The notes under the pieces were generated by a model. The model worked only from the letters and a program-made list of their open reading frames with translations. It was not told where the DNA came from and searched no databases. Positions 1-53,078 of a stretch of 53,078 bases of DNA are shown here, one piece after another. The stretch spans positions 1 to 53,078 of the forward strand of contig JAIRNG010000015.1 of assembly GCA_031258135.1 (NCBI GenBank). The letters run 5' to 3'. The stretch comes from Mediterranea sp. (in: CFB group bacteria) (lineage in GTDB: Bacteria; Bacteroidota; Bacteroidia; Bacteroidales; Bacteroidaceae). Numbering within the stretch: the first letter of the stretch is position 1; every line of letters starts with the position of its first letter. Both the position numbers and the translations under genes were made by a program.

Positions 1-324
1 CGGGCGGAGAAAGAAGGACTGTCCGTCGCCCACTACGACTTGCGGTTTCTCAAACCCTTAGATACGGAACTGCTGCACGAAGCAGGCCGCAAATTCAAGA
101 AGATCATCACCGTAGAAGACGGAGTCATCAACGGAGGAATGGGCGGCGCCATACTGGAATTCATGTCGGACAACGGCTACTCTCCGCTCGTCAGACGGAT
201 CGGAGCGCCCGACAAATTCATCGAACACGGTTCCATACCCGAACTGTACGAACTGTGCGGAATGAACGAAGAAGCCATTTATAAAGAATTGAAAAATATG
301 AATGGGTCTCACCTGGTAAGGTGA
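1..324 (+). CDS. dxs: 1-deoxy-D-xylulose-5-phosphate synthase, C-terminal fragment (5' end outside window)
   Basis: Frame open from base 1; [21 protein letters not shown]...[20 protein letters not shown] matches the DXS transketolase C-terminal domain. Confidence 0.88.
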
Positions 325-366
325 ATGGGGGTCACAAGTTACGCATGAATAATAAAGGAAACAATT

Positions 367-1707
367 ATGAAGATCATCATCGCCGGCGCCGGTGCGGTAG
401 GTACACACCTCGCCAAATTGCTCTCACGCGAGAAGCAGGATATTATTCTGATAGACGACGACGAAGACAAGCTCAGTCCGTTGAGCGTCAACTTCGACCT
501 GATGACGGTGGCGGGGTCGCCCACGTCGATCAGCGCATTGGAAGATGTCGGGGTGAACGAGGCAGACCTGTTCGTCGCGGTCACTCCGGATGAAAGCCGC
601 AACGTGACGGCCTGTATGCTTGCCACGAACCTGGGCGCCGGAAAGACAGTGGCGCGCATCGACAACTACGAATACCTCCTGCCCAAAAACAAAGAATTCT
701 TCAGGAACCTCGGCGTACATTCGCTCATCTATCCCGAAATGCTGGCGGCCAAGGAGATCGTATCCTCCATGCGCATGAGCTGGGTGCGCCAATGGTGGGA
801 ATTTTGCGGAGGAACGCTCATCCTTATCGGCGCCAAGCTGCGTGAAAAAGCCGGGATACTGGACATTCCCCTCTATGAGCTGGGAGGGCCGGGCATACCC
901 TATCACGTGGTGGCCATCAAACGGGGGAACGAAACCATCATTCCACGGGGAGACGACACCCTGAAACTGCATGACATCGTTTACTTCACCACCACCCGGA
1001 AATATGTTCCATACATCCGGAAGATCGCCGGAAAAGAAGATGAGGCGGATGTGCAGAACGTCATGATCATGGGGGGCGGCCGCATAGCCGTACGAACCGC
1101 ACAATACGTTCCGGACTATATGAAAGTAAAGATCATCGAGAGCAGCGCCGAACGCTGCAACCGCCTCACCGAACTGCTGGACGACCGCGTAATGATCATC
1201 AACGGCGACGGCAGAAACATGGACATGCTCGTGGAAGAAGGACTTAAGAACACACAGGCCTTCGTGGCCCTTACCGGAAATTCCGAGACCAACATCCTGG
1301 CCTGTCTCGCCGCCAAACGCATGGGAGTGAGCAAAACAGTGGCCGAAGTGGAAAACATCGACTACATCACGATGGCGGAAAGCCTGGACATCGGTACGGT
1401 CATCAATAAAAAGATGATCACCGCCGGACACATCTACCAGATGATGCTGGACGCAGACGTTTCGAACGTGAAAAGCCTGACCTTTGCCAATGCGGACGTG
1501 GCCGAGTTCACCGTCAAACCGGAGTCCAGGATCACCAGACATCCGGTCAAAGACCTGGGATTACCCAAAGGAACGACCATCGGCGGACTGGTGCGCCAGG
1601 GAGAAGGGCAATTGGTTACGGGAGATACCATGATCCGGGCCGGCGACCACGTCGTAGTGTTCTGCCTGGACATGATGATCAAGAAGATAGAGAAATATTT
1701 CAATTGA
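367..1707 (+). CDS. trkA: Trk system potassium uptake protein TrkA (two RCK domains)
   Basis: MKIIIAGAGAVGTHLAKLLSREKQDIILIDDD Rossmann motif, second RCK (NVMIMGGGRIAVRTAQ); followed by trkH with 4-bp overlap. Confidence 0.95.
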   Translation: MKIIIAGAGAVGTHLAKLLSREKQDIILIDDDEDKLSPLSVNFDLMTVAGSPTSISALEDVGVNEADLFVAVTPDESRNVTACMLATNLGAGKTVARIDNYEYLLPKNKEFFRNLGVHSLIYPEMLAAKEIVSSMRMSWVRQWWEFCGGTLILIGAKLREKAGILDIPLYELGGPGIPYHVVAIKRGNETIIPRGDDTLKLHDIVYFTTTRKYVPYIRKIAGKEDEADVQNVMIMGGGRIAVRTAQYVPDYMKVKIIESSAERCNRLTELLDDRVMIINGDGRNMDMLVEEGLKNTQAFVALTGNSETNILACLAAKRMGVSKTVAEVENIDYITMAESLDIGTVINKKMITAGHIYQMMLDADVSNVKSLTFANADVAEFTVKPESRITRHPVKDLGLPKGTTIGGLVRQGEGQLVTGDTMIRAGDHVVVFCLDMMIKKIEKYFN

Positions 1708-3164
1708 CGGAAATGATAAATACAAAGATGATATACCGCATCATGGGGCTTCTGGTTCTCCTGGAAACCGTTATGCTGCTTTGCTGCATAGGCGTCTCGC
1801 TCTGTTACGGCGAGGATGACCTGAACAGTTTCATAATGACCACGCTTGTCACAGGGGGTGTGGGAGCCATACTGGTCTTTACCGGACGAAAAGCGGAAAG
1901 GCAATTGGGCAAGCGTGACGGAATTATCATCGTAAGCATATCGTGGGTCGTCGTATCCGTTTTCGGCATGCTGCCGTTCTACGCCAGCGGGTACATACCC
2001 GGCGTCACAAACGCATTCTTTGAAGCCATGTCGGGCTTTACCAGCACAGGCTCCAGTATCCTCGACGACGTGGAAGCCCTTCCGCATGGCCTGCTCTTCT
2101 GGCGCAGCATCATCCAATGGTTCGGCGGACTGGGCATTGTGTTCTTCACGATAGCCGTATTGCCGATCTTCGGAGTGGGGGGAATCCAGCTTTCCGCCGC
2201 CGAATCCAGCGGAGTGAACCAGGACAAGGTGCACCCCCGTATCGGAGTAACCGCCAAATGGATATGGAGTATCTACTTCGGGCTGACGCTCATTGTGATC
2301 CTGCTCTACATGGCCGGCGGAATGAGCGCCTTCGACAGTGTATGCCATGCCTTTACCACAACGGCCACAGGCGGTTTTTCAACCAAACAGGCCAGCATAG
2401 GACACTATCATTCACCCTATATCGAATATGTCACGGCCGTTTTCATGACGGCATCGGGGATCAACTTTACCCTGTTGCTGCTCTTCGTCAACCGGAAATT
2501 CAGGAAATTCTTCGCAAACTCAGAGTTGAAATGGTACCTGGCCTCCGTGGCCGTCTTCACCCTGACCATTACGGCCGGACTATATCACACCACTCCAATG
2601 GGAATAGAGGAAGCCTTCCGCAAATCCTTCTTCCAGGTGGCCTCACTTCACACCTCCACAGGATATAACACCGCCGATTACATGACATGGGAACCCGCGC
2701 TATGGGGAACATTATGTTTCCTGATGCTTATCGGCGCATGTGCCGGAAGCACGTCGGGAGGACTGAAATCCATCCGCATCGTTATCCTCGCAAAAGTGGC
2801 CCGCAATGAGTTCAGGCGGCTCATCCATCCCAATGCCGTATTGCCGGTGCGCATAAACAAACAGGTCATTCCACCCTCCATGCTTACCCATACGCTTGCC
2901 TTTATCTTTGTATATTTAGCCATTATCATCGCCGGCAGCCTCGTCATGATGGCCCTGGGCCTCGGATTTGCGGATTCGGTAGGTACGGCCATCTCGAGCA
3001 TCGGCAACATGGGCTCCGGAATAGGGCTGACAGGCCCTGCCTCTTCCTGGAACGGCCTGCCCGATCCGGCAAAATGGCTGATGGCTTTCCTGATGCTGAT
3101 CGGGCGTCTTGAACTGTTTACCGTACTGATTCTCTTCTCCCGCGGATTCTGGAAGAAAAACTGA
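1704..3164 (+). CDS. trkH: Trk potassium transporter membrane subunit TrkH
   Basis: 486 aa polytopic protein; selectivity-loop-like motifs (SGFTSTGSS, TTATGGFS, HTSTGYNT, SSIGNMGSGIG); start overlaps trkA stop. Confidence 0.94.
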   Translation: MTEMINTKMIYRIMGLLVLLETVMLLCCIGVSLCYGEDDLNSFIMTTLVTGGVGAILVFTGRKAERQLGKRDGIIIVSISWVVVSVFGMLPFYASGYIPGVTNAFFEAMSGFTSTGSSILDDVEALPHGLLFWRSIIQWFGGLGIVFFTIAVLPIFGVGGIQLSAAESSGVNQDKVHPRIGVTAKWIWSIYFGLTLIVILLYMAGGMSAFDSVCHAFTTTATGGFSTKQASIGHYHSPYIEYVTAVFMTASGINFTLLLLFVNRKFRKFFANSELKWYLASVAVFTLTITAGLYHTTPMGIEEAFRKSFFQVASLHTSTGYNTADYMTWEPALWGTLCFLMLIGACAGSTSGGLKSIRIVILAKVARNEFRRLIHPNAVLPVRINKQVIPPSMLTHTLAFIFVYLAIIIAGSLVMMALGLGFADSVGTAISSIGNMGSGIGLTGPASSWNGLPDPAKWLMAFLMLIGRLELFTVLILFSRGFWKKN

Positions 3165-3193
3165 AAGCTCACTTAATACACCGGTAAAGAAGT

Positions 3194-4309
3194 TTACGGA
3201 TTTACCGCTCCAACCCTGGGGGACGCGGAGCCGGTTCTGTGTCCCTGCCTGAAATTACCCTCGAAGGTTTTGCCGTTCTTATCGGTCTCCACCCCCTTGC
3301 CTTCCTTCAGTCCGTTCACAAAGTGGCCTTCGTATCGCGTTCCGTCGGAAAGGATCAGTTTTCCATAGCCATTGGGCTTATCATTACGCCATTCGCCGTC
3401 ATAGACATCGCCGTTGCTCCATTTGTACACGCCATACCCGCTACGGACGCCATTCACCCAATATCCGTCGTATCGCGTTCCGGACGCCCAGACAAAGACA
3501 CCCTTGCCGTCGGGCAACCCATCCTTAAAATTACCCGTGTACGTATCGCCGTTTGCATCATAGAAAGCGCCCCGTCCGGTACGTACGCCATGCAGGTAAG
3601 AGCCTTCATAACGGTCGCCGCCGCTGAAACTGAACGTTCCTCTTCCATGTTGCAGGTCATTTTCAAACTCCCCTACGTATCTATCGCCCGAAGCATATTC
3701 GAATGTTCCCTGTCCATGGCGAACATCATCCTTCCAATATCCGTTATAGTTGGATTCATCGCTCCAGGTCATCACACCTCTGCCGTTCTTGCGGTCATCC
3801 CTCCATTCGCCCACATACCGGGTTCCGTTTTTCCATACGTACGTACCTTCGCCCTCGCGCAGGTTATTTTCCCAATTACCGACATAGTAATCTCCGTTAT
3901 GATAATACATGCGCCCCATCCCCTGACGGGAGTTCATGTACCATAAACCTTCGTACCGGTTATTGTCGACAAAACGGACTGTCCCCCGTCCATGCCGTTG
4001 GTCCTGCAACCAGTCGCCTTCATATCTTTCCCCGCTGAAGAGGGTATATACGCCATGACCTTCCCGTTTTCCCTTTACATATCCGCCTTCATACACATCG
4101 CCGTTCTTAAAGACCGTCCTGCCTTTACCGTTGGGCCTGCCTTTCGCAAGCTCCCCGGTATAGACGGAACCATCTTTAAAGGTATAGGCGCCAATCTTGA
4201 CTTCGCTTGAGAACACGTCTTTTATTTTACTCAGGAACCCGCCGTTTTGCGCATGGGCCGCGGCCTGGCCGCAAGCAATACAGATCAATAGCGTATATAA
4301 ATATTTCAT
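3194..4309 (-). CDS. Secreted MORN-repeat protein
   Basis: Signal peptide MKYLYTLLICIACGQAAAHAQ, then many tandem MORN motifs (YEGGYVKGKREGHGVYTLFSGERYEGDW...). Confidence 0.9.
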   Translation of the reverse strand: MKYLYTLLICIACGQAAAHAQNGGFLSKIKDVFSSEVKIGAYTFKDGSVYTGELAKGRPNGKGRTVFKNGDVYEGGYVKGKREGHGVYTLFSGERYEGDWLQDQRHGRGTVRFVDNNRYEGLWYMNSRQGMGRMYYHNGDYYVGNWENNLREGEGTYVWKNGTRYVGEWRDDRKNGRGVMTWSDESNYNGYWKDDVRHGQGTFEYASGDRYVGEFENDLQHGRGTFSFSGGDRYEGSYLHGVRTGRGAFYDANGDTYTGNFKDGLPDGKGVFVWASGTRYDGYWVNGVRSGYGVYKWSNGDVYDGEWRNDKPNGYGKLILSDGTRYEGHFVNGLKEGKGVETDKNGKTFEGNFRQGHRTGSASPRVGAVNP

Positions 4310-4312
4310 CTT

Positions 4313-4753
4313 TCAACGTTTAAGCAAAAAAAACTCTTTTATCTTTCGTGAACATTCATCGGCCATAACGCCCGGTACGACTTCGGTCTTAGGATGCAGC
4401 GCATGCGGTGCATAACGCCGGTATCCGCGTTTCTCGTCGGAAGCCCCAAAGATCAGACGCCCGGTCTGCGCCCAGGCGATGGCTCCAGCGCACATCACGC
4501 AAGGCTCTACGGTGACGTAAAGCGCACAATCATTCAGGTATTTCCCTCCGAGTGCATGGGATGCAGCGGTGATGGCCTGCATCTCGGCATGTGCGGTAAC
4601 ATCGTTCAGCGCTTCGGTCAAGTTGCAGGCGCGGGCTATGATCCGTCCTTTACAGACTACGATCGCCCCGACAGGCACTTCACCCCTTGCGGCCGCTTTA
4701 TCGGCTTCGATCAGCGCCTGCTTCATAAAACCGGCATCATCCGTTATGGTCAT
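4313..4753 (-). CDS. tadA: tRNA-specific adenosine deaminase / nucleoside deaminase
   Basis: HAEMQAI and PCVMCAGAI zinc-deaminase motifs. Confidence 0.9.
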   Translation of the reverse strand: MTITDDAGFMKQALIEADKAAARGEVPVGAIVVCKGRIIARACNLTEALNDVTAHAEMQAITAASHALGGKYLNDCALYVTVEPCVMCAGAIAWAQTGRLIFGASDEKRGYRRYAPHALHPKTEVVPGVMADECSRKIKEFFLLKR

Positions 4754-4983
4754 CGTCGCATATCGTGTTCACCGAAGAGAGTCGGATAATCCTCTTCCAT
4801 GTTTTTATACACAAACATGAAAATCGTTTCGCGCAACCAGCGTGACTTATTTGTTATTTTGTATTTCTCAAGATAACGGTCCACGATTTTCTGCTCGTCT
4901 TCACTCATCAGACACGTCATGCGTAACTGCCTTTTGGGTTCGGCAACAGAAGCTTTTGCACACTTTTTATCTCTCTTCTTCAT
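4750..4983 (-). CDS. Small conserved-type protein, possibly ribbon-helix-helix
   Basis: 77 aa ORF overlapping tadA start by 4 bp (translational coupling); basic N-terminus; LRMTCLMSEDEQKIVDRYLEKYKITNKSRWLRETI resembles an RHH fold. Confidence 0.6.
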   Translation of the reverse strand: MKKRDKKCAKASVAEPKRQLRMTCLMSEDEQKIVDRYLEKYKITNKSRWLRETIFMFVYKNMEEDYPTLFGEHDMRR

Positions 4984-5057
4984 AATTCTTTCGCAAAATT
5001 ACTTTTACTTCTTTAATTTCAAAGCATAAAATAAGTAAATTTGCGAAAAACAACATA

Positions 5058-5423
5058 ATGGCATACCACAATACATTAGGCGAAGCCGGCGAGAAAGCGG
5101 CGGCAGCGTATCTGGAAAAGCTCGGTTATCACATTTGCCACAGGAACTGGCGCAAAGGACGCCTGGAACTGGATATTGTTGCAACCGACGGAAACGAGTT
5201 GATTGTCGTGGAAGTAAAAACCCGGACGGATACGGCGCATATCCTTCCGCAGGAGGCTGTTACGCGGCAAAAGGTCAGGCGTACGGTCATAGCTGCCGAC
5301 GCCTATCTGAAAACATTCCGGACGGATGCTCCCGTACGGTTCGACATTATCAGCATAGTAGGCCGTGAGGGCCATTTCAAAATAGAACACATAAAAGAGG
5401 CTTTTTATCCTCCTGTATTTTAA
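5058..5423 (+). CDS. YraN family (UPF0102) nuclease-like protein
   Basis: GEAGEKAAAAYLEKLGYHICHRNWR...ELDIVATDGNELIVVEVKTR typical of YraN. Confidence 0.92.
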   Translation: MAYHNTLGEAGEKAAAAYLEKLGYHICHRNWRKGRLELDIVATDGNELIVVEVKTRTDTAHILPQEAVTRQKVRRTVIAADAYLKTFRTDAPVRFDIISIVGREGHFKIEHIKEAFYPPVF

Positions 5424-5461
5424 CCGGAGGTCGAAATGCGGATTATCATTCAATACTCAAA

Positions 5462-5815
5462 ATGGATATAGAATCGGTCAGAGCGTATTGTTTAAGCAAG
5501 AAAGCGGCAACAGAGGGTTTTCCTTTTGATGACGATTCGCTTGTCTTTAAGGTTATGGGCAAGATGTTCGCCCTGATCAGTCTTGGGCGGGCAGACAGAA
5601 TCGCGCTCAAGTGCGACCCGGAATATGCGCTTGAACTGCGTGACGACTATAACGGGGTAGAAGGCGCTTACCACTTCAACAAGAAGTACTGGAACCAGGT
5701 CTTTCTCGACAGGGATGTGGACGACAAATTGCTTAAGCGCCTGATCGATCATTCATACGACGAGGTTCTCAGGAAGTTCACGAAGAAAATACGTACCGAA
5801 TATGACAAACTTTAA
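5462..5815 (+). CDS. MmcQ/YjbR family DNA-binding protein
   Basis: FPFDDDSLVFKVMGKMFALISL...LKCDPEYALELRDDYNGVEGAYHFNKKYWNQV is the family signature. Confidence 0.9.
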   Translation: MDIESVRAYCLSKKAATEGFPFDDDSLVFKVMGKMFALISLGRADRIALKCDPEYALELRDDYNGVEGAYHFNKKYWNQVFLDRDVDDKLLKRLIDHSYDEVLRKFTKKIRTEYDKL

Positions 5816-6566
5816 TGCGCCTGTTTTCCATGTAACGGAGACAGACTCTACCAACAATTACCTGAACGTCCTTTCACTCAAGGAAAACCCGGAAGAGTTC
5901 ACCGTGATCACCGCTGATTTTCAGACAGCGGGCAAAGGACAACGGGGAAAGGGCTGGGAGTCGGAAGCGGGGAAGAACCTGCTTTTCAGCATGGTGATGT
6001 ATCCGGCGTTCCTGAAACCGCGAAAACAATTCCTCCTCTCACAGACCATAGCGCTGGCCATCAAAGAGGAACTCGACACCTTTTCGGGCGGGTTCTCCAT
6101 CAAGTGGCCAAACGATATATACTGGCGCGAAAAGAAAATCTGCGGCATATTGATTGAGAATGAGCTGCTGGGCGACGCTATCAAAAAGAGCGTCGCCGGC
6201 ATAGGTATAAACATCAATCAGGAACAGTTTCACAGTTCGGCCCCCAATCCGGTTTCCTTACGGCAGATCACAGGAAAGCCGCAGCGTAAGGACTACATCT
6301 TAGGACACGTCATCGACCGGATCATGGAAAACTATACCTTATTAAAAGAGGGAAAGACGGAACTGCTGACCGAACGTTATCATAACGCCCTTTACCGTAA
6401 AGAGGGGATGTATCCGTACCGGGATAACTCAGGGGACTTTATGGCGCGTATCGTATGTGTCAGGCCCGAAGGAACGCTCATGCTGAAGGATGAGAAGGGA
6501 AACGAAAGAGGGTATGCTTTTAAGGAAGTACAATATGTTCCGGTTCATCCGGCAAATACTTTTTGA
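5802..6566 (+). CDS. birA: Biotin--[acetyl-CoA-carboxylase] ligase
   Basis: TDSTNNYLN, TADFQTAGKGQRGKGWES, KWPNDIYW biotin ligase motifs; stop codon lies inside a 21-bp repeat. Confidence 0.92.
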   Translation: MTNFNAPVFHVTETDSTNNYLNVLSLKENPEEFTVITADFQTAGKGQRGKGWESEAGKNLLFSMVMYPAFLKPRKQFLLSQTIALAIKEELDTFSGGFSIKWPNDIYWREKKICGILIENELLGDAIKKSVAGIGININQEQFHSSAPNPVSLRQITGKPQRKDYILGHVIDRIMENYTLLKEGKTELLTERYHNALYRKEGMYPYRDNSGDFMARIVCVRPEGTLMLKDEKGNERGYAFKEVQYVPVHPANTF

Positions 6567-6606
6567 TTTTTGCAAGCAACTTTTTGAAATCTGCAGGCAG
6601 CTTTTT
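6558..6606. repeat. Degenerate 21-bp tandem repeat, same family as 23642-23774 in opposite orientation
   Basis: actttttgatttttgcaagca / actttttgaaatctgcaggca / gcttttt; reverse complement AAAAAGCTGCCTGCAGATTTC matches the other array. Confidence 0.8.
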
Positions 6607-6748
6607 CCTGAGTTTGGTGCTGGGACCTCCAAATTAGAATTCAAAGATTTTAGCTAATTTCTTTTGCTCCTCTGATATTAGTATCGTTTTGCTAACCACT
6701 TCTCCCGTTGATGGGACTTTTCCTGACTTCGTCAATGGGACTCCCAAG

Positions 6749-7252
6749 TTAAAATTCGGAAAGAATTAACGGTGTGAGCATCCTCTGCTCATGGGTCGGA
6801 AACATTACTTGTTGCTTTGTCTGTCCATCGGTCATATTGATGGTTACCATAGATATTGTTTTGGCAATATTCATCACTTTGTCTACACTCAGCTCAATTC
6901 CCAACATCCGTAGTATTCTCTCAAGTTCTTTGTAAACTTTATATGCCATAAAGCAGATGCAGATGTGCGCCTCTATACGTCGCCCTGTAAAGTGGAAAAC
7001 CGGACGTGTTTCCAATGTCCCTTTTGATACCCGGAATGCTCGCTCTACAACCCAGAGTCCGTGATACTGCCTTATGACTTCACAGGCATCCGGATTGGTA
7101 TTGGTCACATAGCTTTTCAATCCGTCCCATCCGGCATTCCCGGCTATTCTTGCCTGGTCAATGTTCACCATAACATCGCTCTCTATCACAAGAAATTTGT
7201 TGACACCAAAAGAAGAAGAATCAAAATAACTTACGCGTTTAATATCTGTCAA
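6749..7252 (-). pseudogene. Truncated transposase (IS1634/IS4-like), C-terminal remnant
   Basis: AGWDGLKSYVTNT...IRQYHGLWVVERAFRVSKGTLETRPVFHFTGRRIEAHICICFMAYKVYKELER is the conserved C-terminal part; the N-terminal catalytic portion is absent. Confidence 0.8.
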
Positions 7253-7290
7253 TTACATCTTTTGCCCAGTAAGAAGTGATGAAGTCAGGA

Positions 7291-7330
7291 AATTGTAAAT
7301 GGTCTGATTGTAAATGGTCTGATCGTAAAT
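7291..7330. repeat. 15-bp dispersed/tandem repeat (GTAAATGGTCTGATT), locus 1
   Basis: attgtaaatggtctg attgtaaatggtctg atcgtaaat; also at 22130-22182 and 30924-30949. Confidence 0.75.
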
Positions 7331-7467
7331 AGCCGCAGGCGTCTGCGGCAGATCGCCGTAAGCTACGTGGAGCAAAAACATGTATGTGTTGGCTCGCCGA
7401 CATCGTCGGGAATCTGAAAAACATGTATGTGACGGCCCATCGACGATTTTCGCTCCGGAATAAAATT

Positions 7468-7549
7468 AAAAAAATCCGTGTGATCCGTGAAATCCGTGTC
7501 CTTTAATCATATCCAAGGACATGGATTTCACGGATCACACGGATTTTTT
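7468..7549. terminator. Long near-perfect inverted repeat, probable bidirectional terminator hairpin
   Basis: AAAAAATCCGTGTGATCCGTGAAATCCGTGTCCTT ... AAGGACATGGATTTCACGGATCACACGGATTTTTT just downstream of the wzz stop. Confidence 0.75.
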
Positions 7550-7596
7550 AGTTTTATAATCTGCGGGAATCTGCGGCTCAAAAAGACGTTTCAAAA

Positions 7597-8673
7597 CTAT
7601 TTCCTTTCCTTCCTCCAACTTTTCACCAGGTCTTTTACAAACAATATCCAGCCTGCGCTTCCTACACCCGCTAAAAACACAAAACCGATAAGGATCATCA
7701 TTTTATTGGGCTTGGCCGGACGTAAGGACACCGTAGCCGGTTGTACAACCGTATATACCGGAGTTATTTCCTGGACTTTCGCCCTGGCCATTTGCAATTG
7801 CTGGGCAACCTGGTTATAAATATTATAGGCTAATGACATCTCGTTCCGCAGACGTTCCTGTTCCGTCAGCCGGCTTTGCAGGATCACGTTCTGGTTCCCA
7901 TCCACATAGTCCGCATATTTTTTCTGCGCCGCAAAATAATCCGCCCTGGCTTCACGATACAGCTTTTCGGTAAAAGCCAGGTCATGCTTGGCCTTATTGG
8001 TCCGATAGTCCGTAATGTAATTCTGTAGCTTAATCATCACGGTGTCCGTTAACGTCGCAGAGATCAACGGGTCCTGCATGGTAACGGAAATCGTTGTTAT
8101 TCCGGTTTTCTTATCGATAGCCACGGATATGCGCCGGCTCAACGCCTCGGCGATACCGGCTTCCTCCGGAGTCAGCCTGAACGGATCCGGAACGCGGTCA
8201 ACTTCTTCCGGTCGCTCCCTGAACAGGGCCAGGAGTTTGAACGGGGCGGAAAGAACCGCACTCCACCACGGGGAACGTTGATGTTCGTCCAGATAGTCAT
8301 AAAGGGTAGTCTCACAGGCGCCCTCCATATCCTTTACCCGTACGCCGAACAATTCGGTCAGAAACGGAGTCGAGCTGACAATGTCGGGATAAAGCGCCGG
8401 CGAAAGAGCATCTTCTCCGGTGGAATTTCCCAGGTTAATACCCGCTATGGCGGCAAGCGCCCCCATATTACCCGCATTCGATTTGGAACTCGATTCCGGC
8501 GCCAGCGTTATACTCGTTTCATATTCACGGGGAATGCTGAATGCAACAATAATACCTGCAACCGCTGCTATACCACACCACTTAAAGATCAGTTTACGCC
8601 CAGCCCAGACTTTCTGCGCAAGTTCTATCAGATCAATTTCCTGCTCTTCCATCCGCTCACTTTTTAAGAACAT
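7597..8673 (-). CDS. Wzz/GNVR-type polysaccharide chain-length determinant
   Basis: EIDLIELAQKVWAGRKLIFKWCGIAAVAGIIVAFSIPREYETSITLAPE and a C-terminal TM segment; proline-rich PAKPNK motif before TM2. Confidence 0.9.
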   Translation of the reverse strand: MFLKSERMEEQEIDLIELAQKVWAGRKLIFKWCGIAAVAGIIVAFSIPREYETSITLAPESSSKSNAGNMGALAAIAGINLGNSTGEDALSPALYPDIVSSTPFLTELFGVRVKDMEGACETTLYDYLDEHQRSPWWSAVLSAPFKLLALFRERPEEVDRVPDPFRLTPEEAGIAEALSRRISVAIDKKTGITTISVTMQDPLISATLTDTVMIKLQNYITDYRTNKAKHDLAFTEKLYREARADYFAAQKKYADYVDGNQNVILQSRLTEQERLRNEMSLAYNIYNQVAQQLQMARAKVQEITPVYTVVQPATVSLRPAKPNKMMILIGFVFLAGVGSAGWILFVKDLVKSWRKERK

Positions 8674-11209
8674 TAATCAACGTCGCAACCACGGCAGCCA
8701 TTGAAGCAACCGAACTGCCAATACCTATTACTTCACCTGTGGTCATCTTATTCCTTACATCTTTACCTGGAATAATAATCTCGCACCCGGGCCGGATAAC
8801 GTTGGAGTTTCCCGCCTTCAGGCGCGCTACCGTACCGTTCATGTACACCACATACGCCCTGTTCCTTCTGGCGGACGTTGTATATCCACCCGCCTGATCC
8901 AGATAATATTTCAAACTCTCGCCTTCTTTATAAGAAACCGTATTCGGATACATCACCGCACCGTTAATCTTCACCGTATTGGCAAATTCAGGTACGATGA
9001 GCAGGTCTCCCTCACGCAATACCAGGTTAAAATCCGATTTCGGATTGGCCAACGCCTTCTCCAGGTTAATGCCCACCGGATAACTTGCAGACAAGTCCAT
9101 AACCTTTACGGACAACGAGTCCGAAGAAGCCATTGTTATCCGCAACACATCTTCTTTGCGGCGGATCTCTTCATCCGTCATCCTGCGTATCAGGCGCGCG
9201 CCTTCAACGTACGCGTCTTCCGTCAACCCGCCGGCCCTGTATATGAGATCGGCCAACCGTTCGTTCTTCCTTGACAGGGCGTAAGTTCCGTTAAACAACA
9301 CTTCTCCCGCGATCCGCACGTTATGTTGTACGTGGTAGGAAGGACTCTTGCGCACATACACCTCGTCGAACGGTTCCAGATGGAACGCACCGTCTCCGCC
9401 AATGATATAACCATCCTTAAAGTCAAAAGAATAAGTTTTACCCACCGTATTGCTCGATGTTGTAGTCTTGGGATTCTTAATGCGGCGGGCGACATCAATA
9501 CGTATGGTAGCTGCAGCCTCCAACAGACCGCCGGCCTGGATGATCAGATCTTCGATGGTCATATTCTTCGCATAGATATAAGTTCCCGGAACGGAGACTT
9601 CTCCATGGATGACAAGGAAACGCTGTTCCTCCAGATCATGTATGCCCGGAATATACAGGATATCATTTTTCTGTAACGGAATATCCGCCGCACCGCCGTT
9701 CAACACAGCTTTCAGGTCGACAGGGATAATTTCCAGCGTCAGATCATCGTGTTCACGCTGAAGCTGTACACGATTCAAAAAAGCGTCGCCGCGCAAACCT
9801 TCGGCCTTTTCAATCAGCTTCTTTACCGTATTGACCCCATCGCTGATCTGATAAAGCCCTTCACGGTACACGGCGCCACGCACTTCCACCCTGTTCTCAA
9901 AACGGTCAAGCACAGCTTCCACGTTCAATGAATCTTCATCGTTCACTTTAAACGCAGCAAAATCCGATTGGTCTACATTATATATCTGTTTTTCACGGCC
10001 GCTCAACCGGATCAGGCGTATATTGTCTTTATAAGCGTCTCCCGTAAATCCTCCGGAATAGTTTAACAGGTCGGAAACAGTTTCCTCTTCTTTCATCTCG
10101 TAAAACATCGGACGGCGCACCTTACCTGCCACATTCACAAGAGAGGTGTACGGCGGGACAAGAATAACATCATCCTCCATCAACCGGATATCGTCGTTCG
10201 TCTCACCGCGCATAATGTAATCGTATACGTCAATATCCCCGATCTTATTCCCGTTACGGATCAGTTGGATGTTACGCATACTTCCGATAGGACTGATGCC
10301 ACCGGCATTATACAGGGCATGGAATACGGATGAGAAAGAAGAAAGCGTATAAGTTCCCGGCACGGTTACTTCTCCCATAATGTTAACTTTGATGGTACGG
10401 ATTTGTCCCAGGGAGAGTTTCATCCGGGATGAATTTTCCGTCAGTCCGGCATAAAACTTGCTTAATTCACGATGCACATACCTGGCGGCCTCATTTATAG
10501 TCATTCCATTTAAATAAACAGGGCCCACGTTGGCTATGACAATACTTCCTTCCGGAGAGATCGTTTCACGGATTGTATTTTCCGATGTGCCCCAAATGTC
10601 AATGATTACCTCATCGCCAGGCCCTAAACGATAGTTTACGGGAGTGGCAATGTTCGAATTAGGTTCAAAGGAGAGGCTTGGATTGGTGAACATCTCCCGC
10701 CCAAAGATTTTGCGCTCGTTTTTTTTGATCACCGGAACTTCCGGGTATTGTTTTTCAAAGTAATATTCATCGGAATCACTCATCAGGACGTCCTGCCCAC
10801 CCCCGGAGGATGACTCCCCGCCATTTAAGTTTCTGATCTCATCCCTCGCCGCTCCTGAATTGGGATGATTGTTCGATTGCCTCTGATTGACATTCCGGTT
10901 ACCCGGATCATTCGGATTCAGACTGTTGTCCGTTGCCGGATTGCGCATCCGCTGTTGACTGTTTCCCGCTCTCTGTTTCGCACCTGCCGCTTCTACATTC
11001 GGTCTCGCCTCATACTTCTCTTTTATCCGCTCTACCTGTTCTTTTGTAACTCCTCTCCTGAATAGTTCTGTCGTAATTTGCGTTTGACTTTTTCCCTGAC
11101 TCTGTGCATCTTTTAGATATTGAATAACTTGTTCGTCAGACATATGTTGCGCCATTACTGCGCCGGACAAGGTAAAGGTTAAAATATAAAGTGTAATAAA
11201 TCTACGCAT
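8657..11209 (-). CDS. Polysaccharide biosynthesis/export protein with multiple SLBB domains (Wza-like)
   Basis: YRLGPGDEVIIDIWGTSENTIRETISPEGSIVIANVGPVYLNGMT plus repeated SLBB motifs (VNIMGEVTVPGTYTLSSFSSV, VVIHGEVSVPGTY...). Confidence 0.92.
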   Translation of the reverse strand: MRRFITLYILTFTLSGAVMAQHMSDEQVIQYLKDAQSQGKSQTQITTELFRRGVTKEQVERIKEKYEARPNVEAAGAKQRAGNSQQRMRNPATDNSLNPNDPGNRNVNQRQSNNHPNSGAARDEIRNLNGGESSSGGGQDVLMSDSDEYYFEKQYPEVPVIKKNERKIFGREMFTNPSLSFEPNSNIATPVNYRLGPGDEVIIDIWGTSENTIRETISPEGSIVIANVGPVYLNGMTINEAARYVHRELSKFYAGLTENSSRMKLSLGQIRTIKVNIMGEVTVPGTYTLSSFSSVFHALYNAGGISPIGSMRNIQLIRNGNKIGDIDVYDYIMRGETNDDIRLMEDDVILVPPYTSLVNVAGKVRRPMFYEMKEEETVSDLLNYSGGFTGDAYKDNIRLIRLSGREKQIYNVDQSDFAAFKVNDEDSLNVEAVLDRFENRVEVRGAVYREGLYQISDGVNTVKKLIEKAEGLRGDAFLNRVQLQREHDDLTLEIIPVDLKAVLNGGAADIPLQKNDILYIPGIHDLEEQRFLVIHGEVSVPGTYIYAKNMTIEDLIIQAGGLLEAAATIRIDVARRIKNPKTTTSSNTVGKTYSFDFKDGYIIGGDGAFHLEPFDEVYVRKSPSYHVQHNVRIAGEVLFNGTYALSRKNERLADLIYRAGGLTEDAYVEGARLIRRMTDEEIRRKEDVLRITMASSDSLSVKVMDLSASYPVGINLEKALANPKSDFNLVLREGDLLIVPEFANTVKINGAVMYPNTVSYKEGESLKYYLDQAGGYTTSARRNRAYVVYMNGTVARLKAGNSNVIRPGCEIIIPGKDVRNKMTTGEVIGIGSSVASMAAVVATLINVLKK

Positions 11210-11400
11210 AAGATTATTCTATTCTTCAATATTTATTATACGAATCGGTCACAAAGATAATATTTATATTTAAAACTATGGCGCCCATTTCATTTTTAAA
11301 CCCTGGCGGCTGCATCAAATTATTACGGTTGCCCCGCGTTTTTAGATATATATACAAAATAAAGCCGTATTTTTGCAGACAAACCATTAATCTGTAGCCC

Positions 11401-13671
11401 ATGGCCCATTTACACGATTTCATAGGCGATTTAGCCATTATTCTCATCACGGCGGGTGTCGCAACCTTACTGTTTAAATGGCTTAAACAACCGGTCGTAT
11501 TAGGATACATTTTAGCCGGTTTTATTGCAGGCCCCCACATCATCTGGTTACCCACGGTGACAGATATGGGTAATGTCGAAGTATGGGCTGACACCGGAGT
11601 TATTTTCCTATTATTCGCCCTTGGTCTGGAGTTCAGTTTCAAACGATTAATCGCCGTAGGTGGAACGGCCACCGTGGCCACCCTGATCAATCTGGGTTCT
11701 ATGATCATCATCGGTTATCTGGTTGGCAAATTCCTGGGGTGGTCCACTATGGACAGCATCTTCCTGGGAGGTATGCTATCCATGTCTTCCACCACAATTA
11801 TAATCAAGGCTTTCAATGACATGGGGCTGCAAAAGCAACGTTTTTCCGGCATTGTCTTTGGCATGTTGATCGTGGAAGACTTAGCCGCTATCCTTATGAT
11901 GGTATTACTGTCAACCATAGCCGTCAGCAGTGAAATAGAGGGTGCAACCGTATTGGGCCATATCTTCCGCCTGGGCTTTTTTATCCTTATTTGGTTTATC
12001 GTGGGCATATACCTCATTCCAACCCTGTTCAAAATGCTGAAGAGATACCTGAATGATGAAACGCTTCTCATCGTTGCCGCAGGCTTATGTCTAGGCATGG
12101 TGCTTTTTGCAACACATGTCGGCTTCTCTGCGGCGCTCGGCGCTTTTATCATGGGGTCTATACTGGCGGAGACTGTCATTGTAAAAAGGATAGAGCGCCT
12201 CGTCGAACCGATAAAGAATCTTTTCGGAGCCGTTTTCTTTGTCTCTGTGGGTATGATGCTCGATCCTGAAGTTATTGTTGAATATGCCGGATCAATCGGT
12301 ATATTGGTCACAGTTGTTCTCATCGGACGCATTTTCTTTGCGACGGTTGGGGTATTAGCTTCCGGGGAAGGGCTGAAAGTTGCTCTGCAAGCCGGTTTCA
12401 GTTTAGCGCAGATTGGTGAGTTCTCCTTTATCATAGCAACTTTAGGAACAAGTCTCGGCGTCATAAGCAGCACGCTATATCCGCTCATTGTCGCCGTATC
12501 CATCATCACCACATTCACCACTCCTTATTGCATTAAAGCTTCTACCCCGCTCTATAACTTCCTTGAAAAACGGATTCAACCCAAGTGGAACAAACTCATC
12601 ACAGGATATGCGGCATCGAGCTTCAAAACCGTCAACAAACAAAATGACTGGAACAAACTCCTGAAAAGCATATTGAAGCTGACCGCAGCATATTTCACCC
12701 TCTCTCTTGCAGTGGTCTACCTTTGCGAACAATACGCCACTCCTTTCATTACCGGTCATATTCCCGGCATCTGGGGAAAGATCATAGCCGCTACCATAGC
12801 CATGACCTTTATGGCTCCTTTCTTACGCGCAATCATGATGAAAAAGAACCGGTCTGCGGAAGTTAAAAACCTATGGAGTGACAACCGGTTCAACAGAGGG
12901 GCGCTCATCTCCTTGATCGCCTTCCGGATCGGATTGTGCATGGTACTCGTACTGATGGTGCTCATACCCTTATTTCCCCGCCTGACCGTACTCATGGTTG
13001 TTATCGGGTTGGTTGTGATCACGCTCATCATCTTCTCACAAGGATTTAAGGCTCAATCACGTAAAATGGAGGCTCATTTCCTCAAAAACCTGAACTACAA
13101 ACAACTCATGGAAGAAAAAAAGGCGGCCATACCCACGCTTATCACTCATCAACTGAAATCCAAAGAGATCCATATCGAGGAAATAGAAATATCTCCCGCC
13201 TCTCCTAAAATCGGTAAAACATTGCGGGAGTTGAATTTCCGGGCGAAAACCCGGGTGAATATTGTTACGATATTGAGAGGCAACAGGAAAATCAATATTC
13301 CGGATGCGAACGAAAGATTATATCCTTACGACAGGATTGTATTGGCGGGAGCCGACGATGATATTCAACAACTGACCCAATCCATAGAAGAAAGAAACAA
13401 AAACAATACGATGAATGACAATGATACCGCTGAGCATCATGTGAGCTTATCGCAATATGTCATTGATAATGATTCGCCCATGATAGGAAAGACAATAGCG
13501 CAGCTATCCGTACAGGAAAAAACCGAATGTATCATCATTTGTATTGACCGGAACGATGAATCAATCATCAACTTTCCCGCCCATCTCGTGCTTGAAGAAG
13601 GCGATACGCTATTATTGGCCGGCGAGAGAGATAAATTGGATACATTTAAAGAGAATATGCATATCGCATAG
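11401..13671 (+). CDS. Kef-type cation:proton antiporter with C-terminal RCK_C/TrkA_C domains
   Basis: GYILAGFIAGPH, LLFALGLEFSF, TTIIIKAFNDMGL; two TrkA_C-like regions (IEEIEISPASPKIGKTLREL; VIDNDSPMIGKTIAQLSVQ). Confidence 0.92.
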   Translation: MAHLHDFIGDLAIILITAGVATLLFKWLKQPVVLGYILAGFIAGPHIIWLPTVTDMGNVEVWADTGVIFLLFALGLEFSFKRLIAVGGTATVATLINLGSMIIIGYLVGKFLGWSTMDSIFLGGMLSMSSTTIIIKAFNDMGLQKQRFSGIVFGMLIVEDLAAILMMVLLSTIAVSSEIEGATVLGHIFRLGFFILIWFIVGIYLIPTLFKMLKRYLNDETLLIVAAGLCLGMVLFATHVGFSAALGAFIMGSILAETVIVKRIERLVEPIKNLFGAVFFVSVGMMLDPEVIVEYAGSIGILVTVVLIGRIFFATVGVLASGEGLKVALQAGFSLAQIGEFSFIIATLGTSLGVISSTLYPLIVAVSIITTFTTPYCIKASTPLYNFLEKRIQPKWNKLITGYAASSFKTVNKQNDWNKLLKSILKLTAAYFTLSLAVVYLCEQYATPFITGHIPGIWGKIIAATIAMTFMAPFLRAIMMKKNRSAEVKNLWSDNRFNRGALISLIAFRIGLCMVLVLMVLIPLFPRLTVLMVVIGLVVITLIIFSQGFKAQSRKMEAHFLKNLNYKQLMEEKKAAIPTLITHQLKSKEIHIEEIEISPASPKIGKTLRELNFRAKTRVNIVTILRGNRKINIPDANERLYPYDRIVLAGADDDIQQLTQSIEERNKNNTMNDNDTAEHHVSLSQYVIDNDSPMIGKTIAQLSVQEKTECIIICIDRNDESIINFPAHLVLEEGDTLLLAGERDKLDTFKENMHIA

Positions 13672-13682
13672 ACGGAAGAACA

Positions 13683-14375
13683 ATGGTAAATGGTAAACCC
13701 ACACAAGACTTGCTTTTCACCGACTGGGGACTTATTCCGTATGACCGGTCGTGGCGGCGCCAGCGTGAATTATTCGACGCTGTCATTGCAGCCAAGCTGG
13801 CAGGAAAGTTTTACAGGAACGAAATCATCTTTTGCGAACATCCGCATGTCTATACGCTTGGACGTAGCGGCAAAGAGAACAATATGCTTCTTGGCGAAGA
13901 GCAACTGAAAGCTATACATGCCACGTTATACTATACGGACCGGGGAGGGGATATCACCTATCATGGCCCCGGACAACAGGTTTGTTATCCCATTCTCAAC
14001 CTTGAAGATTTCAGGTTAGGTCTAAAGGAGTACATCCATCTTCTTGAGGAAGCAATTATCTGCGTATGCGCCTCTTATGGTATCGTTGCCGGTCGTCTGG
14101 AGAAAGCTACCGGTGTCTGGCTGGATGGTGACAGCCCCGCCGCCCGTAAAATTTGCGCTATGGGAGTCCGCAGTAGCCGCTACGTTACCATGCATGGCCT
14201 TGCATTAAATGTGAATACCGACCTTCGTTACTTCAGTTACATTAATCCTTGCGGATTTATGGATAAGGGCGTTACCTCTTTACAGAAAGAGTTGGGATAC
14301 GAACTTTCGATGGATGAAGTCAAAGGCAAACTTAAGGAGCAACTCTTTGCTTTGTTTTCAGACAGGTTTATTTAA
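13683..14375 (+). CDS. lipB: Lipoyl(octanoyl) transferase LipB
   Basis: EHPHVYTLGRSGKENNML, DRGGDITYHGPGQQVCYPI, KICAMGVRSSRYVTMHGLALNV. Confidence 0.95.
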   Translation: MVNGKPTQDLLFTDWGLIPYDRSWRRQRELFDAVIAAKLAGKFYRNEIIFCEHPHVYTLGRSGKENNMLLGEEQLKAIHATLYYTDRGGDITYHGPGQQVCYPILNLEDFRLGLKEYIHLLEEAIICVCASYGIVAGRLEKATGVWLDGDSPAARKICAMGVRSSRYVTMHGLALNVNTDLRYFSYINPCGFMDKGVTSLQKELGYELSMDEVKGKLKEQLFALFSDRFI

Positions 14376-14494
14376 TCAACGAACCGAAAATGCGCATCTA
14401 TTATCAAACAAACGTTAAACGGGAGATTCCATACTAAACTTCTTTTGTATCTTTGCCGCTCACATCATGACTTTAATCAAATAAAAAGAGAATT

Positions 14495-16486
14495 ATGAAA
14501 ACAAACTTAACGTCTCAAATCAGTCTTAACAGGGTGTCCCCCAGATATTATCGTCCTGAGAATGCATTTGAGCTTTCGGCTTTGACCCGATTCGAGAAAA
14601 TTCCCACAGAGATATATGAGTCTGCCGAGGAAGGTTCAAAACATATTGCCAATGAAATTGCGCAGGCCATCCGTAACAAACAACGGGACGGACGTTTTTG
14701 CGTATTGGCCCTTGCCGGCGGCAACTCTCCCCGGAACGTGTACAGCGAACTTGTCCGCATACATAAAGAAGAAAAACTGAGTTTCCGCAATGTAGTCGTT
14801 TTCAACTTATACGAATACTATCCGCTTGCACCGGATGCGGTGAACAGTAATCTCAATTCACTGAAAGAGATGTTGCTTGATCATGTGGATATAGATAAAC
14901 AGAACATATTCAGCCCTGACGGCACCATTCCTAAAGATGCAATTATTGAATATTGCCGTTTGTACGAACAACGTATCGAAAGTTTTGGAGGGATCGACGC
15001 TGCGTTGCTTGGCATCGGACGGGTGGGTAATATTGCATTCAACGAACCCGGATCACGGATAAACTCGGTAACTCGTTTGATTCTGCTGGATATCGATTCG
15101 CGCAACGACGCCGCTCATACATTCGGAAGCATTGAGAATACTCCGGTAAGTTCCATTACGATGGGCATATCGACAATCCTTTCCGCTAAACGCATTTATT
15201 TGATGGCGTGGGGAGAAAACAAAGCCAAAATGATCAGGGAATGTGTGGAGGGTAATGTAACGGATACCATCCCTGCATCTTACTTGCAGACACACAGTAA
15301 TGCACACATCTTTATTGATTTGTCTTCCGCATCCAACCTGACCCGCATTCAACGTCCATGGTTGGTAACATCGTGCGACTGGAACGACAAACTGATACGA
15401 AGCGCTATTGTCTGGCTGTGTGCTGTGGTAAAGAAACCCATCCTGAAACTGACCAACAAGGACTATAACGAAAACGGGCTGAGCGAATTGTTGGCGCTTT
15501 ATGGTTCGGCATACAATGTGAACATAAAGATATTCAACGATCTGCAACATACCATTACCGGATGGCCGGGAGGAAAACCGAATGCGGACGATACTTATCG
15601 TCCGGAACGTGCGAAACCCTATCCGAAACGTGTGATCATTTTCTCTCCCCATCCGGACGATGATGTCATATCCATGGGAGGAACCCTGCGCCGCCTGGTT
15701 GAACAGAAGCATGAAGTGCATGTGGCTTATCAAACTTCCGGGAATATCGCTGTAGGTGATGAAGAGGTTATACGCTTCCTGCATTTTATCAATGGATTCA
15801 ATCAGTTGTTTGACAACGGCGGGAATGTTATTATCAACGAAAAGTATAGTGAAATCCGTAAATTCCTGAAAGAAAAGAAAGAGGGAGATATGGACACGCA
15901 TGATATCCTGATCCTGAAAGGCCTGATTCGCCGTGGTGAAGCCCGTATTGCATCTACGCATAACAACATCCCACTCACCCGCTGTCATTTTCTGGACATG
16001 CCATTCTACGAAACAGGAAAGATTCAGAAGAATCCGATAAGCGAAGCGGACGTAGAGATTATCCGTAATCTGATCCGCGAAATAAAACCGCACCAGATCT
16101 TTGTAGCCGGTGACCTGGCCGACCCGCATGGAACCCATAAGATATGCACGGATGCCGTGTTTGCCGCTGTTGACATGGAGAAAGAAGAAGGCGCCAAATG
16201 GCTCAAAGAGTGTCGCATCTGGATGTATCGCGGAGCATGGGCGGAATGGGAAATTGAAAACATTGAGATGGCCGTGCCTATCAGTCCCGAAGAACTTCGG
16301 GTAAAACGCAATTCCATCCTGAAACATCAATCGCAAATGGAAAGCGCGCCGTTCCTCGGAAACGATGAACGTTTGTTCTGGCAACGCTCGGAAGATCGTA
16401 ACAGGGCGACCGCATCCCTGTACGATAGCTTAGGGTTAGCGTCGTATGAAGCCATGGAAGCATTCGTAGAATACGTGCCCTTCTGA
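14495..16486 (+). CDS. Fusion of glucosamine-6-phosphate deaminase-like (NagB) domain and PIG-L/LmbE-type deacetylase domain
   Basis: N-terminal LALAGGNSPRNVYSELVRIHKEEKLSFRNVVVF...GIGRVGNIAFNEPGSR; C-terminal IIFSPHPDDDVISMGGTLRRLVEQKHEVH...DLADPHGTHKICTDAV. Confidence 0.9.
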   Translation: MKTNLTSQISLNRVSPRYYRPENAFELSALTRFEKIPTEIYESAEEGSKHIANEIAQAIRNKQRDGRFCVLALAGGNSPRNVYSELVRIHKEEKLSFRNVVVFNLYEYYPLAPDAVNSNLNSLKEMLLDHVDIDKQNIFSPDGTIPKDAIIEYCRLYEQRIESFGGIDAALLGIGRVGNIAFNEPGSRINSVTRLILLDIDSRNDAAHTFGSIENTPVSSITMGISTILSAKRIYLMAWGENKAKMIRECVEGNVTDTIPASYLQTHSNAHIFIDLSSASNLTRIQRPWLVTSCDWNDKLIRSAIVWLCAVVKKPILKLTNKDYNENGLSELLALYGSAYNVNIKIFNDLQHTITGWPGGKPNADDTYRPERAKPYPKRVIIFSPHPDDDVISMGGTLRRLVEQKHEVHVAYQTSGNIAVGDEEVIRFLHFINGFNQLFDNGGNVIINEKYSEIRKFLKEKKEGDMDTHDILILKGLIRRGEARIASTHNNIPLTRCHFLDMPFYETGKIQKNPISEADVEIIRNLIREIKPHQIFVAGDLADPHGTHKICTDAVFAAVDMEKEEGAKWLKECRIWMYRGAWAEWEIENIEMAVPISPEELRVKRNSILKHQSQMESAPFLGNDERLFWQRSEDRNRATASLYDSLGLASYEAMEAFVEYVPF

Positions 16487-16488
16487 AG

Positions 16489-16598
16489 CCTACAGCCTCA
16501 CCCCGGCCCTCTCCAAAGGAGAGGGGGAAAGACCATGCGGCATCCTTCCCCCTCTCCTTTGGAGAGGGCCGGGGTGAGGCTGTAGGGGTGAGGCTGTA
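16489..16598. repeat. Inverted pair of the CCTCACCCC/CCCTCTCC palindromic element, possible bidirectional terminator
   Basis: cctacagcctcaccccggccctctccaaaggagaggggga ... tccccctctcctttggagagggccggggtgaggctgtagg; convergent nagB-like/oxyR 3' ends. Confidence 0.85.
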
Positions 16599-17525
16599 TT
16601 ACACTAAACTTTGAATAGGCCTCAAAGACAACATGTGTTCAGGTACAGCCGATTTTATTTCTTTTATTAAAAGCTCTAACAATATGTTCCGGATAAAGTT
16701 CTTATGTCTGACCAGAACGATAGGACGGGCAGGACGCGGAATAGCAAAAGGGCGCACCAACTCTTTTTGCTTTTCGCACAGCTGAAAAACAGCCAGTTCC
16801 GGAATAAAAGTAATTCCCTGCCCGTTTTCTACCATACGCATAAACGTCTCCAGACTTCCCAGCCGGTAAGACATCTGGTTTAGCTTGACGGCTTCCAACC
16901 GGCAGAATCGCAACAACTGATCACGGAAACAGTGCCCCTCATCGAGTAACCATAGACGCTCTCCGGTGATCTCACCGGAACGAATCATCTCATTCTTATA
17001 GACTTTTTCACCGGATGATACATATCCGTAAAACTCTTCATAAAACAATATATTACCTATAATCCAATCTTCTTCCGGCTCATTCGCCCATATAGCAGCA
17101 TCCAAGGCTCCCGTATGCAAATCGGCCTTGATTTCATGCGTTTTCCGTTCATAAACCTGCAAGTCCATTTCCGGATACTTTTCTACTAACTGGGGGAAAA
17201 AGCGGGGCAACAGATAAGGCGCAATCGTAGGTAACACTCCTAAACGGAATGTTCCGCTGTACGATTGAATTTCTTCCCTTACAATTTCCTTGACCTGGGT
17301 GACCTGCGTTTGTATAAAGAGCGCCTGCCGAATGATCTTTTTTCCAATCTCAGTTGGAGCTACGGGTTGTACCTGACGGTCGAAAAGTTTTACGCCAAGT
17401 TCATCTTCCAGTTTCCGGATCATTGCGCTCAGCGTGGGTTGGGTCACTCCGCAGTGCTCCGCCGCTTTCGCAAAATGCCGGTGTCTATCGACGGCCAGCA
17501 TATATTCCAATTGTTGTATGGTCAT
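16599..17525 (-). CDS. oxyR: LysR-family regulator, hydrogen peroxide-inducible genes activator type
   Basis: MTIQQLEYMLAVDRHRHFAKAAEHCGVTQPTLSAMIRKLEDELGVKLFDR; LLDEGHCFRDQLLRFC contains the OxyR-like redox Cys. Confidence 0.88.
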   Translation of the reverse strand: MTIQQLEYMLAVDRHRHFAKAAEHCGVTQPTLSAMIRKLEDELGVKLFDRQVQPVAPTEIGKKIIRQALFIQTQVTQVKEIVREEIQSYSGTFRLGVLPTIAPYLLPRFFPQLVEKYPEMDLQVYERKTHEIKADLHTGALDAAIWANEPEEDWIIGNILFYEEFYGYVSSGEKVYKNEMIRSGEITGERLWLLDEGHCFRDQLLRFCRLEAVKLNQMSYRLGSLETFMRMVENGQGITFIPELAVFQLCEKQKELVRPFAIPRPARPIVLVRHKNFIRNILLELLIKEIKSAVPEHMLSLRPIQSLV

Positions 17526-17529
17526 AATA

Positions 17530-18456
17530 CTATATTATTTTTTCATTGATGCCAAATTTCTCTCCGGAACGATGCGTGCCGATCGGTTCGACATGAACGA
17601 CAATATCGTACACATTTTCAACGGTTCTTTTAATGCTGTCTTCCACCGCTTCGGCTATATTATGGGCCTCATTTAAAGAAATGCCGCCATCGGCTTCAAT
17701 ATCCAGGGAAATCATATACAGATTGCCTATCTGCCTTGAACGGACGCGATGCGGATTGCTTGCACCCGGTATTTTCTCTACAGCTTCAAATATCTTATTA
17801 TAAACGGAAACATCTTTAACGCCATCCATCAAATCGGCATTGGAATCCATAAAAATGCCGATAGAAGTCTTTATGATAAACAAACTGATAATAAGCCCCG
17901 TTATCGTATCGAGAACAGGCAGTTTCAGGACAAAAGTAAAGAAGAGTCCCGCAAGTACGCCAACAGAAATGATCACATCATTCTGCATGTTCTTTGCATT
18001 AGCTATCAGAAGGGAACTGTTTACCCGTTTACCTTGGCGATATTGATAAAACGATAAGCCTGATTTTCCTGCAATAGAAAAGATAGTGACATAAATAGCG
18101 ATGGCGTCCGGTAATTCTTTGGTTCCGGATGAGAAAAGACTTTGTACGGAAGAGATCAGCATCTGGACTCCCGCATAGAAAATAACCAGAGAAAGCACCT
18201 TCGTTGCGATCCCTTCCGCCTTCTCATACCCATAAGCATATTGCGGGCTGGGCGGCCTGCTCATAATGCGAGCCGTAAAGATCATCACAATAGAGATGAT
18301 CACATCTGTAGCCGAATCAATCCCATCACTTATTACAGCCAGACTTCCGGAAAGCGCTCCAATAATAATCTTGGCTAAAGACAGTAACGTATTACCTATG
18401 GTACTCACCCAGGATGTACGAACAAGCGCCCTGTCCTTCAATGATTTCTCTTTCAT
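17530..18456 (-). CDS. Cation diffusion facilitator family transporter
   Basis: Start trimmed to MKEKSLKDRALVRTSW (18456); ISDGIDSATDVIISIV and YAYGYEKAEGIA motifs. The longer ORF to 18702 runs through an AT-rich promoter region. Confidence 0.88.
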   Translation of the reverse strand: MKEKSLKDRALVRTSWVSTIGNTLLSLAKIIIGALSGSLAVISDGIDSATDVIISIVMIFTARIMSRPPSPQYAYGYEKAEGIATKVLSLVIFYAGVQMLISSVQSLFSSGTKELPDAIAIYVTIFSIAGKSGLSFYQYRQGKRVNSSLLIANAKNMQNDVIISVGVLAGLFFTFVLKLPVLDTITGLIISLFIIKTSIGIFMDSNADLMDGVKDVSVYNKIFEAVEKIPGASNPHRVRSRQIGNLYMISLDIEADGGISLNEAHNIAEAVEDSIKRTVENVYDIVVHVEPIGTHRSGEKFGINEKII

Positions 18457-18586
18457 AATAAAATGGAAATTACATTCATAAGCCACAAAGATAACATCAT
18501 TTGCGAAACCTGTTGAACTTTTGTTTTTATTCGTTGTTAATTTAAAGCATGAAAGCATTAAAACACTCATTATTATAGTTATTATT

Positions 18587-19387
18587 ATGGAAAGTTTACA
18601 GGTAGAATCTCTTATTGAACAAGGATTCGCATTAGGTATTACCATTGTCAAAGCGCTTATTATTCTTATCATCGGTAAGATTCTTATTAATCTCATCAAC
18701 AAACTGGTCAGGCAGCTTTTACGTAAAAGAGGCGTTGACCCGTCCGTACAGTCTTTCGTGGGCAGTCTGGTTTACGTTACCCTGGTCGTTTTACTCATTA
18801 TTTCAATTGTTGGCGTATTAGGCATACAAACCACTTCATTCGCAGCATTACTGGCATCGGTCGGTGTAGCTATCGGTATGGCATTGAGTGGAAATCTATC
18901 CAACTTTGCCGGTGGGATTCTCATCCTGTTGTTCAAACCGTTTAAAGTCGGTGATTTCATTACCGCACAAGGTATAAGCGGTACGGTAGTAGAGATACAA
19001 ATATTCCATACCATACTGAACGGTCCGGATAACATCAGGCAATATATCCCCAATGGTTCGCTAAGTAGTGGCGTTATCACAAATTTTAATGTAGACAAAC
19101 GTAGAGTGGAATGGATATTCGGAGTAGATTATGGCGAGGACTATGACAAAGTTAAAACCGTTATCGAAAAAGTATTAACTAAAGAAAGCCGGTTATTATC
19201 CGATCCTGCGCCGTTCATCGCTCTTCATGCATTAGACAGCAGTAGCGTTAATATCATCGTACGGGCATGGGTGGAAGGTTCAGACTATTGGGCAGTCTAT
19301 TTTGATATGAATAAAGAAGTATATGCTACATTCAATGCTGAAGGTATCAATTTCCCATTCCCGCAGTTAACCGTACATCAGGCCTGA
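18587..19387 (+). CDS. Small-conductance mechanosensitive ion channel (MscS family)
   Basis: Start MESLQVESLIEQ; VGVAIGMALSGNLSNFAGGILILLFKPFKVGDFI signature. Confidence 0.93.
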   Translation: MESLQVESLIEQGFALGITIVKALIILIIGKILINLINKLVRQLLRKRGVDPSVQSFVGSLVYVTLVVLLIISIVGVLGIQTTSFAALLASVGVAIGMALSGNLSNFAGGILILLFKPFKVGDFITAQGISGTVVEIQIFHTILNGPDNIRQYIPNGSLSSGVITNFNVDKRRVEWIFGVDYGEDYDKVKTVIEKVLTKESRLLSDPAPFIALHALDSSSVNIIVRAWVEGSDYWAVYFDMNKEVYATFNAEGINFPFPQLTVHQA

Positions 19388-19665
19388 ATCCAAAAGTTGC
19401 GACACCACTGTACAAAGGATTCGGGCGAAAAAACAGGCATAAAATCGAAATAGACGCAGATAAAACCTTGTTGTTCCAGTTGTTCTGTCGCTTTGAAAAC
19501 TAATGATGCTTTACCAAAACGACATTATGCAAAAAAGCATAACAGGTTTGTTTTTCCGGCAACACATCAATCAAGTCGCAAATACTCACCTGAAAAAGAA
19601 TTTCTCAAGGAGTTGAAAGATGTCACTTATTTTAGTTACTTTTGCAATATTAATTTCTTTATTCA

Positions 19666-20844
19666 ATGGAATTTATTGAAGTTGTTAACACGAATGAGTT
19701 GATTTTATTATCGGTTGCAGGTCTCTTGTTCCTGATTCAGGTTATCTATTATTTAGCTTTATATAACCGGATACGCACCCATAATAAAGCCGTCAGAAGA
19801 AACAAGTTAAGTTTTTCGGAGGTTCTTTCTCCTTTGTCTATCGTGATCTATGCCAAGAATGAAACTGAAAATCTGCGTAGTTTCTTGCCATCGGTGTTGG
19901 AACAGGATTATCCGGAATTTGAAGTTATTGTTGTCAATGACGGACCAACGGACGAAAGTGAAGAACTGCTGTCTTTATTATCAAGAGATTATCCCCATCT
20001 GCATCGTAGCTTTACTCCGGAAAACTCACGTTACATCAGTCACAAAAAATTGGCGTTGACTTTAGGTATTAAAGCGAGCAAATACGATTGGCTGGTCTTT
20101 ACCGAGGCTAATTGTCATCCGGTAAGCAAGAACTGGTTGCGGCTCATGGCCCGTAACTTTACTCCGGGTACGGACATCGTGCTTGGATATAGCGGATACG
20201 AACGCATGAAAGGATGGATGCACAAGAAAATAGCTTTTGATACACTGTTTATCTCTATGCGCTATCTGGGCTATGCCCTTGCCAGAAAGCCTTATATGGG
20301 AATCGGACGCAACATGGCATACCGCAAGGAGTTGTTTTTCCAGCAAAAAGGATTTTCGGCACACCTGAATCTGCAGAGAGGGGACGATGATCTGTTTGTA
20401 AACAAGATAGCCACAAAGAAAAATACCCGTGTAGAAACCGACGTGAACGCTACGATCCGCATGAGACCCATTCAGCACAAAACAAACTGGCGTGAAAAAA
20501 AAGTCAGTTATATGGCTACTTCACAATATTACAGGGGTTCACAACGATATGTGCTGGGATTCGAAACATTTACAAGAATATTATTCTACCTTGCAGTCAT
20601 TGCTACCATTATCTTCGGAACGTTGGATAAACACTGGCAGGTAGCAGGTATTGGAGGTTTTCTCTGGCTTGTCCGTTTCATGATTCAGGCAATAATTATC
20701 AATAAGACGGCAAAACAGGTGGGAGAAAGCAGAAGATACTATTTCTCCCTCCCCGTATTCGATATCCTGCAGCCGTTGCAGTCGTTGGGATTCAAAATCT
20801 TCCGCATATTCAGAGGCAAGCGGGCCGATATAATGACCCGGTAA
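19666..20844 (+). CDS. Family 2 glycosyltransferase
   Basis: PLSIVIYAKNETENLRSFLPSVLEQDYPEFEVIVVNDGPTDES; RGDDDLFVNKI; C-terminal TM segments. Confidence 0.9.
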   Translation: MEFIEVVNTNELILLSVAGLLFLIQVIYYLALYNRIRTHNKAVRRNKLSFSEVLSPLSIVIYAKNETENLRSFLPSVLEQDYPEFEVIVVNDGPTDESEELLSLLSRDYPHLHRSFTPENSRYISHKKLALTLGIKASKYDWLVFTEANCHPVSKNWLRLMARNFTPGTDIVLGYSGYERMKGWMHKKIAFDTLFISMRYLGYALARKPYMGIGRNMAYRKELFFQQKGFSAHLNLQRGDDDLFVNKIATKKNTRVETDVNATIRMRPIQHKTNWREKKVSYMATSQYYRGSQRYVLGFETFTRILFYLAVIATIIFGTLDKHWQVAGIGGFLWLVRFMIQAIIINKTAKQVGESRRYYFSLPVFDILQPLQSLGFKIFRIFRGKRADIMTR

Positions 20845-20855
20845 GTTGAAGGTAA

Positions 20856-22100
20856 TTATTCGTATCGCATGGAATCGGCCGGTTCTATTCTTGTTATAAG
20901 ATAGGACGGGCCGATTAACATGAGTACGGATACCATCAATGTTCCTATATTTAATAGAAGATATATCCATATATTCAAAGACATAGGAACCGTATCGACG
21001 AAGTAGGTTTCCGGTTTAAGTTTGAATACGCCGAAATGGATTTGCACGAAATAAAGGCCCGCCCCAAGAAGATTACCCCACAGCATCCCTTTGCCAATCA
21101 GGAAAACCGACAGCCAGAGGAAGACCTTACGGATTGTCAGGTTGTTCGCCCCTAAAGCTTTGAGCACCCCAATCATGTTTGTACGTTCAAGGATGATGAT
21201 GAGTAATCCGGAAATTACGGTGAAACCGGCAACTCCAATCATCAGAATAAGAATGACCCAAACATTCAGGTCCAACATACCAAGCCATCCGAATATCTGT
21301 GGGTTAAGCCGTTCTATGTTGCATACATAAAAAGGTTCGCCGTATCGGTCGGGCCGCTTGTCCGTATCGGCTGCAATCCGGTATGTGGTTTCCTCTAACC
21401 GGTTGAAATCTTTGATTTGGATCTCTAATCCGCTGACCTGATCATACTCCCAACCTTTCAAACGGTTGACCGTATAAATGTCCGTCAACAGGAAGTTATC
21501 GTCATATTCGGAGAAATTGGTCTGGAAAATGCCTTTAACCGTGAACCGCCTTGCACGAACTTCACCTTCAATATAATAGGTATATACTTTATCTTCCGTC
21601 TTCAGTTTCAGTTTAGTAGCCAAGGCTCTGGATATAAGAACCTGATAGCTTGCAGCGGTATCGGAGAACTGCGGCATTTCACCTTCAACCAAATGCGCCT
21701 GAAAGAAGGATGTGTCGAACTCTTGTCCTACTCCCTTCAGAATCATACCTTGAAAGGTGTCGTTCATCTTAATTATTCCGGGTTTGGTAGAATACCGCTG
21801 TATATGTTTAACTTCGGGATACGCATACAGCGCCAGAAAGATGCTGTCGTCCACCGCGATCGGCTTCGTTTCGTATGAACGAACGCCATCAAAATTCGTG
21901 ATTTGAATATGGGAGCCAAATCCGGTAATTTTGGCTTTCACCTCCTTTTTAAAGCCAATAACAACGGCGACGGACAAGATCATCACAGCCAATCCCAAAG
22001 CTACACCCACCATAGCAATCAGAACCGCCGGACGAGAAACCCGCTTTCCGCCTGCTTCCCCCCGATAAATACGTTCAGCTATAAAAAAAGAAAAAAACAT
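20856..22100 (-). CDS. FtsX/LolC-E-like ABC transporter permease
   Basis: Start trimmed to MFFSFFIAERIYRGEAGGKRVSRPAVLIAMVGVALGLAVMILSVAVV; C-terminal FtsX domain IGVLKALGANNLTIRKVFLW. Confidence 0.88.
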   Translation of the reverse strand: MFFSFFIAERIYRGEAGGKRVSRPAVLIAMVGVALGLAVMILSVAVVIGFKKEVKAKITGFGSHIQITNFDGVRSYETKPIAVDDSIFLALYAYPEVKHIQRYSTKPGIIKMNDTFQGMILKGVGQEFDTSFFQAHLVEGEMPQFSDTAASYQVLISRALATKLKLKTEDKVYTYYIEGEVRARRFTVKGIFQTNFSEYDDNFLLTDIYTVNRLKGWEYDQVSGLEIQIKDFNRLEETTYRIAADTDKRPDRYGEPFYVCNIERLNPQIFGWLGMLDLNVWVILILMIGVAGFTVISGLLIIILERTNMIGVLKALGANNLTIRKVFLWLSVFLIGKGMLWGNLLGAGLYFVQIHFGVFKLKPETYFVDTVPMSLNIWIYLLLNIGTLMVSVLMLIGPSYLITRIEPADSMRYE

Positions 22101-22129
22101 GAGGCCATTTACGATTACATGGAGTTTCA

Positions 22130-22182
22130 AATGGTAAACTGTAACTTCAATCGTCTGATGGTAAATTGTCTGATTGTAAACT
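22130..22182. repeat. 15-bp dispersed repeat, locus 2 (overlaps end of aminotransferase CDS)
   Basis: tcaatcgtctgatggtaaattgtctgattgtaaact. Confidence 0.65.
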
Positions 22183-23367
22183 CCTATAGGTTTCCAATGC
22201 TTTTTCCAGAATGAACAATGCACGCATCAAATCTTCTTTCTTCAGTACGTAAGCAATGCGTACTTCATTACGGCCGGCATCCGGGGTCGTATAAAAACCC
22301 GAAGCCGGAGCCATATATACCGTCTGTCCTTCATATTCAAAATCCGACAGGCACCAGGCGCAAAACTTATCCGAATCATCCACCGGCAATCGGGCTACGG
22401 TATAGAATGCTCCCATAGGAATCGGGGAATAGACCCCCGGTATTCTGTTTAAACCGTCGATCAGGCATTTGCGGCGCTCTACATATTCGTCGTAAGTTTC
22501 ACGGGTATATTCTTCGGGTGCGTCAAGTGAAGCTTCGGCTGCAATCTGCCCGACCAATGGAGGGCTTAAGCGCGCCTGACAGAACTTCATCACTGCATTC
22601 CGCACCTCTTTATTTTTGGTAATAAGCATACCGATGCGGATGCCGCACTCGGAATATCGTTTGGAAACAGAGTCAATCAGTACCACATTGTTTCCGATAC
22701 CTTCAAGGTGGCACGCCGAAATATAAGGCGAGCCGGTATAGATGAACTCACGATACACTTCGTCCGAAAACAGGAACAAATCGTATTTCTTCACCAGATC
22801 GCGGATTTGATTCATTTCACGGCGGCTGTACAGGTAACCGGTAGGGTTGTTCGGGTTACAGATCAGGATACCTTTCGTGCGTTCATTGATCAGTTCTTCA
22901 AACTTTTCGACCTTTGGTAAGGAGAAACCTTCTTCTATCGTTGTAACGATTGTACGTATCCTGGCTCCTGCCGAAATAGCAAAAGCCATATAGTTGGCGT
23001 ACGCCGGTTCGGGCACGATGATTTCATCACCCGGATTCAGGCAGGACATGAATGCGAACAGAACGGCTTCGGAGCCTCCGGTAGTAATAATAATATCTTC
23101 GGCGGACAGGTTGATATTAAACTTCCTGTAGTATGTCGTAAGTTTTTCCCTGTAACTTCTGTTTCCGGCGCTGGGGCTATATTCCAGGACTTTACGGTCA
23201 ATCCGGCGTATCGCGTCAATCGCAACCTGGGGGGTAGGCAGATCAGGCTGCCCGATGTTCAGGTGAAACACGTGGGTTCCGCGCTGTTTGGCTGCATCGG
23301 CCAGGGGAGCCAGCTTTCTGATGGGAGATGCGGGCATCTCGTTTCCGCGAATGGAAATTGTCGGCAT
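22147..23367 (-). CDS. Pyridoxal phosphate-dependent aminotransferase, class I/II
   Basis: HVFHLNIGQPDLPTPQVAIDAI, ITTGGSEAVLFAF, ILICNPNNPTGYLYS, DSVSKRYSECGIRIG. Confidence 0.93.
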   Translation of the reverse strand: MPTISIRGNEMPASPIRKLAPLADAAKQRGTHVFHLNIGQPDLPTPQVAIDAIRRIDRKVLEYSPSAGNRSYREKLTTYYRKFNINLSAEDIIITTGGSEAVLFAFMSCLNPGDEIIVPEPAYANYMAFAISAGARIRTIVTTIEEGFSLPKVEKFEELINERTKGILICNPNNPTGYLYSRREMNQIRDLVKKYDLFLFSDEVYREFIYTGSPYISACHLEGIGNNVVLIDSVSKRYSECGIRIGMLITKNKEVRNAVMKFCQARLSPPLVGQIAAEASLDAPEEYTRETYDEYVERRKCLIDGLNRIPGVYSPIPMGAFYTVARLPVDDSDKFCAWCLSDFEYEGQTVYMAPASGFYTTPDAGRNEVRIAYVLKKEDLMRALFILEKALETYRSLQSDNLPSDD

Positions 23368-23641
23368 GATTATAATTAGTTATTATGTTATGAAGGTGCA
23401 AAGATAGAAAGAAAAAGGATACATTTGTCGCGCAGTACCCAATTTATAATGCTGTCATGACGATGAACCCGGAATGAATATTGTCACAGAAACTTAACGG
23501 TTGTTTCACCAGCACGTAACAAATCTGTCTCATCTTTGTACCATAAGCACTAAAACAAAATTAATTCGGTTCATCCGGAATAAATGTGACAATAAAAAAA
23601 CGTATGATAACAAAAAAGTGTAAACTGAAAACAGGCAAAGA

Positions 23642-23774
23642 AAAAAGCTGCCTGCAAAATCTAAAAAGCTGCCTGCAAAATCTAAAAAGCTGCCTGCAAA
23701 ATTCAAAAAGCTGCCTGCAGATTTCAAAAAGCTGCCTGCAGATTTCAAAAAGCTGCCTGCAGATTTCAAAAAGC
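23642..23774. repeat. 21-bp tandem repeat array, about six copies
   Basis: AAAAAGCTGCCTGCAAAATCT x2, ...AAAATTC x1, AAAAAGCTGCCTGCAGATTTC x3, then partial AAAAAGCC. Confidence 0.95.
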
Positions 23775-23857
23775 CAAGTTGCCTATAATAAACTGATTTT
23801 GTCGAACTACTTATTAAAATAAAGTTTATTTTTGTGTGTCATAACATTAAGGAAACA

Positions 23858-24550
23858 ATGAACGAGTACCGCATTTTAATCGTTGACGATGAAGAAGATC
23901 TCTGCGAGATCCTTAAATTCAATCTTGAGAATGAGAATTACCTGGTAGATACGGCCAACTCGGCCGAAGAGGCGCTCAAAATGGACCTGACAGTCTATGA
24001 CCTGTTATTGCTTGACGTTATGATGGGTGAAGTCTCCGGTTTCAAGATGGCGAGTATATTAAAGAAGGATAAAAAGACAAAAGAAATCCCCATCATATTC
24101 ATTACGGCTAAAGATACGGAAAACGATACGATAACCGGTTTCAACCTGGGAGCCGATGATTATATTTCCAAACCGTTCTCCCTGCGTGAAGTCATAGCCA
24201 GGGTAAAAGCCGTTCTACGCCGGACGTCAGTGGAAAAGGAAGAAGAGAAAGCGCCCGAGAGACTTGTCTACCAGACTTTGGTGGTGGATATTCCCCAGAA
24301 GAAAGTCAGCATTGACGGCCATAAAGTCTCGCTGACCAAAAAGGAATTTGAGATTCTCTTCTTATTGCTGGAAAACAAAGGGCGCGTATTCTCACGGGAA
24401 GACATATTGAGTCGGATATGGAGCGATGAGGTCTATGTTTTAGACCGCACGATAGACGTGAACATTACCCGGTTACGCAAGAAAATCGGTGAATACGGTA
24501 AGTGCATCGTCACACGCTTGGGCTACGGATATTGTTTTGAAACCAAATGA
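23858..24550 (+). CDS. rprY: OmpR-family response regulator (RprY-like)
   Basis: Start MNEYRILIVDDEEDLCEILKFNLENENY; receiver DLLLLDVMMG and winged-helix KVSLTKKEFEILFLLLENKGRVFSREDIL; adjacent to sensor kinase. Confidence 0.85.
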   Translation: MNEYRILIVDDEEDLCEILKFNLENENYLVDTANSAEEALKMDLTVYDLLLLDVMMGEVSGFKMASILKKDKKTKEIPIIFITAKDTENDTITGFNLGADDYISKPFSLREVIARVKAVLRRTSVEKEEEKAPERLVYQTLVVDIPQKKVSIDGHKVSLTKKEFEILFLLLENKGRVFSREDILSRIWSDEVYVLDRTIDVNITRLRKKIGEYGKCIVTRLGYGYCFETK

Positions 24551-26322
24551 GCGGTATTGCTTTCTTTTCTTTCGGACGAAAGCTTTTCCTTTCGGTCACT
24601 TTACTGTTTTTCATCTTTGCCGCCGTCCTTATCCTCTTTCAGTACCAAAGGGAAAAGGTGTTCAAAGTTGAATTGCTGAACAGCAAACTGCAGGATTGCA
24701 ACGATTGGCTTCACAGGGATCTGACAGAGACTGAAAACAGGAAAGAGGAGTTTCCTGCGGCGCTATACGCCGAGCGTTTCGGACTGAAAGACCTGCGCGT
24801 GACCATCATAGACTTTGAGGGTAACGTTGTTTACGATAACTTTGACGCTATCCACAGGCAAATGGCAAACCATTTGCATCGGAAGGAAGTCGGGCTTGCC
24901 CTCAGCAAAGGGTATGGATATGATGTCCGCCGTCTGTCGGAATCGACAGGCATAACCTATTTCTACTCGGCGACACGATATGATGACTGCATTGTCCGGA
25001 CAGCGCTTCCTTATGATACGGAGCTGAGAAAAACGTTACGGATAGACCCGGAATATATATGGCTGGCTATTCTGATAGCCTTTGTCCTTATCGTCATCTT
25101 CTATAAAACGACCAACAGACTGGGCATATCGGTCAACAATCTACGGAAATTCGCCGTACAGATAGACCGTAACGAACCTTATGATTATAACACGGTCATG
25201 AAAACCTTCTCTAATGACGAACTCGGAGAAATATCACAGCACATCATAAAGATCTACCAACGCCTGCACGAAACCAAGGAAGCGCTTTACATCGAACGCG
25301 AAAAGCTCATTACCCACCTTCAGAGTTCACGCGAAGGCCTGGGCGTGTTTACCGGCGATAAAAAAGAGATTCTGGTAAACTCCCTGTTTAAACAATACAG
25401 CAATATTATTTCCGATTATAACCTGGAGACGACCGAGAGCATCTTTAATATACCCGAATTTGAGGCCATCACCCAGTTTATCAATAAATTCCGGAACCGT
25501 CACACGGGAAACGAAGAAAAACGTATGTCCATGCCGATCACAAAAGATGGGCGTAACTTCACTGTGGAATGTATCATATTCCAAGACCTGAGCTTCGAAA
25601 TCTCAATCAATGATATTACGCAGGAAGAACAGCAGAGCCAGCTAAAGCGCCAGCTTACCCAGAACATCGCGCATGAGCTGAAAACGCCGGTCAGCAGTAT
25701 ACAGGCTTATCTGGAAACCATTGTCACGAACAGGAATATCGCTCCTGAAAAGGTCAGCGTATTCCTTCAACGATGCTATGAGCAAAGCAACCGGCTGAGC
25801 CGCCTGCTGCGCGACATCTCCGTACTCACCCGTATGGACGAGGCGGCCAACATGATTGAAATGGAGAAGATCGACATCACCGCCCTTGTTGGAAATATCA
25901 TCAATGAAGTGTCTATCGACCTGGATGAAAAGCAGATCACCGTCATCAATTCACTCAGGAAGGATATTCAGGTCAGAGGAAACTATTCGCTGATTTACTC
26001 CATTTTCCGCAATCTGACGGACAATGCCATTGCATACGCCGGAACCCGGATACAGATCACGATCAACTGTTTCCGCGAAGACGAAAGTCATTATTATTTC
26101 AGCTTTGCAGATACGGGAGTCGGAGTAGGCCCCGAACACATGCAACGCCTGTTTGAACGCTTCTATCGGGTGGACAAAGGGCGATCCCGCAAGCTGGGAG
26201 GTACGGGGCTTGGCCTGGCCATCGTCAAGAACGCGATACTCATACATGGCGGCAATATCTCGGCGAAAAGCAATCAGGGTGGCGGCCTGGAATTTATATT
26301 TACGTTGTCGAAAGAGAGGTAG
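24547..26322 (+). CDS. rprX: Sensor histidine kinase (RprX-like)
   Basis: TM segments, HisKA QNIAHELKTPVSSIQAYLETI, HATPase FADTGVGVGPEHMQRLFERFYRVDKGRSRKLGGTGLGLAIV; 4-bp overlap with regulator. Confidence 0.88.
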   Translation: MSGIAFFSFGRKLFLSVTLLFFIFAAVLILFQYQREKVFKVELLNSKLQDCNDWLHRDLTETENRKEEFPAALYAERFGLKDLRVTIIDFEGNVVYDNFDAIHRQMANHLHRKEVGLALSKGYGYDVRRLSESTGITYFYSATRYDDCIVRTALPYDTELRKTLRIDPEYIWLAILIAFVLIVIFYKTTNRLGISVNNLRKFAVQIDRNEPYDYNTVMKTFSNDELGEISQHIIKIYQRLHETKEALYIEREKLITHLQSSREGLGVFTGDKKEILVNSLFKQYSNIISDYNLETTESIFNIPEFEAITQFINKFRNRHTGNEEKRMSMPITKDGRNFTVECIIFQDLSFEISINDITQEEQQSQLKRQLTQNIAHELKTPVSSIQAYLETIVTNRNIAPEKVSVFLQRCYEQSNRLSRLLRDISVLTRMDEAANMIEMEKIDITALVGNIINEVSIDLDEKQITVINSLRKDIQVRGNYSLIYSIFRNLTDNAIAYAGTRIQITINCFREDESHYYFSFADTGVGVGPEHMQRLFERFYRVDKGRSRKLGGTGLGLAIVKNAILIHGGNISAKSNQGGGLEFIFTLSKER

Positions 26323-26375
26323 GCAATCCGGTTTTTATGTATATTTGCAGCTCTAACTTCGCAAACTGTTTTGGT

Positions 26376-27305
26376 ATGAAAGTATTCCATTACCTGATTC
26401 TTGCCCTGTTCGCGTTCAGTTCATGTCAGAACGGAAAGGCGCAAAAAGAACGAACCGCAGAAAAAACGCAGGAAACATTGCGCTTCACCCTGCCGGAGAT
26501 TCCCGCCATGTATGCCGGCCTGGAGCAACAGGCCGAGTTCCTGGTGAAACATTATTGGGACAATTTTGATTTTACAGATACCGCCTGCATACACCTGCCG
26601 GAAATCACCGGACAGATCTATGCCGGTTTTCTGGATGTGGCCAACCACGTCTCTATGGAATCCGCCCGTGATGGCATGAAACGAATGATGACCCATGCCG
26701 AAAAAGATAAAAAGGTATTCGATCATTTTGTATCCCTGGCCGACAAGTACCTTTACGACCCCAACTCTCTTTTTCGCAACGAAGAGTTTTATATCGCCAT
26801 ACTGGAAAAGATGATGGAGACAGACGTCCTGGATGACGTGGAAAAGTCCCGTCCGCAATATCGCCTGAAGCTGGCCCGGAAGAACCGCCCGGGTACAAAA
26901 GCACTTGACTTCACCTATACCACGCCGTCCGGCAAACAAGGCGCGTTATATGGTTTGCAGGCGGAATATATCCTTGTATATATCAACAATCCGGGATGCC
27001 ACGCCTGCGGCGAAATTACCGAAGGCCTGAAACAGTCGGGAGTGGTGCAATACCTGCTTTCCGAAAAACGGATGAAGATACTTTGCATCTATCCCGATGA
27101 AGATCCGGGAGAATGGGAAAAACATCAGGACGATTTCCCGTCAAGCTGGATCAACGGTTATGACAAAGGCGCCGTCATCCGCGGGAAAGACCTGTACGAC
27201 CTCAAGGCAATACCTTCTTTATATCTGCTGGATAAGAATAAAACCGTTCTGTTGAAGGATGCTACGCTCCCCCAGATAGAACAGATGCTGAACGCATTAA
27301 ACTGA
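26376..27305 (+). CDS. Thioredoxin-fold lipoprotein with DUF5106-like N-terminal region
   Basis: Lipobox MKVFHYLILALFAFSSCQNG; thioredoxin-like YILVYINNPGCHACGEITEGL and DLKAIPSLYLLDKNKTVLLKD. Confidence 0.75.
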   Translation: MKVFHYLILALFAFSSCQNGKAQKERTAEKTQETLRFTLPEIPAMYAGLEQQAEFLVKHYWDNFDFTDTACIHLPEITGQIYAGFLDVANHVSMESARDGMKRMMTHAEKDKKVFDHFVSLADKYLYDPNSLFRNEEFYIAILEKMMETDVLDDVEKSRPQYRLKLARKNRPGTKALDFTYTTPSGKQGALYGLQAEYILVYINNPGCHACGEITEGLKQSGVVQYLLSEKRMKILCIYPDEDPGEWEKHQDDFPSSWINGYDKGAVIRGKDLYDLKAIPSLYLLDKNKTVLLKDATLPQIEQMLNALN

Positions 27306-27310
27306 ACAGG

Positions 27311-28342
27311 CTAAACGCAGATTAACGCAGATTCGCGTTTCACGGCATCCAATAACGCTTCGATGCTTGCCGTCCCCGTAACGCCTCCCTGCGGGGTATG
27401 CAGTATGTAATGACAATCCGGTGCATGGTCGTTTACTTCAATGTAGGCATCAGATTGTATATCCGGGTTGGCCTTGATCCCGTTCCGTTGGAGCGCTTTC
27501 CGCACCATCGCATATTTCCGTCCTTCGCCGATAAGCTTTATTTCTTTTGTCAGCCTGTTATCCACACGGAACAATCCGGTTTCCATGTCGAAAGAAATGC
27601 CTTTCCGGGCGAAGGCATGCCCCAGACTCCCATTGAGTGACAGGTCTTCCGGCGTACCCACGGTTACCCCATGTTCTTTATCCATGATCCAGAGTTTGTC
27701 GGCAATCTGCAGCGCCAATTCCAGGTCGTGTGTAGAAAGGAAGATGGTTTTTCCGGTTTCCCGGCTTAATTGATGGAGCAGTTGCATGATTTCGACTTTG
27801 CTTGGAAAATCCAGGAAAGCGGTAGGTTCGTCCAGGAAGATAACAGGCGTTTCCTGTACCAACGCTTTGGCGATCATGACCTTTTGCCGTTCGCCGTCGC
27901 TTAGCGTCTGCACCATGCGATGCGCCAGATTCTCTATTTTAATTAAGGCGATGGCGTCGGCCACGATTTTCTTATCTTCCTTGCGAAGTCCGCCCCAGAA
28001 TCCGGTGTATGGACTTCGCCCCAGGCCAATAAGCTCTTCGACAGTCATGTTGCGAATGTCCGGACGGTCGGTAAGCACGACGCTGATGATGCGGGAGAGT
28101 TGTCTGTCCGTGTACGTTTCTATCTCTTTGCCCAGTATGCGGATCTCGCCGCTCAGCTTGGGCTGGAAAGCGGAAAGCGTACGCAGTAGCGTCGATTTGC
28201 CGATTCCGTTGGCTCCGAGCAGACAAGTGAGTTCGCCGTCGTTCATGTCCGCACGGATGTTACCGGCTACGACTTTCGCCTCTTTCTGACCGGAATAGCC
28301 GATCGTCAGCGATCTGATTTCAATCGTTTTATTTGCAGGCAT
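27311..28342 (-). CDS. btuD: ABC transporter ATP-binding protein, cobalamin/corrinoid uptake
   Basis: Walker A GANGIGKSTLLRTL, LSDGERQKVMIAKAL, VIFLDEPTAFLDF; operon with btuC/btuF-type genes behind cobalamin riboswitch. Confidence 0.85.
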   Translation of the reverse strand: MPANKTIEIRSLTIGYSGQKEAKVVAGNIRADMNDGELTCLLGANGIGKSTLLRTLSAFQPKLSGEIRILGKEIETYTDRQLSRIISVVLTDRPDIRNMTVEELIGLGRSPYTGFWGGLRKEDKKIVADAIALIKIENLAHRMVQTLSDGERQKVMIAKALVQETPVIFLDEPTAFLDFPSKVEIMQLLHQLSRETGKTIFLSTHDLELALQIADKLWIMDKEHGVTVGTPEDLSLNGSLGHAFARKGISFDMETGLFRVDNRLTKEIKLIGEGRKYAMVRKALQRNGIKANPDIQSDAYIEVNDHAPDCHYILHTPQGGVTGTASIEALLDAVKRESALICV

Positions 28343-28354
28343 ACGTACTCTTTT

Positions 28355-29395
28355 TTATTCGGCTAAGGTATCCTGCCGCCGCTTGCGGAACAGTATCCAG
28401 GCCACGACCGGCGCTCCGATCAGGGCGGTGACCGAATTTATGGGAAGCGCTCCTTCAAATCCGGGCATACGGGCGATCAGGTTACACAATAAGGCCAATG
28501 CCGCTCCGGTAAGTAACGTTCCCGGTATAAGCACGCGGTGGTCTGATGAGTTGAATATGCCCCTGCACAGGTGGGGCACAGCCAGCCCGACAAACATGAT
28601 GGGGCCGCAATAGGCCGTTACGATAGCTACCGATACGCTCGAGTTTATGATGACCAGCAAGCGCGAACGTTTAATGTTCAATCCGAGATTGCGGGCGTAA
28701 TTGTCGCCCAGCATCAGCAGGTTCAATGTTTTTATCAGGAGGAACGACAGCGGGAGAAGTACGGCCATGATGGAACTGAAAACCACTACCTGGTCGCCCG
28801 AGATGCGGGAAAAGCTTCCCAGTCCCCAGATCACGTAAGCGCGGATATCTTCTTCTACGCTGAAATACTTCAGGACGCCGATCACGGCGTTTGCCACATA
28901 GCCGATCATTACCCCGATAATAAGTAAGGTGACATGGCCCCTTACTTTCTGGGATACGTAAACAATAAGCGCCATGACGGACAAGGCTCCGGTAATAGCG
29001 GCGACGGATAGCGCAACTTCGCCCATATAGCCCAGTTTGCTCAGGGCTATTCCGCCTAATTTCCCCGACAGCAGAATAATAAAAGCCACGCCCAGGCTGG
29101 CCCCCGAACTGATACCCAGTACGGATGGCCCCGCCAGCGGATTGCGGAATACGGTTTGCATCTGCAAGCCGCCTACGGACAGTCCGGCGCCTGCTACCAG
29201 AGAGATAACGGCCTGTGGTACGCGGGACTTCCGGATGATGTTTTGCCAGACCACCGGCTCATCTCCCGTACCCCAGAGGATGTTCCATACCGAGCCGGAA
29301 GGGATATGCACCGAGCCGAGCAACAGGTTCAGCAGAAAGAAGATCAATATGCAACCGGCCAGAAGCAGCATGAGGGGAAGAACCGGACGACTCAT
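28355..29395 (-). CDS. btuC: FecCD/BtuC-family ABC transporter permease
   Basis: GLQMQTVFRNPLAGPSVLGISSGASLG and GPIMFVGLAVPHLCR signatures. Confidence 0.87.
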   Translation of the reverse strand: MSRPVLPLMLLLAGCILIFFLLNLLLGSVHIPSGSVWNILWGTGDEPVVWQNIIRKSRVPQAVISLVAGAGLSVGGLQMQTVFRNPLAGPSVLGISSGASLGVAFIILLSGKLGGIALSKLGYMGEVALSVAAITGALSVMALIVYVSQKVRGHVTLLIIGVMIGYVANAVIGVLKYFSVEEDIRAYVIWGLGSFSRISGDQVVVFSSIMAVLLPLSFLLIKTLNLLMLGDNYARNLGLNIKRSRLLVIINSSVSVAIVTAYCGPIMFVGLAVPHLCRGIFNSSDHRVLIPGTLLTGAALALLCNLIARMPGFEGALPINSVTALIGAPVVAWILFRKRRQDTLAE

Positions 29396-29401
29396 GGGCG
29401 C

Positions 29402-30598
29402 TTATCTGAGGAGTTCGTAATAATGGGGAACATAATCCGGAAGGATGCCGGGATGGAAAACGCGGATGAAATCGGACAGAACAAGTTCCGGCTCCACGGG
29501 CATGCTCTCGTAAAAAGGTTTCCGGCGCATGTTGCAATAGATGATCCCTTTGTCCCGGAACGCGCGGAAATCGGCGTAACGTGAATCTTCCGACCGGAGC
29601 GCGTCATACGAGAATGTTCCGTCGTAACTGTTTACAATACGCCAGTAATCGGCATTCTCAGCCTGACTGTAAACGGTTTCATAGTCGAGCGTCACCCCCC
29701 CGGAATGGGGGTCGTCTTTCAGGAAGTATTCTCCGCCGGCATCGTTGAACAGTTGCGCCAGGAAACTCTTACCCCCTACGGCATACCAGTTCCCCCCCCG
29801 CATTTCTCCGCTGAATATAACAGGACGCTTCCGTTGTTTTGCGGCCAACGCCTTCAACTCGTTGTACCGCGTTTCAATGGCGGCGAACAGGGTGTTTGCC
29901 TGTTCCTCTTTCCCGATGAACATACCGATGAATTTGATCCATTCGGCTTGTCCCAACGGAGTCGTTTCCTTGTATCCCAAATGGGGAATCAGGGGTATAT
30001 CCACATCCCGGAGTATGTCGTATCCTCCCCGTTTGAACGGGGAGATGAAAATAACGTCCGGTTCGATGCTCATGATGACCTCACTGTCGAAGTTCCCTTC
30101 TATGCCGATCTTAGCCGTTTTCCCTTCCTCCAGTTGCCGGTTCATCTTCCCGTCAAAAAGATGCCGGGTACTGGTTACGCCGGCCACACATTCACGGGCG
30201 TCCAGCTTGATGAAATTGGACAATTGCAGCGAAGTCATGCAAATGACGCTCCGTACGGGCGTCCAGATCACCGTATAGCCTTCCGGTATATCTTGCGGGA
30301 CCGTTCCTTTGGGCGCCAGTGCATAATGGAAAGACCGCGCACTCTCCTGTTGCGGGTCACGGATGTCTATCAGCCGGGCAGTCGGCGTGTGTGTCACCGT
30401 AAACCCTTCGGCATACACCGGATGCACTTCGGCAAAGTTGCCGCCCGGTCTTTCAACCGCCTCTCCGGAAGCCGGATTGTTCTTTTGACGGCAACCACCG
30501 CCCATCAAACAAGTGAACAAGCACACAATGGTCACTAACCGTAACCGTCTTCGCAACAGTCTCTGTGACCGTCTCGTCTTTATATCTCTGATTCTCAT
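29402..30598 (-). CDS. btuF: Corrinoid ABC transporter substrate-binding lipoprotein
   Basis: Start trimmed to MRIRDIKTRRSQRLLRRRLRLVTIVCLFTCLMGGGCRQ (lipobox); periplasmic-binding pattern EPDVIFISPFKRGG; first gene after riboswitch. Confidence 0.82.
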   Translation of the reverse strand: MRIRDIKTRRSQRLLRRRLRLVTIVCLFTCLMGGGCRQKNNPASGEAVERPGGNFAEVHPVYAEGFTVTHTPTARLIDIRDPQQESARSFHYALAPKGTVPQDIPEGYTVIWTPVRSVICMTSLQLSNFIKLDARECVAGVTSTRHLFDGKMNRQLEEGKTAKIGIEGNFDSEVIMSIEPDVIFISPFKRGGYDILRDVDIPLIPHLGYKETTPLGQAEWIKFIGMFIGKEEQANTLFAAIETRYNELKALAAKQRKRPVIFSGEMRGGNWYAVGGKSFLAQLFNDAGGEYFLKDDPHSGGVTLDYETVYSQAENADYWRIVNSYDGTFSYDALRSEDSRYADFRAFRDKGIIYCNMRRKPFYESMPVEPELVLSDFIRVFHPGILPDYVPHYYELLR

Positions 30599-30652
30599 AA
30601 AAATGAATTTATATTCTATACCCACGAGAATATAACTCTCCAAGCGTTGAAC

Positions 30653-30800
30653 GGCAGGTCTTCTGACTGACTCTCATCCGAAAAGCCTTCCCGGTTTAAA
30701 TCCAGTGGCAAAACAGAGTTTCCGGAATGATAGGAGTTTCACAGCAGCGGGACTGTCCGGGATTCTCACCCGGTTCCCTTTTAATTCGTATCCCCGTACG
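30653..30800 (-). promoter_or_regulatory. Cobalamin (B12) riboswitch
   Basis: Minus strand contains GGGAACCGGGTGAGAATCCCGGACAGTCCCGCTGCTGTGA ... GCCACTGGAT ... GATGAGAGTCAGTCAGAAGACCTGCC (B12 box), followed by the btuFCD-like operon. Confidence 0.93.
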
Positions 30801-30824
30801 GGAATAACAAAACCAATTCGACGG

Positions 30825-30832
30825 CAAAGATA
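30825..30832 (-). promoter_or_regulatory. Bacteroides-type -7 element (TAnnTTTG) upstream of the cobalamin riboswitch
   Basis: Minus strand TATCTTTG about 25 bp before the riboswitch core. Confidence 0.55.
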
Positions 30833-30923
30833 ACATCAACAAATCAATTTCACACTATTTCCGACAGCAAATCCATCAGGTCATTTACCTCCGCGTAACT
30901 CTTTCCCTCCATGTCTCAGTGTT

Positions 30924-30949
30924 TAATTGTAAATCGTCTGATCGTAAAT
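30924..30949. repeat. 15-bp dispersed repeat, locus 3
   Basis: taattgtaaatcgtctgatcgtaaat. Confidence 0.65.
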
Positions 30950-30966
30950 GAACTGTACCTTGGGCT

Positions 30967-31341
30967 TTATACCTTACGGATCAGGTAAGCGCCTGCCAGT
31001 ACGGCCGGTATTCCGAGCAGGATGCTTGAAATGACATAAGAAGCCAACGTAAGATACATCCCCTCTTTGAGCAGAAAAAGGCTTTCGCCGGAGAACGTGG
31101 AGAATGTTGTGAAACCACCGCACAGCCCGACGGTCAGGAACAGGCGGGTCTCGTTGGAAAGGTGAAAGCGGGCGGATAAGGCATAGAAGATTCCGATGAG
31201 AAGGCTTCCCAGAACATTGACGGTGAAAGTAGACCAGGGGAAACCCGAAACCGGGCCTCTGCCATTCATGGACAAGTGGAGGAGGTAACGAAAGACGCTT
31301 CCCGCTCCTCCGCCTAAAAAGACGAATACAATTTCTTTCAT
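30967..31341 (-). CDS. crcB: Fluoride efflux channel CrcB/Fluc
   Basis: GGGAGSVFRYLLHLSM, PWSTFTVNVLGSLLIGIFYA, GLCGGFTTFSTFSGES. Confidence 0.93.
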   Translation of the reverse strand: MKEIVFVFLGGGAGSVFRYLLHLSMNGRGPVSGFPWSTFTVNVLGSLLIGIFYALSARFHLSNETRLFLTVGLCGGFTTFSTFSGESLFLLKEGMYLTLASYVISSILLGIPAVLAGAYLIRKV

Positions 31342-31436
31342 ACGTTGACCGGATAATGGTTTGAATGGTCAAAGGTACAACAAATATTTTAATGGTCTGC
31401 GCCGATCCATCAGCTTTCAATTCTCAATTACCTCCT

Positions 31437-31735
31437 CATCAACCGCTGGCGGTAAAACCGCTTTACAAAACGTATCCCCATCAACCGTTGGCGGTAAAAC
31501 CGCTTTACAAAACGCCTCCCCATCAACCGTTGGCGGTAAAACCGCTTTACAAAACACCTCCACAACAGTTGATGACGGTAAAACCGCTTTACAAAACGCA
31601 TCCCCATCAACCGTTGGCGGTAAAACCGCTTTACAAAACACCTCCCCATCAACCGTTGGCGGTAAAACCGCTTTACAAAACACCTCCCCATCAGTTGATG
31701 ACGGTAAAACCGCTTTACAAGACGCCTCCACAGCA
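31437..31735. repeat. 42-bp tandem repeat array, seven copies
   Basis: GGTAAAACCGCTTTACAA starts at 31451, 31493, 31535, 31577, 31619, 31661, 31703 (exact 42-bp period). Confidence 0.97.
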
Positions 31736-31779
31736 GTCGTGGTGACGCTAACCTATAAAGGACACGGCATCGCAACTTT

Positions 31780-31807
31780 CAATTTTCAATTTTCAATTTT
31801 CAATTTA
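31780..31807. repeat. 7-bp microsatellite (CAATTTT)x4
   Basis: caattttcaattttcaattttcaattta. Confidence 0.8.
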
Positions 31808-31921
31808 ATAAGTTCCCCATTCCCCGCAATCGTTTTCAGGGAATCTTCTTTATTTTAGTATATGTATGAACAAACGCTTTGGGTAAGCTGTTTATCTTTG
31901 TGTCAAATCATTTATAATTAA

Positions 31922-34132
<2,211 letters not shown>

Positions 34133-34182
34133 CGCGATTGACCGGAAAATAACTATCTTTGCCGCTCAACTTTCAAGTGTCA

Positions 34183-35436
34183 ATGGTTATGGACGTGACG
34201 AAACGTTTTTTGAAATACACCGGTTTTGATACGACGTCTGACGAAAACACAGGGGTAACGCCCAGCACCCCCGGGCAAATGGAGTTCGTCAGGTATCTGA
34301 AAACCGAACTGGAAGATTTGGGGTTGGAAGAGATAACGCTGGACGACAACGGTTATCTCTTTGCCGCCCTTCCGGCAAATACGGACAGGCAGACGCCTGT
34401 GATCGGGTTTATCGCCCATGTGGACACAAGCCCGGATATGAGTGGACGGCATGTGAATCCGCGTATCGTACGGAACTATGACGGGAAAGATATAGTCCTT
34501 TCTGCAGAAGGGAATATCGTTTTGTCTCCGGCTCACTTCCCCGAATTATCGGAGCACGTGGGAGAAGATCTGATCGTGACGGATGGAACGACGCTTCTTG
34601 GTGCGGATGATAAAGCCGGCATTGCCGAGATCATATCTGCTGTTGCATATTTGCAACAACATCCCGAAATCAAACATGGTAAGATACGTATCGGGTTCAA
34701 CCCGGATGAAGAGATCGGCCTGGGCGCCCATCGGTTTGATGTGGAAAAGTTCGGCTGTGCGTGGGCGTATACCGTGGATGGCGGCGAGGTTGGCGAACTG
34801 GAATATGAGAACTTCAACGCGGCTTCGGCTAAGGTGACCTTCAAAGGACGGAACGTACATCCCGGATATGCCAAAGATAAGATGATCAATTCCATGTTAC
34901 TGGCCAACCGCTTTATATCGTCGCTCCCCGCCGGGGAAACGCCCGAACATACGGAAGGATATGAAGGGTTCTATCATCTGGTGGGAGTTGCGGGCGATGT
35001 CGAGACGACTACGGTCGGCTATATTATCCGTGACCATGACCGTGAAAAGTTCGGGATGCGCAAACAGGAGATCGAACGTCTTGTGAAACGGATGAATACG
35101 GAATTGGGCGACCGGCGGGTGTCGGTAGAGATAAAAGATCAGTACTACAATATGCGGGAGAAGATCGAACCCGTCATGCACGTGGTTGATGTGGCGTTTG
35201 CCGCTATGAAGGCCGTGGGCGTGAAACCAAACGTGAAACCCATCCGGGGGGGAACCGATGGAGCGCAGCTTTCGTTCAAAGGGCTTCCCTGTCCGAACAT
35301 TTTTGCCGGCGGACTGAACTTCCACGGACGGTATGAATTTATACCGGTACAAAGCATGGAGAAAGCCGTGCAGGTAATCGTGAAGATTTCAAGCCTCACC
35401 CCGACCCTCTCCAAAGGAGAGGGGGAAGGAATGTGA
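34183..35436 (+). CDS. pepT: Peptidase T (tripeptide aminopeptidase)
   Basis: [56 protein letters not shown]; last residues [14 protein letters not shown] come from a palindromic repeat. Confidence 0.93.
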
Positions 35437-35592
35437 TCTCCAAAGGGGAGAGAGGGGATGTAAAGGAGAGGGAGAAGGGATGTGATGTGATGGAAAAGTA
35501 AACGATTGTATTAATAATAAATATAAATTCAATGATTGATAAAGAAAAGGTAATTCCTTCTCCCTCTCCTTTGGAGAGGGCCGGGGTGAGGC
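35395..35592. repeat. Inverted pair of the CCTCACCCC/CCCTCTCC palindromic element, spanning the pepT end and gcvT start
   Basis: 35395 cctcaccccgaccctctccaaaggagaggggga and 35558-35592 ctccctctcctttggagagggccggggtgagg. Confidence 0.85.
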
Positions 35593-36680
35593 TTTGTGGG
35601 GTGACCCCATTTACGGAAAAGCATATAGCCCTGGGAGCTAAGATGCATGAGTTTGCCGGATACAACATGCCTATCGAATATTCCGGAATCGTCGATGAGC
35701 ATCTGACGGTGTGCAATGCCGTCGGCGTTTTTGATGTTTCGCACATGGGCGAGTTCTGGGTAAAGGGCCCTCATGCGTTGGACTTTCTGCAACGGATTAC
35801 GTCCAACGATGTGGCTGCGTTGACCCCCGGTAAAATCCAATACACCTGTTTCCCGAATGAAGATGGGGGGATTGTAGATGATCTCCTGTTGTATCGATAC
35901 GAACAGGAGAAATACCTGTTGGTGGTCAATGCCTCGAACATTCAGAAGGATTGGGACTGGTGCGTGAAACATAATACGGCGGGAGCCGAAATGGAAAATG
36001 CCTCCGACCGTATGGCGCAGCTTGCCGTGCAAGGGCCGGAAGCCGCAAAACTTTTACAGGAACTGACAGCGGTCGATCTGTCCGCCATACCTTATTACAC
36101 CTTTAAAGTGGGTGAGCTTGCGGGAGTAAAAGACGTGATCATCTCCAATACCGGTTATACCGGGGCAGGGGGATTTGAGCTTTATTTCTATCCGGAACAT
36201 GCAACCGGAATCTGGGACGCCATCATTAAAGCGGGAGCTGGGTATGGCATTAAACCGATAGGGTTAGGCGCCCGGGATACCCTTCGCCTTGAAATGGGAT
36301 TCTGCCTGTATGGCAATGATCTGGATGATACGACTTCCCCTATCGAAGCAGGCCTGGGATGGATCACCAAGTTTGTGGACGGGAAAGACTTCATCAATCG
36401 TCCGGCGCTTGAGAAGCAGAAGAATGAAGGAACTGTGCGCAAGCTGATCGCCTTCGAGATGATCGACCGCGCTATTCCCCGCCAGGGCTATGCAATTGTT
36501 GATGGCAACGGCGATCCGGCGGGGGTGGTTACTTCGGGAACAATGTCGCCAATGCGTAAAACAGGTATTGGCATGGGATATGTAAAGTCCGGGTACGCCG
36601 AACGCGGTACGGAACTGTACATCGATGTTCGTGGACGCAAGCAGAAAGCGAGGGTGGTCAAGCCTCCATTCAGAAAGTAA
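35532..36680 (+). CDS. gcvT: Glycine cleavage system aminomethyltransferase (T protein)
   Basis: [33 protein letters not shown] and IEAGLGW; N-terminal [24 protein letters not shown] is repeat-encoded, so the true start may be GTG at 35601. Confidence 0.92.
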
Positions 36681-36716
36681 GAGAAGCCCTTAGCTGACGT
36701 TAGCCCGTATGGACTC

Positions 36717-37589
36717 TTACTTAAAATTACGTGTCACAAAAGGCAGGCAGATGTAAAGCGCCTGATTCCAGTACTCCCAGCCATGACCGCCGTTACGGAT
36801 ACGGAATTCGCAGGGAATGCCCGCCCTGCGCATGGCTTGGGTAAATTCTATATTCCGGTCGAGCAGGTAGTCGTCATCGCCACAATCCACAAACCAGGCG
36901 ACGCTACGTAATTGATCCCTGAGGGCGTCACCGGCCTTATCTACAAAAGCAATGCAATTGTTTTCGATGACAGACAGGTATAACAATGCGCGTTTGTCTT
37001 TGGCGCTTTTGTCCGGCACGGCTCTTTCGGCAGGAATATTCATCAATGCGCTCATGGCATATACGGATGAGAACAATTCCGGATGTTTCTGTGCGTATGA
37101 AGCCGATCCTCCGCCACCCATCGACAGGCCTGCGACAGCACGGGTCTGTTTATTCCCGATCACACGGTAAGCGCTTTCTATATAAGGCAGAAATTCGGTA
37201 AAGAAGAAGGTTTCGTACTTCCATCCCGGCATATCGAAGTATCCGTTCCATGCACCGCTTTCGATGCTTCCACCGGCACAGGGGGTAACAACGATCATCT
37301 CGCAGGCTTCGCCGGAGGCGGTAAGCAAATCCATTACATCTTTAAGGTGCCCGCGGTTATACCATTGCGTACTGTTATCAGTCATGCCATGGAGCAGGTA
37401 GAGGATGGGGTATTTCCTATCCGTATCGGTTCCGTAGCTTTTAGGAAGATAGATGGTGTAGTCGCGTTCTGCGTTCAGTACTTTGCTGAACAGACTTTTG
37501 GTCTCGACTTTGCTTTGCGCGCTCCGCTGTGCACAGACAGGCGTAACGGTAAGGACGACGCCTAACAGAAAAATAAAATGTTTCTTCAT
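36717..37589 (-). CDS. Secreted alpha/beta-hydrolase esterase (esterase D/acetylxylan esterase-like)
   Basis: Signal peptide; YPILYLLHGMTDNSTQW, AGLSMGGGGSASYAQKHPELF, NGGHGWEYW. Confidence 0.88.
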   Translation of the reverse strand: MKKHFIFLLGVVLTVTPVCAQRSAQSKVETKSLFSKVLNAERDYTIYLPKSYGTDTDRKYPILYLLHGMTDNSTQWYNRGHLKDVMDLLTASGEACEMIVVTPCAGGSIESGAWNGYFDMPGWKYETFFFTEFLPYIESAYRVIGNKQTRAVAGLSMGGGGSASYAQKHPELFSSVYAMSALMNIPAERAVPDKSAKDKRALLYLSVIENNCIAFVDKAGDALRDQLRSVAWFVDCGDDDYLLDRNIEFTQAMRRAGIPCEFRIRNGGHGWEYWNQALYICLPFVTRNFK

Positions 37590-37656
37590 GATCTCTGAAT
37601 TTATAAGACAATAATACTATAAAACTTTCGCTGTTTGATGGTATGGTCGTTATACA

Positions 37657-38199
37657 TTACCGGATAAGCTGCATCATGACCACATCCTTATATTCTTTGC
37701 CGGCTTGCAGCCATGCTTTCATTATTCCGCAATCCTGAAAGCCGGATTTGCCGAACAAACTCCGGCTGGCTTCGTTATCAACCGGAATATTGGCGTAGAG
37801 TTGTTTTATACGCAAAAAGCCAAAAGCGTAATCGCATAATAAAGACAAGGCGTCTTTGGCATAGCCGTTTCCCCTGTACTCCTTCAGAAGGGCGACGCCC
37901 ACGGCCGCCCGCGAATGGAGCGGGACAAAATCCGTCAGGTCGATGGCGCCCATAACGGCCTGGTCGTTGCGGCGCACTACCATAAGGCGAAGCTGCTTGT
38001 CCGCGTATATATCGTTGACTAAGTTTTTAATATACTGCTTCAGTACGTAACGGGAATAGGGCGCTGTCAAGCTACTGATTTCCCAGAAAGCGGGGTCATT
38101 CTCCATCCGGTAGAATATATCCAGGTCTTCCGGCTCTACGGCCCGGAGATAGATACGATCGTTTGACAGGTATGATGCCGGCATAAAACTATTTTCCAT
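37657..38199 (-). CDS. GNAT-family N-acetyltransferase
   Basis: IYLRAVEPEDLDIFYRMEND; AVGVALLKEYRGNGYAKDALSLLCDYAF. Confidence 0.88.
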   Translation of the reverse strand: MENSFMPASYLSNDRIYLRAVEPEDLDIFYRMENDPAFWEISSLTAPYSRYVLKQYIKNLVNDIYADKQLRLMVVRRNDQAVMGAIDLTDFVPLHSRAAVGVALLKEYRGNGYAKDALSLLCDYAFGFLRIKQLYANIPVDNEASRSLFGKSGFQDCGIMKAWLQAGKEYKDVVMMQLIR

Positions 38200-38635
38200 T
38201 CGTTAGGTTTAATTCTTCACGCATACGCTTCTCGCCGGGAAGGCAAAAGGCCGAAGCGGTAAGGGCTATCAGGCCACAGAAAGCGCCGACATTGCCAAGC
38301 GTAGAGTAATATACAAAAACATTCAGAAGCGCCGCGATCTCCAACAGGCCCAGACGAACTCCACTCCAAAAGACATAGCCGGATAGCGCCCCGGTCAGGT
38401 GAGCCTCGTCTATCTTCTTTTTTTTAAGCGCAACGCTAAACAGTCTTAACGACAAAGGCACACATACAATGACGGTCAATATACCCGCAGTCTCCCAGGC
38501 ATACGTCATCTGCGGATCACCGGCATAAAGTCCCACAGGAAGAAAATCGGTTTCACAGGCTATCGACAACAAAACCGGCAACAGCCAAAACAGGCCATAT
38601 TGCATTTTCAGATTTCGTATTGTTTGCTTAAACAT
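38189..38635 (-). CDS. Hypothetical membrane protein
   Basis: 148 aa, four predicted hydrophobic segments; 11-bp overlap with the downstream acetyltransferase CDS. Confidence 0.7.
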   Translation of the reverse strand: MFKQTIRNLKMQYGLFWLLPVLLSIACETDFLPVGLYAGDPQMTYAWETAGILTVIVCVPLSLRLFSVALKKKKIDEAHLTGALSGYVFWSGVRLGLLEIAALLNVFVYYSTLGNVGAFCGLIALTASAFCLPGEKRMREELNLTNGK

Positions 38636-38647
38636 ACTACCGGTTAT

Positions 38648-39256
38648 TTATTTAAAGGGGATCCGATTAACGATGCTACGTCCCAGCGTAACCTCATCGG
38701 TGTATTCCAACTCGTCGCCGATAGAGATCCCGCGGGCGATCACAGTGAGTTTAACGTTCGTTTCGCCGAGCTTCCGGTAAATGTAGAAGTTCGTTGTGTC
38801 ACCCTCCATTGTGGAACTCAGAGCCAGAATGATTTCATTGATCCCACCCCGGTTCACTCTGTCGACCAGGCTTTCTATCTGTAAATCGCCCGGCCCTACT
38901 CCATCCATCGGTGAGATCACCCCGCCCAATACATGATACAATCCGCGGAATTGCTGGGTTCCTTCCACCGCCATCACATCGCGGATATTCTCCACAACAC
39001 AAATCGTGGAACCGTCACGTTGAGGATTGGCGCAGATCCGGCAGACTTCCGTGTCGGATATATTATGGCATACCTTGCAATATTTCACTTCATGTTTCAA
39101 CGTGATCATTGCATGGCCGAACGCTTCCACCACACCTATCTCCTGCCGGAGCAGATGGAGCACAAGCCTCATGGCTGTTTTCCGCCCGATACCCGGCAGT
39201 CTGGAGAACTCGTTCACCGCTTTCTCCAATAGCATCGAAGGATATTCTTGATTCAC
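38648..39256 (-). CDS. recR: Recombination protein RecR
   Basis: [28 protein letters not shown]4 zinc motif [16 protein letters not shown]; Toprim [12 protein letters not shown]. Confidence 0.96.
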
Positions 39257-39360
39257 CGGTTAAGTCTTTAGTTATAAATTTTAAGTTCCCGGATCGCTCC
39301 GAGCGCTCAAAGATACACAATCCGGCCCTTATGCCCAAAGCCCCGGAACTTAAAACTTAA

Positions 39361-39480
39361 AAATCAGGAGTCAGGAGTTAAAGGAGTTAGCACTCGCTTC
39401 GCTCGTTAGGAGTTAAAGCTTAACTACCATCCGGGCTAAGGTGCGAAGCGATAACTCCTTTAACTCCTTAACTCCTGATT
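39361..39480. repeat. Long hairpin repeat with CGCTTCGCTCG core, copy 1
   Basis: aatcaggagtcaggagttaaaggagtta...cgcttcgctcg...gcgaagcg...taactcctttaactccttaactcctgatt; second copy at 44892-45008. Confidence 0.85.
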
Positions 39481-39504
39481 GACATAAATAACTATCTTTG
39501 CAGC

Positions 39505-40977
39505 ATGATAATCATCGTCACTGTCATTTGCTACTTCACGGCTTTGCTGCTCATAGCCCGGATCACAGGAAGAAGGGGCGGTTCCAACGCGGCCTTCTTC
39601 AGGGGAGAGAACAAATCGCCGTGGTATGTCGTTTCATTCGGAATGATCGGGGCATCCGTTTCGGGGGTGACTTTTGTCTCGGTACCCGGCATGGTTCGGG
39701 GCATGGACATGACCTATATGCAGGTGGTGGCCGGCTTCTTCTTTGGTTATCTGATCGTGGCGCACGTGCTGCTTCCCCTCTATTATCGCCTTAATCTGAC
39801 CAGCATATATACTTATTTAGGTCACCGGTTCGGTATCCGGACATACTGTACGGGGTCGTTGTTCTTCCTGCTTTCGCGTATGTTGGGGACGGCTGCCAAA
39901 CTCTATCTGGTATGCCTGATCCTGTACACCTGTGTGTTCCGGGAAATGAACGTCCCTTTCTGGGCCATTGCCGCAGGAGCTGTTATGCTCGTCTGGTTCT
40001 ATACGCAGAAAAGCGGGATTAAAACCATTGTATGGACGGACACGCTGCAAACACTTTGCCTGTTTGTGGCGTTGATCTTCATTATCATATCCATTGCACA
40101 GCGTCTTGACCTGGATATGCAAGGCCTGGTTCGGACCATAATGGAAAACGAACATTCGCGCATGGTTGTGTTTGACGACTGGGTATCCGGACAGAACTTC
40201 TTCAAGCAGTTTTTCAGTGGAATCTTCATCGTGATTGTGATGACGGGCCTGGATCAGGACATGATGCAAAAGAACCTGACGTGCCGCAACCTGAAAGAGG
40301 CGCAGAAGAACATGTACTGCTATGGATTTTCATTCATTCCGCTAAACCTGCTGTTCCTTAGTTCAGGTATCCTGTTGCTTGTTCTTGCCGGCGGGATGCA
40401 ACTGGAGCTCCCTCCGATGAATGACGACATCCTGCCGATGCTTGCCACACAGGGCTATCTGGGCCAATCCGTATCGGTGTTATTTACCATAGGTATCATC
40501 GCTGCGGCGTTCGGTAATTCGGACTCCGCCCTGACCTCCATGACCACCAGCTTTTGTGTGGACATTCTGCATACGGATAAAGCCCCGGAAGATATTGCAC
40601 GCAGGAAACGCCGGAAGGTGCACCTCATCATGTCCGTCGTTCTGGTGGCGTTCATCTGCTTCTTCCGTATCGTAAATAATAAAAGTGTCATCGACGCCAT
40701 ATATATCATCGCTTCGTATACTTACGGGCCATTGCTGGGCATGTTCAGTTTCGGGTTGTTCACCCGCCGGAGGGCAAGAGACGGATGGACGCCTTATATC
40801 GCAATGGCTTCGCCCCTGATATGCTTCGCGCTCAACCGGCTGACAAGCGTTTATTTCCAATATACATTCGGATATGAGTTGCTTATGCTGAACGGAGCGC
40901 TTACTTTTGCGGGTATGTGGGCGGGTAGCAGGGCGTCATCTAATAAAAACAAAAACTATGGATATCAAGACCGCTGA
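39505..40977 (+). CDS. Sodium:solute symporter family transporter
   Basis: [34 protein letters not shown]; 490 aa, many TM segments. Confidence 0.9.
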
Positions 40978-41569
40978 GTTTGTAATCAGTAATACGGATG
41001 TGGAGAAATGTCCGGTGGGGACATTTCCCGAATATGCATTTATCGGACGTTCCAACGTCGGCAAGTCAAGCCTGATCAACATGCTTACCGGACGGAAAGG
41101 CTTGGCGATGACCTCGGCCACACCCGGAAAAACAATGCTGATCAACCATTTCCTGATCAACAAGAGTTGGTATATTGTCGACCTTCCCGGATATGGATAC
41201 GCTCGCCGCGGCATGAAAGGCCAGGAACAGATCCGTAAAATCATAGAAGATTATATCCTTGAGCGTGAACAGATGACGAATCTGTTTCTTTTAATAGACA
41301 GTCGCCTCGAGCCACAGAAAATAGACATGGAGTTTATGGAGTGGTTGGGCGAGAACGGGATTCCCTTCTCCATCGTGTTCACCAAGACCGATAAACTCAA
41401 GAGCGGCAAACTGAACGGCAACATACAAATGTATTTGCGCCGGCTACGTCTCCAATGGGAGGAGTTGCCCCCTTACTTTATTTCTTCGTCCGAAAGCAGG
41501 CAGGGACGAAATGAAATACTGGATTATATCGACGCTATCAACCGGGAGATGCAAACCGTTAATTCATAA
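40958..41569 (+). CDS. engB: Ribosome biogenesis GTP-binding protein EngB/YihA
   Basis: Start [64 protein letters not shown]. Confidence 0.95.
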
Positions 41570-41593
41570 TGATCATATATGCCGGTGCAGAGC

Positions 41594-41870
41594 CGTCCGG
41601 ACGAAAAAAAGTTACAATCCTGCAGGATTTGCGTCATCCGGACGAAAAAAAATGACAATCCTGCAGGATTTGCGTTTTCCGGTTTTGAAAAAGTTACAAT
41701 CCTGCAGGATTTACGCCATCCGGACGAAAAAAAGTTACAATCCTGCAGGATTTGCGTTTTCCGGTTTTAAAAAAGCTCCAATCCTGCAGGATTTATGCCA
41801 TCCGGACGAAAAAAGTTACAACCCTGCAGGATTGGAGCTTTCCCGTTTTGAAAAAGCTCCATGTATGTCG
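41594..41870. repeat. 41-bp tandem repeat array centred on palindrome AATCCTGCAGGATT
   Basis: Palindrome starts at 41616, 41657, 41698, 41739, 41780 and 41820 (one mismatch in the last); linkers alternate between catccggacgaaaaaa and ttttccggttttgaaaa types. Confidence 0.95.
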
Positions 41871-42015
41871 ACGCGGAGCTTTCCCGTTTTGAAAATGGTA
41901 CAGCCCCCGGAAGGTGACGGCATCGGAGCGCCGATAGAAAAAAACTGCGCATTTGCCGGATGAACAAAAAAAAAGATTTATCTTTGTTTTCCGTAAACGC
42001 TAATTAAAGACTTAA

Positions 42016-42405
42016 ATGAAGAAGACATTATTTCTTATCTTACTGTTGATTGCCGGCATTAATTATGCCTGTGCCAAAAGTGGCGCAGAGATCAAGTTTG
42101 ATAAAACGACGCACAACTTCGGGACTTTTCCGGAAAGCGACCCTGTCGTGACCGGAACATTTACTTTTACTAACGTAGGCGATGCCCCGTTGGTCATTCA
42201 TCAGGCGATTGCATCATGCGGTTGCGCCGAGCCTGAGTATACCAAGGAACCGGTAATGCCCGGAAAAACCGGAATCGTAAAAGTGACGTACAACGGAACG
42301 GGATACTTTGCCGGATACTTCAAGAAATCGATCACTATCCGTACCAATGCAAAGACGGAAATGATCCGCCTGTTTATTGAAGGCGATATGCAAACCGATA
42401 AGTAA
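42016..42405 (+). CDS. DUF1573 domain-containing secreted protein
   Basis: Signal peptide; IKFDKTTHNFGTFPESDPVVTGTFTFTNVGDAPLVIHQAIASCGCAEPEY. Confidence 0.92.
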   Translation: MKKTLFLILLLIAGINYACAKSGAEIKFDKTTHNFGTFPESDPVVTGTFTFTNVGDAPLVIHQAIASCGCAEPEYTKEPVMPGKTGIVKVTYNGTGYFAGYFKKSITIRTNAKTEMIRLFIEGDMQTDK

Positions 42406-42406
42406 T

Positions 42407-43978
42407 ATGAAAAAGGCGCTGATCATCTCCCTGTTAGCCATGGCCACCGGCATATATGCGCAAAAACCGGTTGAAATGTCTTTATGGCCTGACGGAGCGC
42501 CAAACAGCAATGGGCTGGAGGGTGAAGAGCAACAACTGGAGAACGGACGCGTAGCCAACGTGCATGAACCGGCCATTACCGTATTCAGATCCGGCGTCCC
42601 GAACAGCATAGCCATTATTATGTGCCCCGGAGGAGGCTATGTCCGTTTAGCCATGAACCACGAAGGATTCGATATGGCGCCATGGTTTAACGCCCAGCAT
42701 ATCACATACGTCATTCTGAAGTACAGAATGCCCAATGGCCATTATGAAATACCCCTGTCGGATGCCGAACAGGCCATTCGCCTGGTACGCCGGCATGCAA
42801 GTGAGTGGAACGTCGATCCGGACAGGGTGGGCGTCATGGGCGCTTCTGCCGGCGGGCACCTGGCATCCACACTGGCCACTCATTACAGCAGCAGGGAAAC
42901 CCGTCCCGATTTTCAGGTATTGCTCTATCCGGTTATTACTATGGATCCGGGCTATACGCATGCCGGATCACGGGAGAACCTGCTGGGCAAATCACCGTCG
43001 GCCGGATTGGAAAAGAAATTCTCGAATGAGTTACAGGTAACTCCGGAAACCCCGAAAGCATTTATAACGCTCTCTTCCGATGACGGCGCAGTAGCGCCAC
43101 TCAATGGCGTGAACTACTACCTGGCATTGGTCCGGAACAACGTGCGGGCAGCCCTGCATACCTATCCTGTGGGTGGCCATGGCTGGGGATTCCGCGATAA
43201 TTTCCCCTACAAGCGTCAATGGACGGAAGAGTTGGAAAAATGGCTAAGGGAAGAACTGCAGGAAGATAACCTCATGCTGAAATACGGATTAACTCTCCTG
43301 GGAACGCCCTATGTAGCGCATACGCTGGAAAGAACCGCACAGGAAGAACTGTTCACGAGCCGTTCGGAGCTGGACTGCACGACCTTTGTCGAAAGTGTGT
43401 TGGCCATGTCCCTGTGTGCGAAGGAAAACGGAACGTTCTCTGAAGAGAATTTCGCCGGACAACTGCAAAGAATCCGTTATCGCGGAGGCGTTCTCGATGG
43501 ATACGCATCCCGTCTGCATTATGCCACGGACTGGGTCAATGATAATATCAGGAAAGGAGTTATTGAGGATATAACCGCTATACACAGTCAGGACACAGAC
43601 ACCGTCCGGCTGTTCTTCATGTCGGGTCATCCGGACAACTACAAACACCTGAAGAACAATCCGGAAAACATAACCCGGATACTTGAAACGGAAAAGAAAC
43701 TCACCGGACAAAAGATATGCCGGATACCGAAACGGAAATTGCCCGATGAAGGCTTTCCATGGATCAAAGACGGCGACATCGTCATGCTTACCACCGGTAT
43801 CGACGGATTGGACGTAAGTCATATGGGGATCGCCATCCGCCGGAACGGCATGTTGCATTTGCTGCACGCTTCTTCGGCAGAAAAAAAGGTGATTGTAGAC
43901 AAACGGACATTACGCAATCAACTCGCGCAAAGCAAACACGTAACAGGTATCAGGGTTCTGCGGAAATCATTCCTTTAA
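42407..43978 (+). CDS. Bifunctional secreted protein: alpha/beta-hydrolase esterase (BD-FAE-like) fused to DUF1460 amidase-like domain
   Basis: N-terminal IIMCPGGGYVRLAMNHEG, GVMGASAGGHLAS, GGHGWGF; C-terminal GTPYVAHTLE...SELDCTTFVESVLAMSL and SHMGIAIRRNGMLHLLHASS. Confidence 0.85.
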   Translation: MKKALIISLLAMATGIYAQKPVEMSLWPDGAPNSNGLEGEEQQLENGRVANVHEPAITVFRSGVPNSIAIIMCPGGGYVRLAMNHEGFDMAPWFNAQHITYVILKYRMPNGHYEIPLSDAEQAIRLVRRHASEWNVDPDRVGVMGASAGGHLASTLATHYSSRETRPDFQVLLYPVITMDPGYTHAGSRENLLGKSPSAGLEKKFSNELQVTPETPKAFITLSSDDGAVAPLNGVNYYLALVRNNVRAALHTYPVGGHGWGFRDNFPYKRQWTEELEKWLREELQEDNLMLKYGLTLLGTPYVAHTLERTAQEELFTSRSELDCTTFVESVLAMSLCAKENGTFSEENFAGQLQRIRYRGGVLDGYASRLHYATDWVNDNIRKGVIEDITAIHSQDTDTVRLFFMSGHPDNYKHLKNNPENITRILETEKKLTGQKICRIPKRKLPDEGFPWIKDGDIVMLTTGIDGLDVSHMGIAIRRNGMLHLLHASSAEKKVIVDKRTLRNQLAQSKHVTGIRVLRKSFL

Positions 43979-44068
43979 ACCAATGAGAAAGTTATTATTC
44001 ATTCAAGCCCAACGAACTGATATCTCCTTCACCTTCTTCTGCTCTTTTTAAATAAACCGTCTTTTTTC

Positions 44069-44099
44069 TTGTTTATATGATAAAAAGTATCTATCTTTG
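44069..44099 (+). promoter_or_regulatory. Bacteroides-type promoter for the candidate ncRNA
   Basis: TTG at 44069-44071 and TATCTTTG at 44092-44099, spacing about 20 bp. Confidence 0.6.
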
Positions 44100-44105
44100 T
44101 TATAT

Positions 44106-44288
44106 AAAAATTAGCCGCATCGGTTAGATAGGGAAACTCACTAATTAAACTGGAAACCGAGACAAACTTCGTTTCTCAATGGCGGGCCACATCCTTAGGG
44201 ACAGTTTTAAACCGGTGGATTACAAAGAGGACGAGTACTCAAATCATGTCATACGGAGTTTCATCACATCATCGGTGCGGCTTTTTTT
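44106..44288 (+). ncRNA. Candidate stand-alone structured RNA with terminal U-tract
   Basis: Promoter upstream; closing stem AGCCGCA (44113-44119)/TGCGGCT (44276-44282), inner stem GAAACTC (44133-44139)/GAGTTTC (44256-44262), TTAAACTG/CAGTTTTAA, local hairpin AAAC-TTC-GTTT, terminal TTTTTTT; no ORF in this region. Confidence 0.6.
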
Positions 44289-44301
44289 ATTGGAACAACT
44301 C

Positions 44302-44853
44302 TTATTCTCCCAATCGATAGGTAAAGGCTACGCCTAACTTGTACGGCAACCATTCTCCGCTACCGTTCGTATCGACATACATTTCTCCCGTAGATTTCTT
44401 ATAGCCTTTATAGTCGGAGTGTTGCCAGCCGTAGCCGGCGTACATATCCAATCCCCAGCGGTCGCTGATCTTAAGCTGATAACCCAGGGTAGCGCCGAAA
44501 GACATACCCTTGCCTCTCTGGTAATTGTCTTTATTGATATAGTTCCATTTGGTGAATTTGAACATGTGGTGGTATGCACCGTAAGCCCCCACGTAGAAGC
44601 CATTGAATGTTCCCCGGGGATAAAAGCGCCCTTCTGCGATTGCCTGTCCGAATTTCATCGGGTTACCGTCAAGGCTTTCCCATGGGGAATATACCAGGTC
44701 TCCATTGAGTGTCCATTTATCTGCGAGTTTAGTCTCTGCCGACATATTAACCACGCCGGCCGCCCAGTACAGGGCATTCCATTTAAGACGGGTCTGAGCC
44801 TGTATGGATACGGATAGAACCGAAATAGCTAATAACAGTAGTTTTTTCTTCAT
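44302..44853 (-). CDS. DUF3575 domain-containing outer-membrane-like protein
   Basis: Signal peptide; LKWNALYWAAGVVNMSAETKLADKWTLNGDLVYSPW and C-terminal beta strands. Confidence 0.88.
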   Translation of the reverse strand: MKKKLLLLAISVLSVSIQAQTRLKWNALYWAAGVVNMSAETKLADKWTLNGDLVYSPWESLDGNPMKFGQAIAEGRFYPRGTFNGFYVGAYGAYHHMFKFTKWNYINKDNYQRGKGMSFGATLGYQLKISDRWGLDMYAGYGWQHSDYKGYKKSTGEMYVDTNGSGEWLPYKLGVAFTYRLGE

Positions 44854-44891
44854 AACAAAACGGATTAAATGAATATAAATAATTAAAATTT

Positions 44892-45008
44892 AAATCAGGA
44901 GTCAGGAATTAAAGGAGTTATCACTCGCTTCGCTCGTTAGGAGTTAAAGCTCAAATACCATCTGAGCTAAGGCGCGAAGCGCCTGATAACTCCTATAACT
45001 TCTTCCCT
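44892..45008. repeat. Long hairpin repeat with CGCTTCGCTCG core, copy 2
   Basis: aaatcaggagtcaggaattaaaggagttatcactcgcttcgctcgttaggagttaaagctcaaa...gcgcgaagcgc...ataactcc; near-identical to 39361-39480. Confidence 0.85.
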
Positions 45009-45017
45009 CCTTCCCTC

Positions 45018-46475
45018 CTATATATTATCCCTCAGGTCTTTCAGCCGGACGGCTTTTCCTTCGCTTTGCGGCAGGGAGCCTTTTTTGACGAGCTTAACCT
45101 TGGGAGTGACTAATATTTCGTCTTTCAGTTGGCGGGTAATGGCTTTATGAAGATTCTCCAACTGAATGTAGTTATCGGTGGAAAGGTCGCTGAGTTCTAC
45201 TTCAACCACCATTTCATCCTGATTGTCGCGCGTGGTGAGTGTGATCAGGTAATTGCTGCCCAGCTCGGGGAATTGCACTAATATCTTTTCTACCTGCATC
45301 GGAAAGATATTCACTCCCTTAATGATGAACATGTCGTCGCTGCGGCCTTTGATCCGGTCGATGCGGATATGCGTGCGTCCGCAGGGACATTCGCCGGGGA
45401 TAATACGGGTAAGGTCGCGGGTGCGGTAGCGAAGAAGGGGCATCATGTCCCTGTCGAGCGTAGTGAGTACCAGCTCTCCGATTTCTCCGTCGGGCACGGG
45501 TTCTTCCGTATCCGGGTCGATGATCTCCACCAGGAAGCAGTCTTCCCAGAGGTGCATGCCGTTTTGCTCTTTACATTCAAAGGCGACGCCGGGGCCGTTC
45601 ATTTCGGACATCCCGAAACTGTTGTACGCTTTCACACCCAGCATCTTTTCGATTTTTTTGCGTTGCTCGTCCGTATGAGGTTCCGCGCCGATGATCAATG
45701 TGGTCAGACCGGCGCTTCGCGGGTCTATGCCTTCTTCCTGGAACACCTCCGCCAAACGGATGGCATAACTGGGAATGGCATGCAGGGCGGTTGTTCCGAA
45801 GTCTGTAATGAACTTGATCTGCCGTTTACTGTTTCCGGCAGCGGCAGGTACGGTGAGCGCACCCAGGCGTTCCGCTCCGTATTGGAATCCGAGCCCTCCG
45901 GTGAACATGCCATAACCGGAACTGTTCTGGAAAACGTCGGTGTTACGAAGTCCCACCATGTACAGGCAACGGGCTACGAGGTTTGCCCAGGAGTCCAGGT
46001 CGTGCTGCGAATGGAAGATAACAGTGGGATTGCCTGTCGTACCACTTGACGAGTGCAGGCGTACGGCATTCTTCAACTCGCCCGAAACCAGTCCGTAAGG
46101 GTAATTGTCGCGCATCTGCGCTTTGGTGGTGAAAGGAATTTTCTTCAGGTCTTCCAACGTCTGTATGGAGTCTGGGGTGATTCCGTTCCCTTCAAATACT
46201 TTTTTGTAGAACGGAGAGTGAGCGGCGATTTCTATTGTCTTTTTCAGCCGCCGGAGTTGTAGCTCCTGTAGCTTCTCACGGCTTGCCGTTTCTATTTCTT
46301 CCCAAAAAGCGCCAACAGCCTCACCCCGACCCTCTCCAAAGGAGAGGGAGGAGGGGGTTACCACAGGCTGTTTGTCATTAAAAGCGCCAACAGCCTCACC
46401 CCGACCCTCTCCAAAGGAGAGGGAGGAGGGAGTTACCACAGGCTGTTTGTCATTTTTGATATACTTGTTACTCAT
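45018..46475 (-). CDS. paaK: Phenylacetate--CoA ligase
   Basis: EIETASREKLQELQLRRLKKTIEIAAHSPFYKKVFEG; LHSSSGTTGNPTVIFHS; NSFGMSEMNGPGVAFEC; N-terminal about 55 aa are repeat-derived. Confidence 0.92.
   Translation of the reverse strand: MSNKYIKNDKQPVVTPSSLSFGEGRGEAVGAFNDKQPVVTPSSLSFGEGRGEAVGAFWEEIETASREKLQELQLRRLKKTIEIAAHSPFYKKVFEGNGITPDSIQTLEDLKKIPFTTKAQMRDNYPYGLVSGELKNAVRLHSSSGTTGNPTVIFHSQHDLDSWANLVARCLYMVGLRNTDVFQNSSGYGMFTGGLGFQYGAERLGALTVPAAAGNSKRQIKFITDFGTTALHAIPSYAIRLAEVFQEEGIDPRSAGLTTLIIGAEPHTDEQRKKIEKMLGVKAYNSFGMSEMNGPGVAFECKEQNGMHLWEDCFLVEIIDPDTEEPVPDGEIGELVLTTLDRDMMPLLRYRTRDLTRIIPGECPCGRTHIRIDRIKGRSDDMFIIKGVNIFPMQVEKILVQFPELGSNYLITLTTRDNQDEMVVEVELSDLSTDNYIQLENLHKAITRQLKDEILVTPKVKLVKKGSLPQSEGKAVRLKDLRDNI
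46306..46455. repeat. 75-bp perfect-frame tandem duplication carrying two palindromic elements, inside the paaK 5' coding region
   Basis: aaagcgccaacagcctcaccccgaccctctccaaaggagagggaggaggg(g/a)gttaccacaggctgtttgtcatt x2, encoding [25 protein letters not shown] twice. Confidence 0.95.
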
Positions 46476-46490
46476 ATCTTTACTTTACAG

Positions 46491-46740
46491 GATTATCTTT
46501 CTTTCAATCTCCCTCTCCTTTGGAGAGGGTTGGGGTGAGGCTATATCTTTCTTTCAATCTCCCTCTCCTTTGGAGAGGGTTGGGGTGAGGCTATATCTTT
46601 CTTTCAATCTCCCTCTTCTTTGGAGAGGGTTGGGGTGAGGCTATATCTTTCTTTCAATCTCCCTCTCCTTTGGAGAGGGTTGGGGTGAGGCTATATCTTT
46701 CTTTCAACCTCCCTCTCCTTTGGAGAGGGTTGGGGTGAGG
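46491..46740. repeat. 50-bp tandem array, five copies, of the palindromic element
   Basis: ctatatctttctttcaatctccctctcctttggagagggttggggtgagg x5; unit ends at 46540, 46590, 46640, 46690, 46740. Confidence 0.97.
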
Positions 46741-47315
46741 CTGTCGGCACTGTGTCTCCTTCCCGCATCCAGCGCTTTGAGGTTCATTTCAACAATGGCT
46801 TCTCCCTTGCGTGCGAATATATCGCGGATACTATCCTGTATCTTCGTATAGTCGATGCCCAGGAAGGGGGTAGTCGCTCCCAGCAGTACGATGTTGGCAA
46901 CGCGGGCCGCACCTGTCTCTCTGGCAATTTTATCTACGTTAAGGATCACTTTCTTCGGCAGTTTGTTTATCTCCGCCATGATGTCGGTCTCAGCGGGATA
47001 GTTGGGGATGTTGATGAACGGGGTTTCGTTTGTCACCAGCCAGCCGTCTTTGCTCAGGTAGGGCAGGTAGCGCAGGCCTTCCATCGGCTCAAGGGAGATG
47101 ATGAGATCGCATTGTCCCGAAGGGATCAGGTCGGATGCAACCGGTTGGTCGCTGATGCGCAGGTTGGACTGTACGTCTCCTCCACGCTGACTCATGCCGT
47201 GTACTTCGGCTTGCTTCATGTATAGCCCGTCTCTGAGGGCGGCTTGTCCGATCACTGTTGCGATGGACAGTATCCCTTGCCCGCCGACGCCTGATAATAT
47301 GATATCTTTTTTCAT
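46704..47315 (-). CDS. iorB: Indolepyruvate ferredoxin oxidoreductase, beta subunit
   Basis: Start MKKDIILSGVGGQGILSIATVIGQAAL; EVHGMSQRGGDVQSNLR; C-terminal [12 protein letters not shown] is repeat-encoded. Confidence 0.92.
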   Translation of the reverse strand: MKKDIILSGVGGQGILSIATVIGQAALRDGLYMKQAEVHGMSQRGGDVQSNLRISDQPVASDLIPSGQCDLIISLEPMEGLRYLPYLSKDGWLVTNETPFINIPNYPAETDIMAEINKLPKKVILNVDKIARETGAARVANIVLLGATTPFLGIDYTKIQDSIRDIFARKGEAIVEMNLKALDAGRRHSADSLTPTLSKGEGG

Positions 47316-48904
47316 TCGTGCTTTTTTTTGCGTTTCAGTGTCTGGATACATTCTCTGCGCGGTATGATGACCGATACGCCTTTGTAATTGATTTCGTCGC
47401 GGATGATCTGCGCCATTTCTCCGTGATTCTTCTTCAATGGAACAACAACGCGGATGTGTGCAGGATCAACACCCAATCCGATACAGATGGATTCGATCTT
47501 TCCTGTTCCGGCCGAATCTTGTCCTCCGGTCATGGCGGTGGTTTCGTTGTCTGAGATAACGATAGTGACATTGCTGTTTTCGTTTGTGCAGTCCAGCAGC
47601 CCGGTCATTCCGGAGTGGGTGAAGGTCGAGTCGCCGATTACAGCTATGGCCGGATGCAGGCCTCCATCGGCAGCGCCTTTAGCCATGGTGACGGACGCTC
47701 CCATATCTACGCAGGAGTTAATGGCATTGAATGGTGCATTGGCTCCCAGCGTGTAGCAACCGATGTCGCTGAACACTTTATGCGACGGGTACTCTTCTTT
47801 CAGCACCTGCGTAAGTACGGTATATACGTCACGGTGTCCACAGCCGTCGCATAATGCAGGTGGGCGCATCGTTACCAGGTCCGGCATGGCGAACGCCGGT
47901 CTGTTCTCTTTGCCTACCGCGCGGGCAACGTTGTCGGGGGTCAGCTCGCCATCCTGCGAGAGTGTGCCGTCTAACCGTCCTTTTACTTTTACGCCGATGC
48001 CCAGATAACCTTTCAATTGTTTTTCTACAAATGGCTGGCCGTCTTCCAGTACAAGGATTTCATCGCACGACTCAACTAATTGCAGGAGTTGTTTTTTAGG
48101 TAGCGGATACTGTCCGATCTTCAATACCGGATGTTCGCAGCCTTCGGGATAGCTTTCCATCAGGTAGTTGTAGCCAATACCGCAGGCGATGATTCCGAGT
48201 TTCCTGTCCGGTCCGTCGGTGTATGTATTGTATGGTGATTCTTCCGAAGCCTTGACGAATGTATCCTGTTGCTCCAGCAAAGCTTTGTAACGCTTGCGGG
48301 CATTGCCCGGCAGCAGGATGAACTGACGGGGGTCTTCGCTGAACGCCGGTTGGTTTTGTGGTTTCTGCGGTTTACGTTCTACGCCTGAGCGCGAGTGCGC
48401 CAGACGGGTAACGATACGCATAAGTACCGGTTCGCCGGTTTGTTCGGAGAACTCAAATCCGTTGTACACCATGTCGTAGGCTTCCTGCTGGTTGGCGGGT
48501 TCGTACATGGGGATAAGTGCAAAGTCTCCATAGAAACGGCTGTCCTGTTCGTTTTGCGAAGAGTGCATGCCCGGGTCGTCCGCCGCCAGAACGATCAGCC
48601 CGCCTTTTATTCCGGTTACGGCTGAGTTCACAAAACAGTCCGCAGCTACATTCATCCCTACGTGCTTCATACATACGAGGGCGCGTTTGCCCACGAATGA
48701 CATACCCAAAGCGGCTTCCATCGCTGTCTTTTCGTTGGACGCCCAACGGCTGTGTATGTTTTTCTGCATCGTGGCGGGTGCGGACTGAATGTATTCCGTG
48801 ATTTCAGTCGATGGGGTGCCGGGATAGGCGTAAACGCCCGATAGTCCGGCGTCCAGCGCCGCCTGTGCAATGGCTTCGTCGCCAAGTAGGAGTTGTTTAC
48901 TCAT
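47312..48904 (-). CDS. iorA: Indolepyruvate ferredoxin oxidoreductase, alpha subunit
   Basis: LLLGDEAIAQAALDAGLSGVYAYPGTPSTEI; ALCDGCGHRDVYTVL; TPP motif GDSTFTHSGMTGLLDCTNENSNVTIVISDNETTAMTGGQ. Confidence 0.94.
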   Translation of the reverse strand: MSKQLLLGDEAIAQAALDAGLSGVYAYPGTPSTEITEYIQSAPATMQKNIHSRWASNEKTAMEAALGMSFVGKRALVCMKHVGMNVAADCFVNSAVTGIKGGLIVLAADDPGMHSSQNEQDSRFYGDFALIPMYEPANQQEAYDMVYNGFEFSEQTGEPVLMRIVTRLAHSRSGVERKPQKPQNQPAFSEDPRQFILLPGNARKRYKALLEQQDTFVKASEESPYNTYTDGPDRKLGIIACGIGYNYLMESYPEGCEHPVLKIGQYPLPKKQLLQLVESCDEILVLEDGQPFVEKQLKGYLGIGVKVKGRLDGTLSQDGELTPDNVARAVGKENRPAFAMPDLVTMRPPALCDGCGHRDVYTVLTQVLKEEYPSHKVFSDIGCYTLGANAPFNAINSCVDMGASVTMAKGAADGGLHPAIAVIGDSTFTHSGMTGLLDCTNENSNVTIVISDNETTAMTGGQDSAGTGKIESICIGLGVDPAHIRVVVPLKKNHGEMAQIIRDEINYKGVSVIIPRRECIQTLKRKKKHE

Positions 48905-48983
48905 ATAGTTGAATCTTCAATTTGTATAACTCTGTTACAACTGTTGCACAAAGATATATTTTTAGCGCCGGTTTATCATGGGA

Positions 48984-50006
48984 TCACTGATAAATCTTCC
49001 TGTCATTGAGCGCTTTCCAATATCTCCTTGCATTGGCCATGTGTTCGGCAAGGGTGGTGGCGAAGTTGTGTGAGCCGGAGAAATCTTCCTTGGCGCACAT
49101 GTATAAATAGTTGTGCTTTTCGTAGTTTAGCACGCTGTCAATGGCCTTGAGCGAGGGTATACGGATCGGGCCCGGGGGCAATCCCCTGTTTTTATATGTA
49201 TTATAAGGGGAGTTGACCTTAAGGTGTGCATGGGTTACCCGCCTGAGTTTGAAATCCTGCAGGGCGAACTTTACGGTCGGGTCGGCCTGCAGGGCTATGC
49301 CTTTGCGCAGGCGGTTCAGGTACAAACCCGCGACGGCCGGTTTTTCCGGAGCATAGTTGGTTTCTTCATCTACGATGGACGCCAGGGTGCAAACCTGTTC
49401 CGGGGTCAGGCCGATGGCTTTGGCTCTGGCTAAGCGTTCCCTGTTCCAGAAACGCTTGTGTTCCTTTTTCATGCGGGCGAAAAAATCGTCCACACTCATA
49501 TCCCAGTACACTTCGTAGGTGTCAGGGATAAAGAAGCCATACAGGGTCTCTTTTGTATAGCCAAGAGATTTGATAAATACGGGATCGTTCAACCGGCAGG
49601 CGATTTCGGCGGAATCGATCATTAACCGGTTACCGACATTGTGCGCCAACCGGTCGAAGGTACGCACGCTTCCGACGGTCAGGCTGACCGGGGTTTGAAC
49701 TCCTCCCGCCAGGCGCTGGTACAGACGATATGCGTTATCGCCCGGTTCAATGAGGTAACATCCGGTACAGATATGGTCTCCGTACTTTTTGTATCCGGCT
49801 ATCCACCGGAAACCTCCGGGATTATCCGGATTGCCGGCCGTTTTTACTTTATTATATATGGAGTCGACGGTATCATCACGGTCTATATAGACATAGGCTT
49901 TTTTTTCGGGGTGGAACTGCGGGAAGAATAAATAATAGTAAGCTATTCCTCCCAGTGTCAGGCCTGTACACAGGCAAATCGAAAAGATTTTGAGTATTCT
50001 ATTCAT
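48984..50006 (-). CDS. mltG: Endolytic murein transglycosylase MltG
   Basis: FIPDTYEVYWDMS, LASIVDEETNYAPEKPAVAGLYLNRLRKGIALQADPTVKFAL, INSPYNTY-like motif (VNSPYNTYKNRGLPPGPI). Confidence 0.95.
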   Translation of the reverse strand: MNRILKIFSICLCTGLTLGGIAYYYLFFPQFHPEKKAYVYIDRDDTVDSIYNKVKTAGNPDNPGGFRWIAGYKKYGDHICTGCYLIEPGDNAYRLYQRLAGGVQTPVSLTVGSVRTFDRLAHNVGNRLMIDSAEIACRLNDPVFIKSLGYTKETLYGFFIPDTYEVYWDMSVDDFFARMKKEHKRFWNRERLARAKAIGLTPEQVCTLASIVDEETNYAPEKPAVAGLYLNRLRKGIALQADPTVKFALQDFKLRRVTHAHLKVNSPYNTYKNRGLPPGPIRIPSLKAIDSVLNYEKHNYLYMCAKEDFSGSHNFATTLAEHMANARRYWKALNDRKIYQ

Positions 50007-50018
50007 TTGAGTTTTATG

Positions 50019-50873
50019 TTAAAGCGTTGATAAACCCCAGTATGCCGTATCTACGTATGCTTCGATCCGATCTTCCGTTTCATCGGGCAGGGGAGAAAAA
50101 AAGTCCAGCCGGGTTACCGTTTCCACACTGTCTATGGATACGATGTACGAGCGTAAAGGTTGGACACAGTGTTCATTGTGGAATATGAAACCGATAGCTT
50201 CCGGTTGCTTTTTGCGGAGTGAGAGTATGACCTTGAAGAAACCGTGAGGCACGACAACGTTGTTGCCGCCGATACATTGGGGCGATTCGTTGACAACAGG
50301 CCCGCAAATAACGATGACGGCGCTATCGGCAATGGCCCATTCCCTCACTTTATTTTCCAGGTCTTTCCATCTGCGCTGGTTTAGTTTCGGGTGTTGCGGA
50401 CAAATGTTGCTTAAATAGAAAGATTCTTTCATTGCGGCATTGCTCCATTTCATATCAGCGGCAGACGCCATGTGTCCCTTGTCATACCCGGAGTTACGAT
50501 AGTCTGCCGTAGTAACTGCGCCTTCTTTGACCAATGGATCGGACATGAACTTACCGTACCGTTTTTCTTTTCCCATCGTCTCGTCGATGGTCAGTTCGTA
50601 AGATACCCAGTTCGGGATTTTCCGGTTCTTGTTATAGGAAACCACGTATCCGGCGTGGACGATGATCTGTTCCGGTTGGGAAGAATACGATACGGGATAC
50701 TCCAGACCGGTATAGCCGGTGGCCCGGGGTATGGATGGGTAGGAGTAACAAACAGCGGCTGCCAGCAGTATACAGATGACAATCGCAAAGAAAGCGCCCG
50801 CATGGAGGCGCCTTTTCTTTCTGTTCCGTTTCCGTGAGTTTTTCCTGAGCGTTGTTCTCTCTTTGCGCGACAT
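50019..50873 (-). CDS. DNA/RNA non-specific endonuclease (NUC/EndA family)
   Basis: YDKGHMASAADMKWSNAAMKESFYLSNICPQHPKLNQRRWKDLENKVREWA; N-terminal TM anchor. Confidence 0.93.
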   Translation of the reverse strand: MSRKERTTLRKNSRKRNRKKRRLHAGAFFAIVICILLAAAVCYSYPSIPRATGYTGLEYPVSYSSQPEQIIVHAGYVVSYNKNRKIPNWVSYELTIDETMGKEKRYGKFMSDPLVKEGAVTTADYRNSGYDKGHMASAADMKWSNAAMKESFYLSNICPQHPKLNQRRWKDLENKVREWAIADSAVIVICGPVVNESPQCIGGNNVVVPHGFFKVILSLRKKQPEAIGFIFHNEHCVQPLRSYIVSIDSVETVTRLDFFSPLPDETEDRIEAYVDTAYWGLSTL

Positions 50874-50930
50874 AAAGAGTTTTATTGTTCTTTCCTCTGC
50901 AAATATAGCGGAAAATTTTTAAATGCGGTT

Positions 50931-50998
50931 AAACACAGAGTCATGGAGTTAGAGGAGTTAGCACTAACCCCTTAACTCCATGACTCTGTGTTTAGCCG
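50931..50998. terminator. Long inverted repeat, probable terminator after the GH51 gene
   Basis: AAACACAGAGTCATGGAGTTA / TAACTCCATGACTCTGTGTTT around gaggagttagcactaacccct. Confidence 0.75.
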
Positions 50999-51013
50999 GT
51001 GTTTAACTGGTGT

Positions 51014-53078
51014 TCAGTCTGCGTTTTTCTTAAACTTATAGATCGCAAAGGTATACGGTTCCAGCTCCGTATTAAAAACATGGCCGTCAGTGGCTATTGA
51101 TGTTTCCTGAGGTGCAATAGCTGCAGGATTTCCGATGGTATTGTCCGCGTCGATGTCTGACGAACGAAGTTTGATGCAAACGCCGTCGCTTAGCCGGTCC
51201 TGCTTTTTCAATCCGGCAAAGTTCAACGCTACAGGCTGTGTTTTATCCGAAGTATTCACTACTTTTACGATATAGGTGTCGCCGCTCTTTTCCCAGACAG
51301 CGCCGGCGAAAAGTCCGTTCTGTCCTTCGGCGCCGGTCACATTCTTCTTATCCATGGTCAGCGGAAGCACGTGGTCGCCTTTGTTTAGGGAAAAAAGCTG
51401 TTGAACGAGATAGCTGACCGTACGGACACTGTTCAGGTTATCAAACCAGATCATATCCGGACGCCATTGCCAACCTTCAACGTGGGCGAACAATGGTGCG
51501 TAGGTGGCCATGTGGACGATATCGGCATTCCGTTCCATACCGGTCATAAATGCGGCTTCGAGCAACGCGGCATGGAAGTGGTTCCATTTCTTTCCCTTGC
51601 CGTGGCAGGCATATTCGCCGGCAAATACTTTCGGGCCTTTCCGGTCGTAGTTGTCATAACGTGCGCCCTGGCTGAGGAACCAGCTTTCGGGACGATAGAA
51701 GTGTTCGTCTACCAAATCCACGTTCAGGCGTTTCATCTCCGGCCACAGGTAATCAAACTCCTTGCCTTCGGAGTTCGGGCCTGAGCTACCGATGATCTTC
51801 ATGTCCGGATAAGCCTTGCGGATGGCTTTGATGAACGGTTCGAGGTGTTCGGGATATTCAGGCCCCCATTGTTCGTTCCCGATCCCGATGAGTTTGAGGC
51901 CGAACGGAGCAGGATGTCCCATTCCGGCGCGTACTCTCCCCCATGTCGTCGTCACATCTCCATTTGCAAACTCAATCAGGTCAAGGGCGTCCTGAACATA
52001 ACCGTCCAGATCACAAACGTCCACATGCGCCGAAGCGTCGTTGTTCTGGAACTGGCAAGCCAGTCCGCAACTCAGTACGGGGAGCGGCTCCGCTCCGATC
52101 TCTTCGGATAAGAGGAAGAGTTCATAGAACCCCATGCCATAGCTCTGATAATAATCGGGGTAGAAACGGTGCGGGAAGGTGTAATGCCAGCGGTTTTCGT
52201 TCAACGGACGGTTCTCTACCGGGCCGACACTCTTTTTCCAATCATACCGGGTCTCCAGATCAGTACCTTCAACGATACAGCCGCCGGGGAAACGGAACAC
52301 ACCGGGCTTGATGTCAGCCAGCGCCTGCGCCAGGTCTTTACGAAGTCCGTTCTCGTGTCCCTTCCAGGTGTCGACGGGGAAGAGGGAAACATGTTCCAGG
52401 TCGACTGAAGCTGCGGAAGTAAGGAATATACGCAAGACGGACTTGGGCTCCGTCGTTCCCGCTTTCAGGATGACCTGGTATTTCCTCCAGCCTTCCGAGT
52501 CGATGACCAACTCCTGTGAAGCAAGAGCATGGCGTTCGCCCATACTGCCGGGTTTCACCAATTCGACACGTATCGAAGAAGCGCCTCCCTGCGGCAAACG
52601 CGCCCATACGGAGAAACGGTAATCCGCATCCTTCCTGACGCCAATGCCGAAGAAGCCTTCATTCTCCATACCCGTACGCTTATGCGCATGACCGGGATCC
52701 GCCAGACGGACATAATGCGGATTGCGTTCAAACGGCCCGTCGTTATGCAGCGACACCTTACCGAAAGTTTTCCAACCCATCAGGTTTTGCGAAAATTCAA
52801 ACGAGCGGTTCTTCACCAATTCGGCATAGAGTCCGCCGTCGGCTCCGTAGTTGATATCCTCGAAAAACAAACCATACATCGTGGATTGTATTTCGGCTCC
52901 CTGTTTTTTGGTTTGAATAACCAGTTCATGGGTTTGTGCGCTTAAAGTCAGTGTGGCGGCAAGGAAAAGAAGCCTCACCCCAAACAGGCTCACCCCAAAC
53001 AGCCTCACCCCGGCCCTCTCCAAAGGAGAGGGGGAAAGGAAATTACCATTCTTATTCTCTTGGTTCTCTTGATTCTCT
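51014..53078 (-). CDS. Alpha-L-arabinofuranosidase (GH51-like); frame stays open to the window edge so the true start is uncertain
   Basis: STMYGLFFEDINYGADGGLYAELVKNRSFE; LIGIGNEQWGPEY (acid/base Glu); listed ORF starts at TTG 53023 inside a repeat but the frame has no stop up to 53078. Confidence 0.9.
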   Translation of the reverse strand, partial: ENQENQENKNGNFLSPSPLERAGVRLFGVSLFGVRLLFLAATLTLSAQTHELVIQTKKQGAEIQSTMYGLFFEDINYGADGGLYAELVKNRSFEFSQNLMGWKTFGKVSLHNDGPFERNPHYVRLADPGHAHKRTGMENEGFFGIGVRKDADYRFSVWARLPQGGASSIRVELVKPGSMGERHALASQELVIDSEGWRKYQVILKAGTTEPKSVLRIFLTSAASVDLEHVSLFPVDTWKGHENGLRKDLAQALADIKPGVFRFPGGCIVEGTDLETRYDWKKSVGPVENRPLNENRWHYTFPHRFYPDYYQSYGMGFYELFLLSEEIGAEPLPVLSCGLACQFQNNDASAHVDVCDLDGYVQDALDLIEFANGDVTTTWGRVRAGMGHPAPFGLKLIGIGNEQWGPEYPEHLEPFIKAIRKAYPDMKIIGSSGPNSEGKEFDYLWPEMKRLNVDLVDEHFYRPESWFLSQGARYDNYDRKGPKVFAGEYACHGKGKKWNHFHAALLEAAFMTGMERNADIVHMATYAPLFAHVEGWQWRPDMIWFDNLNSVRTVSYLVQQLFSLNKGDHVLPLTMDKKNVTGAEGQNGLFAGAVWEKSGDTYIVKVVNTSDKTQPVALNFAGLKKQDRLSDGVCIKLRSSDIDADNTIGNPAAIAPQETSIATDGHVFNTELEPYTFAIYKFKKNAD
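52999..53037. repeat. Palindromic element copy at the GH51 N-terminus
   Basis: cctcaccccggccctctccaaaggagagggggaaagga, preceded by two partial repeats of (g)ctcaccccaaacag. Confidence 0.85.

Follow-up and report, generated by a model that had tools for sequence, protein, structure and literature searches.

What is encoded by the non-coding segment at positions 44106-44288 of the 53,078-nt Mediterranea sp. contig analyzed here (the whole of which we call the window)? The initial annotation had described it as a stand-alone structured transcript, either 6S-like or Bacteroidales-specific, and had named the Bacteroidales-1 model among those that should be scanned. That is exactly the family to which the segment belongs. 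The Rfam covariance model RF01693 (Bacteroidales-1) matches 44113-44288 on the plus strand over its full length (model positions 1-179 of 179) with 188.2 bits (E = 3e-33), the curated cut-off of this model being 60 bits. The core features of the family, that is, the terminal stem and the motifs AATGGCGGGCC and GGTGGATTACAAAG, are conserved both in the Rfam alignment and in our alignment of 44 relatives. Rfam describes RF01693 as "6S-Bacteroidales RNA suggested"; hence the RNA is a member of an already known family for which a 6S role has been suggested before. A strong Rfam match, as the initial annotation itself had pointed out, makes the RNA known rather than novel. We put the probability that 44113-44288 is a Bacteroidaceae 6S RNA gene of the Bacteroidales-1 type at about 0.9, and both parts of the original guess turned out to be right, given the RF01693 match and the homology with the 6S-Flavo family considered below.

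The RF01693 match is unique in the 2.4-Mb assembly, which is about 82% complete. Among 295 sampled genomes of the order, the family was found in at least 79, always in exactly one copy, this count being a lower bound because the filters were strict. Named members retrieved with a DNA pattern derived from the core come from Bacteroides, Phocaeicola, Prevotella, Paraprevotella, Barnesiella, Coprobacter, Dysgonomonas, and other genera. The closest fetched relatives of the window RNA, mostly from Bacteroides, are about 80-85% identical to it.

Since the fold of the single sequence is only mildly better than that of shuffled sequences (z = -2.14), the structural case rests on homology and covariation. 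The 44 relatives were aligned by MAFFT without structural information, and RNAalifold applied to this alignment proposes, unprompted, both outer stems that had been noticed in the sequence. The overall covariation score is 0.417; shuffles reach 0.221, and slid partners do not exceed 0.123. The closing stem P1 pairs 44113-44121 with 44274-44282. It was originally seen as AGCCGCA/TGCGGCT (44113-44119 with 44276-44282), reaches 12 bp in the window sequence, and exceeds shuffles of this sequence alone with p of about 0.008. In the 44 relatives, 94.7% of the P1 cells are paired and two-sided compensatory changes occur in all nine tested pairs. The nested stem P2, GAAACTC (44133-44139) with GAGTTTC (44256-44262), is nearly invariant in the same set, with 96.4% of cells paired. 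Double changes in P2 are seen in 40 distant relatives, in five of seven pairs (97.5% of cells paired), and likewise in nine of nine pairs of P1 (96.4%), though the alignment of these distant relatives was fitted to the model and is therefore biased towards it. In the structure line of RF01693, the first 54 and the last 52 positions are unpaired, so that P1 and P2 extend the Rfam model.

In the consensus structure, a large central bubble separates P2 from the terminal stem. Its 5' side (44140-44165) is, judging from other 6S RNAs, the probable template for pRNA synthesis, and its 3' side (44237-44255) carries the highly conserved CTCAAATCnTGT, seen as invariant columns in the alignment of 44 relatives. 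The invariant GAG and CTC of the bubble may pair with each other. The bubble is followed by the interrupted terminal stem of the Rfam structure (44166-44236), where two-sided changes were found in 11 of 12 and four of four pairs. Support is weaker for the two small local hairpins that Rfam places within this stem, at 44192-44201 and 44204-44212, which have 62-65% of their cells paired in the alignment of 44 relatives. Thus, by RNAalifold and by the pair counts in the 44 relatives, the RNA has the architecture of the functional 6S class: a closing stem, a large central bubble, and a terminal stem.

A third pairing put forward in the initial annotation, TTAAACTG/CAGTTTTAA, is the one element of that description that had to be dropped; the promoter, both outer stems, the T-tract, and the lack of a plus-strand gene downstream were all borne out. 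Only 38% of the cells of the third pairing are paired, the same as in shuffles and with slid partners, and in the Rfam model its 3' arm forms part of a small local hairpin.

Part of the RNA is overlapped by an ATG-initiated frame of 52 codons (44179-44337), and a short coding sequence could in principle account for the segment. The frame, however, runs past the T-tract, and the relatives show indels and compensatory changes in the stems rather than codon-like change; with the Rfam E-value of 3e-33 added, a coding function is the least credible explanation of all and can hardly be entertained.

The RNA is preceded by a promoter of the primary-sigma type of Bacteroidetes at 44069-44099, as had been read from the sequence at the outset: TTG at 44069-44071, a 20-bp spacer, and TATCTTTG at 44092-44099. 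The latter agrees with TAnnTTTG, given in PMC7366714 as the -7 consensus of the primary sigma factor (sigma-ABfr) in this phylum. The same motif is present at most 70 nt upstream of the RNA in 55 of 70 relatives, versus 3.6 expected from shuffled DNA. The spacing of the promoter suggests that the transcript probably starts near 44106. Its probable end is the T7 tract at 44282-44288, right after the closing stem, and the 3' end of the RNA is T-rich or pyrimidine-rich in most relatives. No classic hairpin terminator was found at the 3' end by a simple scan, because the "loop" is the whole RNA.

The next gene, encoding a DUF3575 protein (44302-44853, minus strand), is convergent and leaves no gene for the RNA to control in cis. 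This bears on the possibility that the segment regulates a neighboring gene in cis, as a leader or riboswitch, a matter left open for Bacteroidales-1 by Weinberg et al. 2010 (PMC2864571), whose table has a "?" for cis-regulation. Besides the lack of a downstream gene on the plus strand, the immediate neighbors change among relatives, and the RNA has a promoter, a closing stem, and a T-tract of its own. We therefore reject this explanation as very improbable, in line with the early remark that the segment was not an obvious riboswitch. Conserved synteny with the immediate neighbors is essentially absent: genes for DUF1573 and DUF3575 proteins occur in none of the fetched flanks of relatives, many of which are short. 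The paaK gene is found near the RNA in 13, and iorAB in 10-12, other fetched Bacteroides-group loci, many of them with short flanks only.

Several other features of the window were noted. A tandem array of approximately 41/82-bp units with the palindrome-bearing TACAATCCTGCAGGATTT lies at 41596-41856, between a ysxC-like GTPase gene and the DUF1573 gene, and appears as a spurious repetitive ORF. Two tandem arrays based on CTCTCCTTTGGAGAGGG palindromes (75 bp x2 and 50 bp x5) occupy 46305-46742, one within what looks like the N-terminus of the paaK-like frame, the true start of which is therefore probably downstream, and the other between paaK and iorB; motifs of a similar kind are also present at 16571 and 52971. 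The frame at 42407-43978 is an unusual fusion of an alpha/beta hydrolase (esterase-like) domain with an AmiA-like amidase domain (PF07313). A cobalamin riboswitch (RF00174, 96.6 bits) is located at 30637-30832 on the minus strand, and near it, at 31433-31729, there is a 42-bp tandem repeat in about seven copies with a 126-bp higher-order period.

The 6S reading of Bacteroidales-1 can be compared with a second Rfam family, 6S-Flavo (RF01685), whose own 6S identity is taken from the literature. No Rfam clan is listed for either family. In an all-Rfam scan of 20 distant loci, the matches to RF01693 and RF01685 coincided in position and strand at 13, with RF01685 E-values of 0.0003-0.65; 12 of these 13 loci had been fetched with RF01693 and one with RF01685. 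When the two models were run separately on 198 genomes of the class, the sole RF01693 match of genomes G455 (where 6S-Flavo scores 96.8 bits, above its cut-off) and G315 was found at the 6S-Flavo locus. All seven 6S-Flavo loci of this search are also recovered, in the same position and orientation, by a model, R1, that was made from the Bacteroidales-1 alignment only and includes P1 and P2; six of them have E-values from 3.5e-12 to 6e-6 and the weakest has 2e-4, these values being rough because the calibration was short. R1 matches 29 of the 198 class genomes, versus 14 for RF01693.

In support of this relationship, the 6S-Flavo loci (L190-L196) contain, beyond the limits of the Rfam model, a gapless closing stem of 9-13 bp and then a T-tract. 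Compared with shuffles, the closing stem has p of at most 0.002 in five loci, and 0.02 and 0.05 in the two weakest. The RF01685 model itself starts and stops within the AAACUC/GAGUUU stem, the full RNA being some 20-30 nt longer in each direction. From these sequence comparisons we conclude that Bacteroidales-1 and 6S-Flavo are homologous and form one 6S RNA family, and this homology backs the 6S reading of Bacteroidales-1.

The homology also weighs on the remaining alternative, a Bacteroidales-specific trans-acting small RNA that pairs with mRNAs and resembles 6S in outline only. Such a role would suit the conserved single-stranded stretches, which could pair with targets, as well as the failure of the canonical 6S model RF00013 to match and the cautious Rfam wording, where the 6S role is merely "suggested". 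Against it stand the homology with 6S-Flavo, the preservation of the whole architecture across the class, the single copy per genome, and the 6S RNA with pRNAs that is reported for Bacteroides in PMC7366714. On balance, a trans-acting small RNA is improbable.

For the preferred 6S RNA, the most likely function would be to sequester RNA polymerase until pRNA synthesis frees the enzyme. The approximately 180-nt RNA, probably transcribed by the primary sigma factor, folds into P1, P2, the large conserved central bubble, and the interrupted terminal stem, and thus resembles an open promoter. As growth slows, it most likely fills the active site of the RNA polymerase holoenzyme. In the 6S RNA of E. 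coli, the template for the pRNA is the 5' side of the bubble, read in the direction of the closing stem. By analogy, when nucleotides return, the polymerase would copy 44140-44165, the presumed starting region, and then the AAACUC of P2 into a short pRNA. Ending in GAGUUU, this pRNA would take the place of the 3' strand in P2, so that the polymerase is set free. The near-invariance of P2 fits such a pRNA-driven release.

The gene is thus an ordinary housekeeping gene, which any Rfam annotation would label, and not a new kind of RNA. The by-products of its analysis are a fuller structure with two outer stems and evidence that RF01693 and RF01685 represent one 6S RNA. An extended model would allow annotation of 6S RNA in more Bacteroidia, and P1 and P2 mark the exact stems that may matter for pRNA-driven release in gut Bacteroides. 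We tentatively consider it possible, though somewhat doubtful, that one class-wide 6S family, with the closing and AAACUC/GAGUUU stems absent from both Rfam models, is so far undocumented. Either the structure or the link to 6S-Flavo may have been described before, in a 2022 paper on Bacteroides RNA. The outer stems and the family merger, both worked out here, are modest additions, and both may already be present in Wehner et al. 2014, a study to which PMC7366714 refers for pRNAs predicted in Bacteroidetes.

Among known systems, canonical 6S RNA (RF00013, E. coli ssrS type) shares with the window RNA a length of about 180 nt, the end-to-end closing stem, the large central bubble, and the terminal stem, but its model has no match in this genome at E <= 0.001, control genomes being matched. 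The tie to E. coli 6S is therefore one of architecture and mechanism rather than of sequence-level membership, and the likeness in architecture does not imply common origin. In B. thetaiotaomicron, a 6S RNA and its pRNAs were detected by dRNA-seq, the main text of that report giving no Rfam name for the locus (PMC7366714); the reading of Bacteroidales-1 and 6S-Flavo as one 6S family agrees with these published data. 6S-Flavo shares with Bacteroidales-1 common loci in intermediate lineages, the AAACUC/GAGUUU ends, and the closing stem with the T-tract, but the RF01685 model matches neither the window RNA nor any other place in this genome, and the link between them runs via intermediate genomes. 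Finally, Bacteroidales-1 has the same interior stems and conserved bubble sequences as the window RNA; there is no difference in the RNA itself, only in its Rfam structure, which is drawn without the two outer stems.
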